A DNA stretch of 57,458 bases, from assembly GCF_000317225.1 (NCBI RefSeq), contig NZ_AJLL01000066.1, forward strand, positions 1-57,458, given 5' to 3'. The notes under the pieces were generated by a model, which made no database searches, had not been told where the DNA came from, and saw only the letters and a program-made list of their open reading frames with translations. The number at the start of each line of letters is the position of its first letter. The first letter of the stretch is position 1. Source of the stretch: Fischerella thermalis PCC 7521. GTDB taxonomy: Bacteria > Cyanobacteriota > Cyanobacteriia > Cyanobacteriales > Nostocaceae. Of the stretch, positions 1 through 57,458 are shown in pieces. A program made the translations under genes and the position numbers.

Positions 1-52
1 GTCTCTACAAAAATGTATGCACACATAATTCATGACCAAATTCAGCAACGCC
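1..52 (-). mobile_element. MITE-like element, family 1, copy A (cut by window edge)
   Basis: Reverse complement of the left half of a short palindromic element seen three more times here (4402, 7484, 9380). It ends with the terminus GGCGTTGCTGAAT read on the minus strand. It lacks any coding capacity. The other half lies outside the window. Confidence 0.75.
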
Positions 53-97
53 AAAAAATCGGTAATTGATTTTTTAATTGCAAACTAGGAATTTTAC

Positions 98-124
98 AAA
101 AAACCCTCAGTACAGGACTGAGGG
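98..124 (-). terminator. Rho-independent terminator, minus strand
   Basis: An 8-bp perfect stem CCCTCAGT / ACTGAGGG with a 5-nt loop is followed, reading the minus strand, by TTTTTTG. It lies just past a minus-strand frame that stops at 131, so it once terminated whatever gene left the remnants at 131-350. Confidence 0.75.
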
Positions 125-130
125 CAGCAA

Positions 131-350
131 TTAGGTTGCATCTACCTCTTCTATATCCATGATGCTAACAACAGCATCCGGTAAAAATGAACAAAGTTCC
201 AAAATTTTCAATCCGTACCAAGGCAGAAGTTTTGATATGTTTAACCGTGCTATAATAAAGCCCCCAGCCAGAGGCTGAAGGCTACAAACTCGGGTGCATC
301 TACCATTTCTTTATCCGTCTTATTAATGAATGCATCCGGAAGAATTTGTA
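131..350 (-). pseudogene. Tandemly duplicated gene-tail remnants
   Basis: Two minus-strand frames end in related tails. One ends LPDAVVSIMDIEEVDAT at 131. The other reads LPDAFINKTDKEMVDAP, continues, and stops at 250. The two DNA segments (about 135-190 and 293-350) align with roughly 158-bp spacing. Neither frame has a usable start codon. This looks like the decayed 3' end of a duplicated small gene followed by the terminator at 98-124. I do not recognise the family. Confidence 0.4.
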
Positions 351-726
351 GAGAGCGATCCCTATTTTTGATTTTGGGATTGTTAAATTCCTGATTTTTA
401 GAGAATAGGGGAGAGAAATATTTTGGCAATTATTTGTCACAAAAGCAGTAGATAGAGTCTCTGGCTAAAAACCACTTGTAGGGAGACGTGCCAGTAGGGC
501 AACATTTGTCAAATTAGCTAGTAAAAAACTAGTTTTATTCTCTTTGTCTATGAATATTCTACGTTAATTTCTGACTGGAAATTGTGGAATCGCCGTCTAA
601 TCCTACCTTAGTGTTTCTGAGTGGAAATTGCGCGATCGCTCTGGCACTAGTCCATATATTTTCAGGGAAGTTGCGCTTTCTGGAAGTTACCCCTTGTAGT
701 ATTTGGCTATAGTTAGCATAGGATGA

Positions 727-903
727 GCAATAGGGCTGAGAAGCGAAGTTTCCAAAGCCGCGATCGCACTTTCATTTACCTTTCTTGCAGGTGGAGTAAT
801 ACTTAACATCCTCAAGGAAAAGCTTCCAGAAGAGCGAAAAAGTCGTTTTTGGGCTTTTGCATTGGGTGCAGGAATTTATACGGTGCTTTTGCTAGCATTA
901 TGA
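727..903 (+). pseudogene. 5'-truncated membrane protein remnant
   Basis: A reading frame ending at TGA 901-903 encodes a convincing C-terminal tail: a hydrophobic stretch (LSFTFLAGGVILNIL), a charged turn (KEKLPEERKSRF), then a second hydrophobic helix (WAFALGAGIYTVLLLAL). It resembles the end of a conserved cyanobacterial integral membrane protein. The frame opens after a stop at about 724 and has no ATG or GTG start, so the N-terminal part is missing. The function of the parent family is unknown to me. Confidence 0.55.
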
Positions 904-1003
904 GAGTGTAACTATAGCATAATCACACCATTTCACAAAATTTTTGATACAAATTCTCCCCCTTGTCTTCCTTGTCCCCCTTGTCCCCTTTTTGGGATAC
1001 TCC

Positions 1004-2095
1004 CTACATTCGTACCAATACCTGTCGGATAATATCTGCTGGTACTTGATCTGTGACTGTCACTGCACCAATTTGGGTTGGTAATACAAACCTGACTTTA
1101 CCCGCTTTCACTTTTTTATCAATCTGCAATGCTTCAATAATCGCTTCAATATCCAACCCCGCAGGTAATTTAGTTGGTAAACCTGCTTTTTCTATTAAGG
1201 CATCTTGCCGTTGTGTCTCTTGTTGCGTCCACATCCCTAACTCCACAGCTATTTGCCCTGCTGCTACCATGCCAATGGCAACTGCTTCACCATGCAGTAC
1301 TTGTGTATAACCAGTTAAGCTTTCTACTGCATGACCGATGGTGTGTCCGTAGTTGAGGATCGCCCGTAGTCCGGCTTCTTTTTCATCTTTACTGACGACA
1401 TCGGCTTTGGCTTGACAGGAACGAGTTAATATAGAGTCTATTAATTCTGAGTGAATGTATCCCATCTCATCCAAACACTGACTCGCTTCTAACTCGGCAA
1501 ACAGTTGGGCGTCCCAAATTACACCATACTTGATGACTTCTGCCATACCTGCGCGAAACTCGCGTGTAGGTAGTGTTTGTAACACATCGGGGTCAATTAA
1601 TACTAATCGTGGTTGATGGAATGCCCCTATCAAGTTTTTGCCTTGGGGATGATTGACGCCTGTTTTCCCACCGATGGCTGCATCTATCATTGCCAAGAGG
1701 GTTGTAGGCACTTGTATAAAATTAATACCTCTTAGCCAAGTCGCCGCCGCAAAACCTGTCATATCACCAATGACACCGCCTCCCAAAGCTACCATAGTGG
1801 CGGAGCGTTCTAAGCGATTTTCCAGGGCTGTGTTGTATAAATTTTCTATTGAAGCTAAAGTTTTATAGTGTTCGCCATCAGGCAGGATGTAGCTTGCTAC
1901 TTCAAAACTGGCAGCTTTTAGCGATGCGATCGCTCTTTCTCCATACAATTGAAAGATAACCGGGTTAGAAACTAGCAGGACTTTTTTACCTAAGTGCAAA
2001 CTAGTCATGTATTCGCCTAATTGATCTAGGCTACCTGGTGCGATCGCAATATCATAAAACTGCTGCGGTAGATTTACTTTAATTACGGAAGCCAT
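1004..2095 (-). CDS. aroB: 3-dehydroquinate synthase
   Basis: AroB converts DAHP to 3-dehydroquinate, the second step of the shikimate pathway, using NAD+ and a divalent metal in the cytosol. The 363-residue product has the family hallmarks in order: [19 protein letters not shown] (nucleotide loop), [19 protein letters not shown], and the metal-ligand segments [11 protein letters not shown] and HGEAVAIGM. Length is normal. I start at the ATG at 2095; the frame extends two further codons to TTG and GTG, which are less likely. It is transcribed away from petL, and no terminator is evident downstream, only G/C-rich short repeats. Confidence 0.97.
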
Positions 2096-2104
2096 CACCA
2101 ACCC

Positions 2105-2568
2105 CTTTGCAAGCGCGTGTCGGATATTCTACCGCAATGCAGCACCCGCTTCACTGTATAGCTGGCGATTATAACTAAACTCCCAGAATAGCAGCAAGCA
2201 TATGGAAATTCCGAAAAAAAACAAAGTTTTAACTTGCCTTGCGGGAATTCCCCAGTTCCGTTTCACTGCACTGGAAGATGAAAGCAAGGGCTGGGTATAG
2301 TTAGCTACGCAGAGAATCTTGTTGCTTGATATATTTCTTCAAAACATCAGGTGAGACTCACTTCAGGTGAGTGTTAATATATCAACCATGATAGTAACAC
2401 GTAGGACTACCTTTCGCTTATATCTATTTATCTCTACACAACCTGAGTTATAAATTACGGTCAATACCCTACTTTTACTGTTAACTATTCCCTCGCCCTA
2501 TTTTCAACCACTCACGACTAACAAATGATTCAATAGACTTACAGAGTAAACAATTGTGGAGAAACGTA
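2105..2568. other. Intergenic region upstream of aroB and petL
   Basis: No coding frame is supported. It should hold the divergent promoters of aroB and petL. Around 2350-2375 there is a small palindrome (GTGAGACTCAC) followed by a direct repeat of CAGGTGAG, which could be a regulatory site; nothing else stands out. Confidence 0.4.
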
Positions 2569-2664
2569 ATGTTAGCTGTAGTATCTTATGTCGTTTTCTT
2601 GGCTATCTTTTTTGGCATTGCTGTCGGTTTACTTTTTGGTCTGCGTGCCGCGAAGATTCTTTAA
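2569..2664 (+). CDS. petL: Cytochrome b6-f complex subunit VI (PetL)
   Basis: A 31-residue single-helix membrane peptide of the cytochrome b6-f complex, which passes electrons from plastoquinol to plastocyanin or cytochrome c6 in the thylakoid. The frame begins [14 protein letters not shown] and ends [12 protein letters not shown], the conserved PetL ending. A purine-rich GTGGAGAAACGTA precedes the ATG and serves as ribosome-binding site. Length equals that of other cyanobacterial PetL. It is monocistronic here, convergent with bioB and separated from it by repeat-rich DNA. Confidence 0.93.
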
Positions 2665-2955
2665 AAGATAGGGGAGTGTGGGGGGTGTGAGGAGTGTGTA
2701 GACGCGGTAGCGGTAAGGGGGTCACAGTCTTGGACGCCACCTGCTTTATGCCGGGGAAAGAGTCCACCGCAGTGACTCCGGTTTCCGTCACGTAGACGCA
2801 ACAGTGCTTAAGGTAAGGGTATGCGACCCCCGTAGACCCCTGGAGGGCTTCCCGCAGGGTGGATTATGAGAAGTGTGAGAAGTGTGAGGAGTGGGAAAAA
2901 CTTATGTTCACCCCACCTTCCCACCTCCCCATCACCCCATCACCCCATCACCCCA
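2665..2955. repeat. Repeat-rich spacer between petL and bioB
   Basis: Low-complexity GTGTGAGGAGTGTG runs flank a segment with the common cyanobacterial dispersed motif GTCCACCGCAGTGACTCC. Towards bioB there are tandem CCCCATCA units (about 2925-2955). No supported gene. Confidence 0.6.
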
Positions 2956-2960
2956 TCTCT

Positions 2961-3977
2961 CTACAAAGCCGCGACCTTCTGTTGACTCACAAACGGCGGA
3001 CGCATTTCTAAACCAAGCAAATTTAGCATTTCTTGGTCTGCGTCATACCCAGGACAAGGAGTGGTAACGGTCAACATATGTCCATCATCGCTGGAAAAGA
3101 TAGAATTAGCCCCTGCTAGAAAGCATAAAGCCTGTTCAACTTGAGAAAGTTTTGCTCTGCCTGCACTCAAGCGCACGTCAGAAGCTGGCATAATTAAACG
3201 TGCAGTGGCTATCATCCGCACAACATCCCAGATGGGGACATCTGGTTGATTTTCTAGGGGTGTGCCTTGAACTTTGGAAAGAATGTTAATTGGTACAGAT
3301 TCTGGATGGGGATCTAAGTTTGCCAGAGTGTGTAGCATGGAAACGCGGTCTTCCACAGTTTCGCCCAAGCCAAGAATACCACCTGAGCAAACAGTGACGT
3401 TAGTTTGGCGGACATTGTTAATTGTATTTAGGCGATCGCTATAAGTTCTAGTTGTGATAATAGTGCTATAGTATTCTGGCGATGTATCTAGGTTATGATT
3501 GTAGGCGTAAAGTCCTGCTGCTTCTAATCGCTTGGCTTGGTTCTCTGTCAGCATTCCCAGAGTGCAGCATACTTCTAGTCCTAATGCTGTTACTTCCTTG
3601 ACCATATCTAATACTTGGTCAAATTGGGAATTATCCCGCACTTCCCGCCAAGCTGCGCCCATGCAAACGCGACTGACGCCGCTATTTTTTGCTTGCTGGG
3701 CGATGTTAACCACTGTTTCTTTGTCTAGAAGTGCTTGTGGCTTAACTTCTGTTTTATAACGAGAAGATTGGGCGCAGTAGCTACAATCTTCAGGACAAGC
3801 TCCTGTTTTAATAGAGATTAGCTTACAAACTTGAATTTGTTTGGGGTTGTGATATTGGCGATGCACACTAGCTGCTTGGTAAATCAGCTCTAAAAAGGGT
3901 GTATCGTATATTGCCCGGATTTCTTCTTTTTGCCAATCGTAGCGTATTCCCACGGCTTTGCCTACCTTCTTGATCAA
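2961..3977 (-). CDS. bioB: Biotin synthase
   Basis: Radical-SAM enzyme that inserts sulphur into dethiobiotin, the last step of biotin synthesis. The 338-residue product has the [4Fe-4S] motif CPEDCSYC at residues 61-68 (Cys61, 65, 68) and further conserved segments [35 protein letters not shown] and the [2Fe-2S]-region arginine in [12 protein letters not shown]. No other bio gene is in the window, as is usual for dispersed cyanobacterial biotin genes. The start is the ATG at 3977; an in-frame valine codon nearby could also be used. Confidence 0.97.
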
Positions 3978-4290
3978 TTTGCTGATTTATTTAGGTTACG
4001 TCAGACACTGTGTTTTTGGCGTTAAGCGATCGCATCTGTGATTTTGGCTCAGAAATCAGGTTATCAAGAATTGAGCTACATCCCATGATAATTGTAACAA
4101 TAAATTTGATGTTGATATCAACTAGTGAATAATTTCATTGTTCTTGGCATTAAATCTTTGTTTCTAGGCAAGTAATCAAAGCTGAAATTTGAAGTTGCTT
4201 TTTTTAGTTTCACTGCTAAATTAACAAGAAGAGCAACTCTTACCTCAAATTTTGTAAACTAAACCACATTTTATTTTACTAACTAAGTCA
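3978..4290. other. Intergenic region, bioB / pentapeptide gene promoters
   Basis: Divergent upstream regions with one HIP1-like site (AAGCGATCGCA near 4024) and A/T-rich sequence before the start at 4291. No open frame of interest. Confidence 0.4.
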
Positions 4291-4449
4291 ATGAGTAAAG
4301 AAGCTAATAAAATTGTTAAAGTACATGAAGTTTCTGCCACCACATCTTCTACCTTAAGTAGTTATATTGATAGAACTGTCGAAACATTAAAATTTAGCAT
4401 CGGCGTTGCTGAATTTGGTCATGAATTATGTGTGCATACATTTTTGTAG
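4291..4449 (+). pseudogene. N-terminal part of interrupted pentapeptide-repeat gene
   Basis: The ATG at 4291 opens a frame (MSKEANKIVKVHEVSATTSS onward) that reads 37 native codons, enters a 69-bp palindromic element at 4402, and hits TAG at 4447-4449 inside it. After the element the same frame resumes at 4471 (IKFPKEVSGAILTTLILL). Removing the element would join the two parts in phase, so this is a recently split gene. It may still give a 52-residue peptide. Confidence 0.75.
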
Positions 4450-4470
4450 AGACGTAGCAATGCTACGTCT
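4402..4470 (+). mobile_element. MITE-like element, family 1, copy B
   Basis: A 69-bp element starting GGCGTTGCTGAATTTGG and ending with the palindrome ACGTAGCAATGCTACGT. It matches copy A over at least 52 bp. The trinucleotide ATC occurs on both sides and may be a target duplication. Element length is a multiple of three, so phase is kept, but it brings a TAG in this frame. Confidence 0.8.
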
Positions 4471-4524
4471 ATCAAATTTCCAAAAGAGGTATCAGGGGCA
4501 ATCCTGACAACATTAATTCTATTA

Positions 4525-5094
4525 GTGTTAGGGCTGTTGCTGATTCTTGGCAATCTCAGCAATACTTTAAATCAGCAAACATCTTTAATTAAACAATTTT
4601 ATACAAAAACTGAATCAACAGTTGATTACCAATATCATGTTATTTTATCTGATTACATTAAAACAATTGGGAACATAGTTTTAACAGATAATTCGCAAAC
4701 AAAGCCAGAAAAATCAGCAATAATTCGAGCTATGACTCAGGCAACATTACAAGAGTTAGACCTAGAAAGCAGGCGTTATGTGGTCATGTTTTTGTATGAT
4801 ATCAATTTACTGAAAACCTCATCCAAAAAACAATTACCATTATTTTTTGGAGCATTTCTTACAAATGCTAAACTCCAAAACTTAGATTTGAGATATGCCA
4901 ATTTCCAAGGTGCTGATTTAACTGGAGCAGATTTACGTGGTACTGATTTAAGAGGGGCTAATTTAGAAAATGCTATTTTAAAACACGCCTGTTACAACAA
5001 CTTGACCTCATTTAATCAAGGTTTTGCACCAATCACAGCTAGGATGAAAGAAGTATTAAACAGCAGAGAATGTTTTTCAGCTAGATCGCGTTGA
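4525..5094 (+). CDS. Pentapeptide-repeat membrane protein, C-terminal remainder
   Basis: This is the downstream part of the gene split by the element at 4402-4470. It can start at the GTG at 4525, inside the transmembrane helix (native frame LTTLILLVLGLLLILGN), or the frame may be read only as a remnant. The body has one membrane segment, a polar helical region, then about eight pentapeptide repeats of A(D/N)LxG type at residues 112-152 (NLDLRYANFQGADLTGADLR and on), which form a right-handed quadrilateral beta-helix. Function in this family is generally unknown. The stop overlaps the next frame's possible TTG start. Confidence 0.65.
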   Translation: MLGLLLILGNLSNTLNQQTSLIKQFYTKTESTVDYQYHVILSDYIKTIGNIVLTDNSQTKPEKSAIIRAMTQATLQELDLESRRYVVMFLYDINLLKTSSKKQLPLFFGAFLTNAKLQNLDLRYANFQGADLTGADLRGTDLRGANLENAILKHACYNNLTSFNQGFAPITARMKEVLNSRECFSARSR

Positions 5095-5105
5095 TTATAA
5101 AAATT

Positions 5106-5675
5106 ATGGAAATTGAACTACCTTTAATTATCACTCAACGCCTTTTATTACGTATGGCTAGCCAAGAGGATATACCTGAAATTATCCAGTATTTTACTGA
5201 AAATAAAACCTATTTTACTCCTTTTTATCCTCGTTGGGCTGACAGTTTTTTCACAGAAGAGTATTGGCAGTTACAGCTAGAATTAAATTTGCATGAATTT
5301 AGGAATGATTTGTCTTTAAGATTATTTCTCTTTTTAAGAGATAACCCTAGAAAAATCATTGGAACTATTAATTTTAGTAACTTTGTCCGAGGAGTAGCGC
5401 AATACTGCAACCTTGGCTACGGTCTTGCAGAAGCTGAACAAGGTAAGGGTTATATGACAGAAGCCTTGCAAGCTGCGATCGCATATATATTTAAAGAACT
5501 GAATATGCACCGCGTTATGGCAAATTATATGCCTCATAATCAGCGTAGTGGGAATTTATTAAAAAGATTAGGATTTGTCGTAGAAGGATACGCCCGTAAT
5601 TACTTATTGATTGATGGGCAATGGCAAGATCATATTTTGACAAGTTTGACTAATCCTAATTGGCAAGCTAGATAA
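5106..5675 (+). CDS. GNAT N-acetyltransferase, RimJ-like
   Basis: GNAT-fold acetyltransferase of the ribosomal-protein-alanine N-acetyltransferase type, transferring acetyl from acetyl-CoA to an alpha-amino group. Visible family features are the N-terminal LIITQRLLLRMASQEDIPEI, the strand IIGTINF, the acetyl-CoA loop EAEQGKGYMTEAL, and the C-terminal HRVMANYMPHNQRSGNLLKRLGFVVEGYARNY. About 189 residues from the ATG at 5106. A TTG at 5091 overlaps the previous stop by 4 bp and is the alternative start. The true substrate is not visible from sequence. Confidence 0.85.
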   Translation: MEIELPLIITQRLLLRMASQEDIPEIIQYFTENKTYFTPFYPRWADSFFTEEYWQLQLELNLHEFRNDLSLRLFLFLRDNPRKIIGTINFSNFVRGVAQYCNLGYGLAEAEQGKGYMTEALQAAIAYIFKELNMHRVMANYMPHNQRSGNLLKRLGFVVEGYARNYLLIDGQWQDHILTSLTNPNWQAR

Positions 5676-5776
5676 TGTCAATTATCAATCGTCATTTGTC
5701 CTCCTTCCCTTTTCTTGTCTCACACTCCCCCATCTCCGACTATGATCGAGAGAAGGTAAACTAACTTGTACTCATA

Positions 5777-7234
5777 ATGACTCTGGCTGAAACTCCCCAT
5801 AATACTAATTCTAAAAATCCTTTTCTCAGTCTTAAATACGAACCCGCCTTAGAATCCTTAGGCGATGATTATTACGACGAAGTTGCAGCTGCGGAATTTC
5901 CTCAACACATTCTAAGGTGGCGCAATGACGCATTGTTACCAAAGCTGGGGTTAAATCCACAAGCAGTCACAGACGAAGACTTCATCATTGCTTTTGGCAA
6001 ATTTGCAGGACGCAAGCCTTTATTAGCATTGCGATACCACGGTTACCAATTTGGTGAATACAATCCCCAATTAGGGGATGGTAGAGGTTTTCTCTACGGA
6101 CAAGTGCGTGGTATTGATGGTGAACTTTACGATTTCGGTACAAAAGGTTCTGGTAGAACACCCTATTCCCGTGGTGGTGATGGAATGCTGACATTAAAAG
6201 GGGGTGTTCGTGAAGTTTTGGCAGCGGAAATGTTACACAGAATGGGTGTACGTACTTCCCGCTGTCTCAGCATGATTGAAACAGGTTTATCCTTGTGGCG
6301 GGGTGATGAACCTTCTCCTACTCGTTCTTCCGTAATGGTACGGATGAGCAAATCACACATTCGCTTTGGTACTTTTGAACGGTTACACTATTTCCGCCGT
6401 CCAGATTTGAGCAAAAAGCTATTAGATCATGTAATTAAAGAATACTATCAACATTTAGACGAGAAACAAGATAAGTATGCTTTATTTTATGCAGAATTAG
6501 TTCAACGGACAGCAGAATTAGTAGCACAGTGGATGGCGGTTGGTTTCTGTCATGCAGTCCTAAATACTGACAACATGTCAATTACAGGGGAGAGTTTTGA
6601 TTACGGTCCCTATGCTTTTATTCCTAATTACGACCCTTTTTTCACTGCGGCATACTTTGACTATTACAAACGCTATTGTTACATTAATCAACCAGAGATT
6701 TGTAAATGGAACCTTGAAGCACTCCAGCAAGCATTAAAAGCTGTGATTCCTCAAACAGATATGGAAGCTGGGTTAGCACAATTTGATGATTATTATTTAG
6801 CTGAATATCGTTGTTTCATGTTGAAAAAATTAGGTTTTGAAAAACTGTCTGAGCCAGAAGCTGAAGAAATTTTAAAAGCAACTATTGAATTTTTAAAGCA
6901 TTATCCAGTTAGTTATCATCACTTTTTTGCAGATATGGCTTCTTGCTTTTCTAGCAAATGGAGAGATGATGCAAGTGTGATTCTCAGCAACTCAGAAATT
7001 GGACAATCCTTAGGCAGATCCGAATTATTTTTAAATTGGTCAGGGATATACCATAGAATTTTAACGAATTTGACGCCAGATGAAATAGAAAAAGTATCTC
7101 AGACTCTGGTTCGTTATAATCCTCAAGTTGTGATTTTAAGACCTGTGATTGAATCAATCTGGGAACCAATTACTCAAGCAGACAATTGGCAACCTTTTTA
7201 TGAATTACTGAATCAAATTCAATCTCAAACTTAA
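5777..7234 (+). CDS. selO: SelO / YdiU family protein adenylyltransferase
   Basis: SelO proteins are pseudokinases with inverted ATP binding that AMPylate Ser/Thr/Tyr of target proteins and respond to oxidative stress in the organisms studied. The 485-residue frame shows the conserved blocks [49 protein letters not shown], and the metal-binding catalytic part [18 protein letters not shown] followed by [14 protein letters not shown]. The C-terminal selenocysteine/cysteine tail of eukaryotic SelO is absent, as is usual for shorter bacterial forms. It stands alone between a repeat-rich spacer and the pseudogene cluster that follows. Confidence 0.93.
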
Positions 7235-7483
7235 TTTATAGATACTTTTAAATCAGGGTAGGTACATCTCAAACGCTATTAATCCATATTAAATACAAAA
7301 CTCTACTTAATCAAGGGGACTACGAACAGCCTTACCACCACGGTTAAGAACATGGGTATAAATCATTGTCATTTTTACATGCTTGTGCCCCAGTAATTCC
7401 TGTACCGTGCGGATATCATAACCATTTTGCAGTAGATGAGTAGCAAAACTGTGGCGAAACCTATGACAACCCACCTTTTTTTG

Positions 7484-7719
7484 GGCGTTGCTGAATTTGG
7501 TCATGAATTATGTGTGCATACATTTTTGTAGTTCGATGCCAAATCATTGTAGACGTAGCAAACTGTAGACGTAGCAAATTGTAGACGTAGCAAACTGTAG
7601 ACGTAGCAAACTGTAGACGTAGCAAACTGTAGACGTAGCAAACTGTAGACGTAGCAAACTGTAGACGTAGCAAACTGTAGACGTAGCAAACTGTAGACGT
7701 AGCAATGCTACGTCTCTAC
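7484..7719 (+). mobile_element. MITE-like element, family 1, copy C, expanded
   Basis: Begins with the family terminus GGCGTTGCTGAATTTGG, matches copies A and B for about 49 bp, then diverges into a tandem array and ends with ACGTAGCAATGCTACGTCTCTAC, the palindromic part of copy D. It sits inside the integrase pseudogene and fuses frames across it. Confidence 0.8.
7549..7704 (+). repeat. Tandem array, ten units of 16 bp
   Basis: The 12-mer GTAGACGTAGCA recurs ten times at exact 16-bp spacing (7549, 7565, 7581 and so on to 7693), separated by AACT or, once, AATT. The unit is nearly identical to the stem of the family-1 element (GTAGAGACGTAGCA), so the array looks like an expansion of the element's own arm. 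Confidence 0.95.
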
Positions 7720-7971
7720 TTTCATGTAAATGATGGCGACGCACTTCCTAGCTACGGGGGTCTTTGGAAATGCTACCAGAAGGGAAAACAAATTGCCAAA
7801 TCCAATCATACTTTGCTCTCGGATATTTTCTCTCTAATGCAAAAGGCAAATAAACCGAACCATAACCTTTTTGTAAATCTTGTTGATGTAAAATTTTTAC
7901 ACTTTGTAAATGAACTTTGAGTTCTTCGGTAATACTTTCAGGTAACATAGTCACCCGACTTTCAATTGAAG

Positions 7972-8336
7972 CCTTTAGTCTGGTTGACAGCGGCGCAACT
8001 GTCAACGTTATACCCCATGAAATGGGTCTACAGCTTGGGGCTACCTGGGACGACAGCAAAGCCATCATTCAACTGGCAGGAAATTTGGGCAACCAACCAG
8101 CCGCACCATCGTCTGCGATGGTTCAAGTTGGAGATATCGCTCCAGTTCAACTGGACTTTTCCTGGACTAAAAGCCCGAATGTGCCGCTGATTCTGGGACA
8201 AACCAACTTTTTTATGGAACTTGACGTATGTTTTTACCGTTCCAAAATGGAGTTTGAGGGTGAACCCAAGTCGCCTTCACCGTTAGACTGCATAGCAGAA
8301 AGCGAAAATCCTGTGTCAGTAGTTTTGAATCAGTAG
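7972..8336 (+). pseudogene. Retropepsin-like aspartyl protease fragment, N-truncated
   Basis: The frame reads [21 protein letters not shown], with the catalytic DSGA of retroviral-type aspartic proteases, and later PNVPLILGQTNFFMELDVCF, the usual second conserved block (hydrophobic-hydrophobic-G). About 118 residues remain. The expected N-terminal strands are missing: upstream of about 7972 the DNA is antisense integrase pseudogene. A frame open from ATG 7917 fuses the two and could be translated, but its first 18 residues are not native. It ends 20 bp inside the 3' end of the methylase on the other strand. Confidence 0.7.
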
Positions 8337-9125
8337 CTCTTGACCCTGAGCAGCACATCCCTGTTTGTAATTGTTCATGCCGTACTGAAGCGTCCATTCA
8401 GTAATATTTGCAAAGCTAAACAGTTCCCTAATTTCTTGGGAGTCATCATAAGTGATTAGCCATTTGTGCGGACACTTACGCATATTTTTAGCAAATCGCT
8501 CGTGATCAAAAGCAGTATGCAAATTTCCTTTCAAACCGTAGAGTTTTGATTTTGTAGCACTTAAATAAGGTGGATCAAGGAAAATAAAAACATTTTCTCC
8601 CTCTTGAAATAGCAGATTTTCGTAGTCACCATTAGTAATATGAACAGACGACAAATAAGCAGAGAGGTTGCGTAGTCGGTCGAGCGATGAGTCTGTAAAC
8701 CTCCGTTCAAAGGCTTGTTGAGAATAACCACCTGAATCTACAGTGCCCGAAAAAGTAATTCGGTTTAAAACAAAAAAACGTACCGCTCTCTGAAAATCGT
8801 TAAGTTTAAGATCTTCGCGAGTGAAATAATTAAACAATTCCCTACCATCTGTGTATTTTTGTTTGATTCTGTCTACTTCATCCGTAAGAGATTCAATTTC
8901 AGTCTTGGCATATAACCAAAAACAATATAGATCGAAATTTAAGTCATTGATCCAGTATCGCTTTATTCGATTACCAAATAGTTGTTTAACCGCAAGAAAA
9001 ACAGATCCACCACCTACAAAAGGCTCTCTATACTCCCCAATATTTAACGGAATATGAGGAAGTATCTTATCAAGAGCTTTTGATTTTCCACCTGGATAAC
9101 GAAGCGGACTTTTAACTTTAGGCAT
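8316..9125 (-). CDS. DNA adenine methyltransferase, D12 class
   Basis: Dam-family N6-adenine DNA methyltransferase using S-adenosylmethionine. The 269-residue product has the D12 signatures in order: LRYPGGKSK at residues 8-16, the SAM loop EPFVGGGSV at 34-42, ITFSGT at 123-128, the catalytic LDPPYLS around 183-189 and a target-recognition region with TFxDHERFA-like spacing. No restriction endonuclease is recognisable next to it, so it is either solitary or left over from a degraded restriction-modification unit; the flanks are pseudogenes. The recognition site cannot be read from the sequence; GATC is the commonest for the class. Confidence 0.92.
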   Translation of the reverse strand: MPKVKSPLRYPGGKSKALDKILPHIPLNIGEYREPFVGGGSVFLAVKQLFGNRIKRYWINDLNFDLYCFWLYAKTEIESLTDEVDRIKQKYTDGRELFNYFTREDLKLNDFQRAVRFFVLNRITFSGTVDSGGYSQQAFERRFTDSSLDRLRNLSAYLSSVHITNGDYENLLFQEGENVFIFLDPPYLSATKSKLYGLKGNLHTAFDHERFAKNMRKCPHKWLITYDDSQEIRELFSFANITEWTLQYGMNNYKQGCAAQGQELLIQNY

Positions 9126-9132
9126 GATTGTT

Positions 9133-9285
9133 TAGTGATTTGCTCTAATTTCAATTTTTATGTTTTCGTTCCGTTGAGATTCTAGTAACAGTTTTTTAAC
9201 AATGCTGCTTTCTCTTTCGCTAAAGATAACTTCTTTGATCCTAAGAAACTCGTTCAATTCTTCTTGCGCTGGAATTGTTTGGATT
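9133..9285 (-). pseudogene. Small frame upstream of methylase, 5'-truncated
   Basis: A minus-strand frame just before the methylase reads IPAQEELNEFLRIKEVIFSE, then ESSIVKKLLLESQRNENIKI, and stops at 9133, 8 bp before the methylase ATG. Composition looks like a real small charged helical protein, perhaps a regulator or the tail of one. It has an in-frame stop upstream and no ATG or GTG; a TTG is the only possible start. I do not recognise it. Confidence 0.35.
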
Positions 9286-9379
9286 GAAGTCTAAAAAAGA
9301 CACTTGCTCCAAAATTCCTGGAGATGCCTGTTTGACTTGTCCAAGCTGGAGGAACAACAATTATTTCTACTCCAAATTA

Positions 9380-9512
9380 GGTGTTGCTGAATTTGCTCAT
9401 GAATTATGTATACATTTTTGTAGAGACGTAGCAATGCTACGTCTCTACAAAGTCTGGTCTACGTCTGGTCATACCCGTGAATTGTAAATTCATATCTTGA
9501 TTCAGTAACGCC
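9380..9512 (+). mobile_element. MITE-like element, family 1, copy D (full length)
   Basis: The only complete copy: 133 bp with 26-bp imperfect terminal inverted repeats, GGTGTTGCTGAATTTGC at the left and the complement of GGCGTTACTGAATCAAG at the right. The centre holds the perfect palindrome GTAGAGACGTAGC / GCTACGTCTCTAC. No transposase is encoded. No clear target duplication can be seen at the flanks. Confidence 0.8.
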
Positions 9513-9853
9513 AATAATGTTGTCATCGCCAACTCTAAGTTTGAAACGCGCGAATGATGGAAAGATTTGCTTGAGCATTGCCCAGGTTGCATATAGGCTT
9601 GACAAATAACAGATTCCAGATATTTTGTAGATGTAAACAATATATCGAAAAATCAAAACAGAAGCAATTGAATATTAGATAGGAGGTAAATTAATTCATA
9701 AGGTTCTAAGCATCAATATTCAACAATAAAAAAGTATATCTTACATCAACATTTCATTTTTTCACATCAAACTGATAATTACTTGTTAGTAATCGGTATG
9801 TAATGATTAATTTGCATTATTTTTAAAGTAAATTTAAATAGCATTTTAACTTT
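9513..9853. other. Spacer before the peptide-export cassette
   Basis: On the minus strand, 9513-9656 has a short frame (FRYIVYIYKISGICYLSSLY, then ATWAMLKQIFPSFARFKLRV) that ends at the MITE and could be a remnant of an unknown gene. The rest, 9660-9853, is A/T-rich and should carry the promoter of the transporter gene starting at 9854. Confidence 0.35.
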
Positions 9854-12004
9854 ATGAAATATGCTCATGTCTTACAACATAGTAAAGAAGATTGTGGCGC
9901 AGCTTGTCTTGCTTCGATTACGAAATATTATGGACGTAACTTTACTCTAAACCAGATTCGTGAAGTCGTAGGTACTGGGCAATTTGGAACAACTTTGTTG
10001 GGACTGAAACGAGGAGCTGAAAGACTTGGTTTTAATGCTCGTCCTGTTAAAACATCACCAGAAGTTTTAAAGCGAATCAATGAAGCACCCCTACCAGCAA
10101 TTATTCATTGGAAAGGTCATCACTGGGTAGTTTTATATGGTAAGAAAGGCAAAAAATGTGTAGTTGCCGATCCTGCTGTAGGGCTGCGATATCTATCTCC
10201 ACAAGATTTAGCAGAAGGTTGGGCAGATTGGTTAATGCTTTTACTGGAGCCAGATCCAATTAGGTTTTATGCCCAAGAGAACCATCGCATCGGTAGCTTT
10301 TGGGGTTTCTTCAAGCGCATCTGGAATTTTCGGGGAATTCTAGCTCAAGCATTACCTCTTAACTGTCTGTTGGGATTGTTAGCTTTAGCTTCTCCTTTTC
10401 TGTTACAAATTCTCACTGATGATGTGCTAGTTAGGGGTGATACAAAACTCCTTACTACTATAGCGATCGCTGTGGTAGTCATGAATGTTATTTCTAGTAG
10501 TTTATCTTGGGTACAGTCTAACTTAATTGCTCACTTTGCCCAACGTCTGCAATTAGGGTTAGTTATAGAATTTGGGCGTCAAATTCTGCAATTACCACTC
10601 TCGTACTATGAAACTCATCGCAGTGGAGAAATTGTCAGTCGTCTACAAGATATTCACCAGATTAATCAGTTAGTTTCTCAAGTTGTCGTTATTCTACCTA
10701 ATAAGCTTTTTGTTGCCATAATTTCTTTAGGATTTATGGCTTTTTATAGTCATAAACTGACGATTTTAGCTCTTGTTATTTCTATATTAATGGTAATATC
10801 TACAGTAATATTTCAGCCCAGCTTGCAGCAAAAAACTCGTGAAGTTTTAGTTACAGAATCTGAAGTACAAGGTGTTTTAGTAGAAACATTTAAAGGTGCT
10901 ATTACTCTCAAAAATACTACAGCATTACCGCAATTTTTAGATGAATTACAAAGTCGATTTGGGCGAATTTCTACCCTAAAATTAAGCACAATACAAATTA
11001 GTATTAACAATAATATATTCTCCAATTTAGTTTCTGGAATTGGTAGTGTTGTTCTGCTTTGGTTTGGCGGAAATTTAGTGATTAATCCGGATGAGAACCT
11101 CAGTATTGGGCAACTACTTGCATTTAACTCTATGAATGGCAATTTCATAAATTTAATTGCTACTTTAATTACTTTCGTAGATGAATTCACTAGAGTAAAA
11201 ACAGCCACACAGCGCCTTACAGAAGTGATAGATACTACTCCAGAAAATCAAGGTGATGAAACAAAGCAGTTCGCTACAATTTCTGGAGATGCTGACATTA
11301 CTTGTAGTAATATCAGTTTTCACTACCCAGGTCAGCTTGAACTGCTTGAAGATTTTTCTTTAACAATACCTGGTGGAAAAAATATCGCCATTATTGGTAA
11401 ATCTGGTTGTGGTAAAAGCACTCTAGCTAAAATAATTGCTGGTCTATATTCAATCAAGTCTGGCAATATCCGCCTGGGAATTTACAATCTAGAAGACCTC
11501 TGTTTAGATTGTCTTCGTCAGCAGGTAATTTTAGTTCCCCAAGATGCTCACTTTTGGAATCGCTCTATTATTGAAAACTTTCGTTTAGGAGCGCCTTACC
11601 TGACATTTGAGCAAATTGTCAGAGCTTCTCAAGTTACAGAAGCAGATGATTTTATTAGTAAACTTCCTAACAAATATCAAACTATTTTGGGTGAGTTTGG
11701 AGCAAATCTTTCTGGTGGACAACGCCAACGCTTAGCAATAGCAAGAGCCATTGTTACAGATCCACCAGTGTTAATTTTGGATGAATCGACTAGCGGACTA
11801 GATCCAGTGAGTGAGGCGCGAGTTTTAGATCGTTTACTGAAGCATCGTCATGGTAAAACCACGATTTTGATTAGCCACCGTCCCCAGGTAATTAATCGTG
11901 CTGACTGGATTGTATTGCTAGATCAAGGCAAGTTAAAAATTCAAGGTTCTCTGGTGCAATTGCGTTACCAATCTGGGGAACATTTGAAATTTTTAAATCC
12001 TTAA
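9854..12004 (+). CDS. Peptidase-containing ABC transporter (PCAT), C39 type
   Basis: Exports small peptides after cleaving their leader behind a double glycine. The 716-residue product has three parts. Residues 1-130 form a C39 cysteine protease with Gln8, catalytic Cys14 in EDCGAACLAS, His90 in HHWVVLYG and Asp106 in VADPAVG. Residues 160-460 form the six-helix transmembrane domain. Residues 480-716 form the ATPase, with Walker A GKSGCGKST, signature LSGGQRQRLAIARA, Walker B VLILDEST and switch histidine in LISHR. All catalytic residues are present, so it should be active. The HlyD-type adaptor follows 24 bp downstream, and a double-glycine peptide gene closes the cassette. Confidence 0.95.
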   Translation: MKYAHVLQHSKEDCGAACLASITKYYGRNFTLNQIREVVGTGQFGTTLLGLKRGAERLGFNARPVKTSPEVLKRINEAPLPAIIHWKGHHWVVLYGKKGKKCVVADPAVGLRYLSPQDLAEGWADWLMLLLEPDPIRFYAQENHRIGSFWGFFKRIWNFRGILAQALPLNCLLGLLALASPFLLQILTDDVLVRGDTKLLTTIAIAVVVMNVISSSLSWVQSNLIAHFAQRLQLGLVIEFGRQILQLPLSYYETHRSGEIVSRLQDIHQINQLVSQVVVILPNKLFVAIISLGFMAFYSHKLTILALVISILMVISTVIFQPSLQQKTREVLVTESEVQGVLVETFKGAITLKNTTALPQFLDELQSRFGRISTLKLSTIQISINNNIFSNLVSGIGSVVLLWFGGNLVINPDENLSIGQLLAFNSMNGNFINLIATLITFVDEFTRVKTATQRLTEVIDTTPENQGDETKQFATISGDADITCSNISFHYPGQLELLEDFSLTIPGGKNIAIIGKSGCGKSTLAKIIAGLYSIKSGNIRLGIYNLEDLCLDCLRQQVILVPQDAHFWNRSIIENFRLGAPYLTFEQIVRASQVTEADDFISKLPNKYQTILGEFGANLSGGQRQRLAIARAIVTDPPVLILDESTSGLDPVSEARVLDRLLKHRHGKTTILISHRPQVINRADWIVLLDQGKLKIQGSLVQLRYQSGEHLKFLNP

Positions 12005-12028
12005 TTATTCACACTTATTCAGGGAATT

Positions 12029-13429
12029 ATGCTCTACACCCACAATCAAAAACTTCTGCCATCAATGCAAAGTGAAGATTTTCTTCCCCCTGTTAGTCGC
12101 TGGATATCCTTAGGAGGGATTTTTTTGATCGGGAGTATTGTCGCTAGTATTAGTCTCTGTTCATGGATTAAATACAATGTAACGATAAAAGCTAATGCCT
12201 TTGTGCGTCCTACAGGAGAAAATAGGCTAGTACAATCGAGAATTGAAGGGACTGTTAAAAGTATTTTGGTTAAAGAAAATCAATTTGTCAAACAGGGAGA
12301 GGCGATCGCTTATCTGGAAGATCAACAATTGCAAATCAAAAATAGCCAGTTACAAGGTAATATCCAACAGGATAAGTTACAAATCGCGCAAATTGATGCT
12401 CAGATTAAAGCTTTAGAGTCCCAGATGCTTGCTGAAGCCAGAGTTGCACAGGGAACAGTAGCTTCTGCTAAAGCAGAATTAGAGCGTAATCAATGGGAAT
12501 ATCAATATCGGCAAATTACCACCAACAGCGAATTACTTGCAGCTCAAGCAAATTTGCAAAAAGCCAAAGCAAACTTGCAAAAAGCTGAAGCTAATTTAAG
12601 TTTTGCAGAGATGGATCGCGATCGCTATCAGAAATTAGCAGAAATTGGTGCAATTGGAAACCGGGAACTTGAGCAGAAAAAGCTAGTTGTGAAGCAAACT
12701 AAAGCCATGCTTGCAGCTGAAAAAAAAGCTGTTGAGATCGCCCAAGCTCAAGTGCGATCAGCTAAAGCTGCTGTTAACCCTACCACTGCTATAGTAGCGA
12801 TCGCTCAAGAGCGCATTACCCAAGAAACTGCTAGAGGTAAAGCAACTATCGCTGCTTTAAAAAAAGAAAAACAAGCCTTAATTCAGCGTCGAGTTGCAAT
12901 ACAAAAGCAACTCGGACAATCTCAAAAAGAACTCCAGCAAGTTGCCAATCAACTACAAGATACAATTGTGCGTGCAACTAGTGATGGTATCATTCTCAAA
13001 CTCAATTTGCGAAACCCTGGTCAAGTGCTGCGAGTTAGCGAAGCGATCGCTGAAATCGCTCCGAGTAATACTCCTGTTGTTATTAAAGCAATCATTCCTA
13101 CCCAAGAGATCAAAAAAGTCGCTATTGGTCATAAAGTACAATTGCGAATAGATACCTGTCCTTATCCTGATTATGGGACTCTCAAAGGCGTTGTTGTAGG
13201 TGTTTCTCCAGACGCAATTACACCTGTAAACAACAATATAGATGCAGCAAAATCAGGAGCTGCTAGCTACTTTGAAGCGACGATTCAGCCTCAAAGTCTA
13301 ACATTTGGCAATGGTGAACGCCAGTGTCAGATTCAATCAGGAATGCAGGCAAAAGCTGACATTATTTCTAGAGAAGAGACTCTACTGCAATTTATGCTGA
13401 GAAAAGCTAGGTTAGTTACTGATTTATAA
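12029..13429 (+). CDS. HlyD-family periplasmic adaptor
   Basis: Membrane-fusion protein that links the inner-membrane peptide exporter to an outer-membrane channel. The 466-residue product has a short cytosolic tail, one membrane helix at about residues 27-48 (ISLGGIFLIGSIVASISL), a lipoyl-like half (GTVKSILVKENQFVKQGEAI), a long coiled coil rich in KANLQKAEA-type heptads at about 100-290, then the second lipoyl half (ATSDGIILKL) and a beta-barrel domain. It follows the transporter by 24 bp in one operon. The outer-membrane partner (TolC-like) is not in the window. Confidence 0.93.
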   Translation: MLYTHNQKLLPSMQSEDFLPPVSRWISLGGIFLIGSIVASISLCSWIKYNVTIKANAFVRPTGENRLVQSRIEGTVKSILVKENQFVKQGEAIAYLEDQQLQIKNSQLQGNIQQDKLQIAQIDAQIKALESQMLAEARVAQGTVASAKAELERNQWEYQYRQITTNSELLAAQANLQKAKANLQKAEANLSFAEMDRDRYQKLAEIGAIGNRELEQKKLVVKQTKAMLAAEKKAVEIAQAQVRSAKAAVNPTTAIVAIAQERITQETARGKATIAALKKEKQALIQRRVAIQKQLGQSQKELQQVANQLQDTIVRATSDGIILKLNLRNPGQVLRVSEAIAEIAPSNTPVVIKAIIPTQEIKKVAIGHKVQLRIDTCPYPDYGTLKGVVVGVSPDAITPVNNNIDAAKSGAASYFEATIQPQSLTFGNGERQCQIQSGMQAKADIISREETLLQFMLRKARLVTDL

Positions 13430-13844
13430 GTATTTTTTACCATCAAGTTCAGTACACAATACGTAGCTGTTCTGAGGGGTTGGGAGGGGACAGATCCCCG
13501 ACTTTTTCAAAAAGCCGGGGATCTAGCAGACCATCACAATCAATATTTTGGGTTACTACTAACATCAAGTCCGGCTAATTACTTACGATATTATTCTGAT
13601 GCAGCTGGGCATTGAGCATTGATTTTTTCCATTACCCATTACCAATTACCGGCCTTCACAGATATGATAAGTCTTTAAACGGACATGATATAACTATTAG
13701 TGTCAGGCTCTTCATTGATTTATATTATCGTTATTATTTTGCTGATTTGATAGTTTGTTATTGCATGAAAGTAGCATTTAAATTTACAAAAAAAATTTTT
13801 TATAGAATTATTGAGTCAGAAAACAATTTTTCTTGGAGGGAAAA
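13430..13844. other. Spacer between adaptor and precursor peptide
   Basis: Holds a dispersed 33-bp palindrome (13492-13524), a CCATTACC repeat at about 13625-13645, then A/T-rich DNA. The 415-bp gap suggests the peptide gene has its own promoter. No additional small frame with a double-glycine leader was found here. Confidence 0.5.
13492..13524. repeat. Dispersed 33-bp palindrome, copy 1
   Basis: AGATCCCCGACTTTTT, C, AAAAAGCCGGGGATCT: near-perfect hairpin. A second copy with matching flank (GAGGGGACAGATCCC) lies in opposite orientation at 51447-51478, and a half copy at 17141-17168. Confidence 0.85.
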
Positions 13845-14042
13845 ATGCAGAAAGTAAAGCAAAAATTAAATACTCAGACACCACAAAAACTTGAAAGCAT
13901 CCAACTTTTTGAAGAATTAACAGATAGCGAAACAGAGAAAGTATGTGGAGGTGTTACTGAATTATCACTTGACGAGTATAAAGTTGATTTCAAATTTGCA
14001 AAAATAGAGTTTACAGCAGATTTTATAACATTGAAAATCTGA
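13845..14042 (+). CDS. Double-glycine leader precursor peptide
   Basis: A 65-residue peptide with a clear secretion leader. Residues 1-36 end in IQLFEELTDSETEKVCGG, the amphipathic L-F-E-x-L-T...V-x-G-G pattern recognised by C39 peptidase transporters. The predicted 29-residue mature peptide starts VTELSLDEYKVDF. It alternates charged and aromatic or hydrophobic residues (beta-strand-like) and contains no Cys, so lanthionine or disulphide bridges are excluded. I start at the ATG at 13845, directly after TTGGAGGGAAAA; the TTG at 13833 lies inside that ribosome-binding site. It follows the transporter and adaptor genes and is closed by the terminator at 14128. No modification enzyme is nearby. 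Role, whether bacteriocin, signal or matrix peptide, is unknown. Confidence 0.8.
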   Translation: MQKVKQKLNTQTPQKLESIQLFEELTDSETEKVCGGVTELSLDEYKVDFKFAKIEFTADFITLKI

Positions 14043-14127
14043 AATAGTTACTGGATAAGTAAAACAAACATGCTTAAATTTTCCAAACATTTAAGCACAC
14101 AAAAATTTATTTTGTTGCTTGGTTTTC

Positions 14128-14160
14128 CGCCAGAGAAGTTTCTTCTACTGGCGTTTTTTT
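14128..14160 (+). terminator. Rho-independent terminator of the peptide cassette
   Basis: Stem CGCCAG...CTGGCG extended by GAAG / CTTC, followed by TTTTTTT at 14154-14160. It lies 85 bp after the precursor peptide and 58 bp before the end of the convergent debranching enzyme gene. Confidence 0.88.
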
Positions 14161-14217
14161 AATTTCAGCGATCGCACCAGAGCGTTTTTGCTGATCGCCA
14201 AACAACTAACAGTATGT

Positions 14218-16200
14218 TCACACTTCAGTTGCTAACCAAGCCCGTAGTACTTCCGCCACTGTCCAAGCCTGAGCAATGCAACCCCGCGCCGTCATCGGGG
14301 GATCACCATCAAAGATTTCGCTGAGACTACCAAGACCGTGGGCGTGCAGGTGATTGGCCATTGGTTCCAGAAATTGCCGTGCTTGGGCAGGGTCTTTGTA
14401 AACTCGCAGATGTGCCTGTACAAAGGGGCCAATTAACCATCCCCACACTGTCCCTTGATGATAAGCGCTATCTCGTTGCAGCTGATCACCTCCATAATGT
14501 CCCCTATATTGCGAATGATCACAGGATCGCGATCGCAATCCATGGGAAGTTAACAAATTCTGGGCGCAAGCATCTACTACACCTTTTTGTTGGGTTGAGT
14601 TCAGAGGACTTTCAGGTAAACAAACAGCAAAAATTTGGTTGGGGCGTAGGGACGGATCATCACCATCAGGCCCATCGAGGACATCGTAACAGTAACCTGT
14701 TTCTTGATTCCAGAAGCGTGAGAATCTGACCAAAGTTCGTTCAGCGATCGCCTCATATTCTCGGTGAGGTTTACCAATATGGCGAGCAAAGTTAGCCATT
14801 GTCCTCAAGGCATTATACCAGAGGGCATTGACTTCAATCGGTTTACCAATCCGGGGCGTGACTACCCAGTCCCCGATTTTAGCGTCCATCCAAGTCAGCT
14901 GCATTCCCGCTTCGCCAGCGTAAAGCAGCCCATCTGCTGCATCTAAATGGATATTGTAGCGAGTGCCGCGACAGTGCCAGTCGATGATATCTGCCAGGAT
15001 GGGAAATAGTTCTTCTAAAAGATCATCATCTTCTGTAACGTTGTAGTAAGCCTGTAAAGCATGAAAATACCAAAGAGTAGCATCAACGGTATTGTATTCC
15101 GGTATTTCGCCTGTATCAGGAAAACGATTTGGCAGCATTCCCTGATTTACATATTTAGCAAAAGTTCGGAGAATAGAACGGGCAATTTCGGGGCGACCTG
15201 TAGCCAGGGTCAGTCCTGGTAAGCTAATCATCGTATCCCGTCCCCAGTCACCAAACCAGTGATAGCCTGCGATGATCGTTTTGCCATGAATTTCATCTGA
15301 CCAGGAACGATCCACAATAAATTGGTCAGCAGCCAAAACCAGATGGTTCACCCAAGCTGGGGTTTCTTTGGCGTGGGAAGGGCGGTTAGTTTTCCAAAGA
15401 CTAATTAACTTTTGCTCTTGGGTATGGCGGAGTCTAAGGGTTGTTTCGCCATGTAGATCTGGTTGCTTGTCTGTGCTAGCAACAAAGGTTAGAGATTCAC
15501 CAGCATTGAGAGTAATTTGGAAAGTAGCAGCGTGTAAATGGTCTTCTTTGTCACTCAATCCTCGGTAGCGTTCTACTGCTAAGTGAAATCCATAATACCA
15601 ATTATGTGCAGGAACAGCGCTAGCATTGTCACACAGTAAATAAAGCGGTACAGCAGTGGGAAAGGCTGTCACACAAATTCCTTGGGGAACTGGTTCAACA
15701 CTCATTTGCCAGCCGTTGCTTTGGGTACTGCCATGATAATCGCGGTAGTTGACTAATGCTTTCAGCGTTAGTTGTAACGGCATAGAAGCACGGCGTAAGA
15801 CATATCGGACATAGGTAGTGTTTGCACCCTGCTGCATCCAAATTCGCTTTTCTAATAGCGCATCCGCACAGGCAAAATGCCACACAGGAATAGTGCCTTC
15901 CAAAGCAAAACGTTCTATGTGTAGGTAGCCGTTAGGACTGACGATTTCGTCAGCCCAACGATTTGTATGTAAAGGATAAATGCGATCGCCATACAAAGCA
16001 GTTTCATCCAGCTTTGCTAACATCAGGGTGCGACCTAAAGGTGGCTTTAGGGCTGCTACTAGTAATCCGTGGTAGCGACGGTTTAGCAAGCCTGCTACTG
16101 TGCCAGATGCGTATCCACCGATACCATTAGTTACTAACCACTCCCGTGATTCTGCTAAATCGAGAGTGCCACATACTTCCCTACCAAATTCAATGCACAT
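14218..16200 (-). CDS. Amylo-alpha-1,6-glucosidase (glycogen debranching enzyme)
   Basis: Hydrolyses alpha-1,6 branch points of glycogen-type polymers. The 660-residue product is the archaeal/bacterial two-domain type. The N-terminal beta-sandwich domain (REWLVTNGIGGYASGTVAGL, then NRRYHGLLVAALKPP) occupies about residues 1-250. The C-terminal (alpha/alpha)6 glucoamylase-like domain has DRSWSDEIHGKTIIAGYHWF, GDWGRDTMISLPGL (catalytic region), IPEYNTVDATLWYFHAL, SRSCDHSQYRGHY and YHQGTVWGWLIGPFVQAHL. It is distinct from the GH13 GlgX isoamylase type. It stands alone and converges on the peptide cassette. Confidence 0.93.
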   Translation of the reverse strand: MCIEFGREVCGTLDLAESREWLVTNGIGGYASGTVAGLLNRRYHGLLVAALKPPLGRTLMLAKLDETALYGDRIYPLHTNRWADEIVSPNGYLHIERFALEGTIPVWHFACADALLEKRIWMQQGANTTYVRYVLRRASMPLQLTLKALVNYRDYHGSTQSNGWQMSVEPVPQGICVTAFPTAVPLYLLCDNASAVPAHNWYYGFHLAVERYRGLSDKEDHLHAATFQITLNAGESLTFVASTDKQPDLHGETTLRLRHTQEQKLISLWKTNRPSHAKETPAWVNHLVLAADQFIVDRSWSDEIHGKTIIAGYHWFGDWGRDTMISLPGLTLATGRPEIARSILRTFAKYVNQGMLPNRFPDTGEIPEYNTVDATLWYFHALQAYYNVTEDDDLLEELFPILADIIDWHCRGTRYNIHLDAADGLLYAGEAGMQLTWMDAKIGDWVVTPRIGKPIEVNALWYNALRTMANFARHIGKPHREYEAIAERTLVRFSRFWNQETGYCYDVLDGPDGDDPSLRPNQIFAVCLPESPLNSTQQKGVVDACAQNLLTSHGLRSRSCDHSQYRGHYGGDQLQRDSAYHQGTVWGWLIGPFVQAHLRVYKDPAQARQFLEPMANHLHAHGLGSLSEIFDGDPPMTARGCIAQAWTVAEVLRAWLATEV

Positions 16201-16475
16201 ATCACCCTATACCTGTATGGAATCGCTATTTTGATTATCCGTCGTGATTTTTACCTCAGACTGAGAAGCTAATTAAGAGTTGCTAAGAAAAAACAGAGTA
16301 AAAAAGTGACAAATTGTGTAGAAAATTTAGCCAATACTATTAAGCGAATAGGAAAATAGGATTTTCCTGCGAATGACTCAATAGTACTCCATCAAATTTG
16401 TTACGCAGGATGCTTATTAGTTTGTAATAACCGCTTACTACAAACCCATCAATTCAAACTTAACGAAACAGCAGT

Positions 16476-16922
16476 TCACCTAGCTAAAGACGCATAGCCA
16501 AAAGTTGTATTGAACTGACGACACCAAATTGCCACAGATTGATAATCTCCAAGCTTTACATCATTAGGAATAGCGTAGCGTTGATTCCCACTCGTCTTTT
16601 GTAAACGAGAAATTTTGAGATAATCTTTTTCTTGAATACCAGATGTAGGAACTGTATCATCACGGTACAGAATTACGAACAAGTCAGGACCTTTGCTAGT
16701 TTTGAAATTTCCATTGAATTCTAAATAACGCTTGCCATTCTCTGTTAAAACTTTAACAGTTCCTTGAGTAGGATATTCTCCAGCAACAAAGCTTCCTGGT
16801 TGAGTGTTGGTTCTGGTTATCGGCTGGGCTTCATTAACTGGTTGGTCGGAGTTTACACCTGTTGTACAACCTACGGTCAATAAAGTAAAAATACTTATAA
16901 TTGCTAAAATTTTGAATTTCAT
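16476..16922 (-). CDS. DM13-domain lipoprotein
   Basis: A secreted lipoprotein with one DM13 domain, a cytochrome-DOMON-related fold of unknown activity. The start is set at the ATG at 16922 because it yields a lipoprotein signal (MKFKILAIISIFTLLTVGC) with lipid-accepting Cys19; an upstream ATG at 16994 adds 24 residues without sense. The mature domain shows GSFVAGEYPTQGTVKVL, YLEFNGNFKTSKGPDLFVIL and SVAIWCRQFNTTFGYASL, including the conserved Cys of the WCRxFN motif. Final length is 148 residues. It probably lies in the periplasm. Confidence 0.85.
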   Translation of the reverse strand: MKFKILAIISIFTLLTVGCTTGVNSDQPVNEAQPITRTNTQPGSFVAGEYPTQGTVKVLTENGKRYLEFNGNFKTSKGPDLFVILYRDDTVPTSGIQEKDYLKISRLQKTSGNQRYAIPNDVKLGDYQSVAIWCRQFNTTFGYASLAR

Positions 16923-17140
16923 GGCTATGGTATTCCCTAAATTTATTAATAATTCCAATCCAGTAGCCGACATTACGGAAAACTTTAATTTCATCTAAGA
17001 TTTTTTATTATTTCTAATGATTTGAGCAGCAATGATAAATTATTACAGCAAAATGAATTGAAAAACCTCACAGAAACAGTCTTTCTCCGCACTCAAGAAG
17101 AGTGCAAGATCTCAGTTATTTTAATACGGGATAAAAGAAA

Positions 17141-17168
17141 CACGACTTCTTGGAGAAGTCGGGGATCT
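17141..17168. repeat. Dispersed palindrome, half copy
   Basis: CACGACTTCTTGGAGAAGTCGGGGATCT: the right arm of the palindrome family seen at 13492 and 51447; the left end is lost. Confidence 0.6.
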
Positions 17169-17184
17169 GGGCTTTACAATTTTA

Positions 17185-17322
17185 GGCGTTGCATATTTGC
17201 GGGATGATTTTATTTTCTCTTTTAATTGAAAAACTCAATTCTTGGCATTCTTGGCATCTTGGCGGTTCATTATACCCTGCGGGAAGCCGCTACGCGTCTA
17301 CATCCCCATTTTATGCAACGCC
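17185..17322. mobile_element. MITE, family 2, with 8-bp target duplication
   Basis: A 138-bp non-coding element with about 22-bp terminal inverted repeats: GGCGTTGCATATTTGCGGG at the left, GGCGTTGCATAAAATGGGG as the complement of the right end. It is flanked on both sides by a perfect CAATTTTA (17177-17184 and 17323-17330), a target-site duplication that proves insertion as a unit. The interior includes the common motif GGGAAGCCGCTACGCGTC. Confidence 0.9.
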
Positions 17323-17357
17323 CAATTTTATAAATCAGATTGTATTGCTGGATCACA

Positions 17358-18923
17358 TTATTCTGATAATTTCCATAGAGAAGAATATTCACTTTGATAA
17401 ATAATATTAATATTCATTTGATATTTTTTTTCTATTCTTTTGCGTAATGTATCAGAAGGATTTAATAAAAATATATTAGAGTAATTTTTAGAAAATTTTG
17501 GAATATTATTACCTTGTACTAACAAAAATCTCACATTTGGTTGAATCAAAGAACTAAGCGAAAGTATATTAATAGAATTATTACCTGCATCATTACTAAT
17601 TAAAAGTGTGCGAGGAGTTTGATTAATGATTTTGGCTATTTCTAGGTGATTATTACCACTAAATTTACTCCACCAAGTATAAGAACGAGAATATAAAGTA
17701 TCAGAAAATAGCCCAAATATTATTAAAAATGCTAAGATAATTTGCCAAGTTTTTTGTCGGTAAATACTGCCATTGTATAGCTGGATTGACAGGAGATAAG
17801 CAACTGCTATTTGTACGCCTAAGTAATAGGGTATTAAATCTAATTGGCAACACGAAACTAATAGAGGTACTGTTGGTATGGCAATTAAATTTATGATAAA
17901 TAACCAAGTTTTTTCATAAGTTGTACGCCAAAGGCAATAGATTGCATATCCAACTAAAGTAAAAAATATTGGCGTTACTACTATTATAATTAAAGGCTTG
18001 ATCCAATTAAAATTTAAATCAATGAAAATATGATTGGTCTGTATTAAGCAATTTACAATTGAATTAGGAAAAGATGAGTTTTTAATTTTAGCATCAGTAG
18101 AAAATAAAACGGATGATTGGTTAGCAAGTATGACCAATATCCAAGGCGAAAAAACTATAAATCCTAATAATGATGACATTAAAAATCTTTGAGATGTTTG
18201 ATTCCAGCGAAATTTGGCAATTGCAATTACATAAAACAGATGAGCAATAGCTACAAAAACACTTAATAAATATGTATATAGACTAAGAACTAATGTAAAT
18301 GTATAAATTCCCCAATTCAATATATAAGACTCTTCTTTTAGCTGGGTTGATTCTAGCCGCAAAGCTCTCAGCAGAGCAGCACTAGATAGTAATATAGTGA
18401 CTTCCCATAGAATATATTCCTGTGCTTCTTGAGCATAGATAATTTGTATGGGAGAGATAGCCAGAAGTGCGATCGCTATTCCAGGTAGTGATAAAGGCAC
18501 CTTAAATAATTCTCGACACAACCAATAAGCACAGGGAAATACTGATAAACTAATTACAGCAGATAAGCTTCTGATTGTTGTAATCGAGTCGCCAAAAAGT
18601 TGTACCCAAAATCTTGCTAATAGATAATAAAATGGTGGATGTCGTGGATTATCTATTGCTAATGACTTAATGGTATCTCCAAAATTTTTCTCAGGATTGA
18701 GACTTTGAAACTTTGCAAAAGCTTGTTTATTAATTACCCTACCATTAAAAAGTTGTTGTGTAACTTGGGTAGTTGTATAACCAGAAATACGTAATAAAGT
18801 ATCTGTTTCCCCTAACGAATAAACTTTTCCATCAAGATTAACGAAGCGAAAAAATATACCAAATATCACAAGTACGACAATAAAAAACTGCAACCACCTG
18901 GGAGCAAGTATGAGACGCCGCAT
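17358..18923 (-). CDS. GT39/ArnT-type membrane glycosyltransferase
   Basis: An integral membrane protein of 521 residues with about eleven hydrophobic helices. It matches the GT-C fold of dolichyl- or undecaprenyl-phosphate-sugar mannosyltransferases. The first periplasmic loop has the acidic motif (GETDTLLRISG) and a HPPFYYLLARFW block typical of this family. The family transfers a sugar from a lipid-phosphate carrier to a protein or glycan; the acceptor here is unknown. Composition is A/T-rich compared with neighbours, which may mean lateral transfer. It stands alone. Confidence 0.8.
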   Translation of the reverse strand: MRRLILAPRWLQFFIVVLVIFGIFFRFVNLDGKVYSLGETDTLLRISGYTTTQVTQQLFNGRVINKQAFAKFQSLNPEKNFGDTIKSLAIDNPRHPPFYYLLARFWVQLFGDSITTIRSLSAVISLSVFPCAYWLCRELFKVPLSLPGIAIALLAISPIQIIYAQEAQEYILWEVTILLSSAALLRALRLESTQLKEESYILNWGIYTFTLVLSLYTYLLSVFVAIAHLFYVIAIAKFRWNQTSQRFLMSSLLGFIVFSPWILVILANQSSVLFSTDAKIKNSSFPNSIVNCLIQTNHIFIDLNFNWIKPLIIIVVTPIFFTLVGYAIYCLWRTTYEKTWLFIINLIAIPTVPLLVSCCQLDLIPYYLGVQIAVAYLLSIQLYNGSIYRQKTWQIILAFLIIFGLFSDTLYSRSYTWWSKFSGNNHLEIAKIINQTPRTLLISNDAGNNSINILSLSSLIQPNVRFLLVQGNNIPKFSKNYSNIFLLNPSDTLRKRIEKKYQMNINIIYQSEYSSLWKLSE

Positions 18924-19082
18924 AATTATGTTTTTTCTCAGAATTTGTCTAAAATTATCTAGTTAGTTAAACAATCAGGATAAGGTAATTTTGTATTATT
19001 TTTCGTTGTTTGAGAATGATCACTTCATAATTATCTAGCCTGAAGAAAATTTCGCAAGTCTAAAGCATGATATTAAAAGGCT

Positions 19083-19126
19083 AAGGGTTAAAGAGAAGCT
19101 AAAAAATAACCCCTTTAACCCTTCAT
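19083..19126 (-). terminator. Possible terminator after nadK
   Basis: An inverted repeat AAGGGTTAAA / TTTAACCCTT (10-bp stem, about 20-nt loop) lies 30-70 bp past the nadK stop. The U-run is weak, so it is tentative; it may end the ndh-nadK transcript. Confidence 0.45.
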
Positions 19127-19156
19127 TTTTACCTTTATTTAACTTGTGCCAGAAGT

Positions 19157-20080
19157 TTAATTACTATGATTAGTACTGCTGTAGCGAACCCTTGTACCTG
19201 CCCACAATAATTTTTCTCGCAGCGTTTGGTAATAGGAGTTGTTTTCCCGTAGAATAATAAACTTGGCACGACACTCAGCCATGCGTACGTCAACGCGATG
19301 TCCTGGCCAAATCGAAGTAGCTAACACCCCATCCATCCACAGTTTTGTACTCAAATCGTAATCACCCAATGGCCAGATACTAACAACTGAACCAGGGGGT
19401 AAAACGATAGGGCGATTAGAAAGGCTCATTGGACAAATGGGAGTAATAGTAATAGCTTCCATGCCATCATGGACAATGGGACCTGTGGCAGAAACGGTGT
19501 ACCCAGTGGAACCTGTAGGCGTAGCAACTATTAATCCATCGCCAACGTACTGATCAACCACTTCGCCGTCAATTTCCATCTCCAGAATCGAGGTAATCAT
19601 GCGATCGGCAGAAGCAGGCTTGACACACATTTCATTCAAAGCCAAGTAGCGTTCACTCACTGGTTCCAAGTTGCTACCATGACCTTCATACACCGCTGCT
19701 TGCACCATCATTCTCCGTTGGATAGCATAACGATCCTCCAACAGTCTTTCCCAAACTTTTTCTGTATCTTGAAATTCTTCCACAGACTCAGTTAAAAACC
19801 CCAAGTGACCACCCACATTTACTCCTAAAATGGGTACACCAGCTGGGGCTAGGTGCCTAGCACCGGTTAACACAGTACCATCACCACCGAGTATCAATGC
19901 CAGGTCGATTGGTTGTCCAGCCGAAGCCAAAAATACTGGGTAAGGATTATCCTTAGGTCCGCTTGGCCCCACTAGTACCTGACATTGATGATTTTCGAGT
20001 TGCTTTGCACAAATTTCTGCCCAACGTTTACTTTGGGCATCTCTTGCTTTATAAGCAATAATTACCTTTTTAAGGTCCAC
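19157..20080 (-). CDS. nadK: NAD kinase
   Basis: Phosphorylates NAD+ to NADP+. The product has the catalytic GGDGT motif (LILGGDGTVLTGARH), VNVGGHLGFLTES, the NE motif ALNEMCVKPAS, and VATPTGSTGYTVSATGPI. I place the start at the GTG at 20080 (VDLKKVIIAYKARDAQSKRW), 5 bp after the ndhE stop. The frame is open to an ATG at 20128, which would overlap ndhE by 44 bp and add a tail not typical of the family. It is the last gene of the ndhA-I-G-E cluster, a linkage that is common in cyanobacteria and joins NADP(H) supply to NDH-1. Confidence 0.93.
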   Translation of the reverse strand: MDLKKVIIAYKARDAQSKRWAEICAKQLENHQCQVLVGPSGPKDNPYPVFLASAGQPIDLALILGGDGTVLTGARHLAPAGVPILGVNVGGHLGFLTESVEEFQDTEKVWERLLEDRYAIQRRMMVQAAVYEGHGSNLEPVSERYLALNEMCVKPASADRMITSILEMEIDGEVVDQYVGDGLIVATPTGSTGYTVSATGPIVHDGMEAITITPICPMSLSNRPIVLPPGSVVSIWPLGDYDLSTKLWMDGVLATSIWPGHRVDVRMAECRAKFIILRENNSYYQTLREKLLWAGTRVRYSSTNHSN

Positions 20081-20084
20081 AACT

Positions 20085-20390
20085 TTACCATTTGAGGAGA
20101 TTAAACTGCTCCATATCGACAGTATCACGGTTGCGATAGATTGCCAGTACGATCGCTAAACCTACCGCTGCTTCTGCTGCCGCTACAGTGATGACAAACA
20201 CAGTAAAAACCTGACCCTTAATTGCTGTTGAGTCTAGGAAGTTAGAAAAAGCCATCAAGTTTAAATTCACAGCATTCAGCAGCAGTTCAATTGACATTAA
20301 CACTCGCACAGCATTGCGACTGGTAATCAAACCATAGATGCCAATACAGAACAAAGCTGCTGCTAATAACAAAAAGTACTGGAGTTGCAT
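20085..20390 (-). CDS. ndhE: NAD(P)H-quinone oxidoreductase subunit 4L
   Basis: A 101-residue, three-helix membrane subunit (NuoK homologue) of the NDH-1 complex, which carries out respiratory and cyclic electron flow in thylakoids. Conserved segments are [28 protein letters not shown], including the membrane glutamates, and [26 protein letters not shown]. It is followed by nadK and preceded by ndhG in one operon. Confidence 0.97.
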
Positions 20391-20470
20391 AAATCTTCGT
20401 AACTTCTACTACTTTTTTGAGTTGTTAGTTGTTAGTGATCAGTTAGCAATCATGGTTTTTTGGTAACTGT

Positions 20471-21079
20471 TCACTCTTGTTTGTCGCTACCAGCAGGTAC
20501 CAATTCTCTGGGACGTTCTGGCAATGTCAAAACAGTTTGTGGCAAATCAGATGGGACGATTTGTTCTGGCAGATATTCTCGACGTGCCAAAATAATTGCG
20601 CCTACCATTGCCATCAATAACAGAACAGAAGCGACTTCAAAAGGTAGTAAAAAGTCACTAAAGAAGTGCTGACCAATAACAACTATAGGGTTGCCTACAG
20701 GAGTAGCAGTAGAATACGACCAGGGAGTTGATAACACCATCGCACTCAATAGCGCAAATAGTCCCAGGCTCACCACAGCCGTTAGGGCTTTACGTACCCA
20801 AGCTGTGGGAAAGGGAACAAAATTCTGCCGCTTATTCACCAACATAATGGCAAATAAAATTAGCACGTTCACTGCGCCAACATAAATTAACAATTGCGCT
20901 GCTGCTACAAAATCAGCATTTAGCAATAAGTACAACCCAGCTATACTGACAAACACACCGCCTAGCATAAAGGCTGAATAGACAACGTTAGAGAACAGCA
21001 CTACACCCAGGGCTGCTCCTATCATCATTACAGCTAGTATGCCAAACGAAACAACCTGTACTCCTTCCGCTAGATTCAC
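20471..21079 (-). CDS. ndhG: NAD(P)H-quinone oxidoreductase subunit 6
   Basis: A 202-residue membrane subunit of NDH-1 (NuoJ homologue) with five hydrophobic segments. Characteristic blocks are VVYSAFMLGGVFVSIAGLYL, LLNADFVAAAQLLIYVGAVN and VLILFAIMLVN, with the conserved Tyr of the pi-bulge helix. The hydrophilic C-terminal tail (LPERPRELVPAGSDKQE) is usual in cyanobacteria. It lies between ndhI and ndhE. Confidence 0.97.
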   Translation of the reverse strand: MNLAEGVQVVSFGILAVMMIGAALGVVLFSNVVYSAFMLGGVFVSIAGLYLLLNADFVAAAQLLIYVGAVNVLILFAIMLVNKRQNFVPFPTAWVRKALTAVVSLGLFALLSAMVLSTPWSYSTATPVGNPIVVIGQHFFSDFLLPFEVASVLLLMAMVGAIILARREYLPEQIVPSDLPQTVLTLPERPRELVPAGSDKQE

Positions 21080-21129
21080 TTTTTTGTCCTTTGATATCTG
21101 AATGATTGGTAAATGATAGTTGGTAAATG

Positions 21130-21186
21130 GTAATTGGCAATTGGTATTTGCTATTACCCATTACCCATTACCCATTACCTATTACC
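21130..21186. repeat. Short tandem repeats, TTGGTAAATGG and ATTACCC type
   Basis: Tandem heptamers of ATTACCC form between ndhG and ndhI, with a related complementary array (AATTGGT) between ndhI and ndhA at about 21790-21830. Such repeats are common in the spacers of filamentous cyanobacteria. Confidence 0.8.
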
Positions 21187-21760
21187 CTTTTTCTACAAGT
21201 TCTTCAGGGCGGGAACCTGCACGAGGTGCATCAGCTGGTAGATCGTGGGGGTCCATAACTCCCTTGGGCAGGTAAACTAGTTCACGTAGTGGAGTAACCA
21301 TTGGGTCATTTGTGACCTTGTAGGGAAGACGACCCATTGCTACGTTATCGTAGTTCAACTCGTGGCGATCGTAGGTGGAAAGTTCGTACTCTTCTGTCAT
21401 AGAGAGACAGTTTGTGGGGCAATATTCCACACAGTTACCGCAAAAGATACAAACACCAAAGTCAATACTGTAGTGCTTGAGCTTTTTCTTTTTGCTGGTT
21501 TTGTCAAACTCCCAATCTACTACAGGTAAGTTAATTGGACAAACCCGCACACAGACCTCACAGGCAATACACTTATCAAACTCAAAGTGAATCCTACCGC
21601 GAAACCTTTCGCTAGGAACTAATTTTTCGTAAGGATACTGTACTGTGATTGGACGTCGCTGCATGTGGTCAAAGGTAACAGCAAGTCCCTGACCAATATA
21701 ACGTCCGGCTTGTACTGCTTCTTTGGCGTAATCACCAACTTGTTTGAGGAACTTTAGCAT
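21182..21760 (-). CDS. ndhI: NAD(P)H-quinone oxidoreductase subunit I
   Basis: The peripheral NDH-1 subunit carrying two [4Fe-4S] clusters (NuoI homologue). The 192-residue product shows both ferredoxin motifs: [20 protein letters not shown] and [18 protein letters not shown]. Between them lies a lysine-rich turn. The N-terminal amphipathic segment ([20 protein letters not shown]) anchors it to the membrane arm. Its stop falls within a tandem-repeat array. Confidence 0.98.
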
Positions 21761-21834
21761 ATTGTGTTTCTCTCCTTAGGGATGACAGGTGATTGGTAAT
21801 GGGTAATTGGTAATTGGTGATAGTTTCTTACCCA

Positions 21835-22953
21835 TTACCCGCCGAAGGCGACGGGAAAAGCTAGTTTCAAAGCAGCGGTTAATAGTAAATTTACTAAACC
21901 GACTGGTAATAAAAACTTCCATCCCAAGTCTAGTAGTTGGTCAATGCGAACACGGGGTACAGTCCAACGTAGTAGGATGGCCAGAAAGACTAGGAAGTAG
22001 GCTTTAAGTAGGGTCATAGTGATGCCCAATGAAGCGGTGACAACTTGCAACACCGGATTGGCTTCACTGACTCCAAACCAACTCGCTAATGTGCTAATGG
22101 GAATAGGAAAATCCCAACCACCCAGGTATAAAACTGATACTAGGAGTGCTGAGAGTACGAGATTTACGTAAGAACTCAGGTAGAACAGAGCAAATTTCAT
22201 CCCAGAGTACTCTGTTTGATAACCTGCTACTAGTTCTTCTTCTGCTTCCGGTAAGTCAAAAGGCAGACGTTCGCATTCAGCGAGGGCTGCTATCCAAAAG
22301 ATGATGAAGCCGACTGGCTGTCGCCAAATGTTCCATCCTAAGATTCCGTAGCCAGATTGTTGGTTAACAATATCAACGGTGCTAAGGCTGTTGGACATCA
22401 TCGCGATCGCCAGTACCGCGAGCGCCAAAGGAATTTCGTAGCTAATTGATTGTGCTGCTGCCCGCAGTCCACCTAAAAGAGAGTATTTATTATTGGACGC
22501 ATAACCAGCCATCAACAGACCAATGGGCTGAATGCTGGACAAAGCAATCCACAAAAAGACACCCATCCCGACATCAGTAATGAGTATATTCTGTCCAAAT
22601 GGCACAATCAGGTAGGACAGGAATACAGGCAAAACAACAATGATGGGGCCAAGGGTAAATAGTACTCTGTCAGATTTTGCTGGCACTATATCTTCTTTGA
22701 AGACAAGCTTCAGACCATCTGCGACAGGGGCCAGCAAACCCAAAGGGCCGATGTATTCAGGGCCAATCCGCTGCTGTGCTGCTGCTGAAATTTTCCGCTC
22801 TAGCCAAACGCAGGTCAATACGCCCACTGTCGCACCAATAATCATTAAGATCATTGGCAGTGGCATCCAAATTGCTTTGGCTAAGTCTCCTGGCACTCCC
22901 AATTCCGTGAGGGATTGAATAAAAGTTCCTTGCAGATCAATTCCTGAATTCAT
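21835..22953 (-). CDS. ndhA: NAD(P)H-quinone oxidoreductase subunit 1
   Basis: A 372-residue membrane subunit (NuoH homologue) at the quinone site of NDH-1, eight or nine helices. Typical blocks are [58 protein letters not shown], and [21 protein letters not shown] with its conserved acidic loop. It is the first gene of the ndhA-I-G-E unit; gltA lies about 300 bp upstream on the same strand. Confidence 0.98.
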
Positions 22954-23256
22954 GTTTGTTGCTCTTCAAGTCACCAATTCATGGTCGTTTACAACTATCT
23001 ACACTTGTTAATCACTGTAAATTTACCCATCAATAATCATTGCCTATACCAGGCAAAAATTTAAGATTTTTTGCAATCTCCATGCCTAGTATATCGTTGG
23101 ATGGGTTTTACCTCGATCAGCCGCATGTAGAGTTTCTACTTATGGTAAGAATTGAGGAGATTAAAGGGGGAGGGGGAAAGGTAAAAAGGAAAATTTTGAT
23201 ACAAAATTATTCTCTCTTGTCCCCTTCCCTAATCCCCTATCCCTTACCTCCTATCC
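22954..23256. other. Spacer between gltA and ndhA
   Basis: About 300 bp with low-complexity GGGGGAGGGGGAAAGG and CCCCTATCCC runs and A/T-rich stretches; it should carry the ndhA promoter. No gene seen. Confidence 0.4.
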
Positions 23257-24393
23257 CTACCGCTGATCAATAGCTGTGTAAGGAATGTCATGACGACCGT
23301 TATAAACCTGGGTCGGTCTAAATATGCGGTTTTCGGCGAGTTGTTCTTTCCAGTGTGCTAACCAACCTGCAACGCGAGCGATCGCAAATATTGGTGTGAA
23401 CAAATCTGTAGGAATACCCAACTTCCTATACACTAAACCGGAATAAAAGTCAACGTTAGGATAAATTCCTTTGTGACCCAATTTTTCCTCGACTACCCGC
23501 TCCATTTCTTGGGCAATGTCATAGAATTTATCGTTACCAAATTTTGCAAATAGCTTTTCTGCTAGGTTTTGCAAAATCATCGCCCGTGGATCTTTTACCT
23601 TGTAGACACGGTGTCCAAAACCCATAATTTTGGCTTTTTGTTGCAGCTTGTCCTCTATATAAGGACGCACATTTTCCACAGAGCCAATTTCCTCTAGCAT
23701 CTGAATTACTTCTTCATTGGCACCGCCATGTAAGGGTCCTCCTAAGGTTCCCACAGCACTAGCTACTACTGCATAGGGGTCTGTCAGAGTAGAAGCTGTT
23801 ACCCTAGCGCTAAAGGTAGAAGCATTCATTGTATGCTCTGCATGTAATATCAAACAAACATCAAAAATTCGCGCTGCTAGTGGATCTGGTTCTTTTTCGT
23901 TGAGCATATACAAAAAGTTAGCAGCGTAGTCCAAATCATCATTAGGACGTACTGGGTCGTTTCCTTTTCGCATTAACTGAAACGCTGCTACCATTGTGGG
24001 AATAGTTGCTAGTAGGCGAACTACGGCATCTCGGATGTAAACCGGATTATCCAAATCACGACGGGCATAAAATAAGCCCAAAGCAGCAGCTGAGGCTTGT
24101 AGGGCATCCATGGGGTGACCGCTTTCTGGAAAGGATTTCATCATGTCGCGAATGCGGTATTTGATCCGCCGATGATGGCGAACTTCATCCTCAAATGCTG
24201 CTAGTTCTTCTGCTGTTGGTAATTCACCCCAGATTAAAAGGTAAGCAGTTTCCAGAAATGTGCTTTTTTCTGCTAGTTCCTCAATCCGGATGCCACGATA
24301 TTCAAGTAGTCCTTTTTGCCCATCAACAAAGCTGATACTTGATTGGGCAGCAGGTATGCCTTCCAAACCAGGCCTATATTCGCACACTATCAT
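23257..24393 (-). CDS. gltA: Citrate synthase
   Basis: Condenses acetyl-CoA with oxaloacetate. The 378-residue product is the small type II-related bacterial form. It has the catalytic histidines in ILHAEHTMNASTF and GFGHRVYKVKDPRA, GGPLHGGANEEV, and the catalytic Asp region near VDFYSGLVYRKLGIP. In cyanobacteria the enzyme feeds the oxidative branch to 2-oxoglutarate for nitrogen assimilation. It lies upstream of the ndh cluster, a conserved linkage. Confidence 0.97.
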   Translation of the reverse strand: MIVCEYRPGLEGIPAAQSSISFVDGQKGLLEYRGIRIEELAEKSTFLETAYLLIWGELPTAEELAAFEDEVRHHRRIKYRIRDMMKSFPESGHPMDALQASAAALGLFYARRDLDNPVYIRDAVVRLLATIPTMVAAFQLMRKGNDPVRPNDDLDYAANFLYMLNEKEPDPLAARIFDVCLILHAEHTMNASTFSARVTASTLTDPYAVVASAVGTLGGPLHGGANEEVIQMLEEIGSVENVRPYIEDKLQQKAKIMGFGHRVYKVKDPRAMILQNLAEKLFAKFGNDKFYDIAQEMERVVEEKLGHKGIYPNVDFYSGLVYRKLGIPTDLFTPIFAIARVAGWLAHWKEQLAENRIFRPTQVYNGRHDIPYTAIDQR

Positions 24394-24505
24394 GGCAACA
24401 CCATCTGATTTTTAAAGATTTGTCCAGGCTAACTTACCAGAAATTCTTGTTGCCATAACAGTAATCCCGATCACACAAATTCTTTACGGAATTGTGGAAA
24501 AACTG

Positions 24506-25003
24506 TTAGAGCAAGTATTTGGGTGGTGTCAACCAAAACATCTGACCGCGACCCAAAGGAGAGCCTGTTTCTGGTACCTTTATCCCAATCATACCCGCTT
24601 TTTTCAGCACCAAACGTTCCTTCCCTTCCCCCCAGACGAGAACTTCTGCCCAACGGCTCAAACAGGGTTCATGTCCAACCAAAGCCAGTTTAGTATCTGG
24701 TGCAAAATTCTTTGGCTCTAACCAGTTTACAACCCAATTGTGAATATTACCATCGGGAGCTAGATGAGTACATTCTTCCATTTGCGAACTCAGTCCCGCT
24801 GTGACGAGGATCTCTGCTGTTTGTCTAGCTCTCACTAGGGGACTAGTAGCTACACAATCAAAATGTAAACCTAGTTTTTTCAAACGCTGGGCGACTTTTT
24901 CTGTTTTTTGCCGTCCCTGTTTTGTTAGGCGTCTTTTTTCATCTTTGATGTTGTCGGTTGCAACTTCAGCAATACCATGACGAATTAAATACAGTTCTAT
25001 CAT
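24506..25003 (-). CDS. sixA: Phosphohistidine phosphatase SixA
   Basis: Histidine-phosphatase superfamily protein of 165 residues that removes phosphate from phosphohistidine, for example on HPt domains. It has the catalytic LIRHGIAEV at residues 6-14, the second-arginine region SPLVRARQTAEIL and LVGHEPCLSRWAEVL with the second histidine. It lies 112 bp upstream of gltA on the same strand and may share a transcript. Confidence 0.9.
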   Translation of the reverse strand: MIELYLIRHGIAEVATDNIKDEKRRLTKQGRQKTEKVAQRLKKLGLHFDCVATSPLVRARQTAEILVTAGLSSQMEECTHLAPDGNIHNWVVNWLEPKNFAPDTKLALVGHEPCLSRWAEVLVWGEGKERLVLKKAGMIGIKVPETGSPLGRGQMFWLTPPKYLL

Positions 25004-25306
25004 TATAAGTACTTTATGGTAAAAGCTCTTGCAGACAGTCCACTCTTTTAGCTTTGCATAAAGTGGGATAAAAGCAGTACTTCTACATTCTGAACTAGAA
25101 TTTTACGGGAAAATACTCAAGCCATGTGCCATTTTTGGCTAGCAAAATACAAAGTATGGTGTTTACAAAAACACGGGTTTCAACAGGAATATCGAGCAGC
25201 TTCAGGGAGTCTACCTGTTTTATACCCTCAATTTTTTCTCTACTAGAATCAGCTCTTGTTGACAACTCAAACTAAAGTTCGATTACTATATCTTTAGGAA
25301 TTTGGA
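25004..25306. other. Promoter region of the pilus-like cassette
   Basis: About 300 bp between the divergent sixA and pilin genes, with no frame and no strong palindrome. A ribosome-binding site AGGAATTTGGA precedes the pilin ATG. Confidence 0.4.
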
Positions 25307-25780
25307 ATGATTCGTCAAATTGTCATTGCTTCTGTTGTGGCATTGGGAAGTTGTGTTGCGATCGCTCCCAAGGCTTTTGCTGGCGGTACAGTAAATGTAC
25401 CATTTGGTGGAACAGTCACCGCAGCATGTTCTTTCTCTGGTACTCCCGGTGCTGGTACTCTAGTTAACCCAACTCCATTTAATTTAACTAGCTTGGGTGG
25501 TTCGGCTGGTTCGGCAACTGTGCAATGTACTGGCGCTCCTGGAAATCTTCAAATTACTGGTGTGACTAAGACCGCTGGCCCTAATCTTACTTCTCCTACT
25601 TATGAGGCCACAGCTGTTGGAGGAAGTGTGAACACTACTTATGTCGCAGGCGTTTCTACTCCTGGAATTGTACCTCCTGGTCTCCCTATCCCTTTAACAG
25701 TCAACATGGATGTGGTTAGTACTGCTCCTTTAGCGGAAGGAAGCTATGCTTTCACTGTTGATATGACAGTCACACCATAA
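25307..25780 (+). CDS. Secreted pilin-like subunit (spore coat U type)
   Basis: A 157-residue exported protein. Residues 1-25 are a signal peptide (MIRQIVIASVVALGSCVAIA, cleaved after KAFA). The mature part is small, Gly/Thr/Pro-rich and beta-like, with two cysteines (AACSFSG and VQCTGAP) placed for the single disulphide of chaperone-usher pilins, and a C-terminal strand motif (EGSYAFTVDMTVTP) of the kind taken by donor-strand exchange. It is followed by a PapD-like chaperone and an usher-like protein, which supports a pilin role. The family assignment to spore-coat U is by pattern, not by search. Confidence 0.7.
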   Translation: MIRQIVIASVVALGSCVAIAPKAFAGGTVNVPFGGTVTAACSFSGTPGAGTLVNPTPFNLTSLGGSAGSATVQCTGAPGNLQITGVTKTAGPNLTSPTYEATAVGGSVNTTYVAGVSTPGIVPPGLPIPLTVNMDVVSTAPLAEGSYAFTVDMTVTP

Positions 25781-26056
25781 ATTTTTCTGAGCTAAGGCTC
25801 ACTATATATCTCATCACTTTATCACAGTCAGCCTTGGACTATAGTTCAAGGCTGACAACAAAATACACAGTTGCTACCTTAGGATTCAAATCGCAATTTC
25901 TTTAGGTAGATGCTTGTTGCTAACTTAGGTGCGCGGATAACTTTCTGCAGATCAGAAATAAACAGGCGGCTTTAAGCACACTGTAGGAGCAATTATTCAC
26001 CTATCCATAATAGCAAAATCTTCTGTTTTTTATAATACCTTTCATCGGAAAAACCA

Positions 26057-26857
26057 ATGATTCGTACTGTTATTTTACTGGGTATCTGTTCTTTATCGGC
26101 AGTCATATCTACAGGGGCAGTTCAAGCACAGGTGAGAATTTCTCCAATGGTGATTGAGGCGGAAGTAAATCGTAACCAAGCCGAAGGAGTGATTAACGTT
26201 ACGAATATTACCAATGAACCTTTTCGCGCTCGTGTTTATGTTCAGCCTTTTGCTTATAACCGTGATACAGGTTTTGAAACTTTGTCATCTAGTCCCACTG
26301 ATCTTAGTCCTTACTTGCAATTTTCACCTCGTGAATTAATCGTACCGCCAGGTACTACAAGACGCATACGTTTAATAGCTCAACTTCCTCCTCACCTTCC
26401 TGAAGGAGAATATCGAGTCGTAGTTTTCACAGAAAACTTGCAGGAGATGAAAACAAGTGATCAAAAGGGGAATGTTGTTAACATCAGAGGAAAAGTTGGG
26501 TCTACTTTTTATGTACGAAAAGGAAAGTTATCTCCTCAGTTGATTATAGATAGTAGCAGTTTTGACCCCGAAAAAAACCAAATAAAACTTTTAGTTCGTA
26601 ACATAGGTAAAGCGTCTGTTCTACCAACTGCTACTTGGACTTTGAAACAACAAGGAAGCATCATTCGTAGTGGGAAAATACAGCCCACAGGAATTACAGC
26701 GCAGAGCGATCGCTATTTATTTTTGAATCTTGCAGATACAGGAAAAACAGCGATCGCTCCTGGGAAATATGAGCTTTCTGGTGAATTAATTTGGGGTCAA
26801 GCTCCCAATCAAACTTCTCTTCCTTTCAATATGAATCTAATTGTCCCTAGTCAATAG
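26057..26857 (+). CDS. PapD-like periplasmic pilus chaperone
   Basis: A 266-residue periplasmic protein with signal peptide (MIRTVILLGICSLSAVIS, cleaved near VQAQ). Domain 1 shows the chaperone pattern: VRISPMVIEAEVNRNQAEGV with the alternating G1-type strand, then QFSPRELIVPPGTTRRIRLI, in which the conserved arginine of the subunit-anchoring site and a PPG turn are visible. Domain 2 is about residues 170-266. It lies 276 bp after the pilin and 250 bp before the usher, all on one strand. Within chaperone-usher systems the archaic (sigma) type fits best. Confidence 0.8.
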   Translation: MIRTVILLGICSLSAVISTGAVQAQVRISPMVIEAEVNRNQAEGVINVTNITNEPFRARVYVQPFAYNRDTGFETLSSSPTDLSPYLQFSPRELIVPPGTTRRIRLIAQLPPHLPEGEYRVVVFTENLQEMKTSDQKGNVVNIRGKVGSTFYVRKGKLSPQLIIDSSSFDPEKNQIKLLVRNIGKASVLPTATWTLKQQGSIIRSGKIQPTGITAQSDRYLFLNLADTGKTAIAPGKYELSGELIWGQAPNQTSLPFNMNLIVPSQ

Positions 26858-27114
26858 TTTTTTGCATCCCATGAATTTCTAATGCATCCATTTTCTAGCT
26901 AGATATCTTTCGTTGTTATTTTTAATTTGTTTCAAAATATTGATGCTTCTTGATCACTGATTTTGACTAAAAACAGGGGAGCATCTACATTGTAGCTTCC
27001 CTCTATTAAAGGCATAGTAAACGAAGTAAATGGATATTATTAATTATTTTCCTATATCTAATAGGACAGATTTGATATGCAAATTAAATATTGTAAATTT
27101 GATATTGGGTGACT

Positions 27115-29955
27115 ATGGTTAATGTAATATCTGCTCCAGAATTACCTAATAACTATGATTTAGTATTTGCAAATATTAGCAAATCAGTCTTTGATTTAGT
27201 CAATTATGAGACGGGAAAAAATGATTTCAAACCTGTATTACCAGAGATTTCTCGACCTGAATTTTCTGTTAGTAATCAGAATTTAATTGCAGATTTAAAA
27301 ACTGATTCTACTAAGACAGATCAGGCGATCGCTCCCAGTGTGCAACCGCAGATTGCACCACCAGAAAACCTGGCTCCAGAAACTTCTCTACCTCAATCAA
27401 GCGCAGCCACAGTAACGCCATCGTCGGTACCTTCGATGAAAGAAAATTTTCAGGTTTTCCCTGTAGGTCTAGATTTAGACAAGCGTAATGTCATTAAGAG
27501 TGTTTTAGTACGGGGAAAGGAAGATGGAATCGAAGCTGTTGACTTTGAGCAATGGCTCATACCTTATGATGCAATAGTTCAAGCTTTGAACTTGGATGTT
27601 AAAGCTTTGCCGGATGGTCTGCAAGAAGTGCGTGCGCCTGGTATTGTAACTCGTATTAATCCTAAACTACTCCGCAATGACCCAAAATTAGGGTTAGTGT
27701 TTTCTGTGCAAGATTTGCAAACTTTGTTTGGCGTTCCGGCTGAATTTGATATTAATGATTATACAGTACGCTTACTGCCACCTTGGTTAAAAACTCCAGC
27801 AGCAGGGGAACTTAGCAACCCCCAAGAACTTCCTGTGGAAACGGCGGGACTACCAGAAATTACTCCTCCAGACTTTAGTATTACTGCTGTTGAGCAACGT
27901 TTATTTGCTAATGGTTCGGTCAGTAATGCTACTAGTTATCAAGGTAACTTGACAGCAGTTGGTACAGCCTTGGGTGGTAGTTGGTTTATCCGCGCTCACC
28001 AACCAAACTTCAAAAATGCTACCACTTGGCAAATTGCTGAAGCTCAATTTCTGCATCAGACAGATTTAGCTGATTATATTCTTGGTTCACAAACACCGTT
28101 TTGGTTTAGTCACGGAACGGGTGATTATTGGGGTTTCACGACAATTCAGCGCCAAGGGTATAAGCCAAAAGAAACTTGGTTAGGTGCAACACCAGATCCG
28201 CGTCAGCGCTTACAAGCTGCTGAAATTGGAAGAGTAGTTACAGGTAAAGCAGAACCAGGAACATTGGTACGATTAACGCAAGGTTTTAGCGATCGCCCAA
28301 TTGCAGAAGTTCTAGTTGATTCTTCTGGTATTTATCGTTTTCAGAACATCCCAGTTAGTGGTCGTTTCCTTGGGAGTAATTACCGCCTTTTACTTTACCC
28401 CCAAGGACGACTTACCGAACCACCAGAAATTCGGGATCTGACTTTTTCTACCGCACCGGGACAATTACCAGCTGGTGGGAAGGCGTTGATTGTTTCTGGT
28501 GGTTTGCGACGGAAATTTTCACTAGATAGCCCCAATCTGTTGGGAGAATTTTCTGATGTGAGAGGGGGTGTGGCTCAACGTTGGGGTTTGTCGGAAAACT
28601 TAACTATAGGAATTGGTGGAGTTTACGATGATTCATTTCGGGGGTTGGGAGAAATCTTTTATCAGCCGCAAAATTTACCCTTAACGGTAGCTGTTTCAGC
28701 TTTAAGCGCAGATGAAAATAATCATTGGGATGTGAATGCTGATATTCGGTTTGATTTGTCTGCTACTGCACATACCCAATTTTTTAGCGATCGCTTTGGT
28801 TATAATTTTAATTTCGATTGGCAAATGTTTCCTTGGCTGGGTTTGCTAGGTGGCTATAAAAGTCGAGATGGTGTATTCGGGGGTTTGGAAATTTCCCATA
28901 GTGGTAAAAATTCTTTTACCTTTGCTCGCGCAACTTTAGACAGTCGCAATCACTTCCGATGGAGTTTTTTGCAACGCTGGGGTGATTTGGAATTTACAAC
29001 TCGTGGTAACGAAGTTGGTTCTCTATCTCAACTCACCTACAATTTTTCTGGGAAAGATCCTTTAGATACAGGACACTCATTAGTCTTAAATTACGAAACT
29101 AGTAATTTCCTCACCCAGGAAAATAGTCTAGCTAGTGCGAGTTGGCGTTACCGTTCACCAGCACGCGCTGTTGACGGAAGCTATTTGTGGGAAGCACAAC
29201 TAGGTTATGGTATCGGTTCCCAAGGTTCGGGAGTAATTGCCAGCTTGGGAACAACAATTATTCCAGGTATGATGCTAAGGGGGCGTTACCAAGGCGTATC
29301 TCTGACTTCAGATCAACCTAGTTTTGGGATTGAGTTAGTTTCTAGCTTTGACACTCAAAGAGGAATTAAGCCTGATTCTTCTCGACGTTCTAATTATTTT
29401 CGTACCCAAGGTGGTATATTAATTCAACCTTTTTTTGACCGCAATCACAATGGCAAACGGGATGCTCATGAAGCAGTCTATCTCCATAAGCCAGATTTAA
29501 TGTTTATTCTTAACAATCGTTCTTTAAAATTTTTCGATCCAGAAATTCAAAATCAGGGGGCTTTAGTGCGCTTGTTTCCTGGAAAGTATCGTCTGGATTT
29601 AGATCCAGCCGGATTTCCCCTGGACTGGAAAGCAACGACAGACGCTTTGGCTGTGGATGTGGTTGCTGGTAGTTATACAACAGTAGAGTTACCTCTTGTA
29701 AAATCTTATACTCGTACGGGAGTTGTAACTGATGCTCAAGGTCAGCCAGTTGCAGGGGTACGGGTAGAAGCGATTCAAACAAGTTCAGGTTTGCGACGAT
29801 TGTCTGTTACTAATGGTGCAGGAGTTTATTATCTGGAAGGATTGCAGCAAGGAGAATATATTGTGGAAGTTAACGGCAAGTCAGCTTTACCTGGTAAATT
29901 GCAGTTAGACGCATCTTCTGAGTCGTTTCAAGAAATTAATCTCCAGCAAAACTAA
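27115..29955 (+). CDS. Usher-like outer-membrane protein
   Basis: A 946-residue protein from the ATG at 27115 (GTG at 27109 is possible). It starts without a recognisable signal peptide. Order: a Pro/Ala-rich linker at about residues 65-115; a periplasmic N-domain (VLVRGKEDGIEAVDFEQWLI, then a PPW motif near residue 225); a long region rich in Tyr/Phe/Gly alternation of beta-barrel character (residues 250-760) containing a plug-like insert; then a Ca-binding-like FFDRNHNGKRDAHEAV; and a C-terminal carboxypeptidase-regulatory-like domain (TGVVTDAQGQPVAGVRVEAI). Context after pilin and chaperone makes it the usher. It lies 15 bp from the convergent DHH gene. Confidence 0.72.
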   Translation: MVNVISAPELPNNYDLVFANISKSVFDLVNYETGKNDFKPVLPEISRPEFSVSNQNLIADLKTDSTKTDQAIAPSVQPQIAPPENLAPETSLPQSSAATVTPSSVPSMKENFQVFPVGLDLDKRNVIKSVLVRGKEDGIEAVDFEQWLIPYDAIVQALNLDVKALPDGLQEVRAPGIVTRINPKLLRNDPKLGLVFSVQDLQTLFGVPAEFDINDYTVRLLPPWLKTPAAGELSNPQELPVETAGLPEITPPDFSITAVEQRLFANGSVSNATSYQGNLTAVGTALGGSWFIRAHQPNFKNATTWQIAEAQFLHQTDLADYILGSQTPFWFSHGTGDYWGFTTIQRQGYKPKETWLGATPDPRQRLQAAEIGRVVTGKAEPGTLVRLTQGFSDRPIAEVLVDSSGIYRFQNIPVSGRFLGSNYRLLLYPQGRLTEPPEIRDLTFSTAPGQLPAGGKALIVSGGLRRKFSLDSPNLLGEFSDVRGGVAQRWGLSENLTIGIGGVYDDSFRGLGEIFYQPQNLPLTVAVSALSADENNHWDVNADIRFDLSATAHTQFFSDRFGYNFNFDWQMFPWLGLLGGYKSRDGVFGGLEISHSGKNSFTFARATLDSRNHFRWSFLQRWGDLEFTTRGNEVGSLSQLTYNFSGKDPLDTGHSLVLNYETSNFLTQENSLASASWRYRSPARAVDGSYLWEAQLGYGIGSQGSGVIASLGTTIIPGMMLRGRYQGVSLTSDQPSFGIELVSSFDTQRGIKPDSSRRSNYFRTQGGILIQPFFDRNHNGKRDAHEAVYLHKPDLMFILNNRSLKFFDPEIQNQGALVRLFPGKYRLDLDPAGFPLDWKATTDALAVDVVAGSYTTVELPLVKSYTRTGVVTDAQGQPVAGVRVEAIQTSSGLRRLSVTNGAGVYYLEGLQQGEYIVEVNGKSALPGKLQLDASSESFQEINLQQN

Positions 29956-29970
29956 TCATCCCTGCTACTA

Positions 29971-31311
29971 CTACTCTGGTTGAATTGGGTTATCTTTGGG
30001 GTTAACTAATCTCAGCAGTTTTTGCTTGATTTGAGTATCGAAAACTTCCCACTTCATTTTCGCATAAGCAGAATTTTCGTTACTGCCTGATAAAAAACCC
30101 ATGGGAATTTCAAAACCACCGGCGCTAGTGCGTCCACCACCAAAAAATCGACCACTGCTATCTTGTCCAAAGGCTTCTTTGATAAATTCATCAGGGTCTA
30201 GAGTCAGTTTAGTGGTTCTCAAGGAACCTACAACTACTTCTAACTCCTCATCTTCATCGTGAACAATCCCGTAAACTACGGCAGTGTGGACGTTTTCTTC
30301 AGTGACGAGAAAATCTGCGGCTTGGGGTATGGCGTCTCTGTCATCATAGCGTAGGTAACCTACCCCAGCAATGGAAAAGTTATTTTGGACAATACGGTTT
30401 TTGAGCGATCGCTCAATCACATCCATCACCCGTTTGGAACGGTTAGCTTGCAATACAGCGCTCAGGAGCTGGGCGTCATAAAATCTACTTAGGTAACCTG
30501 CTGCCATAAAATCTTCTTCTTTGGCTTGCATCAGCAGATTTGTATCTGAACGCAATCCATGCATTAGAGCAGTAGCACATTTAACATGCTGATTGATGCT
30601 GTTATCTAAGGGTAGCAACCCTGCCTGTAAATACTGGGTAAAAATTGTTGCTGTAGCTCTTACCGTTGGACGAATATCAATAAATTCTGATTTGAGATCT
30701 CCTTGCAAATTGTGATGGTCAATTACTGCCATCAGGGGAATTCCTGCCTGTTGCACTATCGGCACTAATCCAGAGGTAGTACCTTGGTTATCAATTAAGG
30801 TATAACCTTGGTAAAAAGACAAATCCTTGCTTTTCAAGGCTGCTACTGAACACCGGATGGCTGGTAAGCCAGTTAACTTGACTAAGGCGATATTTTCTTG
30901 GTGGCTGAGAGTGCCGGCATAGACAATCTCACATTTTATATCGTACTGTTGCGCAATTAACTGGTAAGCCCAAGCAGAAGAAAGAGCGTCTGGGTCGGGA
31001 AAGTCTTGTAAAATTACCAACTGACGCTCATGACGATGGGCAAGCATTACCTGACGCAATTCTTCTGATTTCTGTAGTGTCACAGAATTGGTACGCTGAC
31101 CCAGAGAATTGACTCCTTCAGTTGATGCTAGTGTTCCGTTAGACTGCCTGATTTGTGGAACATCTAAAGACTCTTTGTCTATTTCTGCCTCATCTGGATT
31201 CGGTTCTGGAGTCGGATCTGTCGTCAATGGCAATCTCTCAAACTGAGTAAGGGAAGAATGAAACTGCATAGGAGATAGTTTACTTTGTGTGGCGTGAGAT
31301 AAGTTCAACAA
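29971..31311 (-). CDS. DHH-family phosphoesterase
   Basis: A 446-residue DHH/DHHA1 phosphoesterase of the NrnA/oligoribonuclease-like type, which hydrolyses short RNA, pAp or cyclic-dinucleotide products with Mn2+. Motifs: DFPDPDALSSAWAYQLI, LIDNQGTTSG, the DHH of AVIDHHNLQG, then in DHHA1 the RNA-binding GGGRTSAGGFEIPMGF. The N-terminal 95 residues are a low-complexity acidic region (PTPEPNPDEAEIDKE) not needed by the family. The substrate cannot be decided. Confidence 0.9.
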   Translation of the reverse strand: MLNLSHATQSKLSPMQFHSSLTQFERLPLTTDPTPEPNPDEAEIDKESLDVPQIRQSNGTLASTEGVNSLGQRTNSVTLQKSEELRQVMLAHRHERQLVILQDFPDPDALSSAWAYQLIAQQYDIKCEIVYAGTLSHQENIALVKLTGLPAIRCSVAALKSKDLSFYQGYTLIDNQGTTSGLVPIVQQAGIPLMAVIDHHNLQGDLKSEFIDIRPTVRATATIFTQYLQAGLLPLDNSINQHVKCATALMHGLRSDTNLLMQAKEEDFMAAGYLSRFYDAQLLSAVLQANRSKRVMDVIERSLKNRIVQNNFSIAGVGYLRYDDRDAIPQAADFLVTEENVHTAVVYGIVHDEDEELEVVVGSLRTTKLTLDPDEFIKEAFGQDSSGRFFGGGRTSAGGFEIPMGFLSGSNENSAYAKMKWEVFDTQIKQKLLRLVNPKDNPIQPE

Positions 31312-31505
31312 TAAAAACTACAATCAGAAAATCACTGGTTTAGCCACACCATGTCGATCTTCGCAAAAATTCATGAACTTGGGAATGTATATATGGGTCT
31401 ATTTTTTCTACATTTTTTGGCTGATAACCGAAGGATGCTTAGTTGATATATTTGTTGTATCTATTATGTTTTGTATGTTTTGCAAAATAAAAAACTTTTA
31501 ACTAC

Positions 31506-31533
31506 TTGCAAGCATAACAAAATGTGTTATAAT
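31506..31533 (+). promoter_or_regulatory. Near-consensus sigma-70 promoter in a gene-free gap
   Basis: TTGCAA (31506-31511), 16 bp, TATAAT (31528-31533). It points into a 160-bp non-coding stretch and towards the 3' end of a minus-strand gene, so it does not serve any annotated gene. Confidence 0.65.
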
Positions 31534-31537
31534 GACG

Positions 31538-31628
31538 AGGTTGGTCAAAAACGGCAACAAATCTTTACAAAATATAATGCTAGCTTGTAAAGGGCAACAT
31601 AGCCAATAACAAGCCGCCAAACCAACCT
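31538..31628 (+). ncRNA. Candidate structured RNA, family unknown
   Basis: Starting about 5 nt after the TATAAT, the predicted transcript begins with AGGTTGGT (31538-31545) and has its exact complement ACCAACCT at 31621-31628, so the ends would pair. Inside is a perfect 8-bp hairpin CTTTACAA (31563-31570) / TTGTAAAG (31585-31592). A weaker GGTAAA...TTTACC pairing (31640-31672) could end transcription. I do not recognise the RNA class; it is not an obvious Yfr1, tRNA or riboswitch. Confidence 0.45.
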
Positions 31629-31697
31629 AGTCCACACTTGGTAAACAGCAAAAGCTATAAAAAACTTTTACCGATTGACATCAAATAAAGGTAAATG

Positions 31698-32195
31698 TTA
31701 AAGCCCTATAACATACTTTTGCCACTCCTTGTGTGTTCCAGTTTTTAGGTGCTTTGTAACCTCAAAGTACAAGCTACTGTAAGGTCTCCGAGGTGTGTGG
31801 CGTAGAAGCATATGTGCTTCATGAGGGGTACGGCAGCCCTTTTTAACATTGCAGCGGACGCAAGCTGTAACAATGTTTTCCCAAGAATCTCCTCCTCCAC
31901 GCGATCGCGGTATTACATGGTCTAAAGTCAACTCATCTCCTGTGTAACCACAGTATTGACAAGTATGACCATCCCGATGCAATATATTTCGGCGTGTGAG
32001 AGGAATTTCTTTATAGGGAACCCGCACATAATGGCGCAAGCGAATTACCGTTGGAAGCGGAAAATCGGAGTAAAGAAACTTGCCATTGTGCTCTACCCGT
32101 TCTGCCTTACCCTTGATTAGCAAAACCGCTGCACGGCGCCAACTCGTGATGTTGAGCGGTTCATAAGAGGCATTGAGTACTAAAACCTTCCCCAT
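31698..32195 (-). CDS. HNH endonuclease family protein
   Basis: A 165-residue protein conserved in cyanobacteria with a C-terminal HNH nuclease domain: CQYCGYTGDELTLDHVIPRS, RGGGDSWENIVTACVRCN, with two CxxC zinc pairs and the DH...N...H pattern. The N-terminal half (MGKVLVLNASYEPLNITSWR) is the usual one for the family. It is unrelated to transposon-type IscB/IsrB nucleases, being short and without RuvC. Cellular role is unknown. Confidence 0.88.
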   Translation of the reverse strand: MGKVLVLNASYEPLNITSWRRAAVLLIKGKAERVEHNGKFLYSDFPLPTVIRLRHYVRVPYKEIPLTRRNILHRDGHTCQYCGYTGDELTLDHVIPRSRGGGDSWENIVTACVRCNVKKGCRTPHEAHMLLRHTPRRPYSSLYFEVTKHLKTGTHKEWQKYVIGL

Positions 32196-32542
32196 TGATG
32201 ATCGTTCAAGGTATTAGTTTTACATATATTAACACAAATATACTCTGCTTTGGTGATTGAGAACAAATTATACTGCTGGATTTGTTGCCAAAATGGAGAA
32301 AAAAGCTTGTTTTTTATAACTTAAATTTAGCGTTCGCTCCAATAGTATTCAATATTGGACTAGTTATTGATTTTATTAATACCGTGCTTAACAACTTTGA
32401 TTTAATCAAATCCTACTATTAACCCTTGTGCCGTTGACACGATGAGCGGTAAACTTCCTGATTATTCCAGAGTAGCTTTTAGTAATTTGAATAAATATAT
32501 ATAAGCTGAAAGCAAAACAGTGGTGTGATAGGAGTAAACAGG
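32196..32542. other. Divergent promoter region, HNH gene and alr
   Basis: About 350 bp, A/T-rich, including CCAATAGTATTCAATATTGG, a 9-bp interrupted inverted repeat at 32339-32358 that could be a regulator site. No gene seen. Confidence 0.4.
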
Positions 32543-33727
32543 ATGTTAAGTCATGAACCATCTCAGAGTGTTGCAGCTGGACTATGCGATACTTATGCTT
32601 GGTTTTCGCAGCGTGCTTGGGTGGAAATTGATTTAGTGGCTTTAGCCCACAACGTCCAGCAACTACGCCAGTTCCTATCACCACGTACCCAGCTCATGGC
32701 GGTTGTGAAAGCTGATGCTTACGGACACGGAGCAGTCACAGTTGCCCAAACAGCTTTAGAATCAGGGGCAAGTTGGCTTGGTGTTGCCACTGTCCCAGAA
32801 GGAATTCAACTACGGGAAGCTGGGGTAAAAGCTCCAATTTTGATATTAGGTGCAACTCACACTCCAGAACAAATTCATGCGATCGCCCATTGGCAACTTC
32901 AGCCAACACTATGCAGTCCCAAACAAGCACTTATATTTTCTAATATCCTAGAAGCAAATTCTTATACTTGTGCCATACCTGTCCACATCAAGTTAGATAC
33001 GGGTATGTCCCGCTTAGGAACCAATTGGCAAGAAGCTAGCGAGTTTGTGCAGCTAGTACAGAGTTTGCCACATTTAAAAATAGCTAGTATTTATTCGCAC
33101 TTAGCAACCGCAGATAGTCCTGACCCGACTGTCATGCAACTACAACACCAACGCTTTCAACAAGCGATCGCTCAAATTAAAGCATTAGGATTAAAACCAC
33201 CTTGCTTGCACTTGGCAAACTCAGCCGCCACCCTGACCGATAAAGCATTACACTATGATATGGTGCGTGCAGGTTTACTCATTTACGGACTTTACCCAGC
33301 CACACATTTGCGATCGCAAATTAACCTGAAACCTGTTTTGCAAGTCAGGGCCAGAGTCACCCAAGTCAAAACCATTGCTGCTGGGACTGGTGTGAGTTAC
33401 AGTCATCAATTTATTGCCAAGCAAGAAATGCGAATTGCTGTTGTTGGCATTGGTTATGCCGATGGTGTTCCACGCAATCTTTCCAACAAAATGCAGGTAT
33501 TAATTCGTGGTCAAAGAGTACAACAGATCGGCGCAATTACAATGGATCAACTGATGGTAGATATCAGTGCCTTACCAGATATACAAGAAGGTGAGGTAGT
33601 CACCCTACTAGGTCAAGATGGCAAACAACAAATCTCCGCTGATGATTGGGCAAATCAACTAAACACAATTTCTTGGGAAATTCTCTGCGGATTCAAGCAT
33701 CGATTACCTCGTGTCGGTGTAATTTAG
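32543..33727 (+). CDS. alr: Alanine racemase
   Basis: PLP enzyme that makes D-alanine for peptidoglycan. From the ATG at 32543 the product has 394 residues. It shows AVVKADAYGHGA with PLP-binding Lys56, the LDTGMSRLG block, HLANSAATL, and the catalytic tyrosine region GTGVSYSHQF of the C-terminal barrel. The start at 32543 is favoured by GGAGTAAACAGG just ahead; an in-frame GTG at 32525 is the alternative. The gene ends 20 bp before the CRISPR repeats. Confidence 0.96.
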   Translation: MLSHEPSQSVAAGLCDTYAWFSQRAWVEIDLVALAHNVQQLRQFLSPRTQLMAVVKADAYGHGAVTVAQTALESGASWLGVATVPEGIQLREAGVKAPILILGATHTPEQIHAIAHWQLQPTLCSPKQALIFSNILEANSYTCAIPVHIKLDTGMSRLGTNWQEASEFVQLVQSLPHLKIASIYSHLATADSPDPTVMQLQHQRFQQAIAQIKALGLKPPCLHLANSAATLTDKALHYDMVRAGLLIYGLYPATHLRSQINLKPVLQVRARVTQVKTIAAGTGVSYSHQFIAKQEMRIAVVGIGYADGVPRNLSNKMQVLIRGQRVQQIGAITMDQLMVDISALPDIQEGEVVTLLGQDGKQQISADDWANQLNTISWEILCGFKHRLPRVGVI

Positions 33728-33747
33728 GTTCCCATTGTTTCCATTCA

Positions 33748-34003
33748 GTTTCCATTCAATTAGTTTCCCCAGCGAGTGGGGAGACAGGCGGAGCCAATCA
33801 AAAGCATGGCCCACGCAGAGTTTCCATTCAATTAGTTTCCCCAGCGAGTGGGGAGGTGGTTTCGTTTGGTGTGTTGCCGTCGTTGATGGTTTGTTTCCAT
33901 TCAATTAGTTTCCCCAGCGAGTGGGGAGAATATATATATATAGAGCTACCGCTGGACACAACATATTGTTTCCATTCAATTAGTTTCCCCAGCGAGTGGG
34001 GAT
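33748..34003. CRISPR. CRISPR mini-array, 4 repeats and 3 spacers
   Basis: Four 36-bp repeats at 33748, 33820, 33893 and 33968, starting GTTTCCATTCAATTAG and ending CCCCAGCGAGTGGGGAG, with an internal CCCCA / TGGGG hairpin. The first three are identical; the last ends in T. Spacers are 36, 37 and 39 bp and unrelated to one another; the third starts with a TA run. An 11-bp partial repeat (GTTTCCATTCA) precedes the first one directly at 33737-33747. No cas gene is in the window. The type cannot be assigned from the repeat by eye. Confidence 0.97.
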
Positions 34004-34127
34004 AGTCCTATTTTAAACCGTTACCCAGTAAGATTTCCAGAGCCGATTTCCGAAGTTCAGATAATTTACAGACAAAAACATCTCAATTCCTCCAAACAAA
34101 AAGCCTAAAACCCTTATGTACTAAACA

Positions 34128-34182
34128 ACCGAAGTTCACAACACAAAAATAGGCATTTGCAGAATTTGGGCTGAACTTCGGT
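34128..34182. repeat. Inverted repeat beside the CRISPR array
   Basis: ACCGAAGTTCA at 34128-34138 and its exact complement TGAACTTCGGT at 34172-34182; a third direct copy CCGAAGTTCA lies at 34050-34059. It may be part of a leader or a decayed element. Confidence 0.7.
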
Positions 34183-34207
34183 AGTTGCTCTTAATTCGTA
34201 AAAATTA

Positions 34208-34235
34208 TTGCTCTAGACAACTTTTATGCTATGAT
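34208..34235 (+). promoter_or_regulatory. tRNA-Leu promoter
   Basis: TTGCTC, 16 bp, TATGAT, ending 11 bp before the tRNA gene. Confidence 0.6.
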
Positions 34236-34246
34236 AAGGAACTGAT

Positions 34247-34328
34247 GCGGATGTGGCGGAATTGGCAGACGCGCTAGATTTAGGTTCTAGTGCCGCGAGG
34301 CGTGAAGGTTCAAGTCCTTTCATCCGCA
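34247..34328 (+). tRNA. tRNA-Leu (UAG)
   Basis: Acceptor stem GCGGATG / CATCCGC with discriminator A, D-arm GGCGGAATTGGCAGACGC, anticodon stem CTAGA / TCTAG around loop TTTAGGT giving anticodon UAG (reads CUN codons), a long variable arm (TGCCGCGAGGCG) and T-arm GGTTCAAGTCC. CCA is not encoded. Confidence 0.96.
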
Positions 34329-34491
34329 TTTTAAATTAACTAATGACAGTACAAAATTATTTTGTAGGCTTCTTTATTGCAAAGCCGCAAAGCTTACAGG
34401 GAATGAGTAGAATTCCAGAGCAGGGTGATGCTAATCCTAGCTGTTCTTTAGTAACTGTTCGCCAGAACTATTGTTTAGATATAGCCGAGAA

Positions 34492-34890
34492 TTAGATATT
34501 ACATTTATTTTTATTGCATAACCTATAGTTACGGATATGTCCAAATGCTAATACTGTTGCTCCTAACGTTGTAGCAATACGTTCACCATCTTCGCTGAGA
34601 AGGTTGTGGCCAGCAATTGCAGTTGTGGTCAGAAGCGCCAATCCTAAAACACCAGCGCCAATTACTATTCGGTCTTTATGACGACGACACCCTTGTGTCA
34701 AAGCCAACACACTAACGGGAAAGGCAAACCACAGCAGAAGACGGTGAAAACTTTCGCTACCAACAGAAGTAGTTGCTAGTGCAGGAAGGGCAACGAGCAA
34801 AATCGGTAAAAATAGACAATGAATTGCACACGTGGTAGAAAGTGCGATCGCAGCTTTATCCATGATCATCTGCATTCTTCTGCTATGCAC
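34492..34890 (-). CDS. MerC-domain membrane protein
   Basis: A small four-helix membrane protein related to the mercury transporter MerC. The conserved MDKAAIALSTTCAIHCLFLP carries the Cys and Cys-x-(I/V)-His motif of the first helix; three further hydrophobic segments follow. It ends in a cysteine-bearing tail (RLCNKNKC). 132 residues from the ATG at 34890; the ATG at 34863 (MDKAAI) is an equally good start. Family members transport Hg2+ or are linked to Zn-responsive genes; the substrate here is unproved. A 17-bp palindrome lies 82 bp upstream. Confidence 0.85.
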   Translation of the reverse strand: MHSRRMQMIMDKAAIALSTTCAIHCLFLPILLVALPALATTSVGSESFHRLLLWFAFPVSVLALTQGCRRHKDRIVIGAGVLGLALLTTTAIAGHNLLSEDGERIATTLGATVLAFGHIRNYRLCNKNKCNI

Positions 34891-35424
34891 TTTAATACTC
34901 CTTTATGCTGATGATTTTCTATTTATTAATTGGCAAAATTAGCTAAAATTTTGCATCTCGAGCAATATGCATATTCTTAATAAGAATAATCTCACAAAAC
35001 CGACTAAATATAAAAGTTGTTTTGACACACAAAATCAACTCTCTTTATAGTTTTGCTGTTTTATTGTTGTCGTTCTTAATACTTGATTTTAAATTGTCTA
35101 CAAAGTTTTGGATAACCTATGTTGAATAAAATAGTCAGGCGTCTAGTCTGCTAATTATTACTATGACTTCAATCTAACTGATTGCTACGAATAAAAGATT
35201 CTAAAAAGCTCTTAACTGTATGACTTAAAAGTAACAGTAATATTTACATGCTACCCTGTAATATTTATAGCCATACTGCCATCAAAAATATGGTGTTTAA
35301 AATAATATTATTTTATGAAAGCAAAACAAATTTTAATCTCTTTATGTATTCTATTTAACAATCTTTATCTGCCCCCATCTAGTTTTTCCTTTTCGTAATT
35401 TTTGTAGTGTGGTTCAATCACATT
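34891..35424. other. Gene-free region between merC and the MITE
   Basis: About 530 bp of A/T-rich DNA with frequent stops in all frames. Apart from the palindrome at 34972-34988 I see no element and no supported gene. Confidence 0.4.
34972..34988. promoter_or_regulatory. 17-bp perfect palindrome upstream of merC
   Basis: TATTCTTA-A-TAAGAATA, an 8-1-8 inverted repeat 82 bp ahead of the merC start. Shape and A/T content fit an operator of a Fur/Zur- or ArsR-type metal regulator. Confidence 0.6.
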
Positions 35425-35580
35425 AGCATCTCTGACATGAATACTCAAAAACCCCACCTTAATCCTTGCCTTTGGTTAAACAGAGAAAGTGAATTTAGCT
35501 AGTCTTGTTTCTTTTTAGACACGCTTTACCTTATTTTCTGGGACTAAGAGGGGTTTTTCAACTATGCACGCAAGAGGTCT
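35425..35580. mobile_element. MITE-like element, family 3, copy 1
   Basis: Begins AGCATCTCTGACATGAAT, ends GCACGCAAGAGGTCT; the ends are imperfect inverted repeats and match the ends of the element at 45641-45758, and both contain CTCAAAA(A/C)CCCC near the left end. It abuts the metallothionein stop codon (3 bp). Confidence 0.6.
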
Positions 35581-35583
35581 ATT

Positions 35584-35757
35584 TTATGATGCACAGCCAC
35601 AAACAGATTGACATTGAGTACAGACTTCACCGCTTTGATGGCTGTTTGCACAAGCTTCACAGCAGTAAGGTTTGCCATCTTTGATAATGGCATCCTCTAT
35701 GGACACAACACATAGGCAAGAACCACAGGCGCATTTTACTTGGCTTACGGTTGTCAT
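35584..35757 (-). CDS. Bacterial metallothionein, SmtA/BmtA type
   Basis: A 57-residue cysteine-rich protein that binds Zn, Cd or Cu in a Cys/His cluster. Eleven cysteines are arranged like SmtA: KCACGSCLC (Cys9, 11, 14, 16), the zinc-finger-like YCCEAC (Cys32, 33, 36), His40, then Cys46, 49, 53 and 55. It starts MTTVSQVKCACG. It is divergent from the ArsR-type regulator 138 bp away, with a palindromic operator between them, as in smtA-smtB. One extra Cys (33) compared with SmtA is a small difference. Confidence 0.95.
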   Translation of the reverse strand: MTTVSQVKCACGSCLCVVSIEDAIIKDGKPYCCEACANSHQSGEVCTQCQSVCGCAS

Positions 35758-35843
35758 AGCCTTAGCTTCTCCTTATTTTTCGTGAGATCATTAAATAATT
35801 GGCAAAGCTAGCGATCGCACTGTCTTTGCTCAATCACAATTAA

Positions 35844-35863
35844 ATATCAGTAATAACTGATAT
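35844..35863. promoter_or_regulatory. Operator between metallothionein and regulator
   Basis: ATATCAGT-AATA-ACTGATAT, an 8-bp inverted repeat with 4-bp spacer, 33 bp before the regulator start. It fits the site of an ArsR/SmtB repressor acting on both genes. Confidence 0.75.
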
Positions 35864-35895
35864 CTATCAATAATAAAGCTTTTTAGGACACTTTA

Positions 35896-36234
35896 ATGAT
35901 AGCTAAAACTAAAATTACCAAAACTCAAACAACTGATCTGAAAGTCAAACTATTTCGGGGTTTATCTGACCACTCACGTATGTCTATTCTTAATGCATTG
36001 CGTTCTGGTCCGCTGACTGTTAACGAGATTGTTGAGGCTACAGGACTCAGCCAGTCTAATGTATCCAATCACCTTGGATGCTTGCGCTGTTGTGATTTGG
36101 TGTTTCGTCAACAGCAAGGGCGTTTTGTATACTATCAACTCAGTGATGAACGCATAGCCAAGCTTCTTGATCTTGCAGATGAATTACTGGCTGATGTGGC
36201 TTTAGGTGTAAATAAATGCAACAATTACGGTTGA
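35896..36234 (+). CDS. ArsR-family metal-responsive repressor, CmtR-like
   Basis: A 112-residue winged-helix repressor. The recognition helix is LSQSNVSNHLGCLRCCDLV with Cys62, Cys65 and Cys66. The Cys62-x3-Cys66 pair in the DNA-binding helix, with a C-terminal Cys108 (NKCNNYG), is the arrangement of mycobacterial CmtR, which senses Cd/Pb. It lacks the ELCVCDL motif of CadC/ArsR and the SmtB-type Asp/His pair is not evident. It likely represses the divergent metallothionein and itself, and perhaps merC. Confidence 0.88.
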   Translation: MIAKTKITKTQTTDLKVKLFRGLSDHSRMSILNALRSGPLTVNEIVEATGLSQSNVSNHLGCLRCCDLVFRQQQGRFVYYQLSDERIAKLLDLADELLADVALGVNKCNNYG

Positions 36235-37242
36235 AGGAAAACCTATTGTCATTTCATCACAGCGATCGCACTCACTCTTGGTTTGGGGCTAGCTTACCAA
36301 CTCAAATTTACGGTTATGGGCGTATAATTTCTTCCTTTCTCGTGCTAGATATTTACCACTTAAATCATAGTTACATTGAATACATACTATCATCTTTTAA
36401 CGCGGAATACATGTCTTTAGTATCGCAAAAATAATTTAGGCGATCGCATTTGATTAAAAGATTAAGCTTTTGGAAAAATGTATTAAATAATACTTTTAAT
36501 CATGTAAAAGGTAATACTAATATATAACGCAAACTAACTAAACCTTTGTCAAAATCATTAAGAATAGAGGCTAAGAAATATTATTGTTAACTAATTACTT
36601 AAGTATCTATACTTAGAAACCGTAAGATTGATTGAGCAGATGATGTTTGATATCATGTCCGACTAGTTGCTTATGATATAAAGCTTGGATATTGAGCATT
36701 GGGCATGGTGAAAAAATAACTCATCATCACCCATTACCCATTACCCTTACTGATTCGCGCTTACACTCATGGGAAAAACCCCATAGACGCGCTCATAGGC
36801 TTCCCGAAGGCTAGACCCTGCTGGCTCACCTATTACCGACCCTGATGGATAATAGTAAGTTTTCAAGCGGACATCATATCAGTAGCAACACTGAAAATAG
36901 CAAGTCTATGTTTGTAATTGAAGTTACTAATGTGACAGCTAAAATTACATAATATTTACTTAAGGGCAAATCGTTTAATCTAGTCTTCACATTTTTTTTG
37001 CTTTTTGCCGGAGAATGTTTGTTAATCTCAGTATAAGTAAGTAAAATAACTCTTACTTATAAATTGACGGTGATTTTATTATCAAAATATCAAGCTATCT
37101 TACTTTAAATTTAGTTACAAACAGACTCGAATAATTTTGTATCTTTTAATACAAGAAATTAAGTTTTATGCAGTTTTATTGTCCAGAGCTTCTGAATAAA
37201 TATAGCTTAGACCCATCCAATTGAGCAACAAGTAGAATCACA
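36235..37242. other. 1-kb gene-free region before the chemotaxis operon
   Basis: Mostly A/T-rich, with ATTACCC repeats at about 36730-36750 and a GGCTTCCCGAAGG dispersed motif near 36800. A short hydrophobic frame near 36255-36320 (ITAIALTLGLGLAYQ) might be a remnant. It should carry the operon promoter near the 37243 start. No supported gene. Confidence 0.4.
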
Positions 37243-38319
37243 ATGAGCACAAGTCCTATAAGTAGCTACAGATTTTTTCAGAAACTACATCCCCTGTCTC
37301 TATTAGCACAGTTAACTAGTAGACGTGCTACGGGCTGCTTGCGAGTATATACTGACACAAATTCTTGGACAATTTATTTAGAAGAAGGAAAACTAACCTA
37401 CGCCTCTTCTGCTGATAAATTGTTTGAGCGGCTGGATAATCAATTGCGACGTTTAAGCCAACAAATTCCGAATTTATTGGGTGCAAATCGTGTGCAAATG
37501 CGATTGATGTTTGACACCAAGAACGACAATCAAGCGATGCCACACGCAGATTATCAAGCTATTTGCTGGTTAGTAAATCAAGACTACATTACTCCTCCGC
37601 AGGCAGCTATTTTGATAGATGAATTAGCCAAAGAAGTGCTGGAGTCTTTCTTGACATTAAAACAAGGTAGCTATGAGTTTTATCGTGAAACTCCTTTAGA
37701 CGAACTACCAAAGTTTTGTCGATTAGATTTACGATTATTAGTAGAACACTGTCAAAAGCAGTTACGAAATAAGCAAGAGCAATATCCAACAGTTAATACT
37801 GAAGAAAGTTCCCAAACTTTGCTGAAAACACCATCTCAAAGGAGGGTACAACCTCAAGCTCAGCCTGAGCAACACATAACAAAAGACAATCATAATTTTG
37901 AAAATTCAGATAGTATCCTTCATAGCCAGATTCCCTTACAGTCGGCGAAAAGGAGCTTATACACAGTAGCTTGTATTGATGATAGTCCAACAGTTTTAAA
38001 TTCCATTAGAAATTTTTTGGATGAAAACACCTTTTCAGTTGTAATGATTAACGATCCGGTGAAAGCTTTAATGCAAATTCTCCGCAGCAAACCTGATCTA
38101 ATTTTACTAGATGTGGAAATGCCAAATCTAGACGGTTATGAACTATGTTCTTTGTTGCGTAGGCATTCAGCTTTTAAAAATACACCTATAATCATGGTGA
38201 CTGGCAGAACAGGATTTATAGACCGAGCCAAGGCAAAAATGGTAAGGTCATCAGGTTATTTAACTAAGCCATTTACACAATCAGATCTATTAAAAATGGT
38301 GTTTAAACATCTTGATTAA
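37243..38319 (+). CDS. PATAN-REC response regulator (PatA/PixG/HmpA-like)
   Basis: A 358-residue regulator. Residues 1-190 are the PATAN domain (LHPLSLLAQLTSRRATGCLR, TIYLEEGKLTYASS), a cyanobacterial module that binds the type IV pilus machinery and PixD-like partners. After a Gln-rich linker, residues 238-358 form a receiver: IDDSPTV, phosphoacceptor Asp in LILLDVEMPNLDG, the Thr of VTGRTG, and Lys in YLTKPFT. It is first in a chemotaxis operon of Pix/Hmp order, where the homologue controls motility or phototaxis. PatA itself (heterocyst pattern) is a paralogue. Confidence 0.9.
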   Translation: MSTSPISSYRFFQKLHPLSLLAQLTSRRATGCLRVYTDTNSWTIYLEEGKLTYASSADKLFERLDNQLRRLSQQIPNLLGANRVQMRLMFDTKNDNQAMPHADYQAICWLVNQDYITPPQAAILIDELAKEVLESFLTLKQGSYEFYRETPLDELPKFCRLDLRLLVEHCQKQLRNKQEQYPTVNTEESSQTLLKTPSQRRVQPQAQPEQHITKDNHNFENSDSILHSQIPLQSAKRSLYTVACIDDSPTVLNSIRNFLDENTFSVVMINDPVKALMQILRSKPDLILLDVEMPNLDGYELCSLLRRHSAFKNTPIIMVTGRTGFIDRAKAKMVRSSGYLTKPFTQSDLLKMVFKHLD

Positions 38320-38517
38320 TTGTGTGTCATCACAAAGAATGTAGTAAAAATTTGACTAAATAATTCTCTAGTGATACAGGTCTCCATATCTGTGGAACCA
38401 ATCTAAAATCAAGCCACGTGACGCCAGGAGCTTTATGCTCTTAACCCGTCCACCGCAGTGGCTCCAAAATCCAAAATCTAAAATCTAAAATTGAAAGACT
38501 GTTTAGGAGATATAGGA

Positions 38518-38895
38518 GTGAGTCTAACTTTGCTTGGGACTATTTTGATTGTGGAAGATTCTCCCAGTGAATTGGAACTAATGAGCCACTACCTTAGAGA
38601 AAGTGGCTACAACGTTATTAAGACAACTGGTGCAAAAGAAGCATTAGAACAAGCTATTTCACAACAACCAGATGTCATCGTCACGGATGTCGTAATGCCA
38701 GGAATGAGTGGATTTGAGTTGTGCCGTTCTCTGAAAAAAAATCCTGCTACTCAAAAAGTGCCAATTGTAATTTGCAGTTCCAAAAATCAAGAAATAGATA
38801 GATTATGGGCAATGAGGCAAGGTGCTGATGCTTATTTAACCAAACCTTACACCCGCGAACAGCTTTTGCGTGCAATTAAATCAGTGGCGATTTGA
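38518..38895 (+). CDS. CheY-like response regulator (PixH/HmpB-like)
   Basis: A 125-residue single receiver. ILIVEDSPSELEL supplies the acidic pair, phosphoacceptor Asp lies in VIVTDVVMPGMSG, and Lys in AYLTKPYT. I start at the GTG at 38518, preceded by AGGAGATATAGGA; a TTG at 38491 would add nine residues. It is second in the operon and is the predicted soluble output or phosphate sink of the CheA at 42494. Confidence 0.9.
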   Translation: MSLTLLGTILIVEDSPSELELMSHYLRESGYNVIKTTGAKEALEQAISQQPDVIVTDVVMPGMSGFELCRSLKKNPATQKVPIVICSSKNQEIDRLWAMRQGADAYLTKPYTREQLLRAIKSVAI

Positions 38896-38900
38896 ATCAA

Positions 38901-39398
38901 ATGAATAATTCAAAAATTACACTGGCTGCAAAACCAATTGATCATAACCAGGGAGACGGCTATCTCAGGTTTCAACTCAATAAACAAGCCCCAGCAGTTT
39001 TACCAATGAGGTATACACAAGAGGCAATTGTTGTACCTGTGGAAAGTATCACCTCTATGCCAAACATGCCCTCCTGCATACTTGGGTTGATGAATTGGCG
39101 GAGTCACATAGTTTGGGTAGTTGATCTGCCAAGGATGTTCAATTTAGAATCTTTAGACCATAGATTCCGCCAGTTCAACATCATTATTATTCGGGTAGAA
39201 TCACTGCTTCTTGGCTTAGTTGTACAAGAGATCAAAGGTACAACTAAATTTATGCCCGATGAAATTCGCTCTCCTGTTGGACAAGTCGCCTCTAGTTTAG
39301 TTCCGTATCTGCGTGGGTGCGTTGTGCAACAGAAGGAAGTATTGCTGGTATTAGATGCACAGGCTATTGTCCAATCTTCTATTTTGCATGGTAACTAG
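38901..39398 (+). CDS. CheW-like coupling protein (PixI/HmpC-like)
   Basis: A 165-residue SH3-fold coupling protein that joins receptor to CheA. Visible features are LPMRYTQEAIVVPVESITSM, then ILGLMNWRSHIVWVVDLPRM with the RG/N-x-I-core, and the C-terminal LVPYLRGCVVQQKEVLLVLD. The ATG at 38901 is used; a TTG at 38892 overlaps the previous stop. It lies between the CheY and MCP genes. Confidence 0.88.
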   Translation: MNNSKITLAAKPIDHNQGDGYLRFQLNKQAPAVLPMRYTQEAIVVPVESITSMPNMPSCILGLMNWRSHIVWVVDLPRMFNLESLDHRFRQFNIIIIRVESLLLGLVVQEIKGTTKFMPDEIRSPVGQVASSLVPYLRGCVVQQKEVLLVLDAQAIVQSSILHGN

Positions 39399-39460
39399 GG
39401 TGTATTACTACAAGACGGTTTGTTTAGAGTTATTCTCCAACTATTGTGGGACACTATTTT

Positions 39461-42310
39461 ATGTTTAATAAAACGGACGCGGCTAATAGTAGTGATATTG
39501 AAAATCGAAAATCAATGCTTCCTTCTCAAAAAGTTAAGGATAGTGTAGTAAAGCTCCCTGATTTGCCCAATAACGATCAAACAGAAACAATATCTCCCTT
39601 GAATCGTATCTTTGCTAGTTTTAAACGCTTGAGTTTGGGAACAAAAGCAACAGTACTAGCGATCGCCATAGGTACACTACCAGTATTGGGGATTGGGGTA
39701 CTAGCCTATCAAATTACCAAGAACTCTGTCCAAAATAAAGCTTCCCAATTGCAGCAATCTCAAGCTGAAGACTTGGCAGACAAAGTTAACCGTTTTATGG
39801 TTGAGCGGTATGGAGATATTCAATTCATCTCTAATCTGCCGATGCTTGCAGATCCTCAAATTCGGGCAAACACTTCCCCACAAGAAAAACAAGCAATCCT
39901 AGACAGAATCATAGAGACGAGAATTGTAGATGGAAGCAGAATTTATGAAAGCATTGCTGTCTATGATTTAAAAGGTGACTTACTTATCCAATCGCAAGGA
40001 AAAGCCACTCCTAACGTTAAAGACAGTACTTTCTTTAAGACGGTACAGCAAAGCGATCGCCCCTATATCAGTCAACCAGAAGTATCACCGGCTACAAATA
40101 AATTTAGTATTTATATTGCCGCACCTGTGAAAGAAAATGGCACAGGTAATACGATTGCTATAGCCAGAGTACTTATGCCCGTCAAACCATTAGAAGATTT
40201 GGCAAGAAGTTATACAAAAACAGTAGAAGAGTATCTCTTCCTTGATAACTCCGGAAAAATTTTCATAGCGTCAGAACCAGACCACGTAAACAGCAACATC
40301 AAAACAGATTACCCAGATGTATATAAATCCCTACAAAAATTCAGAGATCAGACTGTCGTCGGATTAGATCCAGTTCACGGCGATCGCCGGCAGTTGTTGA
40401 GCTACGTACCTGTGAAACCACTCAAAGGTTTGCCAGATTTGCAATGGGAAATACTGCTGGCAACTAATACATCCACAGCATTTGCCGCTCAACAAGAATT
40501 ATTACTGACTTTTGCCATCGGTACAGGGTTAACAGCAATCATCGTCGCAGCGATCGCAGCCTGGATAGCCAAACGAGCCACAGAACCAATTTTGGAAGCA
40601 ACAGCAACCGTAGAAAAACTGGGACGGGGCGAACTCAACACCCGTCTGTATTTCCAAGGAGAAGACGAACTCGGAGTCTTGGTTGCCAACATTAACCAAA
40701 TGGCAGCACAACTAGAAGCTTCACTCAAAGAACAAGAGCAAGATGCAGAGCGAGCCAAATTACTTGCAGATATTACTTTACGATTACGCAGAAGCCTGAA
40801 AGAAGACGATATTTACAAAACAACAGTTAGAGAAGTCCGACAAGCACTGAAAACAGATAGGGTAATAGTTTATAAATTTCACACCGATACCTGGGATGGG
40901 GCTGTCGTTGCTGAGGCAGTCAGTAGCAGTTTCCCGAAAATGTTAGGAGTACAAATAGATGATCCTTGTTTTCGAGAACGTCATGTCAATGCTTACAAAG
41001 ATGGTCGAGTGCGGGCAATTACAAATATTTATCAAGACCCCAATTTGAGTAACCCTGACTGCTATATCAAAATGCTGGAAAGATTTGCAGTCAAAGCGAA
41101 TTTGATCGCACCAATTGTTCATCAAGAAGAACTAGTGGCTTTATTGATTGCTCATCATTGCGACAGTCCGCGAATTTGGCAACAAACAGAAATTGATTTA
41201 TTTAAACAGATCGCAACCCAAGTCGGTTACGCACTAGAGCAAGCCAAGTTGCTACAAGAACTAGAAAGCGCCAAGGTAATTGCCGAAAAATCTACCATAG
41301 ATGAACGCCAACAAAAAGAAGCTTTGCAAATGCAACTGTTGGAACTACTCAGCAATGTCGAAGGTGCAGCTAGTGGTGACTTGACAGTACGTGCTGATGT
41401 CACTGCTGGTGAAATAGGCACTGTTGCTGACTTTTTCAACTCCATCGTTGAAAGCTTGCGGGATATCGTCACCCAAGTTAAAGTTGCTGCTAACCAAGTA
41501 AACCAGGCAATTGGCACCAACTCCGGGGCAATTCACCAACTCGCAGAAGAAGCTTTGGCCCAAGCTGCTGAGATTGACCACACCTTGAATGCAGTTGATC
41601 AAATGACAGCATCTATTCAAGCAGTAGCAGACAGCGCCCAACAAGCTGCGATCATTGCTCAAAACGCTTCAACTACTGCTGCCAAAAGTAGTCAAGCAAT
41701 GGATATGACAGTGCAAAATATTCTCCACCTCCGGGAAACTGTGGGCGAAACCGCCAAAAAAGTCAAGCGTTTAGGAGAATCTACCCAACAGATTTCCCGC
41801 GTCGTGGCATTGATTAATCAGATTTCCATGCAAACCAACTTACTGGCAATCAACGCTGGTATTGAAGCAGCACGAGCAGGTGAAGAAGGACAAGGATTTG
41901 CCATCGTTGCTGAAGAAGTAGGAGAACTCGCAGCGCGCTCTGCAGCCGCAACTAAAGAAATTGAACAAATCGTTGAGAACATCCAACGAGAAACTAGCGA
42001 AGTAGTGCAAGCGATGGAAGTAGGAACTGCTCAGGTAGTGGAAGGTACGCGCATTGTTGAAGAAGCAAAAGGCAGTCTCAGTCAAATTTTGGAAGTTTCA
42101 CGCCAAATTGACGCCCTAGTACAATCAATTTCTACCACCACAGCTTCTGGAGTTGAAACATCACAAATAGTTAGCGAATTGATGAAACAAATCGCGATCA
42201 TTTCCAAACGCACCAGTGACTCTTCCTTACAAGTTTCTGAATCTCTGCAACAGACTGTGAAGATTTCTCAAAAGTTACAAGAAACTGTGGGTACGTTCAA
42301 GGTCAATTAA
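39461..42310 (+). CDS. Methyl-accepting chemotaxis protein with Cache, HAMP and GAF (PixJ-like)
   Basis: A 949-residue receptor. Order: cytosolic tail; helix at about 68-90 ([20 protein letters not shown]); periplasmic Cache domain (110-330); second helix at about 345-370; HAMP; a GAF domain at about 430-600; and the signalling domain (700-949) with tip [21 protein letters not shown]. The GAF holds DPCF at residues 501-504 and [12 protein letters not shown] with Cys534, in the positions of the DXCF cysteine and the bilin-binding cysteine of cyanobacteriochromes; the usual following His is Tyr535. It may therefore sense light, unlike the second MCP. I start at the ATG at 39461; a GTG at 39446 is possible. 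Confidence 0.9.
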
Positions 42311-42493
42311 TTTTGTCATTAGTTATTTGTCCGTGGTTATTTGCCCATGACAAATGACTAATGACAAATGATCAATGACTATTGACTATTAAGCGATAAT
42401 ACCAAGCAGATTACAAAAAAGCGGATTTATCCGTGGGGTCAATCCAAAATCCAAAATCCAAAATTTCAAATCGGATGACCAAGGACAACAACT

Positions 42494-45400
42494 ATGTCAC
42501 AGGACAAAGAATTAGAAATTCAGATGCAGTTTCTGGAGGAAGCAACAGATTATCTGAATACACTGGAGGGAATATTATTAGAAATTGAGACAAATCACCG
42601 CATAGCTCCAGACAAGATCAATGCTGCCCTCCGAGCTGCCCATTCCATCAAAGGTGGTGCAGGGATGATGGGGTTTCGCTCTCTTTCCGATCTCGCGCAC
42701 CGTTTAGAAGATTCTTTTAAAGTATTAAAAACTCGAAAAAATTCTTTAGAAATTGATACTGAATTACAAAGTTTATTATTATCTGGAGTTGATTGGCTGC
42801 GGCAGATAGTCGAATTGCACTCAGAAGGAAATACCGTAGACGAGCAGTGGCTAAGTACTTTTTGTTACCCTGTTTTTGACGAACTGCATCAGATTTTGGG
42901 CGATCCGACCCCAGAAGACGCTTCAACTATCCTATCACCGGAAGATGACGGGCAAAACATTATACCCTTACTCTTTGAAACCGAGGTAGAAGGATGCTTG
43001 CAACGCTTAGAATCTGTCTTAGCAGATCATCAACAACCTTGCCTGAAAGAAGAACTTGCCATCATGGCAGCAGAGTTGGGTGGCTTGGGCGAAATGCTCC
43101 AGCTAGAAGCTTTTACTCAGTTGTGTGAATCAATAGCCCACCACCTAGATACTGCACAAGCAGACGAAATTGAAGAAATTGCCCGCGCCTCCTTAACAGC
43201 ATGGCGGCGATCGCAAGCCTTAGTATTGACAAATCAACTAGATAGCTTACCAACAGAACTTGATCTAGAACAAACTTTCATCCAACTATCAACCCAGCCA
43301 TCTACAACACAAGAATTAACTCCACAGTTTCAACAAACAGCAAGCACAGCAGAAGATGATGAGATTCTGCAAGCAGAAATTACCGCAGAAACTTGGCTGG
43401 ATGAAGAAATCATCGCCGCAGACTTTGAAGCCTTAGAAGCAGCCTTTGCTGACGAAAGCAACTCTGTTGGTGATGAGCTAGGTGAGCCTACTCCGATTAA
43501 TGCCAGAGAAATTCCGGTAACAGATTACAAATTTGTTGAACCAAAACGGGAAGCGATCGCTGCCAACAAAGACCGCGAAATTCAAGAAAATACCGTCCGA
43601 GTCCCTAGCAAGCAGCTCGAGCAAATCAACGACTTATTCGGAGAATTAATTATCCAACGCAACGGGCTAAACTTACAGCTAGAAAGACTACGTAAATTAA
43701 TTCGCAATCTTAGTCAGCGCGTTCAAAGTCTGGAACGAGAAAATCAAGAACTACGCACAGCTTATGACCGAATCGCAACTCAAGCTGTGATCTCAGCAGA
43801 AATACCATCTTTGCCATTGCCAGGGGGAAGTGGCGATCAGCCTGCATTTGACTATGCTTACCAAACACAAGACATAGAAAGCAAGTTTGATGCTTTAGAA
43901 ATGGATCGTTACAACGACTTAAACCTCCTGTCACAAGAAGTAATGGAAACAATCGTGCAGGTGCAAGAAGTCACTGCTGACATCCAACTCAGTGTCGATG
44001 ATACCGATCAAATCGCCAGGAAGCTCAACAAAACCTCCAAGCAGTTACAGAGAAAGCTCACCCAAGTCAGGATGCGCCCTCTATCCGATATTGTCGATCG
44101 CTTTCCCCGAGCATTGCGCGACTTATGCGTGGAGTTTGGCAAAAATGTACAGTTAAAAATAGAAGGCGCTAGCACCCTAATTGAACGCAGTATCCTCGAG
44201 GCTTTAAATGAGCCATTAATGCACCTAATGCGAAATGCCTTTGATCACGGTATAGAAGATGCTGCCACACGGCGCGCCTGTGGTAAACCAGAACAGGGAA
44301 CCATCGAAATTAAAGCCACTCATCAAGGTAATCGCACCATCATCACTATTAAAGATGATGGCCGCGGCATTTCCTTAGACAAAATTCGCGCCCGTGCTTT
44401 AGCTATGGGCTTAGATGCAACTCTATTAGCCCAAGCCACCGATGAAGAACTACTTTCCCTGATCTTTGAGCCAGGATTTAGTACTAGCGAGCAAGTCACA
44501 ACTTTATCTGGCCGGGGTGTAGGTATGGATGTAGTTCGCAGTAATCTTAAACATGTACGGGGCGACGTCAAGGTCGATACCGTACCTGGGGTGGGAACTA
44601 CTTTTACTTTATTAGTGCCATTTACTCTTTCTGTAGCTCGTGTGTTGCTTGTGGAAAGCAACCGTATGCTATTGGCATTCCCCACAGATGCAGTCTCGGA
44701 AATATTTCTCCTGCAAAATGAGCATGTTTTCCCGATGGCAGGTAGTGAAGTCATCAACTGGCAAGGAACCATGCTACCGTTGATTCGCCTCAGTCGCTAC
44801 TTAGAATTTAATTGCTATCGCTATGACAACCCCAACCTAGAAACACCTCCAGCAATTAATGCTGCCAGCGTATTAATTATCGAAGGTAATAATCAACCAA
44901 TCGCTATCCAAATTGATCGTTGCTGGGGTGAACAAGAAGTCGCTATCCGCCGTGTCGAAGGAAATATTTCTCTACCTGCTGGCTTTAGTAACTGTACAAT
45001 TCTTGGTGATGGTCGAGTTGTGGCATTAGTTAATGTCAACGAGTTGCTTTATTGGATTGCTGCTAATGACCGTACACCCAGAACTAATCAACTACCATCA
45101 GCAAGGTTAAAGACTGTGTTCCTCACTCCGTCTGAGGAAAAAACTCTAGACTCATCAAAAGACCAAAAAGGAACAATCTTAATCGTTGACGATTCTATTA
45201 ATGTCCGACGCTTTTTGGCCTTAACTTTGGAAAAAGGAGGATATTTAGTAGAACAAGCTAAAGACGGTCAAGATGCTTTAGAAAAATTGCAAAGTGGCTT
45301 AAAAGTTCAGGCTGTAATTTGTGATATTGAAATGCCACGCATTGATGGTTATGGGTTTTTAGGTCGGGTCAAATCAAACAATGAATTTAAAAACATACCA

Positions 45401-45556
45401 GTTGCCATGCTCACCTCTCGTAGTAGCGACAAGCATCGACAACTAGCAATGCAACTAGGTGCAAGAGCGTACTTCTCAAAACCTTACAATGAGCAAGAAT
45501 TATTGAGAACACTCGAAGAAATTATTTTTCCTTTGGCGGAAGCAAATAAAAACTAA
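42494..45556 (+). CDS. Hybrid chemotaxis histidine kinase CheA (PixL/HmpE-like)
   Basis: A 1020-residue kinase-receiver hybrid. Residues 1-110 are the Hpt domain, phospho-His in RAAHSIKGGAGMMGFRSL. A long acidic linker follows, with a dimerisation/coiled region at about 370-520 (RVPSKQLEQINDLFGELIIQ). The ATPase has the N-box LMRNAFDHGIEDA and G-boxes IKDDGRGIS and LSGRGVGMDVV. A CheW-like domain follows (about 710-860), then a C-terminal receiver (890-1015): IVDDSINVRR, Asp in VICDIEMPRIDGYG, Lys in AYFSKPYN. It phosphorylates the CheY and PATAN-REC proteins upstream and is the last gene of the five-gene unit. Confidence 0.95.
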   Translation: MSQDKELEIQMQFLEEATDYLNTLEGILLEIETNHRIAPDKINAALRAAHSIKGGAGMMGFRSLSDLAHRLEDSFKVLKTRKNSLEIDTELQSLLLSGVDWLRQIVELHSEGNTVDEQWLSTFCYPVFDELHQILGDPTPEDASTILSPEDDGQNIIPLLFETEVEGCLQRLESVLADHQQPCLKEELAIMAAELGGLGEMLQLEAFTQLCESIAHHLDTAQADEIEEIARASLTAWRRSQALVLTNQLDSLPTELDLEQTFIQLSTQPSTTQELTPQFQQTASTAEDDEILQAEITAETWLDEEIIAADFEALEAAFADESNSVGDELGEPTPINAREIPVTDYKFVEPKREAIAANKDREIQENTVRVPSKQLEQINDLFGELIIQRNGLNLQLERLRKLIRNLSQRVQSLERENQELRTAYDRIATQAVISAEIPSLPLPGGSGDQPAFDYAYQTQDIESKFDALEMDRYNDLNLLSQEVMETIVQVQEVTADIQLSVDDTDQIARKLNKTSKQLQRKLTQVRMRPLSDIVDRFPRALRDLCVEFGKNVQLKIEGASTLIERSILEALNEPLMHLMRNAFDHGIEDAATRRACGKPEQGTIEIKATHQGNRTIITIKDDGRGISLDKIRARALAMGLDATLLAQATDEELLSLIFEPGFSTSEQVTTLSGRGVGMDVVRSNLKHVRGDVKVDTVPGVGTTFTLLVPFTLSVARVLLVESNRMLLAFPTDAVSEIFLLQNEHVFPMAGSEVINWQGTMLPLIRLSRYLEFNCYRYDNPNLETPPAINAASVLIIEGNNQPIAIQIDRCWGEQEVAIRRVEGNISLPAGFSNCTILGDGRVVALVNVNELLYWIAANDRTPRTNQLPSARLKTVFLTPSEEKTLDSSKDQKGTILIVDDSINVRRFLALTLEKGGYLVEQAKDGQDALEKLQSGLKVQAVICDIEMPRIDGYGFLGRVKSNNEFKNIPVAMLTSRSSDKHRQLAMQLGARAYFSKPYNEQELLRTLEEIIFPLAEANKN

Positions 45557-46100
45557 GTTCAGTTAGTGCGAGTAAATAATAATTTCATCTTACAACTGAC
45601 TGAATAAATAGAAAAACTTTAAAATCTATATTTTTACATTAGATCTCTGGCATAAATTCTCAAAACCCCCTTCATTCCCCCATTTTGGCGGCAAGACAAG
45701 GAAAAACTTTTAATATTGGAGGGTTAGGGTGGGATAAAAAGATTTTTGCAAGAGGTCTTTTGTATACTACCGCTCTAATTAATATTTACAACATATTGTT
45801 ATAATATTGTGTCTACTTTACTATCAGTAATAACCTCAAAATTTTCTGTAAACAGAGGATTTAATGGGATTTTTGTCTATTGCCTAAAATCTAAAAAATG
45901 ATATAACTTATACTCAAAGCTCAGCAATACTAGTATCTAAACACACAAAGTTTTATCTGGATTATTCTCTCAAGTTCAACTAGAAAACAGAATAGACAGT
46001 CATGCTGTAAACAAACAAGGGAGTCCATCTAGAGTTTTATGTATAACTGTGTCTACCTACTAGTTAATTGATTTGAGTTATTAATCCAGAAAAATTACTT
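45557..46100. other. Spacer before the second MCP
   Basis: Contains the family-3 element at 45641-45758. The remainder, 45759-46100, is A/T-rich and should carry the promoter of the second MCP, which therefore is probably expressed on its own. Confidence 0.5.
45641..45758. mobile_element. MITE-like element, family 3, copy 2
   Basis: Ends AGATCTCTGGCATAAAT and, as complement of the right end, AGACCTCTTGCAAAAAT form imperfect terminal inverted repeats. The interior has CCCCCTTCATTCCCCC and GGAGGGTTAGGGTGGG. No coding capacity. Confidence 0.65.
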
Positions 46101-49067
46101 ATGAGTAATCCATTTAATACTGCTAGCAAAAGTAAAAATCCCAATTCATCATTTTCTTTATCTCCATCTCAGCTAATGATTGACAGTTCTAGAGTTTCAA
46201 AATCAAGCAATTTAAATATTGCCAATTCTCTGCAAAATTACAAATCTTTTTTTAAATGGTTTTATAAACTTAGTCTTAATCGTAAACATTTAATTGCTTT
46301 AATTAGCTGTGAACTTGTCTCTATTTTAGGTATAGCTGTAAGTACAAAATTATTTATCAATCAAAGTTTGCGAACTCAACTAATTGAACAAACTAAATCA
46401 GAGTTATTAGTTAGTGAATTTAATTATTATACTAAATTTAATCAAATGAGTTTTGGCTTACGAAGCCCATCAGAAAATGCAGCTATAATCACAGTACTTA
46501 ATCTGTATAATTCTGGTGAAGGTTTAGATCAGAAATGGCAAACAGTAATTAAACCAATTTTGAAAAATAAAACTCAGACTCTCAATGTAGAGTATGCCAC
46601 TTTAGTTGGAAAAGACTTAAAAATTATTGTCAATGCCAATGCTAATCGTCAAGGGGAAACTTTTAACCCCAGCAACTTAGTGAAAGAGGCTTTAAAAACT
46701 TCTCAAGCAATTAAAGCTACTAGAATAGTTAGTGGATCAGAAATAAGTCGAGAATCTCCACTTATATCAAATAAATTTGGGAAAAAAGATGCTTTAATTC
46801 GCTATTTGATAACGCCTATAAAAGACCCCAAAACAAAAGTAGTTATCGGCGCTTTAGTGATTGGTGATATCATGAACAAACAAGATGCGATCGCTAGAGA
46901 AACTCTACAAGCATTGCCAGCAGGTTATCATGGAATTTATCTACATAAATCCAATGGAGAATTTACCCTTGTAGGTTCCCAACTACAAGAAGAATCCAAT
47001 AATTTGCATCAAATCAAACCCCAAATAGAATTACCTCTAGAAAGTAAATCTTTATTATCATTATCTGAAGCAGCTGCGGTTAATCCAGGAACAATAGTAA
47101 CTAAACATGTGGTTTTGGGTAACAAAACCTACATTATGGCAGCTAAGGCTTTGCCTAATACAATTCTGGGAGAAGATAATAGAACTAAAGCTGTTGATCA
47201 CACACAGCCACTAGCTATTTTAGTACGGGGAATTCCTGAGACATCTCTCAATAACTTATTAACACAAAGTTGGTTACTACAAACGGTTTTAGTTTTTGTA
47301 ACTTTCGTTTTAATTGGTATTTGGGCATTAATTTTGAAACGTTCAATCAGCAAACCAATTTACGATTTGCAGCAAACCGCTCAAAAATTTACCGCAGGCG
47401 ATCGCCATATCCGCGCTCAAGTTTTCGCTGATGATGAAATTGGTCAACTAGCTGTCAGTTTCAATCAAATGGCAGACATAATCATACAAGAGTTGTATAG
47501 TCAAGAAAACGATACAAAATTTACACAGCAACTCCAGCAAATCACAACCCATATTCGAGAGGTACTTAGTAGTCAAACAATCCTCAACACCGCAGTATCA
47601 GATCTACGAGATGCCCTACAAAGCGATCGCGTACTTTTTTATAATTTAAATGGACATTGGCAAGGTAATATCATTGCTGAATCAGTTGCTGAGTCTTGGT
47701 CAACAGTTTTAGAAGAAAATATTTCTATTCCCTATTTTGGAGAAGAGTATTCTGATGAATTAGAAATAGGTTCTGTGAAAACAGTCCATAATATCTACGA
47801 AAATAATTTAAGTCAATCATACCTCCAACAACTGGAATCCCAAGCAGTCAAAGCATATCTAATCACACCTGTTTTTATTAATAGAAAACTATATGGTCTT
47901 TTGGTGACTCATCAGTGTTCCCATGAACGCCATTGGCAAGATAGAGAAATTAATTTATTTAAACAAGTTGGCATTCAAATTGGTTATGCTCTAGAACAGG
48001 CAGAACTAATTCAACAAATCGAACAAAGTCATCAAACTGCACAAATATCTTCTTGGGAAGAACAGCAACACAAACAAGCCCTACAAAAGCAACTATTAGA
48101 ATTACTTGAAGATGTTGAAGGTGTAGTTCGAGGTGACTTGACGGTACGTGTTGATGTGAATGAAGGCGAAATAGGTACAGTTGCCGACTTTTTCAACTCC
48201 ATTGTTGAAAGTCTACGGGATATTATCATCAAAGTAAAAGTGTCAATCATGCAATTAGATGAAGTGATTGGTAGCAACGAAACAACAATCCGCCATCTTA
48301 CACAACAAGCACTGACACAAACTACCGAAATTAGCCGCATTGTAGATGCAGTTACTCAAATGACTGTGGCGATGCAAGCAGTTGCGTCTAGCGCCCAGCA
48401 AGCTGCACAAGTTGTTAACACCGCCGCGAACACCGCCACCAAAACTGGAGAAGCGATGGATACAACAGTAGAAAACATCTTGAATTTGCGGGAAATCGTG
48501 GGCAAAACAGCCAAGAAAGTTAAACGTTTGGAGCAATCTACCCAAGAGATTTCGCGTGTAGTGGCATTAATTAACGATATTTCCATGCAAACCAACTTGT
48601 TAGCCATCAATGCAGGTATTGAAGCAGCACGTATGGGTGAGGAAAGTCAAGGTTTTCTTGTGGTAGCCGAAGAAGTTAGCGAACTAGCTGCGCGTTCAGC
48701 ACAAGCAACCAAAGAAGTAGCAGAAATTGTTGAAAATATTCAACAGGAAACCAACGAAGTAGTGGAAGCGATGCAAGAGGGAGTGACTCACGTTGTCAAG
48801 GGAACACAGGTAGTTGAAGATGCCAAACATAGTCTGAATCAAATCCTAGATGTTTCACGACAAATAGATGCTTTAGTGCAGTCAATTTCCACCGCCACAG
48901 TCTATGGAGTCCAGACATCGCAAACAGTCAGCGAATTGATGAAACAAGTTGCTACTACTTCAAAATCAACTAGTGAATCATCTGTGCGAGTTTCTGAGTC
49001 TCTACAAAAAACGGCGAGAATTTCCCAACAATTACAGGAAACAGTAGGTACTTTGAAAGTGAATTAA
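46101..49067 (+). CDS. Methyl-accepting chemotaxis protein, second copy
   Basis: A 988-residue receptor. A disordered Ser/Asn-rich tail precedes the first helix (LIALISCELVSILGIAVSTK, about 64-85). A different periplasmic sensor domain (90-385) follows, then the second helix (VLVFVTFVLIGIWALIL), HAMP and GAF. The signalling domain is closely related to that of the MCP at 39461 (tip AGIEAARMGEESQGFLVVAEE). In the GAF, both cysteines of the first MCP are absent (IPYFGEEY and SQSYLQQL), so bilin binding is excluded. It is a duplicate of the signalling half with a replaced sensor. It probably signals through the CheA upstream. Confidence 0.92.
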   Translation: MSNPFNTASKSKNPNSSFSLSPSQLMIDSSRVSKSSNLNIANSLQNYKSFFKWFYKLSLNRKHLIALISCELVSILGIAVSTKLFINQSLRTQLIEQTKSELLVSEFNYYTKFNQMSFGLRSPSENAAIITVLNLYNSGEGLDQKWQTVIKPILKNKTQTLNVEYATLVGKDLKIIVNANANRQGETFNPSNLVKEALKTSQAIKATRIVSGSEISRESPLISNKFGKKDALIRYLITPIKDPKTKVVIGALVIGDIMNKQDAIARETLQALPAGYHGIYLHKSNGEFTLVGSQLQEESNNLHQIKPQIELPLESKSLLSLSEAAAVNPGTIVTKHVVLGNKTYIMAAKALPNTILGEDNRTKAVDHTQPLAILVRGIPETSLNNLLTQSWLLQTVLVFVTFVLIGIWALILKRSISKPIYDLQQTAQKFTAGDRHIRAQVFADDEIGQLAVSFNQMADIIIQELYSQENDTKFTQQLQQITTHIREVLSSQTILNTAVSDLRDALQSDRVLFYNLNGHWQGNIIAESVAESWSTVLEENISIPYFGEEYSDELEIGSVKTVHNIYENNLSQSYLQQLESQAVKAYLITPVFINRKLYGLLVTHQCSHERHWQDREINLFKQVGIQIGYALEQAELIQQIEQSHQTAQISSWEEQQHKQALQKQLLELLEDVEGVVRGDLTVRVDVNEGEIGTVADFFNSIVESLRDIIIKVKVSIMQLDEVIGSNETTIRHLTQQALTQTTEISRIVDAVTQMTVAMQAVASSAQQAAQVVNTAANTATKTGEAMDTTVENILNLREIVGKTAKKVKRLEQSTQEISRVVALINDISMQTNLLAINAGIEAARMGEESQGFLVVAEEVSELAARSAQATKEVAEIVENIQQETNEVVEAMQEGVTHVVKGTQVVEDAKHSLNQILDVSRQIDALVQSISTATVYGVQTSQTVSELMKQVATTSKSTSESSVRVSESLQKTARISQQLQETVGTLKVN

Positions 49068-49196
49068 ATTGTTGAAAATAGGCAATAGGAAGTTCTTGCC
49101 GTTCTACCGTTTCAGTAGACACTTCGTGTCTACATTCTTCATCTGCCTCAAATGATCCGAGAGACAATGGAAATAGGAGAATTTTCAATCTAATTG

Positions 49197-50693
49197 GTGG
49201 CAATACCATTGAACAGCGAACCAGTACCCCAAAATGTTTCTAATTCTGAGCGATCGCCGTCTCAAATCTGGCTAGCTTTATTGAGTATAGCATTGGGCTT
49301 GATAATGTTTACGCTGGATAGTTCCACAGTCAATATTGCCCTACCTACGATTACAAAAGCTTTCGATACTTACCTGGCTGTCTCTCAATGGGTGATTATC
49401 AGTTATCTAATTGTTGTTACTACTGTGATTTTCAGCGCTGCTCGTTTGGGTAATATGCTTGGCAGGCGAAAGTTATTCCAAACTGGGTTAATCCTGTGTA
49501 CCATCAGTTCATTACTGTGTGGATTAGCACCAGGAATTATTTGGCTGATTGGCTTTCGAGTTTTGCAAGGATGCGGTGCTGTGCTAATTGTGGGATTGGG
49601 GATGGCAATTATCTCTGACTTGTTCGCTCATAGCCCACAATATGGCTTAGCCCTTAGTCTTGCAGTGATGACGCTTTCTGTTACCTCTGTTTTAAGCCCA
49701 GCAATCGGTGGTTTACTGGTTACGCTTGGTGATTGGCGAGCGATTTTCCTAATTAATCTTCCCATCGGGATAATAGCCATTTTGTTATTCGCTTGGTGTG
49801 TTCCGCCTTCCCAAAATAGCCGTAGTCCTCAAGAAAACTTTGATACATTAGGAACAATTCTGCTGGCGTTGGTGATGCTTAATTTTGCCTTAGCGATGAG
49901 TGAAGGGCAAAAACAAAGCTTTAATAGTGCGATCGCCCTTATTTTACTGATTACGACCATCATCGGTTTAATTGTTTTTGTTTTGCTTCAATCTCGGATC
50001 AGACAACCAATCATTGACTTGTCTTTGTTTCGTAATCACATTCTTAGTATCAAGCTGTTGACTATGGTTGTGGTTTACATAGTCATGGCAGCTCGGTTGC
50101 TGATCTACCCATTTTTCTTAGAACTAGTTTTGCAGTATCCAACTAATCAGGTGGGAATGTTAATGATCACCTTGCCGATCAGTAACGCCATAATTGCACC
50201 TATATCAAGGCGTTTAGTCGATAAATTTGGTAGTGGTCGTTTGATTCCGATTGGTCTAATTTTGTTAGCATTTGGCTGTATGCTGGCTAGCACCTTTAAT
50301 ACCCAATTAACACCCTTAGGTTACGTACTCACAGATATAGTCATGGGTGCAGGTCTAGCGATGTGGCGATCGCCCAACAATGTAGCAACCATGCGTATTA
50401 CTCCTCAAAACAAAATTGGTGTAGTTTCGGGATTGTTAAACGAATCGTCTCTGCTGGGTCAAACTCTAGGAATTCCCTTTGGATCAGCTCTATTTATCAC
50501 ATTAGCTCTCAGTAATATTAACTTACCTCGTACCACACCACTTGCATCTATGCCACTTCTACCATTAGTCTTTGCCATGCACAGGACTTTTTTGATTTTG
50601 GCAATCTTCCTGGGAATTATGCTTGTTGTTAATCTCTTGTTTCAAACAACACACAATTCATCTAATAAAAATCCTGAAGCATTAATTTCTTAA
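49197..50693 (+). CDS. MFS multidrug exporter, EmrB/QacA type
   Basis: A 498-residue, 14-helix drug:H+ antiporter. Typical features are the first-helix motif LDSSTVNIALPTITKAF, motif A AARLGNMLGRRKLFQ, and motif C-like GGLLVTLGDWRAIFLINLPIG at helix 5. The start is a GTG at 49197 (VAIPLNSEP); a TTG directly before it is also in frame. No EmrA-type adaptor is near, so it may act alone. The substrate is unknown. Confidence 0.9.
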   Translation: MAIPLNSEPVPQNVSNSERSPSQIWLALLSIALGLIMFTLDSSTVNIALPTITKAFDTYLAVSQWVIISYLIVVTTVIFSAARLGNMLGRRKLFQTGLILCTISSLLCGLAPGIIWLIGFRVLQGCGAVLIVGLGMAIISDLFAHSPQYGLALSLAVMTLSVTSVLSPAIGGLLVTLGDWRAIFLINLPIGIIAILLFAWCVPPSQNSRSPQENFDTLGTILLALVMLNFALAMSEGQKQSFNSAIALILLITTIIGLIVFVLLQSRIRQPIIDLSLFRNHILSIKLLTMVVVYIVMAARLLIYPFFLELVLQYPTNQVGMLMITLPISNAIIAPISRRLVDKFGSGRLIPIGLILLAFGCMLASTFNTQLTPLGYVLTDIVMGAGLAMWRSPNNVATMRITPQNKIGVVSGLLNESSLLGQTLGIPFGSALFITLALSNINLPRTTPLASMPLLPLVFAMHRTFLILAIFLGIMLVVNLLFQTTHNSSNKNPEALIS

Positions 50694-50896
50694 TAAAGCT
50701 CTTTGAGTTAGAAGAGTATGTTCAGTCTAAAGCTGGTTTATAAGGTTTGATGAAGAAAGGCAGCTATGCTGAAGGCTTAATAAAAATTTATACAAAATCA
50801 AACAAAAGTGCTTTCTCATACTTTACGCCAGGAAGGACAAAAAAAATATCATCTACTGTAGTACTTTGAAATGTAATGTAGTGAAAATCTATTATC

Positions 50897-51268
50897 ATGC
50901 TTGAACCAGCAGAAACCGTAAAAATCTTTCAAAAACAGCCAACAATCAAAAAATTTTCCAGTGGTCAAACTATCTTTACAGATGGTGAAGTCGGAGATTG
51001 CATGTATGGCATTTTATCTGGAGAAGTAGAGTTATATGTCGATGGCAAAGTGGTGGAAACTATTCACGCGGGAGATGTATTTGGTATGGGAGCATTGGTT
51101 GTACCAGAACAAACCAGAGCATCGACAGCAATTGCGAAAACCGACAGCGAATTAGCTATCTTAGACCGAAGGGGTTTCCTGTTCGCTGTGCAAGAAACAC
51201 CTATGTTTGCACTACTTGTAATGCGAAGTTACTCAGAGCGTTTGCGTACTTTAAAGCGTTCTATTTAA
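50897..51268 (+). CDS. Cyclic nucleotide-binding domain protein
   Basis: A 123-residue protein consisting of one cNMP-binding beta-roll: FSSGQTIFTDGEVGDCMYGILSGEVELYV, then the phosphate-binding cassette region AGDVFGMGALVVPEQTRASTAIA, and a C-terminal helix. The usual E and R of the cassette (GELALL...RAA) are partly changed: G-M-G-A-L-V and R-A-S-T, so binding is plausible but not assured. There is no DNA-binding domain, so it is a stand-alone sensor or regulator of a partner. Confidence 0.85.
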   Translation: MLEPAETVKIFQKQPTIKKFSSGQTIFTDGEVGDCMYGILSGEVELYVDGKVVETIHAGDVFGMGALVVPEQTRASTAIAKTDSELAILDRRGFLFAVQETPMFALLVMRSYSERLRTLKRSI

Positions 51269-51286
51269 CACATGTTTTCGAGCAGT

Positions 51287-51306
51287 CAGTTATCAGCTGA
51301 TAACTG
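51287..51306. repeat. 20-bp perfect palindrome
   Basis: CAGTTATCAG / CTGATAACTG, 19 bp after the previous stop. It may be a transcription stop or one of the dispersed cyanobacterial hairpins; there is no U-run. Confidence 0.7.
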
Positions 51307-51446
51307 GTAAAAGTAACGAACCGCAAAGGACACAAAGAACGCAAAGAAAGAGGTTGAACCGATTTGTCCAGGTTGTTTTACTAGTTATATGGGGTAAACT
51401 TTCTCTTCGCGTCTTTGTGGTTGGTTTTTTTAACCCTCAAAATTCA

Positions 51447-51478
51447 AGACCCCCGACTTTTTAAAAAGTCAGGGATCT
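51447..51478. repeat. Dispersed 33-bp palindrome, copy 2 (opposite orientation)
   Basis: AGACCCCCGACTTTTT / AAAAAGTCAGGGATCT, followed by GTCCCCTCGCAACCTC, which mirrors the flank of the copy at 13492 (GGTTGGGAGGGGACAG). Confidence 0.8.
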
Positions 51479-51501
51479 GTCCCCTCGCAACCTCTTAGAA
51501 C

Positions 51502-53235
51502 TTACGCAGGGTAAATCCGCAGACGCCGATTTGGTTCTTCTCCAAAGCTATGGGACTTTAAGCGGTAGTGTTCTACCAACTCATGCTGCATTTTCCGCAC
51601 TTGGGGAGAACGGGGCAATAATTCCACCGGTTGTCCTTTGGGAATAACGATATTTTCAACTGCTAATCTAGCTTCTTCTAGGGCGTCAATTTCGTCATCA
51701 CTGGCGCTGTGGAGAAATAATTGCAGTTCGCGATCATCAGTCACCTCTGGATCATCGATGTTGAGTAATCGCCGCAAGCCACGGGTAATTTGCGGTATGG
51801 TACTAGATTTAATCATGTGGATTGGCACTTGCCGGGCTTTGGCTATTTGCCTCAATTTGGCGTGGTTTTTGACGTGCGATCGCAGTGCCAAAATCGCATC
51901 AGCACTATCAATATCTTTTGTCAAGACCACCGGTAGATTCAACACCTCTACTACTTGTTCTAATTGACCACGGCTAACACCATAGGGATAAATGTGTAGT
52001 GGCAAATCTTCACCATTGGGCCCTGCTAGTTTGCTATCAGCCTCATCAAAGTCACCAAAGTAATTAAAAGATTCATCCAGTAACCGATCAAATTCGTTTT
52101 GTCTACTCAGTTTTGGTGGTTCTGTGGTAAGTGGTGGTAATGGTTGCATTTGCCCAGATGCTCGCCAGCCGTTTGACTGTCGTGCCGGTAAAAATGATTC
52201 TTCTTTGGCGAGAGTTTGGGAACGACCGTTCAAAGGTGTTAACTGACGTGTAATCTTGACTTTGCCACTTTCATCAACGGTTCTCACCTGGGGACTAGGT
52301 TGATGTCCTCTGAGTAGACTATCTACTGTATCAGACACACTTTCATGGACTACCCAACGTTGCCGTTCCAGCATTTCTACGGCAATCTCGAAAGTGGGAG
52401 GCGCTTTGCGTTCCAATACAGTTTTTTGGCTACCTCTACGTCTGGCTTCATCATCTCCTAATGTCACAGCTTGGATACCACCAACCAAATCCGAAAGGGT
52501 GGGGTTTTTGATTAAGTTTTCAATTTGGTTTCCGTGGGCAGTACCTACTAACTGTACACCCCGCTCGGCAATGGTGCGAGCGGCTAAGGCTTCCAGTGCA
52601 GTGCCAATTTCATCAATGACAATGACTTCAGGCATATGGTTTTCCACAGCCTCAATCATCACTTGATGTTGTAATTCCGGATGAGCAACTTGCATCCGCC
52701 TGGCTTTACCAATTGCTGGATGGGGAACATCACCATCACCAGCGATTTCATTAGAGGTATCAATAATCACCACGCGTTTGTTCAACTCATCCGCCAAAAC
52801 ACGAGCAATTTCCCGTAAGGCAGTGGTTTTACCCACACCCGGGCGTCCCAGCATCAGAATCGATTTACCTGTTTCCACTAAATCGCGAATCATGCCGATG
52901 GTTCCAAACACTGCTCGACCGACACGGCAAGTTAAGCCAATAATCTTACCGTTGCGATTACGGATGGCACTGATTCTGTGCAAAGTTTGCTCTATTCCTG
53001 CTCGATTATCTCCGCCAAAGTTCCCCACTCGCTGGATGCAATCATCAATGACGTTCTGAGTGACGGGTATTTCACTCAGATACTCGGCTTGATCAGGGAA
53101 GCGGGCCTCTGGGCGACGCCCCAGATCTAAAACCACTTCCACTAAACTATCTCGTTGGGGATGCTTCTCTAATATTTGCCGCAGGTCTTGGGGCAAAATA
53201 TATAACAATTTTTGGAGATCGTCTGTAATCGTCAT
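51502..53235 (-). CDS. Ycf45-like AAA ATPase with R3H domain
   Basis: A 577-residue cytosolic ATPase related to plastid Ycf45 and sporulation protein IIIAA. Walker A is MLGRPGVGKTTALRE and Walker B MPEVIVIDEIGT (about residues 130-215); an arginine finger region ELQHQVMIEAVENH lies between. The C-terminal part has an R3H single-stranded nucleic-acid binding domain ending HSFGEEPNRRLRIYP. Low-complexity linkers join the two. Function is unknown; the gene is conserved in cyanobacteria and plastids. It lies 69 bp from ldpA on the same strand. Confidence 0.88.
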   Translation of the reverse strand: MTITDDLQKLLYILPQDLRQILEKHPQRDSLVEVVLDLGRRPEARFPDQAEYLSEIPVTQNVIDDCIQRVGNFGGDNRAGIEQTLHRISAIRNRNGKIIGLTCRVGRAVFGTIGMIRDLVETGKSILMLGRPGVGKTTALREIARVLADELNKRVVIIDTSNEIAGDGDVPHPAIGKARRMQVAHPELQHQVMIEAVENHMPEVIVIDEIGTALEALAARTIAERGVQLVGTAHGNQIENLIKNPTLSDLVGGIQAVTLGDDEARRRGSQKTVLERKAPPTFEIAVEMLERQRWVVHESVSDTVDSLLRGHQPSPQVRTVDESGKVKITRQLTPLNGRSQTLAKEESFLPARQSNGWRASGQMQPLPPLTTEPPKLSRQNEFDRLLDESFNYFGDFDEADSKLAGPNGEDLPLHIYPYGVSRGQLEQVVEVLNLPVVLTKDIDSADAILALRSHVKNHAKLRQIAKARQVPIHMIKSSTIPQITRGLRRLLNIDDPEVTDDRELQLFLHSASDDEIDALEEARLAVENIVIPKGQPVELLPRSPQVRKMQHELVEHYRLKSHSFGEEPNRRLRIYPA

Positions 53236-53304
53236 GCTTATTATGGTGACGTTTTTAGAGATAGCGAATGTGCTTGTATGGACACGAGAATTTACCCCGT
53301 ACCC

Positions 53305-54450
53305 TTACTGCTGTGACTTGAGCTGGGAAACAAGAGAATGGGCAAGTCCAACAGCTTGCCAGAGCAATTCTGGTTCATCTTCTAGGCGGACAGTTGTTTT
53401 GACACTGGTGTCATTCACCTCCCTGATTTCTAACTCTTCTAGAATTGGTGACAGCAATACACGGGCGTAACTACCGTAGGCGACTCCGGAAATATATGAT
53501 GGGGTGGTGGGGTGGTGGGGTGGTGGGGGTACCGAGTTCCCCATCGCCCCATCTCCCCATCCTCGTAGGAGTCCCATCGCCTTTAACTTGGCAACGGTAT
53601 AGTTATTAGTGCCGCCTGCTAACTGCACGTATCCCGGTAGATTTGCTGCCAAGACTTTTTGCCCTAATTTGACTGCGGCTGTGGTGGTGCCATCACCAAT
53701 ATCACCACTCATCGGCCGTCCATCGGTTTGCCAAATCAAGGTAATTTTATGGGTCGCGATCGCATCATACAGGGCATGTAGGTAATCAATCATACCCTCT
53801 CCATCTGGACAACTAATTGCTACTAACTGCAATTGTTCAACCCAGGGTGAAATTGTTTGCCATAATCGCTGAAATTCTGTCAAACGTCCTATTTGTGTAT
53901 GAATTTCTATGGCATCTACCCCAGTTGATAAAATTAATGGTGCGATCGCTTCCGGTTTGATCACGTAAGAATTTGTATAAATTTTTTCATATGGACATAT
54001 AGGAATGCAACGACCACAACCGTAACATTTTTCGGGTATAACTCCCGAAAACAGCTCTGGTTTATTGCTAAACTTTATTGCCTGTGCTGGACAAATTTTT
54101 TCACATGGTCTGTGGCAATTTGGAGGACACTCTGTATAATTGATTTTTGCTTTGCGAAAATGCGGATCTTCGCCATCGTTGAGGCTAACCATCAAAAGCG
54201 GCAACTTACCTTTTTTGCCAAAGCCTCGTGCTTGTGCATCCTGGGCAAGTTCAGCTGCAACCTGTAGGGCCTCTCGAACTGCGGCAATTACAGCTGGATC
54301 GGCAGCCACATCTATACAGTCAGCGCCGGCCAGTGTGTAGGCCAATGTTAAACTTCTGACCGCAGGCAGGTGTTGAAAGCTGGCTCCGCAAATGAGCTTG
54401 AACCAGTGCCCTTCTTTAAGGGATTGTAAAGGGTTGAGGTGATCAGTCAC
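53305..54450 (-). CDS. ldpA: Light-dependent period protein LdpA
   Basis: LdpA carries iron-sulphur clusters and links cellular redox state to the circadian clock input in Synechococcus. The 381-residue product has an N-terminal domain (KLICGASFQHLPAVRSLTLA), two cysteine clusters at about 130-175: CPPNCHRPCEKICPAQAI and CYGCGRCIPICPYEKI, then a TIM-like domain. Between KLKAMGLL and ISGVAYGSYAR there is an in-frame insert (RGWGDGAMGNSVPPPPHHPT and 4 more) encoded by GGTGGTGGG-type repeats at about 53500-53575. The gene is otherwise intact. Confidence 0.93.
   Translation of the reverse strand: MTDHLNPLQSLKEGHWFKLICGASFQHLPAVRSLTLAYTLAGADCIDVAADPAVIAAVREALQVAAELAQDAQARGFGKKGKLPLLMVSLNDGEDPHFRKAKINYTECPPNCHRPCEKICPAQAIKFSNKPELFSGVIPEKCYGCGRCIPICPYEKIYTNSYVIKPEAIAPLILSTGVDAIEIHTQIGRLTEFQRLWQTISPWVEQLQLVAISCPDGEGMIDYLHALYDAIATHKITLIWQTDGRPMSGDIGDGTTTAAVKLGQKVLAANLPGYVQLAGGTNNYTVAKLKAMGLLRGWGDGAMGNSVPPPPHHPTTPSYISGVAYGSYARVLLSPILEELEIREVNDTSVKTTVRLEDEPELLWQAVGLAHSLVSQLKSQQ
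53500..53575. repeat. Low-complexity repeat inside ldpA
   Basis: GGGGTGGTGGGGTGGTGGGG followed by CCCCATCGCCCCATCTCCCC: two opposed short tandem arrays of the same kind as found in spacers here, but inside the ldpA frame with phase kept. Confidence 0.8.
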
Positions 54451-54495
54451 ATTATCTATTATGCTATGTGACAGAAAAATGTTGTAGGCATTTGC

Positions 54496-55815
54496 CTAAT
54501 TTAATTGGGTTTGTTTGAGAGGAATTTCGATCATAAATTCTGCTCCTCTTCCTCGTGATGAAGCACAAGTGAGTTTTCCTTGATGCTTTTGCACGATAAT
54601 TTGGTAACTAATCGCCAATCCTACTCCACTACCTTTGCCTGGTGGCTTGGTAGTGAAAAATGGGTCAAATATTCGCGAAAGCACGGATTCACACACACCA
54701 GGGCCATTGTCAGCAATACAAATCTTTACAGTATCTGAGGTTGTTAGCATCGTGCGAATGTGAATGCTAGGTAATTGGTAATTGGTAATTGGTAATTGGT
54801 AATTGGTATTTTCTGGCTCATAACTCTCTTCTAAAGCATCGATCGCATTATTCAACAGATGCATAAAAACTTGGTTGAGTTCACTGACGTAACAAGTCAC
54901 TAAGGGTAAATTACCATACTCTTTTACTACTTCAATTGCAGGGCGATCTGTTGTTTGTTTGAGTCGGTGTTGCAACATCACCAAAGTACTATCTATACCT
55001 TGATGAACATCGACTCGCTTCATTTGCGCTTCATCGAGTCGAGAGAAGTTTTGTAGAGCTTCAACTATAGAACGGATGCGTTCTGCTCCTCTAAACATTG
55101 CACCCATAAGATTTTGTTGATCATTGATCAAAAAATTTAAGTCTATTTGCTTGACTATTTCTTGAATTCTTGGAGTGGGATTTGGATATTCCTGCTGATA
55201 AACTTCAATGAGATTTACCAAATCCGATACATATTGACTAGCATATTGGAGATTACCATAGATAAAACTGATAGGATTATTAACTTCATGAGCAATCCCT
55301 GCTACCAACTGTCCTAAAGCTGCCATTTTTTCTTGTTGAATCATTTGCACTTGAGAAGCTTTCAAATCATCAAGAGCTTTTTGCAGTAGAGTATTCTTTT
55401 CTTGTAATTTATTTTGTAGTAAACATAAATTGAGTTGATTTTCTATTCGCAAGACAACTTCTACTCCATGAAAAGGTTTAGTGATATAATCTACACCACC
55501 AACATCAAAAGCTTGAGCTTTGTCTAGAACATCATCGAGAGCACTAATAAAAATAACTGGAATTGGGCGAGTTTTCTCATTAGCTTTTAACTGTCTGCAA
55601 ACTTCATAGCCATTCATTTCTGGCATGTTAATATCTAATAAAATCACATCTGGTAAAACCATTTGACAAGCAGTAAGTGCCATTTTGCCGCTCAAGGCTT
55701 TACGCACTTCATAGCCTTGTGAAGTCAGCATTGCTGACAAAAGACGCAAGTTATCAGGAGTATCATCAACTACCAAGATATTTGCTTTGTAATCTCTTTG
55801 TGGAATCAAATGCAT
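54496..55815 (-). CDS. REC-histidine kinase hybrid
   Basis: A 439-residue response regulator/kinase. The receiver (residues 10-130) has [14 protein letters not shown], Asp in [15 protein letters not shown] and Lys in DYITKPF. A coiled coil is followed by the HisKA box [15 protein letters not shown] with the phospho-His, and the ATPase with [10 protein letters not shown] (N-box), DNGPGV and [11 protein letters not shown]. An insert [13 protein letters not shown] lies between N-box and G1-box, encoded by five AATTGGT-type units at about 54770-54810. The ATG at 55815 is used; an open TTG at 55863 overlaps the upstream gene. Output is probably through partner regulators. Confidence 0.88.
54770..54810. 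repeat. Heptamer-type repeat inside kinase gene
   Basis: About five copies of GGTAATT in tandem, in frame, inside the ATPase domain; the same motif fills spacers elsewhere (21130, 21790). Confidence 0.85.
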
Positions 55816-55853
55816 TTTGGGAATATGAATAATTAAACAGGCACAAAGTAAGG

Positions 55854-57458
55854 TTAGGTGCAATATTCGGTTTCAATACCTTCAGCTGTTACTTTCATTT
55901 CCATTGAATGAGCAATGCCAATCATTGCTGGTACTAAACCAAAATTTTGTTGATTTTGCTGCATAAGTTGAACAAAAGATTTATCAATTTTTAGAGCATT
56001 TAAAGGAAATTTATGTAGATAACTCAAAGAGGAATAGCCTGTACCAAAGTCATCCATAACTAATTTAATTTTACGTTCTTGTAATTCATCAAGATTTGTT
56101 TTAGTATTATCACTTGTATCCATTAGCAAATTTTCTGTAATTTCTAGTTCTAGATTGGTAGGATTGATTTTAGTTATATCAATAATTTTATCAATAATAG
56201 CAATGAAATTTGTTAAGGTAAATAAACGTGGTGAAAGATTGACGCTAATATTGAGATTATTTGTTAAACGAGGATGATTTTGTAAGATTTGCAAAGTCTG
56301 ACAAGCTGATTCTAGTACCCAAAAATTAATAACATTAATTAAGCCTATTTCTTCTGCTACTGGGATAAATGCAGTAGGATAAACTAATCCTTTTGTAGGA
56401 TGTTGCCAGCGAATCAAAGCTTCAAATCCAGCAATTTTACCTGTATTTAAGCAAATAATTGGTTGATAATGAACGACAAATTCTTGGCGCTCTACAGCCC
56501 TTCTCAGGTCATTTTCTAATTCTAAAATTTGGATGACTTCCTGATGCATAGCAGGATAAAAAACATGGTATCTACCTTTTCCTAGAGCTTTAGCACGATA
56601 CATTGCTGTATCGGCATCTCGTAGTACATATTCTGGTTTTTCATAGTTATTAGTTCCCCAGTTAATACCAATACTTGCGTTAATAAAGACTTCGTACCTG
56701 GACAATTGAAATGCTAATGATAATTTTTCGAGTATACTTTCAGCTACTTCAATTGCTATATTGATATCGGTAATCTTTTCCAGGAGAATAGCAAATTCAT
56801 CACCGCCAAATCTAGCTAAAGTATCAAATGGGCTGAGAGATTCTTGTAAACGACTAGTGATTGCAATTAGTAATTCATCTCCTACTAAATGACCAAGAGA
56901 ATCATTCACAATTTTGAAGCGATCGCAATCTAACAACAAGACAGCAAAACAATAATTAGATTCTCGCTTGGCGCGATTGAGAGCTTGTTCCAATCGCTTG
57001 AGAAATAAAACTCGGTTTGGTAGTCCAGTCAGAGAATCGTGTAGTACTATTTCCAACAATTTATTCTGTAACTGCTGGCGTTGATTCATTTCTTGTTGGA
57101 GTTTATGCAGAGTCTGTTTGAGTTCCCAAGTGCGTTCTTGTACCCTGTTTTCTAATTCGGCGTTGAGTTTTAATATTTGTAACCGCGCTGTTCTTAACGC
57201 CAGTTGGTTTTCTATACGCACTAAAACTTCTTCAAATTCAAAGGGTTTTGTGATATAGTCAACCCCACCTATCTGAAAAGCTTTTACCTTATCAAAAACA
57301 TCATCTAAGGCGCTGATAAAAATTACAGGAATATCAGCTGTTTGCTGACAAGCTTTCAAACGCCGACAGATTTCATAACCATCAACTTCTGGTATCATGA
57401 TTCCAGTAAAATCAAATCCGGTGATAAAGTTTGGCAAGCAGTAAGTGCCATTTGCCAG
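55854..57458 (-). pseudogene. REC-GGDEF-EAL c-di-GMP enzyme, frameshifted, partial
   Basis: A diguanylate cyclase/phosphodiesterase hybrid whose 5' end is outside the window. Receiver, coiled coil, GGDEF domain (ARFGGDEFAILLE intact) and EAL domain (FEALIRWQHP, DDFGTGYSSL, LELEITE) can be read. Two defects: at 57399-57403 one base is missing in the phosphoacceptor codon region (LILL then E-shift, then MIPEVDG in another frame), so the receiver is split; and the EAL domain ends at AEGIETEYCT, about 25 residues short. An open frame from about 57437 would give a protein without the phospho-Asp. It overlaps the kinase gene's possible start and may be co-transcribed. Confidence 0.8.

Follow-up and report, generated by a model that had tools for sequence, protein, structure and literature searches.

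The window (the whole analysed stretch of 57,458 nucleotides from Fischerella thermalis PCC 7521) contains a peptide export cassette made up of a transporter (T), an adaptor (H) and a 65-residue precursor (P). The original prediction had the coordinates and the content of this cassette right. Its features are the following.

9599..9626, + strand: predicted promoter of T-H, TTGACA-16-TATTTT, a joint best consensus match of the region (10/12)
9854..12004, + strand: T, short-type C39 peptidase-containing ABC transporter (PCAT), 716 aa, catalytic residues present
12029..13429, + strand: H, HlyD-family adaptor, 466 aa
13478..13530, + strand: hairpin repeat between H and P, found in the window only (fold z -1.75)
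13760..13831, + strand: predicted promoter and 5' region of P, including predicted -35/-10 and UTR
13835..13840, + strand: ribosome-binding site GGAGGG of P, read from the sequence
13845..14042, + strand: P, 65-aa double-glycine precursor, ATG start at 13845
13845..13952, + strand: leader of P, 36 aa, with L-12, E-8, V-4, G-2 and G-1, and Thr at -7
13953..14039, + strand: predicted mature peptide VTELSLDEYKVDFKFAKIEFTADFITLKI, 29 aa, no Cys, net charge -2
14071..14097, + strand: 3' hairpin TGCTTAAAT...ATTTAAGCA past the stop codon of P
14128..14160, + strand: intrinsic terminator of P, GCCAG...CTGGC followed by a T run

The assignment as a C39-type export cassette was borne out. T exceeds the Pfam cut-offs only for Peptidase_C39, ABC_membrane and ABC_tran, and no CAP_ED domain at its N-terminus is over the cut-off. 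Cys14, His90 and Asp106 (the latter two located via alignment to the solved PCAT 4ry2) are intact, and Walker A, LSGGQ, LILDE and the H-loop were found. H is over the cut-off for HlyD_3 (60.9 bits vs 22.2) and for Biotin_lipoyl_2. PCAT1 and ComA are from Gram-positive bacteria and are not known to use an HlyD adaptor. T shares their C39-TMD-NBD domain order and matches both over its whole length (PCAT1, PDB 4ry2, E 1.4e-113; ComA, 8hf4, E 3.8e-98). HetC from Nostoc PCC 7120 is likewise a C39 exporter of a filamentous cyanobacterium, but it carries a cyclic-nucleotide-binding domain at its N-terminus and no precursor is known for it (PMC10986499). Orthologs of T in G069, G070, G171 and G173 are 84-92% identical; for H, identity is 89% (G069), 88% (G070) and ~82% (loci L020 and L022). 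The genome also codes for a paralog of T (contig C105), a short-type C39 transporter that is 75% identical and has four precursors of its own, located upstream.

Judged by its domains, the cassette is a standard cyanobacterial C39/HlyD cluster of the "group III" kind, which was described in a 2011 survey (PMC3140520). It shares with these clusters a short C39-ABC transporter, an HlyD protein and a double-glycine precursor, and the open reading frames at 5-20 kb together with eight scanned neighbouring proteins include no LanM, second ABC transporter, S8 peptidase or SurA. Group III clusters average 3.89 precursors each (PMC3140520, Table 2; 290 double-glycine precursors from 58 genomes), whereas here a single precursor with a 29-aa core follows HlyD and has a predicted promoter of its own. 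Since transporters of this class are widespread, the original prediction makes the cassette look more special than it is, and P is the unusual part. As had been claimed, the core is devoid of Cys and no peptide-modification enzyme occurs among the eight neighbours. A lanthipeptide was rejected on these grounds (neither LanM nor another cyclase among them). SelO, encoded near the cassette in the window, was considered as a modifier of P and also rejected, as tblastn gave no match in the 19-kb loci of G069 and G070 (L018, L019).

Homologs of P that span leader and core were searched for and found in 7 of 217 family genomes, namely in all sampled genomes of two Fischerella genera (3/3 of g1 and 4/4 of g42). 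In the five genomes with orthologous T/H loci, the precursor adjoins these genes and is located downstream of H (5/5); the precursors are upstream of the transporter in 18/18 related transporters examined in other genera. P occurs without adjoining T/H in G174 (8 contigs) and in G172 (a 520-contig draft), so T need not be the exporter of P. For this reason, and because the cassette lacks an outer-membrane factor (a two-OEP-domain protein is encoded elsewhere, on contig C45) and P has its own predicted promoter, the description of the cassette as self-contained does not hold. Two wider distributions were considered and rejected. There is no plasmid match to P at E 0.1, which argues against plasmid-borne spread. 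A broad family sharing the core is not seen either: profile searches over 388 genomes of the order and 386 of the phylum (evenly drawn samples that overlap and did not list the other six genomes with P) gave G000 as the only full-length match, the other matches being leader-type or spurious. Nothing on the P peptide was found among the literature matches listed.

Since homologs in seven genomes keep frame and length and dN/dS is 0.20-0.25 in three own-genus pairs (Fisher p 0.004, 0.003 and 0.0005, from rounded counts), P behaves in sequence comparison as a coding gene and is more than a chance ORF, which we consider ruled out. L-12, E-8, V-4 and the GG motif are kept in 7/7 homologs; the first three are consensus positions of the leader that are read by C39 domains (PMC6363468). 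At position -7, where the consensus has a hydrophobic residue, Ile is found in four homologs and Thr in three, including that of the window. From the GG motif, we predict cleavage after Gly36; for the P homolog of F. muscicola PCC 7414, the mature peptide would then start with VTELELNDYK. In own-genus pairs, constraint is weaker on the core (dN/dS 0.39-0.61) than on the leader (0.11-0.12). Across all pairs with a defined value, core dN/dS ranges from 0.16 to 0.93 (29 codons with few sites), and leader dN/dS reaches 1.17 in one pair. P scores below the cut-offs of NCBIfam NF038167 'CTB family bacteriocin' (14 vs 32 bits) and Pfam ComC (PF03047; 13.7 bits vs a gathering cut-off of 20.4).

The sequence organization suggests that P is transcribed separately from T and H, between a promoter and a terminator of its own. 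Its 5' region includes a direct repeat, TTGCAT-N5-TAGCAT (13761-13785), and this element occurs in 7/7 P loci; transcription of P would start from this predicted promoter region. The promoter that would serve T and H is located in a block of ~55 bp that is conserved upstream of T in 5/5 orthologous loci, and it was not found at <=6 mismatches in the paralog loci L078 and L079. The hairpin between H and P was rejected as an operon terminator, being weak and restricted to the window; it has no counterpart in aligned relatives and is outside the conserved unit. Downstream of P, the 3' hairpin (fold of 14060-14100, z -5.95) has its pattern in 6/7 P loci and is absent in G174. The terminator, which had been called strong, does fold well (-15 kcal/mol, z -5.16), and its stem shows a paired change (CGCCAG/CTGGCG in the own genus vs CACCAG/CTGGTG in G172 and G173). 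Its pattern, however, was found in only 5/7 P loci (not in G171 and G174), and it was also not found in three L024 loci.

The original prediction saw an alternating, beta-strand-like pattern in the core. This is supported with 18-residue windows, where the beta moment has p<0.05 in 7/7 homologs (from two genera, thus not independent) vs 1/62 other double-glycine cores (gathered by motif, so that false ORFs may be included), but not with 11-residue windows, where p<0.05 is reached in 1/7 homologs and 6/7 fail. The alpha moment (18-residue windows) has p<0.05 in 0/7 homologs vs 3/62 of the other cores. Moments and aggregation were computed with the Eisenberg and AGGRESCAN scales. The sole control core with a beta signal looks like a false ORF. 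On the aggregation scale, applied to the amyloid-like nature that the original prediction had also proposed, the core has no hot spot, and its best window is weaker than in 95-98% of shuffles; this scale penalises charge and would therefore also miss ionic beta-sheet assemblers. Net charge is -2 to 0 across homologs. By its sequence, the core looks like a short, highly charged, amphipathic beta-strand-like peptide that is confined, among the genomes searched, to the Fischerella genera. A similar alternation of charged and hydrophobic residues is found in EAK16 and FKFEFKFE, designed beta peptides of the ionic self-complementary type (PMC2387071, PMC6928719). These are regular, whereas the core of P alternates only in part and its assembly would be putative.

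A functional precedent comes from Synechococcus elongatus PCC 7942. EbfG1-4 are GG-motif proteins which are exported with the C39 protein PteB and enable biofilm formation (PMC4997328), and EbfG1-3 form amyloid in an E. coli test system (PMC9981879). The similarity covers small GG-motif proteins, a C39 peptidase transporter and a proposed role in assembly into an extracellular structure. There are also differences: the mature EbfG proteins have 6-7 kDa and share one transcript, PteB reportedly has the organisation of HetC, and the Ebf system has a processing-peptidase homolog, EbfE, with none seen at the Fischerella cassette. The three EbfG peptides printed in PMC4997328, the only ones compared, do not resemble the core of P.

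Our preferred interpretation, to which we assign a probability of about 45%, is a group III-type export cassette in which T exports the core of P for a structural role. The C39 domain of T (about residues 1-150) would bind the leader of P and cut after Gly36, and T would then export the 29 residues of the core via H and an outer-membrane channel of the TolC type whose gene is located elsewhere. Given its own predicted promoter and terminator, the amount of peptide could be set apart from that of the pump. The exported core would most likely be a self-associating component of matrix, sheath or cell surface, comparable to EbfG in role, not in sequence. Gene integrity, coding character, conservation, a conserved promoter region and the beta-amphipathic pattern are established at the sequence level, and we infer where transcription starts, that P is cleaved and leaves the cell through T, and that the core assembles and acts outside the cell. 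The structural interpretation would fit the catalytic residues of T, the leader positions, the T/H adjacency in 5/5 loci, the coding constraint, the promoter in 7/7 and the terminator in 5/7 loci, the 18-residue beta moment, the net charge of -2 to 0, the eight scanned neighbours devoid of immunity, kinase or modification proteins and the EbfG precedent. Presence of P in all sampled genomes of g1 and g42, as for a core gene, was also counted in its favour. The lack of an aggregation hot spot, the 11-residue beta result, the weaker constraint on the core than on the leader, the origin of all seven homologs from two genera, the dissimilarity of the three printed EbfG peptides and the two genomes with P but without adjoining T/H speak against it.

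Alternatively, as the original prediction also considered, the mature 29-mer might be a signal by which a cell informs its neighbours in the filament of cell density or of its differentiation state (hormogonia, branching, heterocysts). In Gram-positive bacteria, pheromones leave the cell through C39 exporters, and heterocyst formation requires HetC (PMC10986499). A single precursor with a separate predicted promoter, present in all seven genomes of two genera, would also fit a signal, but no kinase or receptor is found among the eight scanned neighbours, and we regard this role as unlikely. The genome surveys name this cluster type bacteriocin (PMC3140520, PMC4558948), so that a microcin-like bacteriocin directed against related cyanobacteria has to be considered. 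The sub-threshold similarity to NF038167 and ComC and the faster change of the core relative to the leader within the own genus point in this direction. Nevertheless, we find a bacteriocin doubtful, because no immunity-like protein is encoded among the eight neighbours and no immunity-type gene adjoins P, the core is anionic to neutral, the distribution is not patchy (7/7 genomes of two genera) and P is kept in two genomes without adjoining T/H.

A further possibility emerges from the promoter of P, which is similar both to promoters of orphan precursors from another genus and to those of dispersed ORF-less units of 106-154 nt. A model (R1), built from ORF-less units found with a pattern taken from P promoters, matches the 5' region of P (E 8e-4 in the whole genome, 3.1e-5 in a second search). 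Because the units were gathered with that pattern, the match is partly circular, and a separate test therefore scored only the 30 nt behind the pattern. These were not used for finding the units and also fit them (for the window, 1/5000 shuffles was as good). Over its terminator portion, R1 fits P poorly (21.6 bits, E 0.096). Family-wide, 86/217 genomes have a site at <=3 mismatches, many of which are probably chance matches, since the reversed pattern gives 0-3 per genome; the ten genomes of g1, g11 and g42 together have 56 sites vs 0 for the reversed pattern. Among the 44 non-P sites in 37 loci (L167-L169 unused), 11 did not look unit-like on visual inspection and were excluded, and 2 lacked a terminator by rule; 3 of the remaining 31 were dropped for odd length. 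Two ORF-less units are located in the own genome, at C47:24253-24405 and C50:2683-2805; dRNA-seq of F. thermalis PCC 7521 and F. muscicola PCC 7414 is reported in PMC5580265. A role of the TTGCAT element in a precursor-only regulon was not borne out: 0/47 sites (40 further loci) have a precursor-like ORF among the first six ORFs per site, as checked by eye. Against Rfam, positions 7000-17000 of the window gave no match, and two sets of 12 and 6 loci (partly the same places) of the P region and the ORF-less units gave 2 and 3 weak ones, none of which reached the gathering score. No literature on such small RNAs was recognised among the matches listed. P might be the peptide-coding member of a lineage-restricted regulon in which one promoter type drives orphan double-glycine peptides with interchangeable cores and dispersed ORF-less transcripts (about 105-155 nt, same kind of terminator). 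The promoter type in question is TTGCAT-N5-T[TA]GYAT, with the halves one helical turn apart, ahead of the -10. The small transcripts could then regulate the peptide genes while being expressed together with them, or be remnants of such genes, and the Fischerella peptide would be a natural example of ionic beta-sheet assembly. This scenario is speculative and rather unlikely.

Export of P mainly in trans, by the paralogous short-type C39 transporter (in F. thermalis the copy on C105), would leave T for other or several cargoes. In G174, the only transporter at E<=1e-200 is a 75% paralog, and 75% is also the closest among the matches listed for the G172 draft. The cores of these two orphan precursors stay constrained (dN/dS 0.16 between G172 and G174), and a C39 domain can be very cargo-tolerant (PMC6363468). 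However, G173 has P and T with no second transporter at E<=1e-200, P is found with T/H in 5/7 genomes and the C105 transporter has its own four precursors; trans export as the main route thus appears quite improbable. That the transcript of P acts chiefly as an RNA of the dispersed family, its frame being secondary or decaying, is suggested by the resemblance of its promoter region and, partly, of its 3' hairpin and terminator to the ORF-less units, but is hardly credible given the kept frame and length, the own-genus dN/dS and the clear ribosome-binding site and leader.

Double-glycine peptides are widespread orphan products of cyanobacteria (PMC3140520), and among the literature examined only the EbfG set has a tested function. 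The P peptide is small, unmodified-looking, easy to synthesise and kept in 7/7 genomes of the two Fischerella genera, which opens its function to direct experiments. The promoter type that it shares may help to establish under which conditions such peptides are produced, and it points to a family of small transcripts without an Rfam match.

The cassette belongs to a type already described, and its machinery is ordinary. It lies on contig C65 of a 5.44-Mb genome and consists of three genes:

9854-12004, T, C39 peptidase ABC transporter, intact gene
12029-13429, H, HlyD adaptor, intact gene
13845-14042, P, 65-residue double-glycine precursor with a GGAGGG site, a 36-residue leader ending in VCGG and the core VTELSLDEYKVDFKFAKIEFTADFITLKI

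T aligns with the solved transporters PCAT1 and ComA across nearly its whole length. It retains Cys14, His90, Asp106 and the ATPase motifs. The active-looking transporter and the HlyD adaptor of the original prediction are confirmed. Seven groups are described for such clusters in the cited part of Wang et al. 2011 (PMC3140520). Group III as described there (a short C39 transporter plus HlyD, without LanM, a second ABC transporter, SurA or an S8 peptidase) fits the cassette. In the portion of the Subsection V survey cited here (PMC4558948), group III ranks second in abundance across 13 genomes, among them those of Fischerella muscicola PCC 7414 and F. thermalis PCC 7521; this survey looked for four known precursor types and notes many unassigned short peptides within clusters. 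Of the 217 family genomes, 203 have T-like transporters (E<=1e-200). The own genome has eight C39 matches, three of them in frames of 720-741 residues (the window, contigs C105 and C74). In its second short C39 cassette, on C105 (locus L078:10627-12000), the transporter is preceded by four double-glycine precursors.

Further features of the window were observed outside the cassette:

8316-9125, other strand, single D12-class adenine DNA methyltransferase standing immediately upstream of the cassette; no tblastn match in the corresponding loci of the two other own-genus genomes (G069, G070)
7548-7705, 16-bp tandem repeat (9.9 copies, 98%), adjoining a 65-residue phage-integrase fragment (7307-7504)
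33746-34002, 37-nt direct repeat TTGTTTCCATTCAATTAGTTTCCCCAGCGAGTGGGGA, four copies (95-100%, spacing 72-75 nt), beside tRNA-Leu at 34246; this looks like a small CRISPR array

Judged from its sequence conservation, P is a real gene. Matches at E<=0.01 were found in 10 of 217 family genomes. Homologs of both leader and core were found in seven, confined to the Fischerella genera: all three sampled genomes of the own genus and all four of the second genus. P homologs with a named record are those of F. muscicola PCC 7414, F. muscicola SAG 1427-1 and Fischerella sp. PCC 9431. Profile runs against 388 genomes of the order and 386 of the phylum brought up no additional full-length homolog. The remaining three genomes (G033, G035, G137) have seven matches altogether, best in the leader; four pass the GG to residues 56-59 (31-43% identity), and the frames readable there carry other cores. 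The leader has L-12, E-8 and V-4, positions read by C39 domains according to the cited part of PMC6363468; position -7 is Thr in the window and two relatives and Ile in four. Frame and length are kept in all seven homologs, with one in-frame codon difference. For the whole precursor, the three own-genus pairs give a dN/dS of 0.20-0.25 (Fisher tests, p 0.004, 0.003 and 0.0005, from rounded counts and pairs that are not independent), and the other 18 pairs give 0.34-0.75. The originally proposed double-glycine precursor has the features of a coding gene. In cross-genus comparisons, dN is higher for the leader than for the core in all 12 pairs, and dN/dS is higher for the leader in 9 of them; own-genus pairs go the opposite way in dN/dS (core 0.39-0.61, leader 0.11-0.12). 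The product forms a small lineage-specific core family that did not turn up among the papers listed in literature searches.

The unusual part of the cassette is P. The gene order, which was to be compared in relatives, is kept: a P homolog lies downstream of H in all five cassettes of the two genera, and a motif scan yields no credible precursor upstream of T in them. The comparison set comprised the neighbourhoods of 18 other-genus transporters (76-81% identical to T, hand-picked from the family list). All 18 have at least one double-glycine precursor upstream on the same strand (15 by motif; L080, L081 and L096 by reading), and no P-like core is among the precursors listed there. Certain double-glycine cores recur across Nostocaceae genera in loci L080-L097, e.g. 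...ILGAGVVFGNPGLTPDEIQFAWESAFVF and ...QQTGYxLSQLTFGF..., which qualifies the view, in the cited part of PMC3140520, that such cores have very little conservation.

P also occurs without T and H nearby. In G174 (second genus, 8 contigs), it lies ~3.6 kb downstream of SelO, and T and H are absent from the 19.5-kb stretch. It stands without T/H in G172 too, which is less certain because that assembly has 520 contigs. The two orphan cores show the smallest difference among second-genus pairs (core dN 0.07, dN/dS 0.16). All seven P genomes have at least one transporter of the T subfamily (E<=1e-200), and export in trans is therefore possible. In G033, three near-identical tandem orphan precursors (L024:9268-10877) have a P-like leader and promoter with a different core, and their 19.5-kb stretch yielded no homolog of T or H.

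The core has the pattern of a strand with evenly spread charge. Its moments were computed with the Eisenberg scale and compared with shuffles. The best 18-residue beta moment exceeds shuffles in all seven homologs (p 0.015-0.035); for the alpha moment there is no such excess (p 0.54-0.91). A motif search of L078-L097, L024, L025, L026 and L028 supplied 62 further double-glycine cores for comparison, of which one passes this test for beta and three for alpha. The beta-strand-like alternation suggested in the original prediction is seen with 18-residue windows; with 11-residue windows the beta moment reaches p <0.05 in one of seven cores. Charged residues make up 10 of 29 in the window's core (0.34; control maximum 0.28). 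Designed ionic self-complementary peptides (PMC2387071, PMC6928719) have a similar evenly charged strand pattern. No aggregation hot spot was detected in the core on an aggregation scale (best window below that of 95-98% of shuffles), unlike EbfG2 with its LAFNIG hot spot (PMC9981879, part cited).

P would be transcribed from its own predicted promoter and translated; its leader would be recognised by T, or by a paralog in trans, the precursor cut after GG, and the core passed via H and a TolC-type channel, for which a protein with two OEP domains on contig C45 is a candidate. This export route is highly probable. That the exported core also has a structural extracellular role is tentative (about 0.45); EbfG1-4 with PteB are a precedent (PMC4997328, part cited). 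A bacteriocin is unlikely, and the structural role is favoured over it because P is found in every sampled genome of both genera, no immunity or receptor gene is among the neighbours scanned, and the core is beta-amphipathic and nearly neutral. A signal, which the original prediction names, is similarly improbable.

The locus alignment shows two conserved blocks:

upstream of T, TTGACA-16-TATTTT in the window, present in 5/5 cassettes
before P, block beginning 82-87 nt ahead of the start codon and containing TTGCA[TC]-N5-T[AG]G[CT]AT, in 7/7 loci including orphans

An element of the P type also precedes, at an equal distance (87 nt), three orphan precursors of G033 (L024; 1 mismatch each) and one of G035 (L026; 3 mismatches), which have related leaders and different cores. 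At <=3 mismatches, 56 sites occur in ten genomes of the own genus, the second genus and group g11, versus 0 for the reversed pattern; elsewhere among the 217 genomes, sites are scattered and near chance level. Among the matches listed, none of 47 sites examined in 40 loci has a precursor-like ORF. A CCAG...CTGG terminator follows within ~230 nt at 25 of 44 sites taken further, versus 99 of 2000 random 200-nt stretches from the same loci. These dispersed ORF-less units, present in genomes of the own genus, the second genus and g11, combine a TTGCAT direct repeat in the promoter with a terminator of the GCCAGTGG...CCACTGGC type, and 28 of 106-154 nt align with one another; because they were found with the pattern from P promoters, likeness within it proves little. 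The 30 nt behind the element, scored with the units, do better than shuffles in all 11 P-type promoters (0 to 18 of 5000 shuffles as good; window 1/5000, G171 weakest). Background positions reach a score >=10 (window 11.4) at a frequency of 7e-5. A model built from the units (R1) has these matches in the own genome:

C50:2683-2805 (L175), E 2.4e-20, outside the training set
C47:24253-24405 (L166), E 1.2e-16, within the training set
P promoter of the window, E 8e-4

Other unit loci are L163, L165, L153, L158, L160, L161 and L132-L151. In G069, G070 and G174, R1 likewise picks out the P promoter. With strict filters, 6 of 60 sampled genomes have matches (the three of the own genus, G174, G034 with 10 matches, and G082, whose single match is weak). 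Run over the loci, it finds all seven P promoters, three of L024 and one of L026 (E<=9e-4). The window region and unit loci have no Rfam match at gathering score. The units are a candidate small-RNA family. The common element suggests a promoter type shared by double-glycine peptides and ORF-less units, which may be the newest aspect of this locus.
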